DNA of 46,049 bases from Candidatus Nitrosopumilus sp. (lineage in GTDB: Archaea; Thermoproteota; Nitrososphaeria; Nitrososphaerales; Nitrosopumilaceae), in assembly GCA_016125975.1 (NCBI GenBank), contig JAEFCZ010000016.1:1-46049 (forward strand), in the 5' to 3' direction. The notes below the pieces were generated by a model that was not told where the DNA came from, did no database searches, and worked only from the letters and a program-made list of their open reading frames with translations. Shown here in pieces: positions 1 through 46,049 of this stretch; positions within the stretch are counted from its first letter, which is position 1, and every line of letters begins with the position of its first letter. The position numbers and the translations under genes were made by a program.

Positions 1-72
1 TGGTGACACTTTTTCAGTGTCACTTGGTGACACTTTTTCAGTGTCACTTGGTGACACTTTTTCAGTGTTACT
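1..72. repeat. Three tandem 24-bp hairpin-forming repeats
   Basis: Units lie at 1-24, 25-48 and 49-72. Each contains GTGACACT, a five-base spacer and AGTGTCAC, which is an 8-bp inverted repeat. The third unit has one C-to-T change that weakens its stem. The array touches the window edge, so more copies may lie to the left. It starts 12 bases beyond the stop codon of the leftward TBP gene, so it would be in the 3' end of that transcript. It could act as a terminator, an RNA stabiliser or a protein-binding array. The function is inferred only. Confidence 0.9.
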
Positions 73-83
73 TAACGCGACTC

Positions 84-644
84 TCAGTCTGTATTTTTGA
101 ATAATTTGTTTTCTTCTAATGTAAGTTTTAATGAAGATACTGCCTTTCGTAAATCTTCTTCATTTTTTGTTCCAGTGCATACTACCTTTCCAGTTGAAAA
201 TACCAATATTGTTGCCCTTGGGTCTAACACGCTAAGTATTATTCCTGAAAATTGTTCAGGTTCATAGATGGATCTTTGCAGTATCAATGCAGCATCTTGA
301 ATTCTTATCGGCATTCCAAAATTTACTGATGCGACAATATTGTGAATCTTGATTTTTGGATTTGTTGGAACTGCAATTCCCACCTTTTCTAAATTTACCA
401 AACATCTTTTGATTGATTTTTTTGCATCTTCGATTGACTTTGACCCGTTACATGTTATGCTGCCTGACTCAAATAACTCTATGACGCTCTTTGGGGATTT
501 GTATCTGAGAATTATCCCATTGAAGCTGTTTGGCGTTAGACTGAATTCTGCTTCTGGTAATTCTAAAACCTTTGACTTGTCAATTCTTCTCTCAAATGTC
601 ATGCCAGCAACTACGTTTACAATGTGAATTGTAGTTAATGTCAT
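84..644 (-). CDS. tbp: TATA-box-binding protein (TBP)
   Basis: General transcription factor that binds the TATA box and recruits TFB and RNA polymerase. The protein is two imperfect direct repeats of about 90 residues (roughly 5-92 and 97-183). The repeats share motifs such as FNGIILR / FSGIILS, and SITCNGSKS / KVVCTGTKN. These form the saddle fold of TBP, and the length is normal for archaea. I prefer the ATG at 644, which gives 186 residues, over the GTG at 653, because a TATA-like CTTTTAAAG lies about 25 bases upstream, as for a leaderless mRNA. It is divergent from the cupredoxin-like gene. Family assignment is very secure; the start is moderately secure. Confidence 0.95.
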   Translation of the reverse strand: MTLTTIHIVNVVAGMTFERRIDKSKVLELPEAEFSLTPNSFNGIILRYKSPKSVIELFESGSITCNGSKSIEDAKKSIKRCLVNLEKVGIAVPTNPKIKIHNIVASVNFGMPIRIQDAALILQRSIYEPEQFSGIILSVLDPRATILVFSTGKVVCTGTKNEEDLRKAVSSLKLTLEENKLFKNTD

Positions 645-663
645 AATGACCACTTTTTGTTGT

Positions 664-673
664 CTTTAAAAGT
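664..673. promoter_or_regulatory. Shared near-symmetric TATA element between tbp and the cupredoxin gene
   Basis: The sequence CTTTAAAAG reads CTTTTAAAG on the other strand, so it can serve as a TATA box in both directions. It is about 25 bases from the ATG at 644 on the minus strand and about 25 bases from the GTG at 693 on the plus strand. Both spacings fit leaderless archaeal promoters. No second TATA-like element is visible in the 48-base gap. Confidence 0.5.
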
Positions 674-692
674 AAAATGAGAACTTGTTTGT

Positions 693-1256
693 GTGATTGA
701 ACTCCTTCTTTTCATTCTTGCATTTGGTCAGACATATGAAGACGTTGAAATTTTCCCAGACAAAGTTGAACTTTTGAGGGGTATTTCTCAAAGTGTTAGA
801 ATTTCTGGATATTTAGGGGATTCAAATCCTGAAACCTTTGTTCTTTCAATTACAAGACCTGATGGGGTTAATGATACTCAAATTGTTGGTGTAACAAATC
901 CTGGGACCTATGATTCTGCATATCTTCTATCTTGGGATATGCCCGCAGGTAGATATGATGTGAATTTGTTGCTAAACGGTACATCTTTTGTAAAGACGTC
1001 ATTTGTCGCTTTTGTATCTGATGAGGACGATGCTGCTTCTGTAGCAAATCTTGTTTCGATTAGTTTTGATTCTAAAAACATTCAGTGTAAGAATGACGGT
1101 GACTGCTATTCTCCTCAAAATTTCTACATCCGACAACATGAGTCAGTTGTGTGGGAGAATGCTGACCAATCGGTACATACTGTTACTTCTGGAATAATTA
1201 TACAACGGCAGAAAGCGATTGGAACTCTTACAATATTCCTATTCTTTTTATTTTAA
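693..1256 (+). CDS. Truncated secreted cupredoxin-like protein
   Basis: The GTG start gives a short hydrophobic N-terminus (about residues 2-12) that looks like a signal peptide. A beta-rich Ig-like region follows. At about residues 152-167 there is a plastocyanin-type segment, VVWENADQSVHTVTSG, with the first copper-ligand histidine. In intact thaumarchaeal cupredoxins this is followed by about 50 residues ending in the C/H/M copper ligands. Here the frame continues into 21 unrelated hydrophobic residues and stops, so the distal ligands are absent. Neither other frame restores a clear cupredoxin end. It is probably a decayed gene, or a protein that has lost the metal site. Confidence 0.65.
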   Translation: MIELLLFILAFGQTYEDVEIFPDKVELLRGISQSVRISGYLGDSNPETFVLSITRPDGVNDTQIVGVTNPGTYDSAYLLSWDMPAGRYDVNLLLNGTSFVKTSFVAFVSDEDDAASVANLVSISFDSKNIQCKNDGDCYSPQNFYIRQHESVVWENADQSVHTVTSGIIIQRQKAIGTLTIFLFFLF

Positions 1257-1303
1257 GGCATATGCTTAAGTCCATTAATTCCTGTTTTGAGAATAGATAG
1301 TAA

Positions 1304-1629
1304 ATGGCGATAAAGATTTTTGGAATTACAGTCTCTCCTTAGTAATCGTAATCGTAATACTTGTTGTATTTACCACTCCTGCACAAAAAGAATCTTTGTG
1401 GGATGCCGCCCAACAATATTGTACCCTGCAAGATACCTTGACCGTAACTATTACAGATAGTTTCATTGCTACTGTGGATGATGATAAAACAAGAGAACAG
1501 TTATTGAAATTACAAGCAATGGGAAAGATATCCCTCGATATATCTGAAAACGCGGAATTAGTAGAGGATCTATATGAAAAGAAGAAAATTAAACTAAATC
1601 CTGGATGTATAATTGTGGGAGTGATTTAA
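1304..1629 (+). pseudogene. Membrane-anchored small protein with a frameshift at its start
   Basis: The frame ending at 1629 is open back to a stop at 1294-1296. Before any ATG, GTG or TTG it already encodes a clear N-terminal anchor: DFWNYSLSLV followed by a run of I/V/L residues. The ATG at 1304 is in another frame that stops after 12 codons. One extra G after that ATG would join them into a 108-residue protein starting MGDKDFWNYS, with one membrane segment and a polar C-terminal domain (about 35-108). A TATA-like GCTTAAGTCC lies at 1264-1273. No family is recognised. If the sequence is correct, only the short form from TTG 1396, without the anchor, could be made. Confidence 0.5.
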
Positions 1630-1659
1630 CGTATATGGCCAATATTTTGAAATTTAATT

Positions 1660-1815
1660 TCAACCATGATCCTCATTAGCATATTTGATAGAACAATAGA
1701 TACTGGCACGATTTTCAAATTCCTTACCACATTTCTGGCATATTTTTTCATAAGGCGCACACAGTGATATTGCTTTGAATTTTAAAAAGTAAAAGACCTG
1801 TAAAATGAAAACCAA
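1660..1815 (-). CDS. Zinc-ribbon-like microprotein, possibly degenerate (51 aa)
   Basis: The leftward reading frame encodes ICQKCGKEFENRASIYC followed by SIKYANEDHG at the end. It resembles the small protein at 9947-10108, whose motif is CxxC-x11-CxxxC. Here the fourth cysteine position is tyrosine (residue 45). The start at TTG 1815 is uncertain because the N-terminal 20 residues are hydrophobic and low in information. It could be a decayed zinc-ribbon gene or a variant that uses the C-terminal histidine. It sits between two convergent or broken genes and has no visible operon partner. Confidence 0.45.
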   Translation of the reverse strand: MVFILQVFYFLKFKAISLCAPYEKICQKCGKEFENRASIYCSIKYANEDHG

Positions 1816-1952
1816 ACTTTGAGGGGTTTAGTAGGATATTGCTGGTCTTTTACCTGATATGATTGCCACGTCATTGAATTTATTGTTGGCGATCTTTGGG
1901 ATTTTTTGTGTGAATGCAAGGATTCTGATGAATCAGTTTTTTTGCTAACCAA

Positions 1953-1961
1953 ATTATATAA
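1953..1961 (+). promoter_or_regulatory. TATA box of vsr
   Basis: ATTATATAA is centred about 30 bases before the ATG at 1988, the spacing expected for a leaderless or nearly leaderless archaeal mRNA. The 172 bases between 1816 and 1987 hold nothing else that I can support. Confidence 0.6.
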
Positions 1962-1987
1962 TTGGCAATAACAATACGACAGAAAAC

Positions 1988-2392
1988 ATGGCAGACATAT
2001 TTTCTCCTGAGAAACGATCTTGGGTAATGTTCAGAATTCGGGGAACCAACACCAAAATTGACATTCAGATGAATGAAATACTCAAAGGATTGGGATTTCC
2101 ATTCCAAATGTATCCGAAGATGTATGGGAATCCTGACTTTGTACTTGAGGAGCAAAAAATTGCAATATTTTGTGACGGTGATTTCTGGCATGGATACAAT
2201 TATGAAAAAAAGAAAAAACCCTCAAAAAAGTACTGGAGAGACAAGATTGAGACCAACATGAGGCGTGATATTCGCATAACAAGGAATCTGCGAAGAGAAG
2301 GATGGTCCGTACTCAGACTGTGGGAGCACGACATTGAGAAAAGAACCGGCGTCTGCATAGACAAGATTCTGAGGAAAATCTTGGAAAAATAA
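1988..2392 (+). CDS. vsr: Very-short-patch-repair (Vsr) endonuclease
   Basis: Predicted strand-specific endonuclease. In bacteria it nicks 5' to T:G mismatches made by deamination of 5-methylcytosine. The 134 residues carry the family blocks in order: RSWVMFRIRGTNTK (10-23), GNPDF with the catalytic aspartate (residue 50), FCDGDFWHG with the conserved histidine (68), KYWRDKIETNMRRD (81-94) and VLRLWEHDI (108-116). Length is close to that of E. coli Vsr. No Dcm-type cytosine methyltransferase is present in the window, so the source of its substrate is unclear. Families of this type spread laterally, which fits its accessory neighbourhood. Confidence 0.9.
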   Translation: MADIFSPEKRSWVMFRIRGTNTKIDIQMNEILKGLGFPFQMYPKMYGNPDFVLEEQKIAIFCDGDFWHGYNYEKKKKPSKKYWRDKIETNMRRDIRITRNLRREGWSVLRLWEHDIEKRTGVCIDKILRKILEK

Positions 2393-2561
2393 AAATAAAT
2401 TACTTTTTCTACATGCCTTCAAAATTACTTTTGTAATGATTCCTAATGGTATGAATGTTGCATCTAAAAATATGGTGCCATAATTCTATTGTATTGCATT
2501 TGCCAGTATCAATATGTTTTTGATGATTTTGTATCATGGCGTATAGTGAGAGGTTTTAAAA

Positions 2562-4223
2562 CTATTTTTTGTTTATTGTTGCATTGTTAGGATCTAAATC
2601 TGCCCAAATTACATCATATTTTAGCTTGGATAGTAAATCTGCATGACAGGAATCTGGAATTTTATTGGATTTCATAATTTTACATGCTTGAACAAATTCA
2701 GAAATTCCATCAAGTGCATTGCCTATTGATCTTATTTTTTCTTTTGAAATTAGATATGAATTGATTTCAACGTATGTCTCAGGATGTTCTGCATGAATTA
2801 TTTTCACTGCTGCTTCTTTGGGAATGTTGTATTTTTGTGCTATCTGCATTGTTGAAATCAAATCCAAATCATTTACATCTAATTTGATTTGAACATCATC
2901 ACTTTTTTCTTTGGTAATTTCATCATCAATTTTCTTCAAATGTTCTAAGATTGGTTTTATTGAAACCTCTTTGTTAAAAGTGAAAATCCTGTCTTTGGAA
3001 ATTGATTCTATTTGTGAGCATGCTAATTCAGAATTTATTGCAACCAACAAGTCTGTTGTTTTTTCATTTTGATTCCCCTTATCGTCTTTAAGCAATATCT
3101 TGAGCTTTGCAGCTTTTCTTTCAAGGTATTCTTTTGTCCAAAAACCTACAATTTCAAAATACACTTTATGCCCAAACCTTTCAAACAAAAAATCTGGAAT
3201 CATTGCTTTGCCATCTGCAATTAAAGGATCTGGCTCCCTGGAAATCTTCCATCCTAGTTGGTCATTCTGATCAAAATGCTGAGAGAATCTCTTTCCAAAT
3301 GCCGCTTCGATGGAGCTGTCATACACATAGTCGTCATTTCCTATGTTGTGACTGTTTTGGGATGCAGATTCTATTGTTGAGCGTAAAAATCCCTTTGTAT
3401 TTTTGTTTGACAAGTCAAATGAATAGATTTTTTGTCCATCTTCTGTTTTTTTCACTATCGAGCCGTTAATCTTCCATGATGGCGTACCCACAATTGATGG
3501 CAACAGTTTTGCTATGGATGTGCCATATCTGTCAGTCATTTTAAAGAGGCTGAGCGGACCTTCCAAAATACATTTTATAGAATCATCATCTTTTGAATGA
3601 TGCTCTAAATTATACATCAGACCGTATCGTTTAACGTTGCGCAAAACTTGTTTCCAATACAATCCTCCCTTTACATAAAATTCTAGTTTAGTGCATTTGA
3701 AAAGCAATGTTTGAAATAATGAAATGTTGTACCACAAGATCAAATCCTTGGGATTGATAACATCAAACTGTGCTAACACAAGATTCTCATCTTTGTCACT
3801 CCACATCATGGATTCAATATCTTCTGATAAAATGTGCATTTGTGTTGCTACTTGCTGTATGATTTTCTCTCTCTGTGAATCAGACAATGCTAAACCCTGT
3901 TTTGATGATTCCTCAAACAATTTTTTTCTTATCATAATTGGAGTTGCAATGGTAGATGATGAGTCTAGTCGTTGAAAAACAGAGCATCGTTCTAACAGCG
4001 TAGAGAACCCTCGCACTAGCTTGTAATCATATTCTGATTCGAGTGCTGTAATTTTTTGTAACAGGTTTCCTTTGTGCTGTTTTTCTTTCTGAGCGTTTGT
4101 AAAAAACACAATTAATTTGTTAGCAAGCTCATAATCACTGCCGTTGCCAAAATCTGATGTACAAAACAGTGGCGTTATCTTTCCTCGATTGGTTCTAGTG
4201 CGTAAAAGTTCAGATGAAAGCAT
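2562..4223 (-). CDS. bax1: Bax1-type nuclease, partner of XPB (DUF790 family)
   Basis: Bax1 binds archaeal XPB helicase and cuts DNA 3' of the bubble in a nucleotide-excision-repair-like reaction. This 553-residue protein has a helical N-terminal region and then a PD-(D/E)xK-like nuclease core at about 300-375: SSIEAAFG with Glu306, MIPDF with Asp344 and FEIVGFWT with Glu357. The C-terminal third is charged and helical. It starts 45 bases after the end of the xpb gene on the same strand, the usual archaeal arrangement, so the two are probably co-transcribed. The assignment rests on domain pattern plus neighbour and is strong. Confidence 0.88.
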   Translation of the reverse strand: MLSSELLRTRTNRGKITPLFCTSDFGNGSDYELANKLIVFFTNAQKEKQHKGNLLQKITALESEYDYKLVRGFSTLLERCSVFQRLDSSSTIATPIMIRKKLFEESSKQGLALSDSQREKIIQQVATQMHILSEDIESMMWSDKDENLVLAQFDVINPKDLILWYNISLFQTLLFKCTKLEFYVKGGLYWKQVLRNVKRYGLMYNLEHHSKDDDSIKCILEGPLSLFKMTDRYGTSIAKLLPSIVGTPSWKINGSIVKKTEDGQKIYSFDLSNKNTKGFLRSTIESASQNSHNIGNDDYVYDSSIEAAFGKRFSQHFDQNDQLGWKISREPDPLIADGKAMIPDFLFERFGHKVYFEIVGFWTKEYLERKAAKLKILLKDDKGNQNEKTTDLLVAINSELACSQIESISKDRIFTFNKEVSIKPILEHLKKIDDEITKEKSDDVQIKLDVNDLDLISTMQIAQKYNIPKEAAVKIIHAEHPETYVEINSYLISKEKIRSIGNALDGISEFVQACKIMKSNKIPDSCHADLLSKLKYDVIWADLDPNNATINKK

Positions 4224-4268
4224 TATTGTATGACCTCAAAAGTTTTTATTATTTTGTTAGACATTTCA

Positions 4269-5711
4269 TTAATTTCCGTATGATGTGTTGTTACCAACCT
4301 GAGAATTTCTTTTCATGGCCGTTATTCTTTTTGCACTGGTGTTTGTTTCTCGTGTGTGTTTTGCTACTATTTCCACAAGCCTTGCCTTTCTGCCGTCTTC
4401 TTTTGGCCTCAAAATCCTGCCTAATCTCTGGATTAGTTCTCTTCCGCTTCCTGTTCCGCTCATAATTATGCCTAATTCGGCATCAGGAACATCTACCCCC
4501 TCGTCCAGTACACGTGAAGTTACAACTGCGCTATATGTGCCTGATTTGAATCCCTCCAAAACTGATTGCCTTTCTTCCTTTGTTGTTCTGTATGTGATGT
4601 TTGGAATCAAAAACTGATCTGAGAGCTCATACACCATCTTGTTGTTTTGTGTAAAAATTATTGTTTTGGTATGTTTGTTTTGTTGTAGAATTTTTTGCAA
4701 TTCTGATATCTTTGATTTGCTATTCAATGCTATCTCATTTGCTTTGTTTCTTGCCAACATTGCTTCTCTTGCAATCTTGTTCTTGCTTGACATCATGATT
4801 AATCGTTTTAGATTGTACATTGATGGAACTTTGAAACCCAACTGTCTGAGATTTGTTAAAAATTTTGCATGATTTGTTTCATATTCTATTTGTTCTTCAG
4901 GAGTTAGACTTACTTGTATTCTATCAATAGAATATTCCGCCAAATGTTTTTGTTCTGATAGTCTTTGTGACCCAAGACGGAATACAACTCCTCCAGTAAG
5001 ATACGGTATCAATTCATGTAGTTCATCTTCTCTCTCTATTGTTGCAGTCAGACCTAGTCTATATGGTGCAATGAATTGTTCTGCAATGGAACGATATCCT
5101 GGTGCAGGAAGGTGGTGTACTTCATCAAAAATTATTAATTTGAATTGATTTCCTATTGATGCTGCTCGAATATATGCAGAATCATATGTTGCTACTGTAA
5201 TTGCTTGAAGATCATCTTCACCTCCTCCCAATCTTCCAATGGAAACATTTTGGGAATTTTTATCATTGATGAAAAGGTATTTTGAAATATTGTTTGCCCA
5301 TTGTTCCATCAAATCAATTGTTGGAACAACCACAAGTACTGACGCTCTTATTTTTTGAATTGCTTGAATTCCGATAGCTGTTTTTCCTGCTCCTGTAGGT
5401 AAAATAACACATCCTCTCATGCCTGATTTTTCCCAATTCTGTATGGCTTGTTGTTGATAATCGCGCAATTCTAAATCTCTTATCTGCAATTCTGAAGACT
5501 CTGTGAAATTAGGTACATTGTCTTCAAAATTAATTTCACTTTTCTTCAGGTATTCAACAATTTCAGAATAGTTTAGACCGTAGGCCCTGAGAATTTTTTC
5601 TCGTTCATCATATTTTGTATTTGGAATTCGTAATAGATCGCTGTTTTGAATACGAATAGTTCCTTTATCAAAGGATAACTTGGGGTTTAACGAAGATGTG
5701 TTGGTAGACAA
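4269..5711 (-). CDS. xpb: XPB-type DNA helicase (superfamily 2)
   Basis: ATP-dependent 3'-5' helicase that opens damaged DNA. Of 480 residues, the visible motifs are Walker A PTGAGKT (105-111), DEVH (196-199), TAT (222-224) with the XPB-typical RED triad (227-229), and motif VI QRLGRILRP (428-436). The N-terminal 80 residues are the short damage-recognition region of archaeal XPB. The start is a TTG. No other start codon lies between it and the upstream in-frame stop, and a TATA-like GATTATAG lies about 28 bases before it. It is followed directly by bax1, its known protein partner. Confidence 0.93.
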   Translation of the reverse strand: MSTNTSSLNPKLSFDKGTIRIQNSDLLRIPNTKYDEREKILRAYGLNYSEIVEYLKKSEINFEDNVPNFTESSELQIRDLELRDYQQQAIQNWEKSGMRGCVILPTGAGKTAIGIQAIQKIRASVLVVVPTIDLMEQWANNISKYLFINDKNSQNVSIGRLGGGEDDLQAITVATYDSAYIRAASIGNQFKLIIFDEVHHLPAPGYRSIAEQFIAPYRLGLTATIEREDELHELIPYLTGGVVFRLGSQRLSEQKHLAEYSIDRIQVSLTPEEQIEYETNHAKFLTNLRQLGFKVPSMYNLKRLIMMSSKNKIAREAMLARNKANEIALNSKSKISELQKILQQNKHTKTIIFTQNNKMVYELSDQFLIPNITYRTTKEERQSVLEGFKSGTYSAVVTSRVLDEGVDVPDAELGIIMSGTGSGRELIQRLGRILRPKEDGRKARLVEIVAKHTRETNTSAKRITAMKRNSQVGNNTSYGN

Positions 5712-6046
5712 ATCTGTCTCTTTTTTGCCAATATCCCTATAATCCTTTTTTGATCTTTGTTTGCATAGTCTGGGTTAATTGTAAATTATCTTTCATGTGT
5801 CCCACATGGAGATTTTGAAAATTCAGTTTAATGTTTGATATATGCCGGGGGCGAGTTTTGTGAAATTAGTTCAACGCCGTCCCATTTTGTTTATAAAGAA
5901 AAATTAGACATTCATACTTCAAGGATTATAGGATGATCTTTCTGTTGATCGTAAATGAATTTGTTTAGATTTTACTATCAAAATAATGTGATGTTATGTT
6001 TAATTTTGTATCCGCAAAGTGACTAGTAAATTCGTCACTCATGTTA
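5712..6046. other. Intergenic stretch (335 bp) with promoters but no convincing gene
   Basis: The right part of this gap holds the 3' end of the leftward TetR gene, and the left part holds the promoter of xpb. A plus-strand TATA-like GTTTATAAAG lies at 5889-5898. Downstream of it only an 11-codon open frame (ATG 5932) is seen. A small GC-rich patch (about 5843-5883) can pair GGCG with CGCC but has no tRNA features. Confidence 0.5.
6018..6039 (-). terminator. Inverted repeat after the first tetR gene
   Basis: AGTGAC and GTCACT are separated by 10 bases. The element lies 8 bases past the TetR stop codon and is preceded, in the direction of that transcript, by an A-rich run. It could be a weak terminator or a stability hairpin. 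There is no T-run after it on the minus strand, so the terminator reading is uncertain. Confidence 0.3.
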
Positions 6047-6664
6047 TTATTTTTTTGAATTATAAATAATGTAAATTGTTCTTACCCATGTATTTTTAAT
6101 TTCTACAGGGTCTTTTCCTGAAAGTTTTTCTAAAAATAATCCCCGCATGACTGCAATCACTCCCTTTACAATCTCTAGTAATTCTTTATCGTTATACCCT
6201 TGCAAAATATCTATGTCTTTTCTAGTATTTTTTAGCATTTCAAAAACAACCCTTGACACTTCTTTGTCTTTGTTTAACATCATCTGTCTTAATTTCAAGT
6301 TATTTTCAGATTCTATTCTTCCTTCAAGCCATAATCGTTCAAAGTCTTTGGTATCACTAATCGTTAGATCATAGTATTTCCTTAAATCATTCAAAAGATT
6401 TTCTTTTTTTTTAAATAATTTTTTACCTTTTTTACTAAGAATATGAAAAATTCTTTGAAATTCTTCGTCAATACTACCACTTAACACCTGAAAAAATAAT
6501 TCTTCTTTACTTTGGAAATGATAAAATAAAATCCCTTTACTTACACCTGCATCTTTTACTATTTCATTCATTGATGTCTTTTGATAGCCATTTTTTGCAA
6601 ACTTTTTTTTTGAAATTTGGAGAATTTTCTTCTGTATTGCAGTAGGTTCTGTTTTTAATGTCAC
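6047..6664 (-). CDS. TetR-family transcriptional repressor 1
   Basis: A 205-residue regulator with the typical TetR N-terminal domain. The helix-turn-helix lies at about 28-53, with TSMNEIVKDAGVSKGILFYH, followed by the F-Q-S-K-E-E-L-F helix start. The C-terminal ligand-binding and dimer domain is helical. It begins with GTG, and a TATA-like CTTATTGTA lies about 28 bases upstream. It is divergent from the FAD monooxygenase gene, and the perfect inverted repeat at 6705-6722 between them is the likely operator. It is clearly paralogous to the regulator at 7935-8528: both end in a DPxxIKxTWVxTxY-like stretch and SKK. The inducer is unknown. Confidence 0.88.
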   Translation of the reverse strand: MTLKTEPTAIQKKILQISKKKFAKNGYQKTSMNEIVKDAGVSKGILFYHFQSKEELFFQVLSGSIDEEFQRIFHILSKKGKKLFKKKENLLNDLRKYYDLTISDTKDFERLWLEGRIESENNLKLRQMMLNKDKEVSRVVFEMLKNTRKDIDILQGYNDKELLEIVKGVIAVMRGLFLEKLSGKDPVEIKNTWVRTIYIIYNSKK

Positions 6665-6704
6665 TTGTTTGGTTTGAAAATCATCAAGTACAATAAGATT
6701 ACTG

Positions 6705-6722
6705 ACTGACCAGACGGTCAGT
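6705..6722. promoter_or_regulatory. Predicted operator of TetR 1, overlapping the monooxygenase TATA box
   Basis: ACTGACC - AGAC - GGTCAGT is a perfect 7-bp inverted repeat. The TATA-like TTTATATG (6722-6729) starts on its last base. Its spacing to the TTG at 6754 fits a leaderless transcript. A bound repressor would therefore block TBP on the monooxygenase promoter and sit just upstream of the regulator's own promoter. An extra ACTG copy to the left (6701-6704) extends the left half-site. Confidence 0.75.
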
Positions 6723-6753
6723 TTATATGTGATTTCTCAACTTAAATCAAATA

Positions 6754-7922
6754 TTGACGAGTAAACAAGTCATAATTGTTGGTTGTGGAATAGCAGGTAC
6801 ATCTCTTGCATTTGCATTGAAAAATGTGGAATCAATAGTACTATCTATGAATCTGAAAAAACCCCCAATGATCATGCTGGTCTTTATTTGTATTTAGGGC
6901 CAAATGGTATGAATGTTCTAAAGTCATTAGATTTACAAAATGAAATTCAGGATGTAGGCTTTTTTTGTGATAACATGGTGTTTCGAAATAATAAGGAAAA
7001 AATAATTGCAGAAGTAAATACTAATCAGGATAAATCTCACTATGGTTCTGATGGATTAATAATCAAACGAGGTTTGTTTCAAAAATTTTTACGAGAAAAA
7101 GTCATTTCTAATAACATTCAGATAGAATGGAACAAAAAATTAGAAAGCATCAAAACTGACAATGATGTTGTAGCTAAATTTAAGGATAATTCTGATGCTA
7201 AAGGAGATTTGTTAATTGGATGTGATGGACTACATTCCAAAACGAGACAAATAATTTTTCCTGATGCCCCTTTGCCTAAATATACTGGAGTTGTTCTAGC
7301 TGGAGGAATCTCTAAAAACCAATCAAAAACTCCTACAAACCAACTAACATTTCGCTTTGGAAGTAAAGTGTATCTTAATTATTTTGTAACATCTGATAGA
7401 GAAGCAATGTGGGGTGCTCACATGAAAATCAAACAAGATTTGTTATCTGATTTAACATCTGTCTCTTCTGAAACATGGAAACAAAAAATATTAGACAAGT
7501 TTAGTGATGATTCTTCTTATGTCTCTGAATTTATTGAAAATGCTTCTAATTTAACAAAACTCCCTTTGTATGATATTGAATCACTTCCTTCTTGGTACAA
7601 AGGTTCTGTATGTCTTGTTGGAGATTCTGCTCATACCACTACGCCTCATGCGGGACAAGGTGCCTCGCTAGCATTAGAGAGTGCACTTACACTTGCCAGA
7701 TGTCTAAGAGATACATCTGACACTGAAGATGCATTTTCAAAATATCAAAGTCAACGTAAGCCTAGAGTAGAAAAAATGATTGCTCTGGCAAGACGTCAAG
7801 GAGAAATGTTCACTGCTACAAATCCTATAAAAAAATGGTTTCGCAACAGCGTACTTTCTATGATGATTAAAAAAAATTCTCAAATGTTTGATGAAATTTA
7901 TGACTATAAGGTAGATTGGTAA
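6754..7922 (+). pseudogene. FAD-dependent aromatic-hydroxylase-type monooxygenase, frameshifted near the N-terminus
   Basis: Group A flavoprotein monooxygenase (UbiH/PHBH-like), which would hydroxylate an aromatic or similar compound using NAD(P)H and oxygen. From TTG 6754 the first frame encodes VIIVGCGIAGTSLAFALK, the FAD-binding Rossmann motif. It then runs out of frame at a five-A run (6820-6824). One extra A would continue into KCGINSTIYESEK and the rest of the gene. Later motifs are the DG of GCDGLHS and the GDSAHTTTPHAGQG block that binds FAD. The repaired product would be 389 residues, a normal length. The longest intact frame, from about 6783, lacks the FAD motif. A real mutation, programmed slippage or a sequence error are all possible. 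Confidence 0.8.
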
Positions 7923-7934
7923 TAATTTTAAAAA

Positions 7935-8528
7935 TTATTTTTTTGAAGTAAGAATTGCATACATTGTCTGAACCCATGTCTGTTTTACTATTTCAGGATC
8001 ATCTCCTGTAACACTATCTAATGCACATCCTTTCACTAGAGCCATACTGCCTTTTGCTAATCTTGCAAGTTCAACATCTGAATAGTCTGATAACAATTTC
8101 ATGTTATCTTTAATTTGCTTGAATTGTAATGTACTAAGAGATTCTAGATATTTTCTTCTTTTAATTACCATTTGTTTTATCTTTGAATTGTGAGCTGATT
8201 CACTCATTGCCTCCAACCAAATCCTCATCAAGTCTTTTTGAAAATCCATTATCTCGTACATTTTCTCCAAATCTCCAAGCAATTCTTTCCTTTTTTCAAA
8301 TAATTTGGGTTGTGATTTTATCACTGAATCTTGATTCTCCACGAAAATTACCATAAACAAATCATCTTTACTTGCAAAATGATGATAAACTCCTCCCTTG
8401 CTTACCTTTGCAGTTTTTGCAATGTCATCCATTGATGTGTTTGAAAATCCTTTTTTTGCAAAATTTCTTCTTGCAGCATGAATAATTCTTAATTTCAGTT
8501 TAGTTGGCTGTTTTAGAACTGTGCTCAC
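7935..8528 (-). CDS. TetR-family transcriptional repressor 2
   Basis: Regulator with an N-terminal helix-turn-helix (TSMDDIAKTAKVSKGGVYHH) and a helical ligand-binding domain. I prefer the GTG at 8528, which gives 197 residues, over the ATG at 8543. The reason is a TATA-like TTTTATTA about 26 bases before the GTG. It ends 12 bases from the convergent monooxygenase gene and is divergent from the gene pair starting at 8612. The perfect palindrome at 8566-8579 in that gap is its likely operator. It shares its overall plan and C-terminal motif with the regulator at 6047, which points to duplication of a regulator-operator unit. Confidence 0.87.
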   Translation of the reverse strand: MSTVLKQPTKLKLRIIHAARRNFAKKGFSNTSMDDIAKTAKVSKGGVYHHFASKDDLFMVIFVENQDSVIKSQPKLFEKRKELLGDLEKMYEIMDFQKDLMRIWLEAMSESAHNSKIKQMVIKRRKYLESLSTLQFKQIKDNMKLLSDYSDVELARLAKGSMALVKGCALDSVTGDDPEIVKQTWVQTMYAILTSKK

Positions 8529-8565
8529 TATGTGACATATCATAAGCAGTAATAAAAGATTACCG

Positions 8566-8579
8566 ACCGACTAGTCGGT
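8566..8579. promoter_or_regulatory. Predicted operator of TetR 2
   Basis: ACCGACTAGTCGGT is a perfect 14-bp palindrome, with an extra ACCG just to the left (8562-8565). It stands three bases before the TATA box of the rightward gene and just upstream of the regulator's own TATA region, so it could control both. Its layout matches that of the 6705-6722 operator: an AAGATTAC stretch on the left and GTTTATAT on the right. The core bases differ. Confidence 0.75.
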
Positions 8580-8582
8580 TTG

Positions 8583-8591
8583 TTTATATAA
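8583..8591 (+). promoter_or_regulatory. TATA box of the TetR 2-controlled gene pair
   Basis: TTTATATAA is centred about 25 bases before the ATG at 8612, so the mRNA is probably leaderless. An earlier ATG at 8604 opens only a two-codon frame and is not the start. Confidence 0.7.
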
Positions 8592-8611
8592 TACAAGTAG
8601 ATCATGCTACT

Positions 8612-8836
8612 ATGACTAGAAAAAGACCTGGATTTCTAGGTAAATTAAGAAATTCGCTTCGTACAGTTGATCAATCATTTACAAATAGAGATGACCTTCA
8701 CAATCAAAATAAAATCCAAAAACTAGAAGAAAGAATGTCTGATAAAGTATTTGGGGATGCCCTTGACAATCTTGATATTCCATTTCAAAAATTTTCAAAC
8801 AAGAAAATGAGTATTAAAAATTCTAAAAGGTACTAA
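8612..8836 (+). CDS. Small basic hypothetical protein (74 aa)
   Basis: No family is recognised. The protein is very polar, with basic ends (RKRP near the start and NSKRY at the end) and a probable amphipathic helix at about 30-50. No membrane segment or metal motif is visible. It has a strong TATA box at leaderless spacing and a TetR palindrome upstream. Its stop is two bases before the start of the hydrolase gene. This makes it the first gene of a probable two-gene operon controlled by TetR 2. It could be a regulator or a binding partner, but nothing in the sequence decides this. Confidence 0.65.
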   Translation: MTRKRPGFLGKLRNSLRTVDQSFTNRDDLHNQNKIQKLEERMSDKVFGDALDNLDIPFQKFSNKKMSIKNSKRY

Positions 8837-8838
8837 AA

Positions 8839-9900
8839 ATGGATACAGAGAAAATCATTGAAAATCACATAATTAAAGGATCAAGTCCAGGAATTTCTGT
8901 AGGTATTTTACAAGATAATAACATTCAGACTTTTAATTTTGGTGAAACAAAGAAACATTCAGGCATATTACCTACAAGTAACACTGTTTATGAAATAGGC
9001 TCTGTTACAAAGCCATTTGCTGGAATTCTAGCTGCAATTTTAGAAGATGAAGGATTATTTTCATTAGATGACACGATTGTCAAATACTTGCCTCAATTAA
9101 AAAATTCAGATATTGAAAATTCAAAAATCACAATACGCCATTTAATTACAAATACTGGAGATCTTCCTAGCACACTTCCATTAAAAACAATTGTTCCATA
9201 CTTGCTCAAACTGTATCTAAAAATGAATACAAAAAATCCTTTTGAGAATTATCCAAAAGAAAATCTCTATGAGTATTTGAGAAAAAGAAAAATCAAAAAA
9301 ATTCCTGGTACTACGTGGAGCTATTCTAATTTTGGATATTCAATTTTAGGACATATTTGTGAAAATGTTACGGATCAAAGTTTTGAAAATCTTATAGTTA
9401 ATAAAATCTGTAAACCCCTTGGGATGAATGATACTGGAATTAATCTATTAGAATCTCACAAGGACAGACTGGCTACAGGATACACATTTTCAGGAAAACA
9501 ATCCAATTTTTGGAGTTCACCTTCAATGGAAGGAATGATCAGTCTGCGTTCTACTGTAGATGATTTACTACTTTTTGCCAAGGCTAATTTAGGCATAAAT
9601 CAGTCAAAAATCTCCCATATTTTGGAGAATTGTATTTCCACAGAGGTGAATCCTAAACTTACTACCTTTATGAAATATTATCCAAAATACGCTTACGGTC
9701 TGCCTCTTAGTAAATTTCGATTAGGTTGGTTTGTTTACAATACTGGAAATACTGATGTTGTTGGAATAGATGGAGGAACAGAAGGATTTTCTAGCTTTCT
9801 AATAATGAACATGGAAAAAAAATCAGCAGTTACAGTTCTTACAAATAAACTAAATCCAAAACCTACTCATAAACTAGGGATGTCATTAATTCAAAATTAA
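8839..9900 (+). CDS. Serine hydrolase of the beta-lactamase / penicillin-binding-protein fold
   Basis: A 353-residue class C beta-lactamase-like or EstB-like enzyme. The catalytic SxxK is SVTK in EIGSVTKPFAG (about residue 54-57). The YxN element is YSN in WSYSNFGYSILG. The third motif position is GG in IDGGTEGFSS near residue 315. No signal peptide is seen, so it is probably cytoplasmic and more likely an esterase or peptidase than a cell-wall enzyme. It lies two bases downstream of the small gene at 8612 under the same TetR-controlled promoter, which suggests hydrolysis of a small inducing compound. The substrate is not deducible. Confidence 0.85.
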   Translation: MDTEKIIENHIIKGSSPGISVGILQDNNIQTFNFGETKKHSGILPTSNTVYEIGSVTKPFAGILAAILEDEGLFSLDDTIVKYLPQLKNSDIENSKITIRHLITNTGDLPSTLPLKTIVPYLLKLYLKMNTKNPFENYPKENLYEYLRKRKIKKIPGTTWSYSNFGYSILGHICENVTDQSFENLIVNKICKPLGMNDTGINLLESHKDRLATGYTFSGKQSNFWSSPSMEGMISLRSTVDDLLLFAKANLGINQSKISHILENCISTEVNPKLTTFMKYYPKYAYGLPLSKFRLGWFVYNTGNTDVVGIDGGTEGFSSFLIMNMEKKSAVTVLTNKLNPKPTHKLGMSLIQN

Positions 9901-9946
9901 TTTGGATAATTCTTTAAAAACTAACAAATTTTGAGATAAAAGCATA

Positions 9947-10108
9947 CTGACTTTAATCTGTACTTATTGTAAAAAATCATTCGAAGGTGAAAATACTAAA
10001 TTCTGTTCTCAAGGTTGTAGGGATTCATACATTATTGAAATAGATAAAAGAACTAGAGATGCAGTTAAAGAAGATCCTAGTCATACTAATCAAATGAGTA
10101 AGGATTAG
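9947..10108 (+). CDS. Zinc-ribbon microprotein with a probable CTG start (53 aa)
   Basis: The frame encodes TLICTYCKKSFEG and later KFCSQGCRDSY, giving C-x2-C-x11-C-x3-C, a one-zinc ribbon. A charged helical tail follows. Between the upstream in-frame stop and the first cysteine there is no ATG, GTG or TTG. CTG at 9947 is the only near-start codon, and a TATA-like CTTTAAAAA at 9912-9920 lies about 30 bases before it. The small protein at 1660-1815 looks like a relative. The pattern is clear; the start is uncertain, and the gene may use CTG or have lost its ATG. Confidence 0.55.
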   Translation: MTLICTYCKKSFEGENTKFCSQGCRDSYIIEIDKRTRDAVKEDPSHTNQMSKD

Positions 10109-10196
10109 AATTATCTTTAAAAACTATTGATTAAATGTAAATTAATTTTTAAGGCTGTTTTATACAAATGAATTTTTTATTAACATCTCTCTTGTA

Positions 10197-10606
10197 ATGT
10201 TAGTAATGATTGATGAAATTGAAGGAGTTATTGTAATGGTATCAGACCAAGAAAAGGCATTAGAATTTTATACTAAGAAGATAGGATTTGCAAAAAAAGT
10301 AGACACTATGAGTTCTGGGTTTAGATGGATTGTTGTTGGACCAAGAGATTCTAATGCTGTAATTAGCTAGTTAGTCCTCTTTTTATAAAAGATAGGGGTG
10401 AATCTTTAGATAATCTAGAAAAAAGAATTGGTCAATCTACTGGAATTTGGTTTTACAGTAAAAACATTGCTCAGACATATCAAGAATTAAAATCAAAAGG
10501 AGTAAAAGTCACAGAACCAAAAAAACAGATTTGGGGAGGAATTTTATGCACTGTTTATGATCAAGATAATAATAGTTTTAGTTTGATTGGAGATTCAGAA
10601 AACTAA
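10197..10606 (+). pseudogene. VOC / glyoxalase-bleomycin-resistance-fold protein with a one-base deletion
   Basis: The first frame gives a typical VOC start: GVIVMVSDQEKALEFYTKKI and then GFRWIVVGPRDSNAVI. It stops at 10368-10370. The frame one base over continues directly with LVSPLFIKDRGESLDNL, then GIWFYSKNIAQTYQELKSKG and a normal VOC end. Restoring one G at about 10365 gives NAVIELVSP and a 136-residue protein of normal VOC length. A TATA-like TTTTATAC lies at about 10158-10165. VOC proteins bind a metal and handle small molecules or antibiotics. ATG 10206 is an alternative start. Confidence 0.8.
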
Positions 10607-10658
10607 TTTTTTGTAAAAAAATTCAGGCTCTATGATGCATAGCAAAAAATAATGTGGG

Positions 10659-10916
10659 TTAACGTGACCTCTCTAATTGAGAAACACGTGTTTCCAAATC
10701 ATCAGCTCTTTGTTGAAGTTCAGAAATATCTATTCTATGTTTTGGTGTTTTGCAGTCATATCCATTATGTCCGTGTGCACAAGTCTCAGAATATCTTGGC
10801 ACTTTTGGCTTTTTTGATGTCTCACCAGACACGTCAATGAACGCATTTGATGCTGTAATCATACTTACAGCAAATATGGCTGCAAATCCTGCTATCCATA
10901 TTGATTTTCTGTTCAT
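10659..10916 (-). CDS. Small exported coiled-coil hypothetical protein (85 aa)
   Basis: A signal peptide or membrane anchor fills residues 1-26: positive MNRKS, then a hydrophobic stretch ending SNAF. A polar middle region contains two cysteines (in ETCAHGHNGYDCK) that could form a disulfide or bind metal. The C-terminal 25 residues form a heptad-like helix, ISELQQRADDLETRVSQLE. The family is not known to me. It is divergent from the regulator at 11021, and a TATA-like AATAAATA lies about 25 bases before the ATG. Confidence 0.65.
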   Translation of the reverse strand: MNRKSIWIAGFAAIFAVSMITASNAFIDVSGETSKKPKVPRYSETCAHGHNGYDCKTPKHRIDISELQQRADDLETRVSQLERSR

Positions 10917-11020
10917 ACTATACTATAGGAATGGTCTTATTTATTATTTCTTAGATATTGGAAATAGTAAACTATTTCTAGTAAACAATATTTTATATCT
11001 TATGTCTATTATGGAATAGC

Positions 11021-11641
11021 ATGAATTCTTTTGATAGAATTGTGGCAAAAGGTGTAAGATCTGTTCTTGAAGAGGATCTCGGTAAATCAACATACAAGAA
11101 AATAGAAAAAGAAGTATTTGATGTACATGGAATTTCAATTTTAGATGCAGTCAGTGATTTTTCAAAACTAGATCTGGTTTTACGAAAATTCTTTGGCAAA
11201 CACACAACTAACATAGAATCAAAAATTTTCAAAAAAATATTGTCAATAAATAATGAAACCAAGACTGAATCTGTAATTAAGATTAAAGATTATGATGTTG
11301 CAAAAACCATTTTTGAAGCATATGGTGATCCTGCCAAAAAAATAATTTTAGATTTGCTATTACATGAAGCAAAATCTATTCCTGAAACTATTGCCAAGTC
11401 TAAACTTCCAAAAGCATCAACGTATACTAGAATCAAAGAATTAATTCAAGATGGCTTGTTAACCATGGTTGGATTCACTAATGCTAGTGATGGACGAAAA
11501 GTAAATGAATATGCTACAACTTTTAGCAAAACTGTCTTTGAAATTAATGATGAACATATTTCTATAGATGCTAATATTCAAAAAGAATTTCTTAGAGATA
11601 GTTTTGCCTTTAATTCAATTCAAGAAATTAAATCAATGTGA
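11021..11641 (+). CDS. Winged-helix transcriptional regulator (206 aa)
   Basis: The N-terminal half (1-85) is a helical domain of a type I associate with thaumarchaeal regulators. The second half (about 95-175) is an ArsR/MarR-like winged helix: GDPAKKIILDLLLHEAKSIP, then a recognition helix in LPKASTYTRIKELIQDGLL, then a wing and TTFSKTVFEI. TTTTATATC ends about 22 bases before the ATG, giving a leaderless mRNA. The next gene starts 6 bases after its stop, so the two form an operon. The membrane protein downstream may be its signal partner or target, which is inferred from position only. Confidence 0.75.
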   Translation: MNSFDRIVAKGVRSVLEEDLGKSTYKKIEKEVFDVHGISILDAVSDFSKLDLVLRKFFGKHTTNIESKIFKKILSINNETKTESVIKIKDYDVAKTIFEAYGDPAKKIILDLLLHEAKSIPETIAKSKLPKASTYTRIKELIQDGLLTMVGFTNASDGRKVNEYATTFSKTVFEINDEHISIDANIQKEFLRDSFAFNSIQEIKSM

Positions 11642-11647
11642 TTTCTT

Positions 11648-12425
11648 TTGGTAATCAGCACTCCTACTCTATATTCTCAAATCAAAGAATCTTACAAAAC
11701 AATAATTGTAATTGTAGGAATAGCAATTTCTCTTCAATTTGTTTCTTCAATTCCAATTGAATGGTTTGAATCTTATTTGATAACTAGTACTGCTATAACG
11801 ATTTTCCCCTTAGGCGTGGCAATCTCATGTTTTATTATCTCAAATATTTATGGCGGTTCAAAAATTTTTGGAAAATCCTATTTCATACTTGGACTTTCTT
11901 ATGTACTGTTTTTTCTTGGAGAAGCACTTTATTTTTTCTATTTTGATCCATTTGATACTTATGAATATTCAATAATTGCTGAAATCTTTTTTATGATTTC
12001 AATGCCTTTGATATTGACACATATTGTAATTAACATAGGATATTTTGTAGAAAAATTAGAACGACTTCAAAAAGTCTTGCTATTGATAATTCCCTTGATT
12101 ATAATTTTTGGATATACTTTGATTTTTACTACAAGCAATGCTGAAATTCCTAACGAATTTTATTTTCATTTGATTTTTGTTATAGAATCTTCAATAGTTT
12201 TAGCATTTACTGTAGTGGCATTTACGTTATTTAGAACAACTGTTATTGTTTGCCCCCTGGTTTTTACTTTTGATAGGAATTTTATTTAGTACTGCAGGAG
12301 ATGTATTGTATCGTTATACTGACACAATATCGTCTTATGATTATTCGGATCCTACTACTAGTCTATGGCTTGCATCTTCAATGATAATGATTTATGCATT
12401 GTATAAACACCAAAAATCTATTTGA
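11648..12425 (+). pseudogene. Polytopic membrane protein split by a one-base insertion
   Basis: From TTG 11648 the frame encodes about six hydrophobic helices, then loses sense after FRTTVIV and stops at 12289. Removing one T from the run at 12249-12251 continues into APWFLLLIGILFSTAGDVLY, a further hydrophobic segment and ends at 12425. The repaired product is 258 residues with about seven helices. No enzyme motif is seen. It resembles small helical membrane proteins that accompany winged-helix regulators in this lineage. It is cotranscribed with the regulator ending at 11641. Confidence 0.7.
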
Positions 12426-12489
12426 ATAATTAATAAATAAAAATTAGATTTAATGCATATTTATAAAACAATATTTGAATTCATACCAA

Positions 12490-12572
12490 GGTGAACTCTG
12501 AAGCGGTGATCCACTAGATGTATGATGCCCTACGATCTAATTATCTTCAGAATAATATTTGAAAGGTTTTTC
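12490..12572 (+). ncRNA. Candidate structured small RNA
   Basis: A strong TATA box, TTTATAAAA (12460-12468), stands in a gap with no good open frame. A transcript starting about 25 bases later would begin near 12490. TCTGAAG (12497-12503) pairs perfectly with CTTCAGA (12545-12551). Inside this loop TAGAT and ATCTA can pair. A T-rich stretch, GGTTTTT, at about 12566-12572 could end the transcript. The GC content of the core is higher than its surroundings. It has no convincing C/D-box set and does not match SRP RNA or RNase P. Only a 14-codon frame lies inside. Confidence 0.4.
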
Positions 12573-12921
12573 AAAAAAGACTTAAAATTCTCAAAGTAAT
12601 TGTATTTGTATTGACTATTCAGGATAATGATATAATTTTGACTCAAAATAATGGCATTTTTGTTCATTGCAAGACTAGAAATTGCGCTGTGTCTCTCCCG
12701 GCGCCATTTTTGATCTTTTACTTCTATTTTGTCATCTTTTTACTGATAATCAAAAAATTATATGAAAAATTTTCATTAATTTTTTTAATTAATTTTTCAA
12801 AGTAAATTCAATCATAATACTAAAACAAATTTTGTATATTATAACACAGATCTCTTATTACTCAAGTCATATTTTATGAAAATACAACAAAGTTTTTAGT
12901 TTTGGTTCTCCTATACTATAC
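12573..12921. other. Intergenic stretch with no convincing gene
   Basis: The open frame at 12611-12805 is low in information, lacks a promoter at a sensible distance and has a poly-hydrophobic end, so I do not call it. A GC-rich patch at 12684-12705 stands out but has no tRNA arms. The last part holds the promoter of the next gene, a TTTTTAG-type TATA about 26 bases before the GTG at 12922. Confidence 0.5.
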
Positions 12922-13320
12922 GTGGAAAAATTTGAAAAATTATTAAACATGCTAATGGACTTTAATCCCGATATACGATTTGCAGCAGTTTGTGATAAAA
13001 ATGGTGAAATTTTATGGAACAGTACACGTAGAGGTGTTAAAAATTTAGTTCCAATAGCAGATACAAAAAAGACACTTCAAAGAGCAGTAGGTGCATGGGA
13101 TGAACGCTCAAAGATAACAAATATGGTTGGAAAAGGGCTGTATACAATAGCTGCATATGAGAAAGTAAAACGAATTACTATTCCATTAGACAGTAAGCAT
13201 ATTTTGTTTATCAGTGTGGGTAACACTCCACTAAAGGCATCAAACAAAAAGAGCTATGGACATCTAGTAGAAATGGGAAAAATAATGTCTATAGTAGATT
13301 TTGTGAATTCTAGCTCCTAA
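12922..13320 (+). CDS. DUF6659-like thaumarchaeal protein, copy 1
   Basis: This 132-residue protein has the pattern of a small roadblock- or profilin-like sensor fold: a helix, then DIRFAAVCDKNGEILWN as a beta hairpin, a helical middle, and YEKVKRITIPLDSKHILFIS. It is related to the protein at 29672-30025, which has IRYAAIQ, YDQIKRITFPLDEKHLLMIT and a similar plan. The DUF name is from memory. Its role is unknown; family members are common in ammonia-oxidising archaea. It starts with GTG, and its TATA spacing fits a leaderless mRNA. Confidence 0.65.
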   Translation: MEKFEKLLNMLMDFNPDIRFAAVCDKNGEILWNSTRRGVKNLVPIADTKKTLQRAVGAWDERSKITNMVGKGLYTIAAYEKVKRITIPLDSKHILFISVGNTPLKASNKKSYGHLVEMGKIMSIVDFVNSSS

Positions 13321-13394
13321 CTATTTTTCAATTTTTCAACTATTTGAAAAGATTTGGAAAATCTTCTTTATATTAAAAAAATTCTGTTTATACT

Positions 13395-13910
13395 ATGAAC
13401 AAATATTTGATACCCATTATTGCAATTGCAATAATTGGTTCTGTTTCAGTATTTGCAATATCTCCATACTTTACAGAATCTAGTATTGATGAGGCATTAC
13501 CTTCTGGTGCAGTTGTTCAACCTATGATGGAAGAAACTATGATGGAAGAAACTATGATGGAAGAAACTATGATGGAAGAAATTACTTCTGTAATATATTC
13601 AGGCACTTTCATTGGAGTGGGTGACGGAATTCATGATGCGCAAGGAGATGCATACACCATTCCACTAGAAGATGGAAGTAATATCTTACGTCTGGAGAAT
13701 TTCAAATCAACTAATGGTCCTGATTTGTATGTCTACTTGGCAACTGATGATAATGCCTCAGAATTTCTTAATCTAGGAGAACTCAAGGCAAATAAGGGCA
13801 ACCAAAACTATGAAATCCCTGATGATGCTGATTTGACCAAATACAACAAAGTTTTGATTTGGTGTAAGGCATTTAGTGTATTATTTGGTAGTGCAGAACT
13901 ATCATCCTAA
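13395..13910 (+). CDS. Membrane-anchored DM13-domain protein
   Basis: An N-terminal anchor or signal segment (about 4-25, YLIPIIAIAIIGSVSVFAI) is followed by a linker with four MMEE(T/I) repeats (about 44-63). A DM13 domain follows (about 69-170): SGTFIGVGDGIHDAQGDAYT, RLENFKSTNGPDLYVYL, LGELKANKGNQNYEIP and a conserved cysteine in KVLIWCKAFSVLFG. DM13 domains are thought to be extracytoplasmic redox or cytochrome-like modules. The mature domain would face the outside. A TATA box (CTTTATATTAAA) stands about 25 bases before the ATG. Confidence 0.82.
   Translation: MNKYLIPIIAIAIIGSVSVFAISPYFTESSIDEALPSGAVVQPMMEETMMEETMMEETMMEEITSVIYSGTFIGVGDGIHDAQGDAYTIPLEDGSNILRLENFKSTNGPDLYVYLATDDNASEFLNLGELKANKGNQNYEIPDDADLTKYNKVLIWCKAFSVLFGSAELSS
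13524..13583 (+). repeat. In-frame 15-bp tandem repeat, four copies
   Basis: ATGATGGAAGAAACT is repeated at 13524, 13539, 13554 and 13569; the last copy ends ATT. It encodes a Met-Met-Glu-Glu-Thr linker in the DM13 protein. The three identical copies point to recent slippage, so copy number is likely to vary between strains without breaking the frame. Methionine-rich repeats can bind copper, but the role here is inferred. Confidence 0.92.
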
Positions 13911-13912
13911 CT

Positions 13913-15226
13913 CTATTTTTTTTCTATCTTTTCAATAATTTCTGAAAACTTCCATGGTCCGCATTGCTCATCCATGGATTCACTTGAAAATAATCCTGAT
14001 TTGTTTAGATGATTTACAATATGGGCTGAAAATGGCAGTGCTCCAGTTGCTCCTGGAGAATTATAGTTTAGAATATGAAATGATGATTCTTCGTCAATTA
14101 AGATAACATCAGGTGCAAATTTACCGTTCTCATCAATTATTGATGAACGAATACCTGCTGTTCCTTTTTGTGTAATTTTGTCTACATCAATCTTTGGCAA
14201 GAATCTTCTTACTCTTTCAACCATTACTGATTTTGACATTGATGATTGTATCTCATTCATTGCAAGTTCTTGGAATTGTTTATCAAAGATTGCCTTTCTT
14301 GCACCAGAACCTAACATCTCTAACATTTTTGGAACAAATTCTTTGATATTTTCTGCTTTGTCATATCCATATGGACTAAAGACTGGAACTGCGTTAGGAC
14401 CAATCTCACAACTTCCATCAACTCGAATTATCCAGTGAGGATCTAAAAATGGATAGTCTGGAAATTCAGGAACAGAATAGATACTAGTGCTAGTCAAGTT
14501 GTTGTATTCACTTGGTGCTTTCCAGTATTCTCCTCTAAAATGAACATCAGTTAGTTTCTCTGCAACTCCGACATTATGTGCAATGTCTATTGCTTCTCCC
14601 CCTGCTGCATTGATTAGAAATTCTGCAAAAATTTCCTGCTCTTCATTTAGTGTGATTCCCCATTTTCCATTTTCTTTTTTAATTCCTGTAACTTTGGTAT
14701 CCAAAAGAAATGTCGTATCATTTTCTTTACTGTCTTTCATTACTGATTCAGTGTATGTAGAATAGTCTACTGAACCGTCTCTGTGAACATTTAGTGCAGC
14801 TTCACATTTTATCTCAGGTTCTATCTTTTTTATTTCTGATTTGTCTAAAAGTTCAATCTCTACATCTTCTAGTCCATTTTCTTTTCCCCACTTGAGATAT
14901 TTTTCTAAAACTTTGATTCCTTTTTTGTCAAGTGCAACTTCTATTACTCCGTCTTTTTTGAATGGTAAATCGTGCAATTTTGAATACTCTTGCCACATTT
15001 CAAATCCATGAAACGCTGCATTTGCAAACAATTTTTTCTTTTGAGGATTGTATAGATATGGGGCATGAACCTTTCCTGTGTTCCTACCACTGGTATGAAA
15101 TGCGACATTTTGTGCTTGCTCTATTACTGCTATTTTTTTTGATTTGTTTAGAAATGATAAAAAATACGAAATTGATGTTCCAAGAATACCTCCACCAATA
15201 ATTACAACATCAAAATTATGTGCCAA
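13913..15226 (-). CDS. FAD-dependent oxidoreductase of the L-2-hydroxyglutarate oxidase (LhgO) type
   Basis: DAO-family flavoprotein with the FAD motif DVVIIGGGILGTSISYFL at residues 6-23. Later blocks fit LhgO: HTSGRNTGKVHA, FRGEYWK, PFLDPHWIIRVDG, EIGPNAVPVFSPYGY, and a C-terminal FHILNYNSPGATGALPFS that binds FAD. The likely reaction is oxidation of a 2-hydroxy acid such as L-2-hydroxyglutarate to the 2-oxo acid. At 437 residues its length is normal. It starts with TTG. It is convergent with the DM13 gene and ends three bases from it. The exact substrate is less sure than the family. Confidence 0.8.
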   Translation of the reverse strand: MAHNFDVVIIGGGILGTSISYFLSFLNKSKKIAVIEQAQNVAFHTSGRNTGKVHAPYLYNPQKKKLFANAAFHGFEMWQEYSKLHDLPFKKDGVIEVALDKKGIKVLEKYLKWGKENGLEDVEIELLDKSEIKKIEPEIKCEAALNVHRDGSVDYSTYTESVMKDSKENDTTFLLDTKVTGIKKENGKWGITLNEEQEIFAEFLINAAGGEAIDIAHNVGVAEKLTDVHFRGEYWKAPSEYNNLTSTSIYSVPEFPDYPFLDPHWIIRVDGSCEIGPNAVPVFSPYGYDKAENIKEFVPKMLEMLGSGARKAIFDKQFQELAMNEIQSSMSKSVMVERVRRFLPKIDVDKITQKGTAGIRSSIIDENGKFAPDVILIDEESSFHILNYNSPGATGALPFSAHIVNHLNKSGLFSSESMDEQCGPWKFSEIIEKIEKK

Positions 15227-15314
15227 CTATTTTCAATTTACTTTCTCTTTAGTTGATAATAAATGGAATCTGTAACAATCAAGGTTAATATCTAATAAAA
15301 TTCCAAATCAAATC

Positions 15315-15596
15315 ATGCTACCTGACAAATGTTCTGTAAGTAAAGAAGGAAAACAATGTCCTAGTCCACCCGAGTTCATCGTATCAATTGTAGATGGTAA
15401 AGATGAGTATATGGTTGGCGTTACATGTGGCAGACACAAGCAGATTGTCTCAGGAAAGATTGGATTTTTACAAAAAGAAGGTAAAATCCATGAGGGAAAG
15501 ATCATTTTTTCCGAAGTCAAAGCAGTAGGAACTGATTGTATTCATGGAGATGAGGATGATTTTGTCCAAATTGATATGAATCGAAGTAAAAACTGA
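15315..15596 (+). CDS. Conserved-looking hypothetical protein (93 aa)
   Basis: No family is recognised. The protein has paired cysteines in DKCSVSKEGKQC (C6, C14) and a CGRH motif near residue 38, which could form one metal site. A beta-rich central part and an acidic end follow. There is no membrane segment. It has an ATG start 88 bases from the divergent flavoprotein gene, and the next gene starts 17 bases after its stop. Coding appears real from its composition and spacing. Confidence 0.6.
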   Translation: MLPDKCSVSKEGKQCPSPPEFIVSIVDGKDEYMVGVTCGRHKQIVSGKIGFLQKEGKIHEGKIIFSEVKAVGTDCIHGDEDDFVQIDMNRSKN

Positions 15597-15613
15597 AATA
15601 ATTTCTAATCTCT

Positions 15614-15994
15614 TTGAAAATATTGCTTTTAGAATTACTCTCTGATATTGTACAAATTGAAGATGTTTTGTTTATTGTAAAAAGTGGAGGTGCCACAAGT
15701 GAGGTTAGGAGCCCACTATCCATTAGACAAAAAGAAAAATGGATTACAATGGGCGAAAATGATGGTCCTGCACACATGCATGTTGATTCAGAATTGATAA
15801 ATTCGGCAGAATTTGTTCAAGAACAAAAACCTGAACGTACTAGTTTTAGTGTAAGATTTTACAATAAAGATGGACAAAGAGTACTGGCAGCATTTTTTAC
15901 AAAAATGTATGATGATTCTAAAACATTAATTCCACAAAGAAAAAAAATGTATGATGAGCTAAATCAAAAGTTTTCTTCGAAAATTAATTTTTAA
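15614..15994 (+). CDS. Hypothetical protein, weakly HutX/ChuX-like (126 aa)
   Basis: Begins with TTG. The central part WITMGENDGPAHMHVDSELI, then AEFVQEQ and SFSVRFYNKDGQRVLAAFF, is reminiscent of heme-utilisation carrier proteins of the HutX/ChuX/HemS fold: a histidine-containing strand followed by an F/Y-rich strand pair. The likeness is by eye only and could be chance. It probably shares a transcript with the gene at 15315. It ends just before a terminator hairpin shared with the microprotein gene on the other strand. Confidence 0.5.
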   Translation: MKILLLELLSDIVQIEDVLFIVKSGGATSEVRSPLSIRQKEKWITMGENDGPAHMHVDSELINSAEFVQEQKPERTSFSVRFYNKDGQRVLAAFFTKMYDDSKTLIPQRKKMYDELNQKFSSKINF

Positions 15995-16000
15995 AAAAAA

Positions 16001-16021
16001 CCTTGTCTGAAAAAGACAAGG
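16001..16021 (-). terminator. Perfect hairpin terminator, mainly for the leftward microprotein
   Basis: CCTTGTCT - GAAAA - AGACAAGG is a perfect 8-bp stem with a five-base loop. On the minus strand it is followed by a run of eight T. On the plus strand it is followed by GAGAAAAAAT, not T. It therefore looks like an intrinsic-type terminator of the 28-codon gene at 16032-16118. In the other direction it lies six bases after the stop of the 15614 gene. Confidence 0.7.
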
Positions 16022-16031
16022 AGAAAAAATA

Positions 16032-16118
16032 TTATTCTTGAGATTTCTTCTTCTTTTCTTTTTCAGATTGTAGTTTAGCTAATTCTAATTCTTCGTTTGT
16101 ATGTTTGAATTTTTTCAA
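16032..16118 (-). CDS. Highly charged 28-residue microprotein
   Basis: The frame from TTG 16118 encodes a lysine- and glutamate-rich helix, LKKFKHTNEELELAKLQSEK, then EKKKKSQE. It has its own TATA box (TTTATATC on the minus strand, about 16140-16147), about 26 bases before the TTG, so the mRNA would be leaderless. A perfect hairpin with a T-run follows 11 bases after the stop. Promoter, start, frame and terminator in 150 bases make a real gene likely. The alternating charge suggests a single amphipathic helix that binds RNA, DNA or a protein partner. No family is recognised. Confidence 0.6.
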   Translation of the reverse strand: MKKFKHTNEELELAKLQSEKEKKKKSQE

Positions 16119-16187
16119 TCTGGTTTCTATTTACTGTTTAGATATAAAAACTCCACATTTCTTTTGATAGTAGCTTGGGCGTGAAAC

Positions 16188-17162
16188 TCAATATCCAACA
16201 GAGTAGATCGGTTTTCTTCCATTCATCCCTAAATTGAGATTTTTTACAGTAATTTCAGCCATTTTTGCTCTGGTCTCTTTAGTTGAACTTCCTATGTGTG
16301 GTGCCAAGACTATATTTTGCAGTTTCACAAGTGGATGATTCTTTCCAATTGATTCTTGCTCAAAGACATCTAGTCCTGCCCCTGCAATGATGTTTTTCTT
16401 TAATGCACTAACAAGATCTTTTTCATTTACTACTTTACCTCTTGATGTGTTAATCAGGAATGCTGATTTTTTCATTTTCTTGAAAACTTTCATGTTAAAC
16501 ATCTTGTCTGTATCTTTTGTGTGTGGAACATGAATCGAAATCACATCACTTTGAGAAACTAGCCTCTCAAATGAGACGTATTTTACACCTAATGACTTTT
16601 CTTTAGATTTTGAAAGGCGATTTTTGCTGTGATAAATTATCTTCATATCAAATGCCTTTGCTCTTTTTGCAAGCGTCTTTCCAATTCTTCCTAGACCTAA
16701 AATTCCTAGTGTCTTTCCCTGTAAATCTAATCCTACATAGTCATATGCACCATAGATTACATTCCATTTTCCATTTCGAATGATTCTATCTCCTTCTGAA
16801 ACTCTTCTTAATGCATCAAGCAATAATGAAAAAGCCAAATCTGCTGTAGCATCAGTTAAAACTTCAGGAGTGTATCCTACTCTGATCTTTTTTTCTTTTG
16901 CATATTTGGCATCTATATGATCAAAACCTACACTGTATGTGCTAATGATTTTGAGCTTATCTGCCAAATCAATTGTTTCTTTGTTGATTTTATCATATGG
17001 AAAACAGATCAATCCATCAATGTCTTTGATTTTTGATCGTAACTTTGTCTGTGGAATAGGAATTTTTCCACGATGAACTTCAATTTGATATTTTTTCTTT
17101 AACTCCTTTAAAGCAAAATCATGAAGTGTCCTTGTTAGAAACACCTTCTTTCTCATAAACAT
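16188..17162 (-). CDS. D-2-hydroxyacid dehydrogenase, glyoxylate/hydroxypyruvate reductase type
   Basis: A 324-residue NAD(P)-dependent enzyme that reduces glyoxylate, hydroxypyruvate or a similar 2-oxo acid. The nucleotide-binding motif is GILGLGRIGKTLAKRAKAF (about 153-171). Catalytic elements are Arg in INTSRGKVVNE (about 238-246), Glu in DVFEQES and His in APHIGSSTKE (about 288). The N-terminal domain has the STYSVGFDHID block. The closest well-known type is GyaR of archaea. It is divergent from the zinc microprotein and korAB, so a link to carbon metabolism is possible. The substrate is not certain. Confidence 0.87.
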   Translation of the reverse strand: MFMRKKVFLTRTLHDFALKELKKKYQIEVHRGKIPIPQTKLRSKIKDIDGLICFPYDKINKETIDLADKLKIISTYSVGFDHIDAKYAKEKKIRVGYTPEVLTDATADLAFSLLLDALRRVSEGDRIIRNGKWNVIYGAYDYVGLDLQGKTLGILGLGRIGKTLAKRAKAFDMKIIYHSKNRLSKSKEKSLGVKYVSFERLVSQSDVISIHVPHTKDTDKMFNMKVFKKMKKSAFLINTSRGKVVNEKDLVSALKKNIIAGAGLDVFEQESIGKNHPLVKLQNIVLAPHIGSSTKETRAKMAEITVKNLNLGMNGRKPIYSVGY

Positions 17163-17207
17163 GAGATTTATCTCAAACCATTTATACGATTTCTTTGTAA
17201 TTTCTTC

Positions 17208-17354
17208 ATGTCTTCTGAAGTTAAAGAAGAAGAGGAATTTGCAATTTGTGTAGAATGTGGCAATTCCATTGAAAAATGCGTTTGTGTTTGCCCTTATTGT
17301 GGAGAACGAGATGAATGTAAATGCGCATTATTTGATGCTGCAACTGGAGGATGA
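17208..17354 (+). CDS. Eight-cysteine double zinc-ribbon microprotein (48 aa)
   Basis: The ATG at 17208 follows a TATA-like TTTATACG (17181-17188) at leaderless spacing. Residues 1-11 are acidic. The cysteines then fall in two repeats: C14-x2-C17 with C24-x-C26, and C28-x2-C31 with C37-x-C39. This is enough for two zinc sites in under 30 residues. It stands 48 bases before korA on the same strand and is probably the leader gene of that transcript. The role may be regulation, RNA binding or metal handling. No named family is claimed. Confidence 0.7.
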   Translation: MSSEVKEEEEFAICVECGNSIEKCVCVCPYCGERDECKCALFDAATGG

Positions 17355-17402
17355 AAATTTGGTAAAACTGATTATTACTATTCAATTCATAGGTGATTTA
17401 CT

Positions 17403-19313
17403 GTGAGTTCTGTCGATTTTACTTGGCTAATTGGTGGTCCTCAAGGCAGTGGAGTTGAATCTGGCGCAAATATTTTCTCCAGAGTATGCGCTGAGATGGG
17501 CTATCAGGTATTTGGAAAAAGAGAATTTTATTCAAACATCAAAGGTGAACACAGCTACTTTACAGTAAGAATAGCTGATAAAAAAATTCATTCTAATGTT
17601 AATGATGTAACATTGATGGCATCCTTTGATGCAGAAACTATTTTTCGTCATTATGAAGAAGTGATTCCAGGTGGCGGAATAATTTATGATGCAGATCTCG
17701 AAGACACAACCACTGACAAGGTCCATACACTTGATGCGCCATTCAAAGAAAGATTGCACAAAGAACTAGAATCAAAGAACAAACCATTCTCAATTGCTGG
17801 AGTTTTAGAAATTGCAAAAGAAAAAGGAGTCTTACTATACCCAGTATCTTTCAAGTCTATTTTAGAAGCACTAGCTGAAGAGACTGAAAACCCTCGTCTT
17901 AAAGGATTAATCAGAATGTTTAATGTTATTGGTGTCTCTTTGTCATTGGGACTAGTCAACATGCCTCCTGACTCTTTGCAAAAAACAATTGGAACAATTT
18001 TCTCAAAGAAAAAAGAAATTGCAAAAATCAATCAACAGACTGCAAACTATTCTTACAATTATGCAACTGCAAAGTTTGAGAATTTCAATCATACTTTAAT
18101 TGGAACTCAAAAAGAACCAGGAACTCTTTTGGTTCAAGGATTCCAAGGAACCGCATTAGGAAAGATGGCATGTGGTTGTAGAATACAACCTTACTATCCA
18201 ATCACCCCAGCTTCAGATGAATCTGTATTCTTAGAATCAAATGAAATTTTAGAAATAATTGATGACCGTCCTGGTTCTACTGCAGTCATTCAAACTGAAG
18301 ATGAGATTTGTGCAATGGGCATGACTATTGGAAGTGCATTGACTGGAACACGTTCAGCAACATGTACTTCTGGCCCTGGATTTGCCTTGATGACTGAGAT
18401 GTTGGGCTGGGCAGGCATAAATGAGGTGCCTGTAGTAATTACAAACTATCAGCGAAGTGGCCCTTCAACTGGACTGCCAACACGACATGGACAAGATGAT
18501 TTACTTTTCTCAGTTTTTGCAGGTCATGGAGATTTTCCAAAAATAGTCTATGCATCAGGTGATGTTGAGGAGAGTTTCTATGATACTGGAAACATTTTTA
18601 ATTATGCTGATGTTTTTCAAGTACCGGTAATTCATCTAATGGATAAATTCATTGCAAGTTCTGTTGTAACTTGCAAAAGATTTGATCAATCTAAAATCTC
18701 AATTAATAGAGGAAAACTCTTAGACAAAGTTGAAGATGGATATGAGAGATTTGCATTTACTGATGATGGAATATCTCCTCGTTCTAGATTAGGGATGGAC
18801 AATGGAATATTTTGGGATACTGGTGATGAGTCTGATGAGAAAGGCCACATCACAGAAGATCCAATATTACGTGTAAAAATGATGGATAAGAGAATGTCTC
18901 GTCTTGATTTGATTCTCAAAGAGATACCAGATACAGAAAAGGCAGTTTCATTTGGTGTTGCGGATTATACAATAATTTCATGGGGTTCTGCAAAGGGTCC
19001 AATTCTTGATGCAATTGAAATGCTCAAAAAAGAAGGAATCTCTATTGGGTTTATACAACTAAAACTATTACATCCATTCCCAGGTGATTATGTTTCGTCT
19101 TTACTAAAAGATGCAAAGACAATCATCGATGTTGAGGCAAATCACTCCGCACAAATGGGAAAAATATTCAAACAAAATGTAAACCGAGAAATTGATTATT
19201 CTATCTTAAAATATACTGGAAGAGCAATGACTAGTACTGAAGTTTATGATTCACTCAAGAAAATTGTTGAAAACAAGGCAGACAAAAGGGAGGTTTTGAT
19301 GCATGGCGCTTAA
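17403..19313 (+). CDS. korA: 2-oxoacid:ferredoxin oxidoreductase, fused gamma-alpha subunit
   Basis: Large subunit of a two-subunit, CoA-dependent 2-oxoacid:ferredoxin oxidoreductase (2-oxoglutarate or pyruvate type). It links 2-oxo acids, acyl-CoA and reduced ferredoxin. Residues 1-190 are the gamma domain, with LIGGPQGSGVESGANIFSRV at 9-28. The alpha domain begins near 235 with GFQGTALGKMACGCRIQPYY and the YPITPASDES motif. At 636 residues it is typical of archaeal fused alpha chains. It starts with GTG, and an AGGTGAT ribosome-binding-like site lies six bases before it. It overlaps korB by 11 bases, so translation is probably coupled. Confidence 0.92.
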   Translation: MSSVDFTWLIGGPQGSGVESGANIFSRVCAEMGYQVFGKREFYSNIKGEHSYFTVRIADKKIHSNVNDVTLMASFDAETIFRHYEEVIPGGGIIYDADLEDTTTDKVHTLDAPFKERLHKELESKNKPFSIAGVLEIAKEKGVLLYPVSFKSILEALAEETENPRLKGLIRMFNVIGVSLSLGLVNMPPDSLQKTIGTIFSKKKEIAKINQQTANYSYNYATAKFENFNHTLIGTQKEPGTLLVQGFQGTALGKMACGCRIQPYYPITPASDESVFLESNEILEIIDDRPGSTAVIQTEDEICAMGMTIGSALTGTRSATCTSGPGFALMTEMLGWAGINEVPVVITNYQRSGPSTGLPTRHGQDDLLFSVFAGHGDFPKIVYASGDVEESFYDTGNIFNYADVFQVPVIHLMDKFIASSVVTCKRFDQSKISINRGKLLDKVEDGYERFAFTDDGISPRSRLGMDNGIFWDTGDESDEKGHITEDPILRVKMMDKRMSRLDLILKEIPDTEKAVSFGVADYTIISWGSAKGPILDAIEMLKKEGISIGFIQLKLLHPFPGDYVSSLLKDAKTIIDVEANHSAQMGKIFKQNVNREIDYSILKYTGRAMTSTEVYDSLKKIVENKADKREVLMHGA

Positions 19314-20265
19314 GATGGCAGACTACAAGACTGACGTCCACAATGATTGGTGTCCTGGTTGTGGTGACTTTGGAATTGTCAATGCAATTCAGATGGCATT
19401 AGCTGAAATGGGCTTGGAGAGAGACAAGACTGCAATATTTTCTGGAATTGGATGCTCTGGTAAAACATCTCACTACATCAATACTTATGGTGTTCATACT
19501 CCGCACGGAAGAGTCTTAACATTTGCACAAGGAGCCAAAATCGCAAATCCCGAAATGACTGTTGTTGCAGTTGGCGGTGATGGTGATGGTCTGGGAATTG
19601 GTGCAGGACATTTTGTTGCAGCAGGAAGACGTAATGTGAACATGACATACATCATATTTGATAATGGAGTTTATGGATTAACAAAGGGACAAGCATCACC
19701 TACATTAAAACTTGGAGAACAAACAAAATCCCTTCCATCTCCAAACACCAATTACAATGTTAATCCAATTGGTTTAGCAGTTGCAAGTGGATTTACGTTT
19801 GTTGCACGTGGTTACTCTTATGATGTCAGACATCTCAAAGACTTGATTGTTCAAGCAGTTAATCACAAAGGATTATCCTTTTTGGATGTTTTACAACCGT
19901 GTCCAACTTACAATGACCTTAACACAAGGGATTGGTATGCTGGAACTGATCTGATGGATGAAGCTCAAAAGAGACATTCCAGAATTTACAAACTAGAAGA
20001 ACATGGTTATGATCCTGTGGTTCATTATAATGAAGAATCAGAAATAAACGAAAAACTCACACAATCTCTAATCAAATCCCTTGAATGGGGAAACAAGATT
20101 CCAACTGGTGTCTTTTACAAAAATGAAATCATTACTCCTTATACTGTTAGATTAAGAGATAAAATTCCAAATTACTTGGAAAACCCTCCTGCAAAACAAA
20201 ACATTGCAAAAAATGGATTCTCTAATACTGATATTACACAAATCCTAGATTCACTAGAAGTGTAA
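19303..20265 (+). CDS. korB: 2-oxoacid:ferredoxin oxidoreductase, beta subunit
   Basis: TPP- and iron-sulfur-binding beta subunit of the same enzyme (320 residues). It shows WCPGCGDFGIVNAI (about 16-29), a later cysteine in SGIGCSGKTSHY, the TPP/Mg motif GDGDGLGIGAGHF, and the following YIIFDNGVYGLTKGQ. LQPCPTYND carries the additional conserved cysteine. The enzyme appears to have no separate ferredoxin-like delta chain here, so a free ferredoxin would take the electrons. It overlaps korA by 11 bases. Confidence 0.93.
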   Translation: MALKMADYKTDVHNDWCPGCGDFGIVNAIQMALAEMGLERDKTAIFSGIGCSGKTSHYINTYGVHTPHGRVLTFAQGAKIANPEMTVVAVGGDGDGLGIGAGHFVAAGRRNVNMTYIIFDNGVYGLTKGQASPTLKLGEQTKSLPSPNTNYNVNPIGLAVASGFTFVARGYSYDVRHLKDLIVQAVNHKGLSFLDVLQPCPTYNDLNTRDWYAGTDLMDEAQKRHSRIYKLEEHGYDPVVHYNEESEINEKLTQSLIKSLEWGNKIPTGVFYKNEIITPYTVRLRDKIPNYLENPPAKQNIAKNGFSNTDITQILDSLEV

Positions 20266-20315
20266 TTATCACTTCAAACCAAACAGGTTATAGGCAAGTT
20301 TTGTAGAAGTGTATT

Positions 20316-20756
20316 TTGCATTTGAATATTAACGAGGCAAATACTATCTTTAGAAAATCAATCATCAAGGGTTTTTTTGAGCCCCAATTGGTGCATTTAG
20401 ATTTTAAAAAATCATCTGTAAAACATCCTACCATAAGCGATGATGGCCTTATGCAATCTGACTTACTTCATGTATTCTTTGATGTAGAAACTGGTGCTGA
20501 CTATCATGATGGAGATGAGTGGTTTATTGTAGATATGCTATTCCCACATGATGTCAAATTACCTGACAATCTAAAGGGAACTGATTATTTTACAACACTT
20601 TCAGTTGATGATGGTAAAACATACTGGCATCATCGTGAATTAATCCGTTACAAATACGGAAAATCAAAAAAACTCAATAACGCTTTAGAATTTTTAGAAT
20701 CAAAATACAAGGAACTACATGAATTACTAGAACCCTTACAAAAAGATCTCACTTAA
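20316..20756 (+). CDS. Hypothetical protein (146 aa)
   Basis: No family is recognised. The TTG start sits about 25 bases after a TATA-like GGTTATAG. The middle is acidic and aromatic (HVFFDVETGADYHDGDEWF), followed by DMLFPHD and a helical C-terminus with LEFLESKYKELHELLEPL. No membrane or metal motif is visible. It ends inside the last eight bases of the convergent gene at 20749. Confidence 0.65.
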   Translation: MHLNINEANTIFRKSIIKGFFEPQLVHLDFKKSSVKHPTISDDGLMQSDLLHVFFDVETGADYHDGDEWFIVDMLFPHDVKLPDNLKGTDYFTTLSVDDGKTYWHHRELIRYKYGKSKKLNNALEFLESKYKELHELLEPLQKDLT

Positions 20757-21282
20757 TCTCTGTCCAAGAATCGCCTTTAAATGAAAATTTTTTTTCTGGT
20801 GATGCTGCTGTGTTTAATCTCCATCTAACTGATTTTGAATCAAATCTGTAAAATATCTCTGTAACTTCTGCTGGTATTTTTTGAGGATCAAGATGATATG
20901 GTAATAATTCTAAAACTGCGTCAATCTTTTCAATGGCGTTATCAAACCATTGCTTGTCTTCAGTGTCAACGGTAAATCCAATTTTTGGATTGCCTGAAAA
21001 GTTGATGATAACTTTTAGTGCATTCCCGCTTCCTCTCCTTCGCTTCATTTCTTTGAATACTGCCTTGACTTTTTCCCAGCGTTTGAAATCAAACCACTCA
21101 AAAAATGCATCATTAAATGTGAGTGGAATATCTATATCCAAGAAACTCACAAAATCTTCATCATCTGCTTCTATTTCGTCTTGAATTATTGTAAAATGAG
21201 AATTTAGAAACCCATACAACACTTCAATTTCCCAAGGTGAAATCCCATAGTATCGTAATGTTGTCTTTAGACTTTCAGCCAA
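20749..21282 (-). CDS. Hypothetical protein (177 aa)
   Basis: The sequence is that of a folded soluble protein rich in tryptophan and phenylalanine: SPWEIEVLYGFLNSHF near the start, FFEWFDFKRWEKVKAVFKEM in the middle and VRWRLNTAASPEKK near the end. One segment, GSGNALKVIINFSGNPKIGF, looks like a beta hairpin. No catalytic motif is seen. It is convergent with the gene at 20316 (8-base overlap) and is probably monocistronic. Confidence 0.65.
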   Translation of the reverse strand: MAESLKTTLRYYGISPWEIEVLYGFLNSHFTIIQDEIEADDEDFVSFLDIDIPLTFNDAFFEWFDFKRWEKVKAVFKEMKRRRGSGNALKVIINFSGNPKIGFTVDTEDKQWFDNAIEKIDAVLELLPYHLDPQKIPAEVTEIFYRFDSKSVRWRLNTAASPEKKFSFKGDSWTEIK

Positions 21283-21361
21283 TAGTTTCTAGTCTCAAAA
21301 ATTGTAATTAAAGCTTCAATATGTCAAAACTAGAATAATTTGACCTCAAAATTAAAATTAG

Positions 21362-21378
21362 ATGGACAGACAGTCCAT
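21362..21378. promoter_or_regulatory. Inverted repeat at the start of the 21381 gene
   Basis: ATGGAC - AGACA - GTCCAT is a perfect 6-bp inverted repeat ending three bases before the ATG. It covers the expected start of transcription for a leaderless mRNA. The AGAC centre and the following TTTAT recall the TetR 1 operator at 6705-6722. It could be an operator or a start-site hairpin. Confidence 0.5.
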
Positions 21379-21380
21379 TT

Positions 21381-21710
21381 ATGAAAAAAGAGTATGTAGT
21401 ACGTAGTATTGACGCTGCCCCTGATGGTGCACCATATGTCATTGTATCATTGTCTTCTGTAAAAGATCTAAAAGAAGGAACTCAAAACCCTCAAACGCCT
21501 TTTGGTAGTCCAAAGGTCATGGGATTCTCAAACATGAATGACATGATGAAAGATCTCAACAAAATGATTTCAGGAATGGGAGGCGGTATGGGAATGCAAA
21601 GTGGAATTACTCAATTAAAACTAGAGATGCATGAATACAAAGAAATGGGTCTTTCAGTTGGAGACAAAGTATTTCTAGAATTAAGTAAAGCAGAATCTCT
21701 TGGTGTATAA
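21381..21710 (+). CDS. Hypothetical protein with a glycine/methionine-rich loop (109 aa)
   Basis: Two beta-rich ends, EYVVRSIDAAPDGAPYVIVS and GLSVGDKVFLELSK, flank a flexible loop with MISGMGGGMGMQSG at about 63-76. The ends look like a small beta-barrel. No known family is assigned. Its stop is followed after one base by the end of the convergent gene at 21712. A palindrome lies directly before the start. Confidence 0.65.
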   Translation: MKKEYVVRSIDAAPDGAPYVIVSLSSVKDLKEGTQNPQTPFGSPKVMGFSNMNDMMKDLNKMISGMGGGMGMQSGITQLKLEMHEYKEMGLSVGDKVFLELSKAESLGV

Positions 21711-21711
21711 A

Positions 21712-22281
21712 CTAGAGTATTGTATTGAAATATTTCCAACCATAAAATGCAGCAACAGTTCCAATTACAAATAACATTGGTTTCCATGCAAACACTGGAA
21801 GTGCTGGAGTTGCAAGTTTTACTTTATAGTTATCAACAATTGCATGAACATTTTTCTTAATTTTATCATGCCATATACTGTATTCAACTTGATATTTTTT
21901 TAGAATTTCTTCAACTTCATACACAACTGGAGTTCTTTGTGAAAACAAGTGTTGAAGATAATCCCTTGACACTTCTACTTCTGCATGAATTCCAATTAGT
22001 CCTTTTTTGAGATCTACCATTCTTACATGCATCTCCCATGGTTTCTTTAATTTTAGATTCAGACCATTTCCTATTTGGTCTGGTTGTTTATGTTCAAATT
22101 TTACCTTGGTAAATCCCTCATCAGTGAAAATCTTCATCAACTCATCAAAACTCTTCTTTACAACAACGTGAAGTTGTTCAACTCCCTCTTTACTATCAAC
22201 ATCAATCTTGTGTTTTAATCCATCAAGAAACGAAACTGTCTTTGGATATGTTGTAAGGTATTCCAATATTTTGGTGGACAA
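21712..22281 (-). CDS. Tail-anchored hypothetical protein (189 aa)
   Basis: The first 160 residues are soluble and mixed alpha/beta, with a basic, hydrophobic middle (KKPWEMHVRMVDLKKGLIG). A single membrane segment fills about 166-183 (PMLFVIGTVAAFYGW) at the C-terminus, so the bulk should face the cytoplasm. No enzyme motif is seen. It lies 30 bases downstream of cofE on the same strand and may be cotranscribed with it. Confidence 0.65.
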   Translation of the reverse strand: MSTKILEYLTTYPKTVSFLDGLKHKIDVDSKEGVEQLHVVVKKSFDELMKIFTDEGFTKVKFEHKQPDQIGNGLNLKLKKPWEMHVRMVDLKKGLIGIHAEVEVSRDYLQHLFSQRTPVVYEVEEILKKYQVEYSIWHDKIKKNVHAIVDNYKVKLATPALPVFAWKPMLFVIGTVAAFYGWKYFNTIL

Positions 22282-22311
22282 AAAACCTCTATTTAAAGCA
22301 GAACAACAACA

Positions 22312-23091
22312 TTACTGGTTTTTTGGGGGATTTGAAAGGCCTCTAACATAGACACATTGGTCAGGATCTATTGCCATCTCCAAAGGATCTATTTTCCTAT
22401 CTGTAAGAATTGCATCCGAATTTCTAACTATTGCAAATGGCTTTGATTCTGCACCTTCACCCATCTTGTGGTTTGCAATTGTTGCCAAGTTATCTACAAC
22501 TGCTTGAAATGTCACTTTGAGTGGATTACCATCAAGATCTTTTTTGGATCTCATATCTAAGACCGGTTCAATCCCTGCACAAGCAATTGCAACACCTGAT
22601 GTTCCAATTCTTGCAGGCATTAATCTACTATCTACTAGAATAATTCCGACATGAATTCCCATCTTTAAGAAAATCTTTCGTCTTAGTTGTTCTGATGTCA
22701 AGTATGGGTTTTCTGGATAAAGAATTACTTTGCCTTTTTTTGCATTTGATTTATCAATTCCTGCATTTGGTGCCATAATATTATTTGATGATGTAATAAC
22801 AAATCCTCCGATTCCGCCAAAAATTTTATCTGATTCTCTAATCACAACTTCTGCAATTTCTGGTTTTAACTGGTATTTTTTTGAAACATTTAGTCCTTCA
22901 TCTGAAATTGAAATGTTTTCAAGATCCACAACTCTTCCTTGAGAGTTTGAGATGTATTTTGTTGAGATTACCAAAACATCTCCGTCTTGCATTTTTACAT
23001 CGTTTTTTTCTAATGTCTTTAGAAATACCTTAAAAACATCAAATTTTTCACTCATTCTGTCTGCTAGGAGAGGTAAAACGGTTAATTGCAC
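22312..23091 (-). CDS. cofE: Coenzyme F420-0:L-glutamate ligase
   Basis: Adds glutamate to F420-0 using GTP in coenzyme F420 biosynthesis. The 259 residues show the family pattern: DGDVLVISTKYISNSQGRVV near the start, PEIAEVVIRESD, a GGFVITSSNNIMAPNAGID block, and a conserved GTSGVAIACAGIEP. The length matches archaeal CofE. F420 and its CofE are found in ammonia-oxidising archaea. No other cof gene is in the window. It is divergent from the leuC gene at 23159. Confidence 0.9.
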   Translation of the reverse strand: MQLTVLPLLADRMSEKFDVFKVFLKTLEKNDVKMQDGDVLVISTKYISNSQGRVVDLENISISDEGLNVSKKYQLKPEIAEVVIRESDKIFGGIGGFVITSSNNIMAPNAGIDKSNAKKGKVILYPENPYLTSEQLRRKIFLKMGIHVGIILVDSRLMPARIGTSGVAIACAGIEPVLDMRSKKDLDGNPLKVTFQAVVDNLATIANHKMGEGAESKPFAIVRNSDAILTDRKIDPLEMAIDPDQCVYVRGLSNPPKNQ

Positions 23092-23158
23092 AATATTGTG
23101 AGTGACCTTTTTCTTTTTTATTGTTCTGAAAAGCTTTTAATCTCTAAAAGGGTGGTTT

Positions 23159-24436
23159 TTGATTATGAATATTGTTGAGAAGATTCTTGCTCGTGCATCA
23201 GGAAAGTCGCAAGTTGCACCTGATGATGTAGTATTTGCAAAAGTCGACAAAGTAATGGTCCATGATGTTTCAGGACCAGGTGTTCTCAAAGTATTTGACA
23301 AATTAAAAAACAAAGGTGTTGATGTCAGCAAGTTATGGGATCCAACAAAGGTTTGGGTTGCAGAAGATCACTTTGTTCCATCTGCTGAAAAAGTATCTGC
23401 TGAAAATATTGTAAAATTATCAAATTTCACAAAAAATTATGGAATTGAAAAGCATTTCAAGTATGGAATGGGTCAATATGGAATCTGTCATACATTATCT
23501 CACGAAGAGGCAATGGTTATGCCTGGTGATGTCTATGTTGGTGGTGATTCTCATACAAACACAACCGGTGCCCTTGGTGCATTTGCATGTGGATTGGGTC
23601 ATACTGATATTGCATATGTCTTACTTAATGGACAGATTTGGTTTAAGGTTCCCGAGACAGACTATTTCAAACTAAATGGAAAACTTCCAGATCATGTGAT
23701 GGCAAAAGACGTGATCTTGAAAATTATTGGTGATATTGGAACTGATGGTGGAAATTACAGAACAATGCAGTTTGGTGGTTCTGGAATTGATGAGATGTCA
23801 GTTGAAAGTAGATTGACTTTGTGTAACATGACAACAGAAGCTGGTGCAAAGAATGGAATTGTTGAAGCTGATCAAAAAGTTGTAGATTATCTTTCAAGTA
23901 GAGGTGCAACAAATGCACAAGTGTTCAAAGGAGATGATGATGCAAAATACGCAAACATCTATGAATATGAAGCATCAGAGATGGAACCTCTAGTTGCAAA
24001 ACCGTTTTCTCCTGAAAACGTTGCAGTGGTTAGAGAAGCACCATCTGTGGAACTTGACAAATCCTACATTGGTTCTTGTACTGGTGCAAAATATGAAGAC
24101 TTGGAGGCTGTAGCAAAAATCCTCAAAGGAAAGACTGTCAAGATTAGAACAGAAATTCTTCCTGCATCTATCTCCATTTACAAACGTGCCATGGAAAATG
24201 GTTTGCTTACAATTTTCTTAGATGCTGGTGTGACTGTAGGGCCTCCAACATGTGGAGCGTGTTGTGGTGCTCACATGGGTGTATTGGCAAAAAATGAAAT
24301 CTGTATAAGCACTACAAACAGAAACTTCCCTGGAAGAATGGGCCATGTTGAATCTGAAACCTATCTTTCATCCCCCATGGTAGCAGCAGCTTCTGCAGTA
24401 ACTGGAAAAATCACTGATCCGAGGGATTTACAATGA
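23159..24436 (+). CDS. leuC: 3-isopropylmalate dehydratase / homoaconitase-family large subunit, archaeal type
   Basis: Iron-sulfur dehydratase large subunit of 425 residues. It would isomerise isopropylmalate in leucine synthesis or a related substrate. Cluster-ligand segments are a first cysteine in YIGSCTGAKYED (about 300) and a pair in GPPTCGACCGAHMG (about 360). Usual archaeal forms read GSCTNG and CGPCLGG, so two positions are unusual here. Other family blocks are VGGDSHTNTTGALGAFACGL and STTNRNFPGRMGH. TTG 23159 fits TATA spacing; ATG 23165 is an alternative. It overlaps the small-subunit gene by four bases. Confidence 0.85.
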   Translation: MIMNIVEKILARASGKSQVAPDDVVFAKVDKVMVHDVSGPGVLKVFDKLKNKGVDVSKLWDPTKVWVAEDHFVPSAEKVSAENIVKLSNFTKNYGIEKHFKYGMGQYGICHTLSHEEAMVMPGDVYVGGDSHTNTTGALGAFACGLGHTDIAYVLLNGQIWFKVPETDYFKLNGKLPDHVMAKDVILKIIGDIGTDGGNYRTMQFGGSGIDEMSVESRLTLCNMTTEAGAKNGIVEADQKVVDYLSSRGATNAQVFKGDDDAKYANIYEYEASEMEPLVAKPFSPENVAVVREAPSVELDKSYIGSCTGAKYEDLEAVAKILKGKTVKIRTEILPASISIYKRAMENGLLTIFLDAGVTVGPPTCGACCGAHMGVLAKNEICISTTNRNFPGRMGHVESETYLSSPMVAAASAVTGKITDPRDLQ

Positions 24437-33518: not shown

Positions 33519-33905
33519 ATGTCAGCAGGACAAATGCCACCATGGCTTCAAGAACAATTGATGAAACTACAACAATCTCAACAAAATCTACAATCAATCA
33601 TGACTCAAAAACAACATCTTGAGATGGAAAAGGCAGAAACTGAAAAAGCCCTTGAAGAATTAAAGAAAGTTGGTGATGCTGATGCAGTTTACAAGCAAGC
33701 AGGAACTGTCTTGTTAAAATCAACAAAAAAAGAACTAGTTGATGAATTAGAAGAAAAAACAGAGATGGCAAAAACTCGTGCCACTGTTCTAGAAAAACAA
33801 GAGACTCGCGTCAAAGAAACTCTAAAAGAACAAGAGGCAAAAATTACAGAAATGATGAAGAGTGGCGCTGAGGCACCAAAACCTGAAGACAATCCTAGAA
33901 AATAA
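33519..33905 (+). CDS. pfdB: Prefoldin beta subunit
   Basis: Chaperone subunit that passes unfolded protein to the thermosome. The 128-residue protein has two long coiled-coil helices (about 12-55 and 75-115) separated by a beta-hairpin region with VYKQAGTVLLKSTKKELVDE, the family pattern. The C-terminus is acidic and flexible. It ends the SBDS-exosome-L37Ae-Pcc1 group. Confidence 0.92.
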   Translation: MSAGQMPPWLQEQLMKLQQSQQNLQSIMTQKQHLEMEKAETEKALEELKKVGDADAVYKQAGTVLLKSTKKELVDELEEKTEMAKTRATVLEKQETRVKETLKEQEAKITEMMKSGAEAPKPEDNPRK

Positions 33906-33958
33906 TTACTAAAATCATTTTCATATAAGATATTAACAATTCTTTTCAACTATTATTT

Positions 33959-34645
33959 GTGAAACTAGAAAGTCTTCGCATAATTGTAGATGAGAGGGAA
34001 CGAAAAAGTGGAATTCCTGAACTCTTAAAATCAGTTGGTCTGAATCTTGAGATGAAAACTCTTCCAATTGGAGATTATATCGTTGCACCTGAAACAATAG
34101 TGGAGCGAAAAAGTATTCGTGATTTGATGGCCTCTGTTTTTGATGGCAGACTATTTGATCAATGCACTAGACTCAAAGAACATTTTGAACATCCAATTGT
34201 TCTAATGGAGGGAAACGTAGATGAAATTGAAGAGATTACAGAAAATCCTTTGATTTTTTATGGTGCCATTTCTACTGTTGTTCTTGATTTTAAAATTCCA
34301 GTAATTCCTACTCCAAGTGCAGCACATACTGCAAAATTGTTGGTATCAATGTGCTCTAGGAAAGATGCATCAAAGGGTCCATTTTTGAAAAAAATAAAAA
34401 AATCTTCTGATCTAGAAAGACAACAACTGTCTTCTCTTTGCAGTCTGCCTGGGATTGGAGAAAAATTTGCAGTAAGGATGCTTGAGAGATTTGGTACTCC
34501 TCTCAAAGTATTTACAGCAACAACTGCAGAACTTGCAAAAGTTGAAGGGTTAGGTGAAGCAAGAGCCAAAAAAATCAAAAAAGTTCTTGATACAAAAAGT
34601 AAACTCCTCAAAAAATCAAACCAAAAAACACTGCACGATTCTTAA
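33959..34645 (+). CDS. xpf: XPF/ERCC4-type nuclease without helicase domain
   Basis: Structure-specific endonuclease that cuts 3' flaps and similar junctions. Of 228 residues, the ERCC4 nuclease domain (about 5-145) has IIVDERERKSGIPELL and the catalytic VERKSIRDL (about 49-57). A double helix-hairpin-helix domain follows, with LCSLPGIGEKFAVRMLERFG and AKVEGLGEARAKKIKKVL. This is the short crenarchaeal/thaumarchaeal type that needs PCNA. The start at 33959 is GTG. It overlaps the nob1 gene by four bases at the 3' end. Confidence 0.92.
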   Translation: MKLESLRIIVDERERKSGIPELLKSVGLNLEMKTLPIGDYIVAPETIVERKSIRDLMASVFDGRLFDQCTRLKEHFEHPIVLMEGNVDEIEEITENPLIFYGAISTVVLDFKIPVIPTPSAAHTAKLLVSMCSRKDASKGPFLKKIKKSSDLERQQLSSLCSLPGIGEKFAVRMLERFGTPLKVFTATTAELAKVEGLGEARAKKIKKVLDTKSKLLKKSNQKTLHDS

Positions 34646-35127
34646 GATTGTTCTTTGAGTAATTTTCTTTTTAGTGGTGTTCCGCAAATAGGACACTCAG
34701 TCCTCCTTGAATGATTAGTTCTGCATCCTGGGCAATAATGAACCCATTTTCCAACATCTTTTATTCCTTGAGTCATTATTGGTGAAATCTTCAAGCCTAA
34801 ATTTTTTGCGACATTAGAAATTGCAAAATCATCACTGATTATTTCCCCTTCCAAATCAATGCATAATGCAATTACTGACAAGTCTTGTTTTGATAGTTGA
34901 GGGTAATCTCCTGTGTTTTTTGCAGCATTAATAGCTGCTTTTGAAGCCTCCATATCTGGTTCTCTAATTTTTAGTCTGTTTGTTTCAAGTAACGTTCCTA
35001 ATGCATCATGATTTTTTTTGATGTGTTTGATTTCATCATACACTAGAGATGTTGTGTAACAATCACTAGATGATCTAAATGGAACACCTGCATAAAATGC
35101 ACTAGCATCTAAAATTCTAAAATCCAA
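34642..35127 (-). CDS. nob1: rRNA endonuclease Nob1 (PIN domain plus zinc ribbon)
   Basis: Nuclease that makes the 3' end of 16S rRNA in archaea. The PIN domain (about 1-120) has acidic residues in ILDASAFYAG (start), LSKQDLSVIALCID and EIISDDFAISN. The C-terminal zinc ribbon has C-x2-C twice, in YCPGCRTNH and ECPICGTPLK. The 161 residues are the normal archaeal length. It overlaps the NAD kinase gene upstream by 11 bases. Confidence 0.92.
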   Translation of the reverse strand: MDFRILDASAFYAGVPFRSSSDCYTTSLVYDEIKHIKKNHDALGTLLETNRLKIREPDMEASKAAINAAKNTGDYPQLSKQDLSVIALCIDLEGEIISDDFAISNVAKNLGLKISPIMTQGIKDVGKWVHYCPGCRTNHSRRTECPICGTPLKRKLLKEQS

Positions 35128-35953
35128 GTTTACTCATTTGTCTTAATCCACGTTTTTTCAATCTAACAAATACAGCTGGTTTTTTGTATTTCTTGATAAT
35201 TATTGGTTCTTCAAATCCTGCAGTCTTGACTACTTGTGCATCCATTACAATGTTGCAATCATGAGAACTAATGATCTCAATCTTTTCATCTGGTACAACA
35301 ATTGATTCTAATCTATACACTGGTGCAACTGGAGTAATTATCAATACATCTAAACTTTCATGCAAAATTGGCCCTCCTAATGAGAAAGAGTGTCCTGTAG
35401 AGCCACTTGGTGTTGCAATGATTACACCATCCATTTTTTGTTTTACAGTATCATTTTGAAATTTTATCTCAACTTCTGCAGTTTTAGTCAAGTTTGCTCT
35501 GTTAATGTAAATCTCATTTAATGCTGGTGGAAATTCTTTACCTCCACAAGATGCAATGACTCTGGTTCTTTTATCTAAGAAAAATTTGTCTTTTTGAATC
35601 TGGTTTAATGCATTATCTATCTCTTCAATTGTAATTTCAGCTAAAATCCCTCTGTTTCCGCCCACATTTATCGTCAAAATTGGGGTTTCATTTTCCAAGT
35701 TCCTAAAAACACGGAGTGTTGTTCCATCTCCCCCTAAGGTTATCACTAAATCAAGTTTTACTTTCTTTAATTCTTCTAGTGTCTCAATCTGTTTTGCACC
35801 TTCAACTTGAATTGGTGAAATTGTGTATACTTTGGATTTTTTTACCAATAATTTTCTTGCAACATCAATTGCAGCTTTTTCGGATTCCTTGTTTCCTACT
35901 TTGCTTACAACTGCAACGTTTTGTAGTTTCAACCAGTTTTCTAGAAATGGCAT
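35117..35953 (-). CDS. nadK: NAD kinase
   Basis: Phosphorylates NAD to NADP using ATP or polyphosphate. Of 278 residues, the signature GGDGTTLRVFRN (about 73-84) includes the catalytic aspartate. The second family block is IATPSGSTGHSFSLGGPILH, followed by ITPVAPVYRLESIVVPD. It starts with ATG 35953 and its end overlaps nob1 by 11 bases; the two form an operon. It is divergent from the rhodanese gene. Confidence 0.94.
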   Translation of the reverse strand: MPFLENWLKLQNVAVVSKVGNKESEKAAIDVARKLLVKKSKVYTISPIQVEGAKQIETLEELKKVKLDLVITLGGDGTTLRVFRNLENETPILTINVGGNRGILAEITIEEIDNALNQIQKDKFFLDKRTRVIASCGGKEFPPALNEIYINRANLTKTAEVEIKFQNDTVKQKMDGVIIATPSGSTGHSFSLGGPILHESLDVLIITPVAPVYRLESIVVPDEKIEIISSHDCNIVMDAQVVKTAGFEEPIIIKKYKKPAVFVRLKKRGLRQMSKLGF

Positions 35954-36014
35954 TTACTTAAAAATGATATTTTTTGGAAAAACAATTAAGTATGAAAGAG
36001 ATTTCGTTTAACAC

Positions 36015-36860
36015 ATGAGTTACGCACATCCTGAAGTATTAGTTGATACGGAATGGGTTTCACAAAATCCTCCAAGTGAAAACAGAAAATTAGTTGAAGT
36101 CGATTATGATCCTGTAAATGGATATCAAAAAGGTCACATTAATGGTGCCAGTTTAATCTGGTGGAAACGTGACATAAATGATCCAGTTACTAGAGACATT
36201 ATCTCCAAAAAGAAATTTGAAGAGTTGATGGCAAAAAATGGAATTACTGCAGATACTGAAGTAATTCTTTATGGTGACTTTAACAATTGGTTTGCAGCAT
36301 TTGTTTTCTGGGTATTCAAAATCTATGGACATGAAAACCTAAAGATTATGAATGGCGGCAGAAAAAAATGGGAATTAGAAAATAGAGATTATACAACTGA
36401 TGAACCACAGTTTGGATCAGTCACATATGATGCACAACCTCCTGATGAGGGATTACGTGCATATCTATTTGATGTAAGCCGTGCACTTGGAAAAGAAGAT
36501 ACTGTAATGGTAGATGTTAGATCACCTGCAGAATTTTCCGGAGAAATCACAGCACCTCCAGAGTATCCAATGGAGCATGCACAAAGAGGTGGACACATTC
36601 CTGATGCAAATAATATTCCATGGGCAACTGCAGTTAATGACGCTGATGGAACTTTCAAAGCAGTTGAAGAACTAAAACAAAACTATGAACCAAAAGGAGT
36701 TACACCTGACAAAGATGTAATTTGTTATTGTAGAATTGGTGAACGTTCTTCTCATAGCTGGTTTGTTCTAAAGTACCTACTTGGTTATCCAAAGGTTCGA
36801 AACTATGATGGTTCTTGGACTGAATGGGGAAACATGATAGGAAACCCTGTGGAAAAATAA
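36015..36860 (+). CDS. Two-domain thiosulfate sulfurtransferase (rhodanese)
   Basis: Moves sulfane sulfur to an acceptor. The N-terminal rhodanese domain (about 10-125) is inactive-type: its active-loop position reads YGDFNNW with Asp instead of Cys. The C-terminal domain (about 150-280) has the active cysteine in CYCRIGERSSHSW, the typical CRIGER loop, and RGGHIPDANNIPWA. At 281 residues it is a normal length. A TATA-like AATTAAGTA lies about 27 bases before the ATG. The next two genes follow closely, suggesting a sulfur/ferredoxin cluster. Confidence 0.92.
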   Translation: MSYAHPEVLVDTEWVSQNPPSENRKLVEVDYDPVNGYQKGHINGASLIWWKRDINDPVTRDIISKKKFEELMAKNGITADTEVILYGDFNNWFAAFVFWVFKIYGHENLKIMNGGRKKWELENRDYTTDEPQFGSVTYDAQPPDEGLRAYLFDVSRALGKEDTVMVDVRSPAEFSGEITAPPEYPMEHAQRGGHIPDANNIPWATAVNDADGTFKAVEELKQNYEPKGVTPDKDVICYCRIGERSSHSWFVLKYLLGYPKVRNYDGSWTEWGNMIGNPVEK

Positions 36861-36861
36861 A

Positions 36862-37173
36862 TTGTTACTAGACCTCCCTGTTTTAAAAAAGGGATCTTTT
36901 TATTTTATCAAAGATTCAAAAACTGATCTTGTTATGGAAGACAAGACCAAACGTGGTCTTACAGTTAAAGAAACATCAATAGATGAAAAACTCAATGTAA
37001 AGGCTGACAAAGGTATGATCCATGATATGGATGGAATTGGTCATTGGGTTCCAATAAGGTGGTATTTCCCAAAGGATTCGTACGATCTCTCTGCTGTTTC
37101 TGTACATGCTGAGGCAATGGAAAAAAAATACACTGAACTTAGGGAACTGACTTGCCCTGATGATGACGACTGA
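36862..37173 (+). CDS. Small acidic hypothetical protein in the rhodanese cluster (103 aa)
   Basis: Starts with TTG one base after the rhodanese stop, so it is in the same transcript. A beta-rich start (VLKKGSFYFIKDSKTDLVM) and DGIGHWVPIRWYFPKDSYDL look like a small folded domain. The end is acidic (TCPDDDD), with one cysteine. No membrane or metal motif is evident, and no family is recognised. The position between rhodanese and ferredoxin suggests a partner role. Confidence 0.62.
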   Translation: MLLDLPVLKKGSFYFIKDSKTDLVMEDKTKRGLTVKETSIDEKLNVKADKGMIHDMDGIGHWVPIRWYFPKDSYDLSAVSVHAEAMEKKYTELRELTCPDDDD

Positions 37174-37209
37174 TAACCTTTTTAAATAAATTCAATCCAC
37201 AAAGCTCAG

Positions 37210-38157
37210 ATGTCCTTACTTCTCAAAGATCGAGTTTGGTCAATGGAAGCCCCAACTGCAAAGCGTGGTGTTTATCCATTACATGGATTCAAACTAGGAC
37301 TGTATAGATTACCAATTAATCTTGAGGATCCTAATGAGATAAAATCAGTTCATGATGGTCTCAAAAAAGCATTTGAGATGGACAAGTATGCTGATAGAGT
37401 TTTTGCAACATACCGTTGGACAGAACAAAACATGGATGATCCTGACGCAAAAGGATACGAAGAAGTTGAATTATCTGTAACTGTTGAAATCGTTACGGGT
37501 GAAGTTGTAGATATTATTTATCAAATTTTCCCAATTGAGAAATTTGGTGATCCTAATTGGGTTAAAGATTACAGAAAGAAAGCAGACCATTTTGCAAAAA
37601 TGGTAATTGATACTATTTTACGTAATACTATCTTGGCCGACAAGATGATTTCTTATTTTGCAAAGGCAGAAAAAATCTCTGAAGTTGCAGCAATTCAAAA
37701 ACTTGAAGACCTTACTCCATTAGCAAAGATTGTTCTTAGTGCAAAACCAAAACCAGTTGAAGCTACTGAAGAAGAAGCAGATGAAGATGAAGGTGATATT
37801 GAAATTCCCGATGGTGCAAAACCTGGACCAATTGATGTTGATTACAAACAAAAGATGAAAGCATCTGCGGCATATGACGCAGCAGAACACACAATCAAAA
37901 CCTGGGGTAGAAAAGGCACCAGCAATGGAATCATGGGTGTTTGGGGAGAATTTGTATCTGTAGATTATGATATTTGTGTTGCAGATGGTGGATGCATTGA
38001 AGCATGTCCAGTAGATGTGTATGAGTGGTTTGACACTCCGGGAAATCCTGCATCTGATAAGAAACCACTAATGTCAAAAGAACCTGATTGTATCTTCTGT
38101 CTTGCATGTGAGGGTGTTTGTCCTCCACAGGCAATCAAGATCTTCGAACAAAAATAG
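37210..38157 (+). CDS. Novel N-terminal domain fused to a Sulfolobus-type dicluster ferredoxin
   Basis: A 315-residue protein. Residues 1-185 form an unassigned domain (for example YRWTEQNMDDPDAKGYEEVE and VEIVTGEVVDIIYQIFPIEK). An acidic linker follows (about 185-215), then a ferredoxin module at about 240-315. Cluster motifs are CVADGGCIEACPV, where the CxxDxxC arrangement replaces one cysteine with aspartate (3Fe-4S type), and CIFCLACEGVCPP (4Fe-4S). This matches Sulfolobus zinc ferredoxin closely, but most of its zinc-binding histidines are not seen. It may carry electrons for the korAB or rhodanese systems. Confidence 0.8.
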   Translation: MSLLLKDRVWSMEAPTAKRGVYPLHGFKLGLYRLPINLEDPNEIKSVHDGLKKAFEMDKYADRVFATYRWTEQNMDDPDAKGYEEVELSVTVEIVTGEVVDIIYQIFPIEKFGDPNWVKDYRKKADHFAKMVIDTILRNTILADKMISYFAKAEKISEVAAIQKLEDLTPLAKIVLSAKPKPVEATEEEADEDEGDIEIPDGAKPGPIDVDYKQKMKASAAYDAAEHTIKTWGRKGTSNGIMGVWGEFVSVDYDICVADGGCIEACPVDVYEWFDTPGNPASDKKPLMSKEPDCIFCLACEGVCPPQAIKIFEQK

Positions 38158-38211
38158 TGAAAATTTATTGCAAGTATAAATAGCGAATAGTGATTCTGAG
38201 AGCTAGGGAAT

Positions 38212-40284
38212 ATGGCATTCAACCCTTTCACTGCATTTGTTTTTGATCTGTTTATTCTATCTGCTATTATAATTACTGCATACACTTGCAACTTTTACTA
38301 TTTGGCATTTCTTTCAAGAAAAAGAAAAGATGAACTAAAGACTGCTGATCTGGGAACTCCTTCAGTTACAATACAATTGCCGATATATAATGAAAAGTAT
38401 GTTGCAAAAAGACTAGTTGACTCTGTCTGTAATTTGGATTATCCTCAAGATAAAATGAGAATCATGGTGTTAGATGATTCTGATGATGATACAGTAGAAC
38501 TTTTGGCAGACACTGTTAATGATTACAAGGAAAAAGGCTTTCAAATTGAGCATGTAAGGCGTGGAACCCGAAAAGGGTACAAGGCAGGTGCACTCAAACA
38601 TGCAATGAAATCAACTGATACTGAACTAGTTGCAATATTTGATGCAGACTTTATTCCTCCAACATGGTTTTTGAGACGTGCTATTCCAAACTTTTCAAAG
38701 TCAAACATTGGACTTGTCCAATGCCGATGGGGCCATGTAAATGAAAATTATTCGGCAATAACTCAAGCACAAGCTCTAAGTCTTGACTTTCATTTCTTAA
38801 TTGAACAAAAAGCAAAGAGTAATTCTCATCTTTTCATGAATTTTAATGGTACTGCTGGAATCTGGAAACGTGATTGTATTGAAGATGCAGGAGGATGGCA
38901 CACAGCAACTTTAGTTGAAGATCTTGATCTTAGTTACAGAGCTCAAATGAAAGGTTGGAAATGTATTTTCCTACCTGACATTGTAGTTGATGCAGAGTTG
39001 CCTGTACAGATGAATGCTGCAAAAAGACAACAATTCCGTTGGGCTAAAGGTTCTATCCAATGTGCAGTTAAACTTCTAACTGATATTGCAATCAAACGAA
39101 AAATTGCAGTTGAAGCAAAAATTCAAGCTTTCATTCAACTAACTCGTCATATTGTTTACCCATTAATGCTAATCCAATTTTTGGCATTACCAATTCTGTT
39201 GGCAGGACAAGTTAATCTCTATGTGATTAGCTTTCTTCCTGCAATAACAATTGCAACATATCTTGCAATGGGTCCTGGTGCATACATTATGATTATACAA
39301 AGTATGTATCACAAATCGTGGAAATCAAAAGCAAAGATACTGCCAGCTTTATTGATTTATAATGCTGGAATGTCAGTAAACAACACTGTTGCAGTTTTTG
39401 ATGCAGTTTTGGGTAAAAAGAATGAATTTCTTAGAACTCCAAAGTATGGTGTTCTAAAGAAAAAAGATGACTGGAAAGATAATGCATACAATTTACCATT
39501 TTCTCAAGTAACCCTTCTTGAAATTTTCTTTGGCGTTTATGGAATGTTGGGAATCTTTGTTTCAATATTTTCAAACAATCCTATCTTTGTTCCGATTATT
39601 GCACTACAGACTATTGGATTCTTCTATATTGCTTATTTGAGCCTGTCTCATACTCGATTTAAAAGAAATAAATCAAGTGTTAAACGTGAAATGACCAAGA
39701 AAGAGAAGATGGCAAATAGAGTTTACAAACTTTCCATGGTTGGGATTGTTGGAATAATTATTTTTGGAGGATTTATGGCAATTTACGGATATAGCGTTGA
39801 TATCTATCCTCTTGATAGAATCAGAGGAAATCTAGATGGTATCATTGGTTCTTCTGATCCTGATGATATCCGTGCTCATTTGGTAGCAATTCAGGCTGAT
39901 ATGGATGGAATTATGGCAAATGATCTGATACCTGAGAAAACTAATGTTGATGGTGAATTAATTTCTAAAAACCCTGTTTGGTTATTTTCAACAGAATCGA
40001 CAAACTTTGTTAGAATACAAGAGAATCTAGATACAATGCTTGCAAGTGTTGATAAAATATCTGCAGTTCCAAAAGACAGTTCTGCATATCATACTGGAAT
40101 GATGGATGTTAGTGGTAGAGCTCTTCTTATCAAAACCAACATTATGGATGCAACTCCATACATGTATGTCAGTGTTGCAAATCTAATGTTTACAACAGTT
40201 TGGGTTGCTGCATTATTGGGAATCTTTGCAGCTCTAAAAAGAAAGAAAGAGCAACTCAAAGAAGCAGACGAAGTTGGAGTCTAA
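38212..40284 (+). CDS. Membrane family-2 glycosyltransferase
   Basis: Cellulose/hyaluronan-synthase-like enzyme of 690 residues. An N-terminal membrane helix (about 8-32) is followed by a GT-A catalytic domain: VTIQLPIYNE (52-61), the DAD metal site (144-146), VEDLDLSYR with the catalytic acidic pair (235-243) and QQFRW (273-277). Several membrane segments follow (about 308-400, 440-480 and 510-535). An extracytoplasmic region of about 120 residues and a last helix (about 660-680) close the protein. The basic residues after the last helix put the end inside. It probably makes a surface glycan or glycolipid. It overlaps the convergent coiled-coil gene by four bases. Confidence 0.88.
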   Translation: MAFNPFTAFVFDLFILSAIIITAYTCNFYYLAFLSRKRKDELKTADLGTPSVTIQLPIYNEKYVAKRLVDSVCNLDYPQDKMRIMVLDDSDDDTVELLADTVNDYKEKGFQIEHVRRGTRKGYKAGALKHAMKSTDTELVAIFDADFIPPTWFLRRAIPNFSKSNIGLVQCRWGHVNENYSAITQAQALSLDFHFLIEQKAKSNSHLFMNFNGTAGIWKRDCIEDAGGWHTATLVEDLDLSYRAQMKGWKCIFLPDIVVDAELPVQMNAAKRQQFRWAKGSIQCAVKLLTDIAIKRKIAVEAKIQAFIQLTRHIVYPLMLIQFLALPILLAGQVNLYVISFLPAITIATYLAMGPGAYIMIIQSMYHKSWKSKAKILPALLIYNAGMSVNNTVAVFDAVLGKKNEFLRTPKYGVLKKKDDWKDNAYNLPFSQVTLLEIFFGVYGMLGIFVSIFSNNPIFVPIIALQTIGFFYIAYLSLSHTRFKRNKSSVKREMTKKEKMANRVYKLSMVGIVGIIIFGGFMAIYGYSVDIYPLDRIRGNLDGIIGSSDPDDIRAHLVAIQADMDGIMANDLIPEKTNVDGELISKNPVWLFSTESTNFVRIQENLDTMLASVDKISAVPKDSSAYHTGMMDVSGRALLIKTNIMDATPYMYVSVANLMFTTVWVAALLGIFAALKRKKEQLKEADEVGV

Positions 40285-41798
40285 GAAATATTTAGATCTT
40301 TTCTAATTTCATCGACAGCTCTAATTCCATAGATGTCTCTGATTTGTTGAATTCTAACTGCCTCTTTTAGCAAATCTCGTCCTATGGCATTTGTCAAAAT
40401 TGAATATACATCACTGAATCGAATCTCCCACTTGTCTGCACAATCTAGAATCTTACTTACTGCCCACTGTCTTACTTCATGTGGAAGTGGAATCTTTTCT
40501 CCTGACTCTATTGAAACTCTATCAAACAGATTTACAATGTCTGAAGTTTGAGATGCCATTTTTTCAAGATCTTTTGCCTCACCATACTTTGATTCTGCAT
40601 TCATTCTAATGTTTGATTGATATTCTGACAACTTTAGTAATGCCATCATCTCTTTTGAAGAATCATCTGATGTCTTGTTTGTGACGCTTCTAACTGACTG
40701 CATTTCTTCAAACAATTTTTCAGTCTTTTTATGAAATTCTGCAGTGGATGCATCTTGTCTTTTTAGCATGTCTGATGCTGAAGAGATTTTTTGTTCAATG
40801 CTGTTTGTTTTGTCGAAAACATTTTGCTTAAAGTCTGATAGATCCTCTTGTACTGATTTGAGGCCTTCACCCACAAATGCTGTTGAATCTGCCCTGTGAG
40901 ATAATGTGCCTATCTCAGCCTCAATTTTGTCAATCTTTCCTGCTAGGTCTTTTATTGATTCTAGGCTCACATTGTCAACTGAACCTGCTTTTGCAGCAAC
41001 TGTTTCGAATTGTTGTTTTAGACCTTCAATTACTCCTCCAAGTGAGTCAATCTTTGATGCTTTTGATGAGATGGCATCAATTGTTACCTTAATTGCATCT
41101 AATTCAGAATTGAGATTTGAATTATCTGAAACTCCTTCAGTTATTTTTGTAAGTTCTTGTTTGAGACTCTCAATTATTTGAGATCCTGTTTCAAGTTTTG
41201 CTGTTTTTCCAGAAACTTCTTCGATACTGTTTTTTAGTTTGTCCATTTCTGAACCAACTTCTAAAAATGAATCAGTCTTTCCTGAGACTTTTCTTAGATC
41301 ATCTCTTACCTCATCTATTCTTTGGGCAATTTTGATGATCATTTGAGAATTGTTTCTAATAGAATTCATACTGTCTTCTACTTGTTGGGAAATTTCTTGA
41401 GTCTTTGTTGATTTTTGTAATTCTGATATTCTACTAATTTCTTCTTGTAATTTTGCAGTTTGATTATTTATCTTATCTACCATATTTGATTGGGTTCTGA
41501 CCTGATTCAGTCCAGCATACAGTTTTTGTGTGTCATCTTCAATTATGTTGAGTTGTTTTGATTGTTTTTGAATATGTTCTAATGCTGATGTTAGTGAATC
41601 AATCATTCCTTTCATTGAAACTAGAACTTTTTGGTTTTCACCAAAAATCTTTGACATTACTTTAATCTCTTTTTGCAATGCTTTGTTTGAATCTGATACT
41701 GATGCTACTTTTTTTAGTAAAACTGATGGACTTGGCTCTCTTTTTGTAACTTTTTTTGGTTTAGTTGCAGCTTTTTTCTTTGTAGTTTTTGTAGCCAT
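40281..41798 (-). CDS. Long coiled-coil protein with a basic tail (505 aa)
   Basis: Residues 1-20 are lysine/threonine-rich (MATKTTKKKAATKPKKVTKR), like a DNA-binding tail. Residues about 30-400 are an almost continuous coiled coil, with repeated short motifs such as EVSGKTA, SKASKIDSL and AAKAGSVD that recall MCP or SMC-like helices. The last 80 residues (VRQWAVSKILDCADKWEIRF and an alpha-helical end) form a compact domain. No ATPase or membrane segment is visible. It may be a chromosome-, cell-surface- or cytoskeleton-associated structural protein. No family name is claimed. Confidence 0.75.
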   Translation of the reverse strand: MATKTTKKKAATKPKKVTKREPSPSVLLKKVASVSDSNKALQKEIKVMSKIFGENQKVLVSMKGMIDSLTSALEHIQKQSKQLNIIEDDTQKLYAGLNQVRTQSNMVDKINNQTAKLQEEISRISELQKSTKTQEISQQVEDSMNSIRNNSQMIIKIAQRIDEVRDDLRKVSGKTDSFLEVGSEMDKLKNSIEEVSGKTAKLETGSQIIESLKQELTKITEGVSDNSNLNSELDAIKVTIDAISSKASKIDSLGGVIEGLKQQFETVAAKAGSVDNVSLESIKDLAGKIDKIEAEIGTLSHRADSTAFVGEGLKSVQEDLSDFKQNVFDKTNSIEQKISSASDMLKRQDASTAEFHKKTEKLFEEMQSVRSVTNKTSDDSSKEMMALLKLSEYQSNIRMNAESKYGEAKDLEKMASQTSDIVNLFDRVSIESGEKIPLPHEVRQWAVSKILDCADKWEIRFSDVYSILTNAIGRDLLKEAVRIQQIRDIYGIRAVDEIRKDLNIS

Positions 41799-41859
41799 AT
41801 CATTTGAATTGAAAATTTAACGATAAAAAAGTTAGGTCTAAAATAAAAAATGTAAAGAG

Positions 41860-41967
41860 CTACTTGTTTACAACTTCTGGTTCATGTAGTAACTCATGAA
41901 AGGTCTTTTCAGCCAAACCATTTGCTGTTTCGATAAAACCTCTTGTACAATATTCACATTGAATCAT
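41860..41967 (-). CDS. C2H2-like zinc microprotein (35 aa)
   Basis: The ATG at 41967 directly abuts the 25-bp palindrome at 41968-41992, so the transcript would be leaderless. Metal-ligand spacing is C4-x2-C7-x16-H24-x3-H28, an unusually wide C2H2 zinc finger: MIQCEYCTRGFIE and FHELLHEPE. The remaining residues are helix-forming. Haloarchaeal zinc microproteins provide a general precedent. A real gene is supported by the motif, the promoter position and the palindrome; no sequence family is claimed. Confidence 0.68.
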   Translation of the reverse strand: MIQCEYCTRGFIETANGLAEKTFHELLHEPEVVNK

Positions 41968-41992
41968 ATAGTACGGTATGGTACCGTACTAT
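41968..41992. promoter_or_regulatory. 25-bp palindrome upstream of the C2H2 microprotein
   Basis: ATAGTACGGTA - TGG - TACCGTACTAT has perfect 11-bp arms. It begins one base before the microprotein start codon and reaches the AT-rich TATTAATA (41990-41998), the likely TATA region for both directions. A dimeric regulator bound here would block transcription start of the leftward gene and probably the rightward one. It is the longest perfect palindrome I saw in the window. Confidence 0.7.
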
Positions 41993-42023
41993 TAATATCA
42001 AGGTAATGATGACGTAACCAATT

Positions 42024-42113
42024 ATGCAGTCAGATACCCCAGGTCATATCTCTACATTTGATTCAGTTGACCTAATCATCACTCTGCATTTTGATTATGA
42101 CTACTGGGAATAA
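42024..42113 (+). CDS. Possible divergent 29-residue microprotein
   Basis: ATG 42024 lies about 28 bases after the TATTAATA shared with the leftward microprotein. The product (MQSDTPGHISTFDSVDLIIT, then LHFDYDYWE) is acidic and aromatic with no motif. The support is promoter distance only, so it may not be translated. The rest of the gap to 42230 holds the promoter of the antiporter and nothing else I can support. Confidence 0.3.
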   Translation: MQSDTPGHISTFDSVDLIITLHFDYDYWE

Positions 42114-42230
42114 AGAGGTTAAACATTATGAAATTTTTTGAGCCTGTGTTCAACAATTTACTAATTTTCTGATTTTATTTTTGAATTTTTAATCCGTAAT
42201 CATTTTTAAACAAATTTGTTAAGTGATAAC

Positions 42231-43556
42231 ATGCAAAGCATTCCACTTCAGCTAAATCCTAGTGGAATTCAAAGCTCACTTAACAATACAGTTTCTAGTT
42301 TGATTGAACAAATTACTCCTGAACTTCCTCACACATCATTTGTTACTGACTTGGCATTTATCATGATTATTGGTGGAGTTGTCACACTTGCTTTTTTCAA
42401 AATCAAACAACCCTTAATCATTGGATATCTTTTTGCAGGAATGCTTATTGGACCATTGTCGCCATTTTGGTCTTGGGTATTGCCTGAAGGTGGACCTTCT
42501 GCTGATGTTTTAGAAGGTGTTGGAATTTTATCTGATATCTCTGCGTTGAATCTTTTTGCAGAAATTGGAGTAATTTTGCTTTTATTTGTAATTGGAATTG
42601 AATTCCCATACGCTAAAATCAAAAGTATAGGACGAGTTGCAGTTGGAGTCGGAACTATTGGATTATTTTCAACCTTGGGTGTTGTATTTTACACTGCAAC
42701 TGCTTTGGGTCTAGAATTTATGGATGCTTTGTTCATATCTGCTGCACTATCAATTTCCAGTACTGCTATTATTGTTAAAATTTTAGAGGATATGGGAAAG
42801 ATCAAAAAAGAATCCTCAATTCTTGTTTTAGGTATTTTAATTGTTGAAGACGTTATTGCAGTTATTTTGATTTCATCACTCCAGTCAATTGCACTAGTTG
42901 GAAGTGTTTCAGTTGAATCAATAGTTGTAGTTGTTTTGGTTGCAACTGGATTAATTGTTGGAACATTTACTGTTGGAACTCGTGTAATTCCACCACTAAT
43001 TGATAGAGTTGCAGCTGCTGAACACCGTGAGATTTTACTTCTCAGCGTTCTTGGTGTTTGCTTTGGTTATGCCCTATTTGCAAATATTGTGGGATTATCC
43101 GTCGCAATTGGTGCCTTTTTGGCAGGTGTTTTGGTTGCAGAATCAAAATCTGCTGAGGTGGCAAAACTCCTTTCAAGCCCAATTAAAGACATGTTTGTTG
43201 CAATCTTCTTTATCTCAGTTGGGGCATTGATGGATGTCTCTCAACTTGGAGATTACATCTGGATTGCAATTGCATTGATTGCAGTTGCAACTGGTATGAA
43301 GTTTGGAGGAAACATGATTGGAAATATTTTGTTCAGACAGAAGCGTGGCAAAGCTCTCCGTTCAGCATTTACTTTAGGTGCTCCAAGGGGTGAATTCTCA
43401 ATTGTAATTGTAAAGGCGGGTGTAGATATTGGCGCAGTTAGTGCTTTCTTGTTCCCATTGATAGGTATCATCTCAATTATCACTGCATTTCTTTCTCCAT
43501 TTATGGTAAAAGCTGGAGATAAAATAATACCAAAATTGGAAAAGGATGATGTCTGA
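42231..43556 (+). CDS. Cation:proton antiporter (CPA2/Kef type)
   Basis: Inner-membrane Na+ or K+/H+ exchanger, 441 residues from ATG 42231. I prefer that ATG to TTG 42216 because TTTTTAAA lies about 25 bases upstream. It has 11-13 hydrophobic segments. Family motifs are IGYLFAGMLIGP near residue 65, GVILLLFVIGIEF, AALSISSTAIIVKIL and GAFLAGVLVAES. There is no C-terminal TrkA nucleotide-binding domain. The next gene begins 11 bases before its stop, so the two are translationally coupled, which makes the 143-residue protein a candidate regulatory partner. Confidence 0.88.
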   Translation: MQSIPLQLNPSGIQSSLNNTVSSLIEQITPELPHTSFVTDLAFIMIIGGVVTLAFFKIKQPLIIGYLFAGMLIGPLSPFWSWVLPEGGPSADVLEGVGILSDISALNLFAEIGVILLLFVIGIEFPYAKIKSIGRVAVGVGTIGLFSTLGVVFYTATALGLEFMDALFISAALSISSTAIIVKILEDMGKIKKESSILVLGILIVEDVIAVILISSLQSIALVGSVSVESIVVVVLVATGLIVGTFTVGTRVIPPLIDRVAAAEHREILLLSVLGVCFGYALFANIVGLSVAIGAFLAGVLVAESKSAEVAKLLSSPIKDMFVAIFFISVGALMDVSQLGDYIWIAIALIAVATGMKFGGNMIGNILFRQKRGKALRSAFTLGAPRGEFSIVIVKAGVDIGAVSAFLFPLIGIISIITAFLSPFMVKAGDKIIPKLEKDDV

Positions 43557-43977
43557 TGAACTAAAACGAATGCTAGAACAAGTTCACACTGGCATTACTA
43601 CTTTTGATTTTGAAGGAAAAGAAACTCCGTGTATTGTACTTGATGCTGAAAAATATGGTGCTATGCGAGCTAAAACTGAAGGTCAACCATTCTCTGTTAA
43701 TACTGATTTGAATATTCTTCAAGATGGGTTAGGCAATGTTTTTGTTGAAATTGTTTTGACTTTTTCAATTGGTAATATTTCTGAAAAGTTTCTTATCAAT
43801 GCAAAAACTGATTTGGGATTTTTTGAAACACTTGCTAAAACCTCTATGCTTGTACTGAATTCTCCCGAATCTCGATATGGTAAAGATAATGTCATTGCAA
43901 TTCAACTACCTCGTCCAGAAAAGGCTCATGATGCATTACAAATTATAAAAACTGCCTTGATTCCTAAAAATCAATAG
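43546..43977 (+). CDS. Soluble partner-like protein overlapping the antiporter gene (143 aa)
   Basis: Starts within the last 11 bases of the antiporter gene. The protein is mixed alpha/beta with no membrane segment: FDFEGKETPCIVLDAEKYGA, VFVEIVLTFSIGNISEKFL and a helical C-terminus. The overlap and order suggest a cytoplasmic regulatory subunit for the exchanger. No family is recognised. It ends two bases before the 3' CCA of the tRNA gene on the other strand. Confidence 0.65.
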   Translation: MMSDELKRMLEQVHTGITTFDFEGKETPCIVLDAEKYGAMRAKTEGQPFSVNTDLNILQDGLGNVFVEIVLTFSIGNISEKFLINAKTDLGFFETLAKTSMLVLNSPESRYGKDNVIAIQLPRPEKAHDALQIIKTALIPKNQ

Positions 43978-43978
43978 A

Positions 43979-44055
43979 TGGTGCAGTTACCGGGATTTGA
44001 ACCCGGGTCACGTACTTGGCAAGCACGAGTACTAACCAGACTGTACTATAACTGC
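43979..44055 (-). tRNA. tRNA-Gly (anticodon GCC), CCA encoded
   Basis: The minus strand folds as a tRNA of 74 bases. The acceptor GCAGTTA pairs with TAACTGC. The anticodon stem CGTGC/GTACG (one G-T wobble) closes the loop TTGCCAA, giving anticodon GCC. The T arm CCGGG - TTCAAAT - CCCGG is standard. Discriminator A is at 43982, and CCA follows in the genome at 43981-43979. No intron is seen. It reads glycine GGC and GGT codons. Confidence 0.95.
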
Positions 44056-44117
44056 AACAACCTAGAGGCTGAATTTGGATATTAAACTGTTTTTAACTAT
44101 TTTAATGAAGAAGCATT

Positions 44118-44381
44118 ATGGATAAACTTCTTCTAAAGAAAATCGATGAAAAGATTCAAGAAACAATTTCTAACAAAGATGAAATTAAACAATTGATTTC
44201 GATGTTATCTACCATCGATAATTCAAAATCCTTTGCTTTGGGCATTGCTGTTGGAAGAATCTATAATGCATTTTACTATCAATCAAAACGAATTTTGAAT
44301 CGAGAACCTACAAAAATTGAATTTGAAGAATTTTTAGAATTTCTTCAAAACAAGAAATCTGATTTAGAAAATCTATGGTGA
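44118..44381 (+). CDS. Small helical hypothetical protein (87 aa)
   Basis: Mostly alpha-helical and charged: LLKKIDEKIQETISNKDEIK near the start and SFALGIAVGRIYNAFYYQSK in the middle, the latter possibly an amphipathic helix. No metal or enzyme motif. It is convergent with the L10e gene and overlaps it by nine bases. Start ATG is well placed after the tRNA gene. Confidence 0.62.
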   Translation: MDKLLLKKIDEKIQETISNKDEIKQLISMLSTIDNSKSFALGIAVGRIYNAFYYQSKRILNREPTKIEFEEFLEFLQNKKSDLENLW

Positions 44382-44882
44382 TGGTTTATTCCAATCAAGT
44401 ACTTTGATCGTTGGTGTTCCTGGTAATTTCACACATGCACTTTTGAGTGATTTTTTTGCTGCTGTTAGATGGGCATCACCGTTGACATAAAGCTCCATAA
44501 TGCATTGACCTTCTTTTACTCTAGCACCTAGACTGGTTGCCTTTCCCCATGCTCTTCTCATACCTTCTGAAATTCTATCTGCACCAGCAGTTGCGATTTG
44601 TTTGTTTTCTCGTAACAGATTATGTGGGTAAATTCTGAGTCTGGAATAATATCCTGATTCCCCAGTTGTTTTCTCTAATGTCTTATTTGCTGCCAATCTT
44701 GTTGATTCAATTGCCATATGTCTTAACTGCATTTTTTCATTAATGCATAATTGTACACAATATTGGTAAGTTCCTCTTTTACCACCTTGAAATTTTGCAA
44801 TTTTAATTTGTGGCTTACCTTTGATGTATTTTTTTCTGGTAAAGACTTGACCGTTACCTTCTCTATAATTGGCACCATGCAT
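44373..44882 (-). CDS. rpl10e: Ribosomal protein L10e (uL16)
   Basis: Large-subunit protein at the A-site region, 169 residues. It shows YREGNGQVFTRKKYIKGKPQ, the central block RLRIYPHNLLRENKQIATAG and ADRISEGMRRAWGKATSLGA, and an end with IKVLDWNKP. It is next to the tRNA-Gly region and divergent from the endonuclease gene. Confidence 0.96.
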   Translation of the reverse strand: MHGANYREGNGQVFTRKKYIKGKPQIKIAKFQGGKRGTYQYCVQLCINEKMQLRHMAIESTRLAANKTLEKTTGESGYYSRLRIYPHNLLRENKQIATAGADRISEGMRRAWGKATSLGARVKEGQCIMELYVNGDAHLTAAKKSLKSACVKLPGTPTIKVLDWNKPSP

Positions 44883-44981
44883 GATAATGATAACGCCTGA
44901 ATGCCCATATTTTAACGGTTAGAAGGAATTTGTTCGTATTTTCCAATGCTTATATGGAAATCATTTGGTTTTCTTTTCATC

Positions 44982-45545
44982 GTGGAAGAGACCCCTTTAG
45001 TTAATGGTGTATTGGTTTCAGATCAAGCCTGTATATCTGATAAAACAATGATTCATGAACTTGAACTAAAGGGATATGGTGAAATTGAAAAAGAAAAATT
45101 ATTCTTAAAACAATTTGAGACTCTATACCTTCTATACACAAACAAACTCATTCTAAAGAAAGGGAAAAAACAAATTGATTTTGATTTTTTTATGAACACT
45201 TGTCAAAAGACTGATTCTGAAATCCTAACCAAGTTTTTGATATATCGTGATCTCAGAAATAGGGGGTATGTTGTAAAAGATGGATTTGGGTTTGGCTCTG
45301 ATTTTAGAGTGTATGAAAGGGGGCACTTTGGTGAAAAAGGCGCAAAATTTTTGATATTTGGGCTAAATGAGGGGCAACAAGAAAAGATGGGTAACTTACA
45401 AAAAAAGATTCAAGAAATTACCCAAATGGGTAAAGAACCAATAATTGCAGTTATTGAGCGACGTGGTGAAGTAATCTATTACAAAATCAACAAAATGAAT
45501 TTTTATGAAAACAAGGCAAGATTAGAAGAATCATTTAATCTCTAA
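44982..45545 (+). CDS. endA: tRNA-splicing endonuclease subunit (EndA family)
   Basis: Subunit of the enzyme that cuts introns from tRNA precursors. The start is GTG 44982: the ATG at 44946 would sit inside its own TATA box (CTTATATG, 44949-44956), about 29 bases before the GTG. The 187 residues show LIYRDLRNRGYVVKDGFGFG and the catalytic-tyrosine block SDFRVYERG, then KFLIFGLNEG and a final IAVIERRGEVIYYKI. At the usual catalytic-histidine position by my alignment there is glycine (KGAKFL), so it may be a structural rather than catalytic subunit. Confidence 0.82.
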   Translation: MEETPLVNGVLVSDQACISDKTMIHELELKGYGEIEKEKLFLKQFETLYLLYTNKLILKKGKKQIDFDFFMNTCQKTDSEILTKFLIYRDLRNRGYVVKDGFGFGSDFRVYERGHFGEKGAKFLIFGLNEGQQEKMGNLQKKIQEITQMGKEPIIAVIERRGEVIYYKINKMNFYENKARLEESFNL

Positions 45546-46049
45546 TCTCGAAGGACCCAATCTGAAGAATATTTTAATAGATTTTTTTCTTCAGCATACA
45601 TAAAATCATAAACTTCCAAATGTTTTGTTTTGTTTTCCCATAATTCTTCAAAGTCTTTCATTTTTCTTTCAACTCTTGACTTGTCATTCCATGAAGTAAA
45701 CACATCAACTGATTCAAAGTCTCTTGTTTGGGTAGAAAATGATTCTCGTGAAGTTCCTGTAAATGCTACTGCATCATCATTTTCATCTCTAAATACTCCG
45801 ATCCTCTCTGAAAATGAATCTGCTATTTGCTCTGAATTTGGAATTGCAATTTTTAATTCAATTTGACCTTTATTGACAATATTTTGTAATTTCTGGATTT
45901 TAGTATCTTTCATTAATCTTCCTTCAAATGATTTTGTATATTTTTCAGAAAAGAGTTTTGTAAACAAGTTAAGATCCTCTGTTCTAAACCTGTGACCTGT
46001 AACCATTCTTAGTTTTGCTTTTCCTACTGAGAAATTATCAAATGCCAAA
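45542..46049 (-). CDS. PLD-like / helicase-associated protein, partial at the right edge
   Basis: The reading frame enters from beyond the window and ends at 45542. The first in-window codons (LAFDNFSVGKAKLRMVTGHR) look internal, because PLD-like helicase N-termini carry similar text after earlier sequence. The segment ERIGVFRDENDDAVAFTGTS and ESVDVFTSW match the phospholipase-D-like domain fused to some DEAD/DEAH helicases. The HxK catalytic motif before IGVF reads SER, so the site seems inactive. No helicase domain follows before the stop. It overlaps endA by four bases. Confidence 0.6.
   Translation of the reverse strand, partial: LAFDNFSVGKAKLRMVTGHRFRTEDLNLFTKLFSEKYTKSFEGRLMKDTKIQKLQNIVNKGQIELKIAIPNSEQIADSFSERIGVFRDENDDAVAFTGTSRESFSTQTRDFESVDVFTSWNDKSRVERKMKDFEELWENKTKHLEVYDFMYAEEKNLLKYSSDWVLRD

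Follow-up and report, generated by a model that had tools for sequence, protein, structure and literature searches.

The phenylacetate genes of Burkholderia cenocepacia are controlled by PaaR, a TetR repressor that acts through ACCGACCGGTCGGT; this operator, a dual overlapping inverted repeat like that of QacR, lies within the core promoter, and repression requires that the inverted repeat be intact (PMC2770484). Among archaea, the TetR regulator FadRSa of Sulfolobus acidocaldarius represses a local cluster from few sites (PMC6449355). The gamma-butyrolactone receptors CprB and ArpA are reported to bind a 22-bp imperfect palindrome (PMC4150764). In our literature searches, TetR regulators of ammonia-oxidising archaea were not the subject of any study, and nothing relevant on thaumarchaeal TetR operators emerged. 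Here we describe a locus in 46,049 nucleotides of Candidatus Nitrosopumilus sp. (contig JAEFCZ010000016.1; this whole stretch is referred to as the window) which, judged from sequence, appears to hold a pair of ordinary, previously undescribed TetR switches. The initial annotation had regarded the combined system as one not described in archaea; TetR-controlled clusters are known there (FadRSa, PMC6449355), and the operator sequence is known in bacteria (PaaR, PMC2770484). In our preferred reading, which we consider probable, two divergent, autorepressed TetR modules with one operator type block both of their divergent core promoters and act as switches for detoxification; their regulators belong to a TetR subfamily of Nitrososphaeria, and there may be cross-talk between the modules.

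Both regulator genes lie on the minus strand, tetR-A at 6047-6664 (GTG start at 6664) and tetR-B at 7935-8543 (start at ATG 8543 or at GTG 8528, the latter derived from alignment with TetR-A). Membership in the TetR/AcrR family is indicated by TetR_N matches of 56.4 bits (E = 2.6e-15) and 67.4 bits (E = 9.3e-19), respectively, against a Pfam cut-off of 24. The two proteins are 36% identical over 204 alignment columns (E = 2e-45) and each carries TetR_N, which agrees with their earlier description as clear paralogues. The 1.79 Mb of this Nitrosopumilaceae genome yielded no other TetR_N gene; with two genes and two sites, its complete TetR inventory sits in one 2-kb locus and represents a very small test case for the sharing or separation of operators in archaea. 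An AlphaFold model of TetR-A (pLDDT 89.5) has the nine helices of an all-helical TetR fold; QacR (best TM-score, 0.75), FasR and the Bacillus FadR are among the closest solved folds, but are only about 20% identical to TetR-A. For both regulators, the top NCBIfam match was an ScbR-type profile (NF041196) from the receptor class of ScbR, ArpA and CprB, matched in the DNA-binding domain; however, the scores of 50.4 and 53.7 bits are far below the cut-off of 150, and an identity as gamma-butyrolactone receptors was rejected. As this sub-threshold match is the one pointer to quorum or lactone chemistry at the locus, the proposal of a quorum-like island was not upheld.

Each intergenic region had been described as a palindrome between two conserved flanks, divergently placed between a TetR gene and its target, and all strings of this layout are present, i.e., the octamers AAGATTAC (at 6695 and 8556) and GTTTATAT (at 6721 and 8582) as well as ACTGACC-AGAC-GGTCAGT (6705-6722) and ACCGACTAGTCGGT (8566-8579). 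The 34-bp blocks from AAGATTAC to GTTTATAT are identical at 28/34 positions in one ungapped register, as compared to a best value of 22/34 in 500 dinucleotide shuffles of both intergenic regions. The reading of the two palindromes as diverged from each other was rejected, since, in register, 6701-6722 and 8562-8583 both match one 22-bp element, ACYGACYGACYAGWCGGTYWGT. Operator A (6701-6722) is a pseudo-palindrome with 8/11 pairs and a second dyad 2 bp off (ACTGACC-n4-GGTCAGT), and operator B (8562-8583) is a pseudo-palindrome with 9/11 pairs and the perfect 14-bp core ACCGACTAGTCGGT. The 4-bp rhythm of the operators (ACTG-ACTG-ACC) means that they hold more than one dyad; with the dyad moved by 2 bp (the n4 palindrome), operator A shows 7/9 and operator B 4/9. 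With regard to the overlapping dyads typical of QacR, two dyads offset by 2 bp are present at site A and one strong dyad at site B. Scans of the 1.79-Mb genome with the 22-bp pattern (up to three mismatches) and with the 14-bp core ACYGACYRGTCRGT (up to one mismatch) each returned only operators A and B, and a wider regulon was not found by either scan.

These features resemble the description of FadRSa, whose few genomic sites likewise cluster at the regulator's own locus and which occupies semi-palindromes with one dimer or two; FadRSa differs in its 16-bp motif, 30-kb lipid cluster and acyl-CoA ligand. The likeness to PaaR rests on operator sequence, as ACCGACCGGTCGGT is identical to the core of operator B at 12/14 positions, and degradation genes are the repressed genes there; PaaR differs in its bacterial -35/-10 promoter and in its targets.

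In a set of 202 upstream regions, taken from the window and from related loci, the frequency of TATA-like words is highest 25-32 nt ahead of the start codon. Each operator abuts a TTTATAT word located 29-32 nt before the target start, i.e., at the position of this peak; the TATA boxes, assigned by sequence and peak position, lie on the plus strand at 6722-6727 for the monooxygenase gene (32 nt before the TTG at 6754) and at 8583-8588 for the small-protein/hydrolase unit (29 nt before the ATG at 8612). On the other strand, the octamer AAGATTAC reads GTAATCTT and opens a CTTATT or CTTTTATT box, placing putative TATA-like boxes of tetR-A (CTTATT, 6692-6697, minus strand) and tetR-B (CTTTTATT, 8551-8558, minus strand) approx. 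30 nt before the GTG codons at 6664 and 8528, where the TetR proteins align; these tetR-side boxes are weak, and their position was the basis for the assignment. The conserved flanks hence look like two divergent TATA boxes, and an operator sandwiched between two divergent core promoters accounts for the layout shared by both modules.

From this geometry of gene, operator and TATA box, together with the rarity and conservation of the sites and the trees described below, we infer binding, repression, a ligand and cross-talk as follows. The 22-bp operator would separate the TATA box of the target on one side from the weaker tetR box on the other, overlapping the BRE region by the former and abutting the latter, such that TetR, bound as one dimer or, like QacR, as two dimers on overlapping dyads, would block TBP/TFB at both promoters. 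A small hydrophobic ligand would release TetR from the operator and turn on the monooxygenase (module A) or the small protein and the serine hydrolase (module B). Inducible detoxification is the likely role of both modules.

To compare operators among relatives, 11 Nitrosopumilaceae genomes were scanned. As core sites with one mismatch were equally numerous for the reversed and the real pattern in these genomes, only perfect sites and 22-bp matches carry weight. Eight perfect core sites were found, each next to a TetR gene that belongs to the subfamily. In G059, the operator of the TetR-A orthologue (ACTAACTGACTAGTCGGTCAGT) is identical to operator A at 19/22 and to operator B at 17/22 positions, and its core, ACTGACTAGTCGGT, is nearer to the core of B; the off-centre palindrome of operator A therefore represents a local variant of the shared element. 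A sister clade of TetR-A has the operator variant GGTCGGT-CA-ACCGACC. Five genomes (G002, G018, G021, G034 and G050) carry the operator upstream of a tetR from another clade, in most of them before a small operon in which a gene for an RDD-type membrane protein precedes tetR. Loci L148, L150, L151 and L152, from several Nitrosopumilaceae genera, show a small membrane protein-tetR operon under the same operator (the RDD family was tested in L148). G059 has a second operator copy (L139:7382-7432), located before the TATA box of a neighbouring gene whose product, a putative secreted protein, belongs to no known family, and its single TetR therefore seems to control two promoters. Perfect cores also occur in bacteria, i.e., in the Burkholderia paa promoters (PaaR) and upstream of the own TetR genes in 6/68 loci of bacterial relatives, where only perfect matches were used because the reversed control also matches 4-bp-periodic sites. 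As the operator core is conserved across domains, archaeal TetR sites can be predicted from what is known in bacteria.

These comparisons bear on the alternative that, after duplication of a regulatory unit, TetR-A and TetR-B each co-evolved with a private operator, without cross-binding between A and B, which we regard as quite improbable. It could draw on the 6/22 positions at which operators A and B differ, on the unlike recognition helices (KGILFYHF in TetR-A vs. KGGVYHHF in TetR-B) and on G229, in which the operator beside a long-branch TetR-B orthologue has its half-sites 4 bp further apart (ACCGACGATATCGTCGGT; L140:6163-6186). The latter site may possibly be a real case of regulator and operator change, and its spacing, along with the GGTCGGT-CA-ACCGACC variant, indicates that operators do change within the TetR subfamily. 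Yet A and B match the same 22-bp pattern in the same register, the G059 site of the TetR-A orthologue resembles both operators and has a B-like core, and the core is common to bacteria too. Nor do recognition-helix residues sort by operator type: regulators of the B and C types have like helices (SKGGxYHHF) and face different operators, whereas the unlike helices of TetR-A and TetR-B face one type. Since the operator of the subfamily is largely unchanged, a degree of cross-binding between A and B is likely. Of the interpretation put forward in the initial annotation, the paralogous TetRs, the duplicated divergent modules and the targets for oxidation and hydrolysis stand; operator divergence and co-evolution are unsupported, given the single pattern and the B-like core in G059.

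The targets had been listed as a flavin monooxygenase, a small basic protein with a serine hydrolase, and a VOC protein; the genes of the first three lie on the plus strand. The monooxygenase (6754-7922) is of the FAD-dependent group A type (PF01494, FAD_binding_3, E = 9e-17; 61.8 bits vs. a cut-off of 22), and none of the 25 NCBIfam models listed for it reached its cut-off. The small basic protein (8612-8836, 74 aa) has no family, but is real, as tblastn found relatives in G229 (E = 1.5e-11) and G059, each directly before the hydrolase and with the C-terminus ...KNSKRY kept. The hydrolase (8839-9900) belongs to the beta-lactamase/PBP/esterase family (PF00144, E = 9.7e-58; SVTK and YSN motifs), shows no obvious signal peptide and has orthologues in G059 (47% identity) and G229 (43%). 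Class C beta-lactamase was rejected for this protein (NCBIfam bla_class_C, 130 bits vs. a cut-off of 415), and with PF00144 matched, it was therefore assigned to the serine hydrolase/esterase superfamily only. The monooxygenase and hydrolase assignments (by Pfam) and the small protein thus agree with the earlier list; the VOC gene, conversely, lies outside the range given for the modules, and the reading frames of the monooxygenase and VOC genes are broken (near 6815-6826 and at 10365-10372, respectively).

With its monooxygenase frame broken, module A may have lost its activity in this genome, and these two breaks would also fit a locus that is decaying and largely functionless here, a reading to which we give little credence. 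The two TetR genes and their operators are intact, however, as are the small protein and the hydrolase, and a third apparent break in the same contig (approx. 1200-1400, in a cupredoxin-like protein at 693-1629) suggests assembly indels, although rpoB elsewhere is intact. The breaks in the monooxygenase, VOC and cupredoxin-like genes are apparent ones, representing either pseudogenes or assembly indels.

TetR regulators are rare in Nitrosopumilaceae, with 10/200 genomes above the cut-off and 11/250 by a subfamily profile, which separates Nitrososphaeria members (>130 bits) from bacterial ones (<77 bits). In the tree, TetR-A groups with a G059 protein (support 100/99) and then with a G229 protein, and TetR-B groups with another G229 protein (100/99). 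Each regulator is thus nearer to a protein of another genome than TetR-A is to TetR-B, so that the TetR-A/TetR-B duplication is older than these species and a recent local duplication was rejected. Nor did locus comparison bear out duplication of the modules as fixed units. In G059, the TetR-A orthologue is 74% identical, with the same operator and layout, but the monooxygenase beside it is another one (37% identical to that of the window; the monooxygenase tree was built on the intact downstream part). Next come a 44-aa small-protein relative and the hydrolase; TetR-B is absent. In G229 (8% estimated contamination), TetR-B, small protein and hydrolase adjoin a TetR-A-like gene, with several monooxygenases near. 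Regulators and operators are steadier than the genes they would control, the targets having been swapped between genomes.

This mosaic of targets (37% identity for the monooxygenase vs. 74% for TetR-A), the rarity of TetR genes and the A-type module without TetR-B in G059 could also be explained if horizontal transfer had brought in each module on its own, from a different source, and the two had landed adjacent to each other. We consider this rather unlikely, as A-like and B-like modules occur within about 2 kb in G229 as well, the small protein and hydrolase beside module A in G059 agree with a combined cluster that lost TetR-B, and a single Nitrososphaeria-specific subfamily takes in all members.

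In two relatives, nuoB (complex I 20-kDa subunit) has a second, diverged copy (L146:1835-2542 in G241 and L140:8563-9087 in G229); this copy is divergent from a TetR-A-clade gene, has the operator and a TATA box just upstream and keeps its cysteines, and the canonical copy is located elsewhere in G241. As a hypothesis, nuoB under such a switch in two relatives would be the more interesting lead, albeit outside the window. It is a long shot that the subfamily governs how ammonia-oxidising archaea defend themselves against an inhibitor of respiratory complex I (quinone site), with some members derepressing a second, diverged NuoB and others, as here, enzymes that would attack the inhibitor by oxidation and hydrolysis; a literature search on nuoB-based inhibitor resistance found nothing on point. 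A truncated nuoB piece is present in G018 (L147:6561-6770). The same locus also encodes, at L147:3169-3789, a protein without a Pfam match that is 75% identical to one encoded at 11021-11641 of the window, each of them a few kb from TetR modules.
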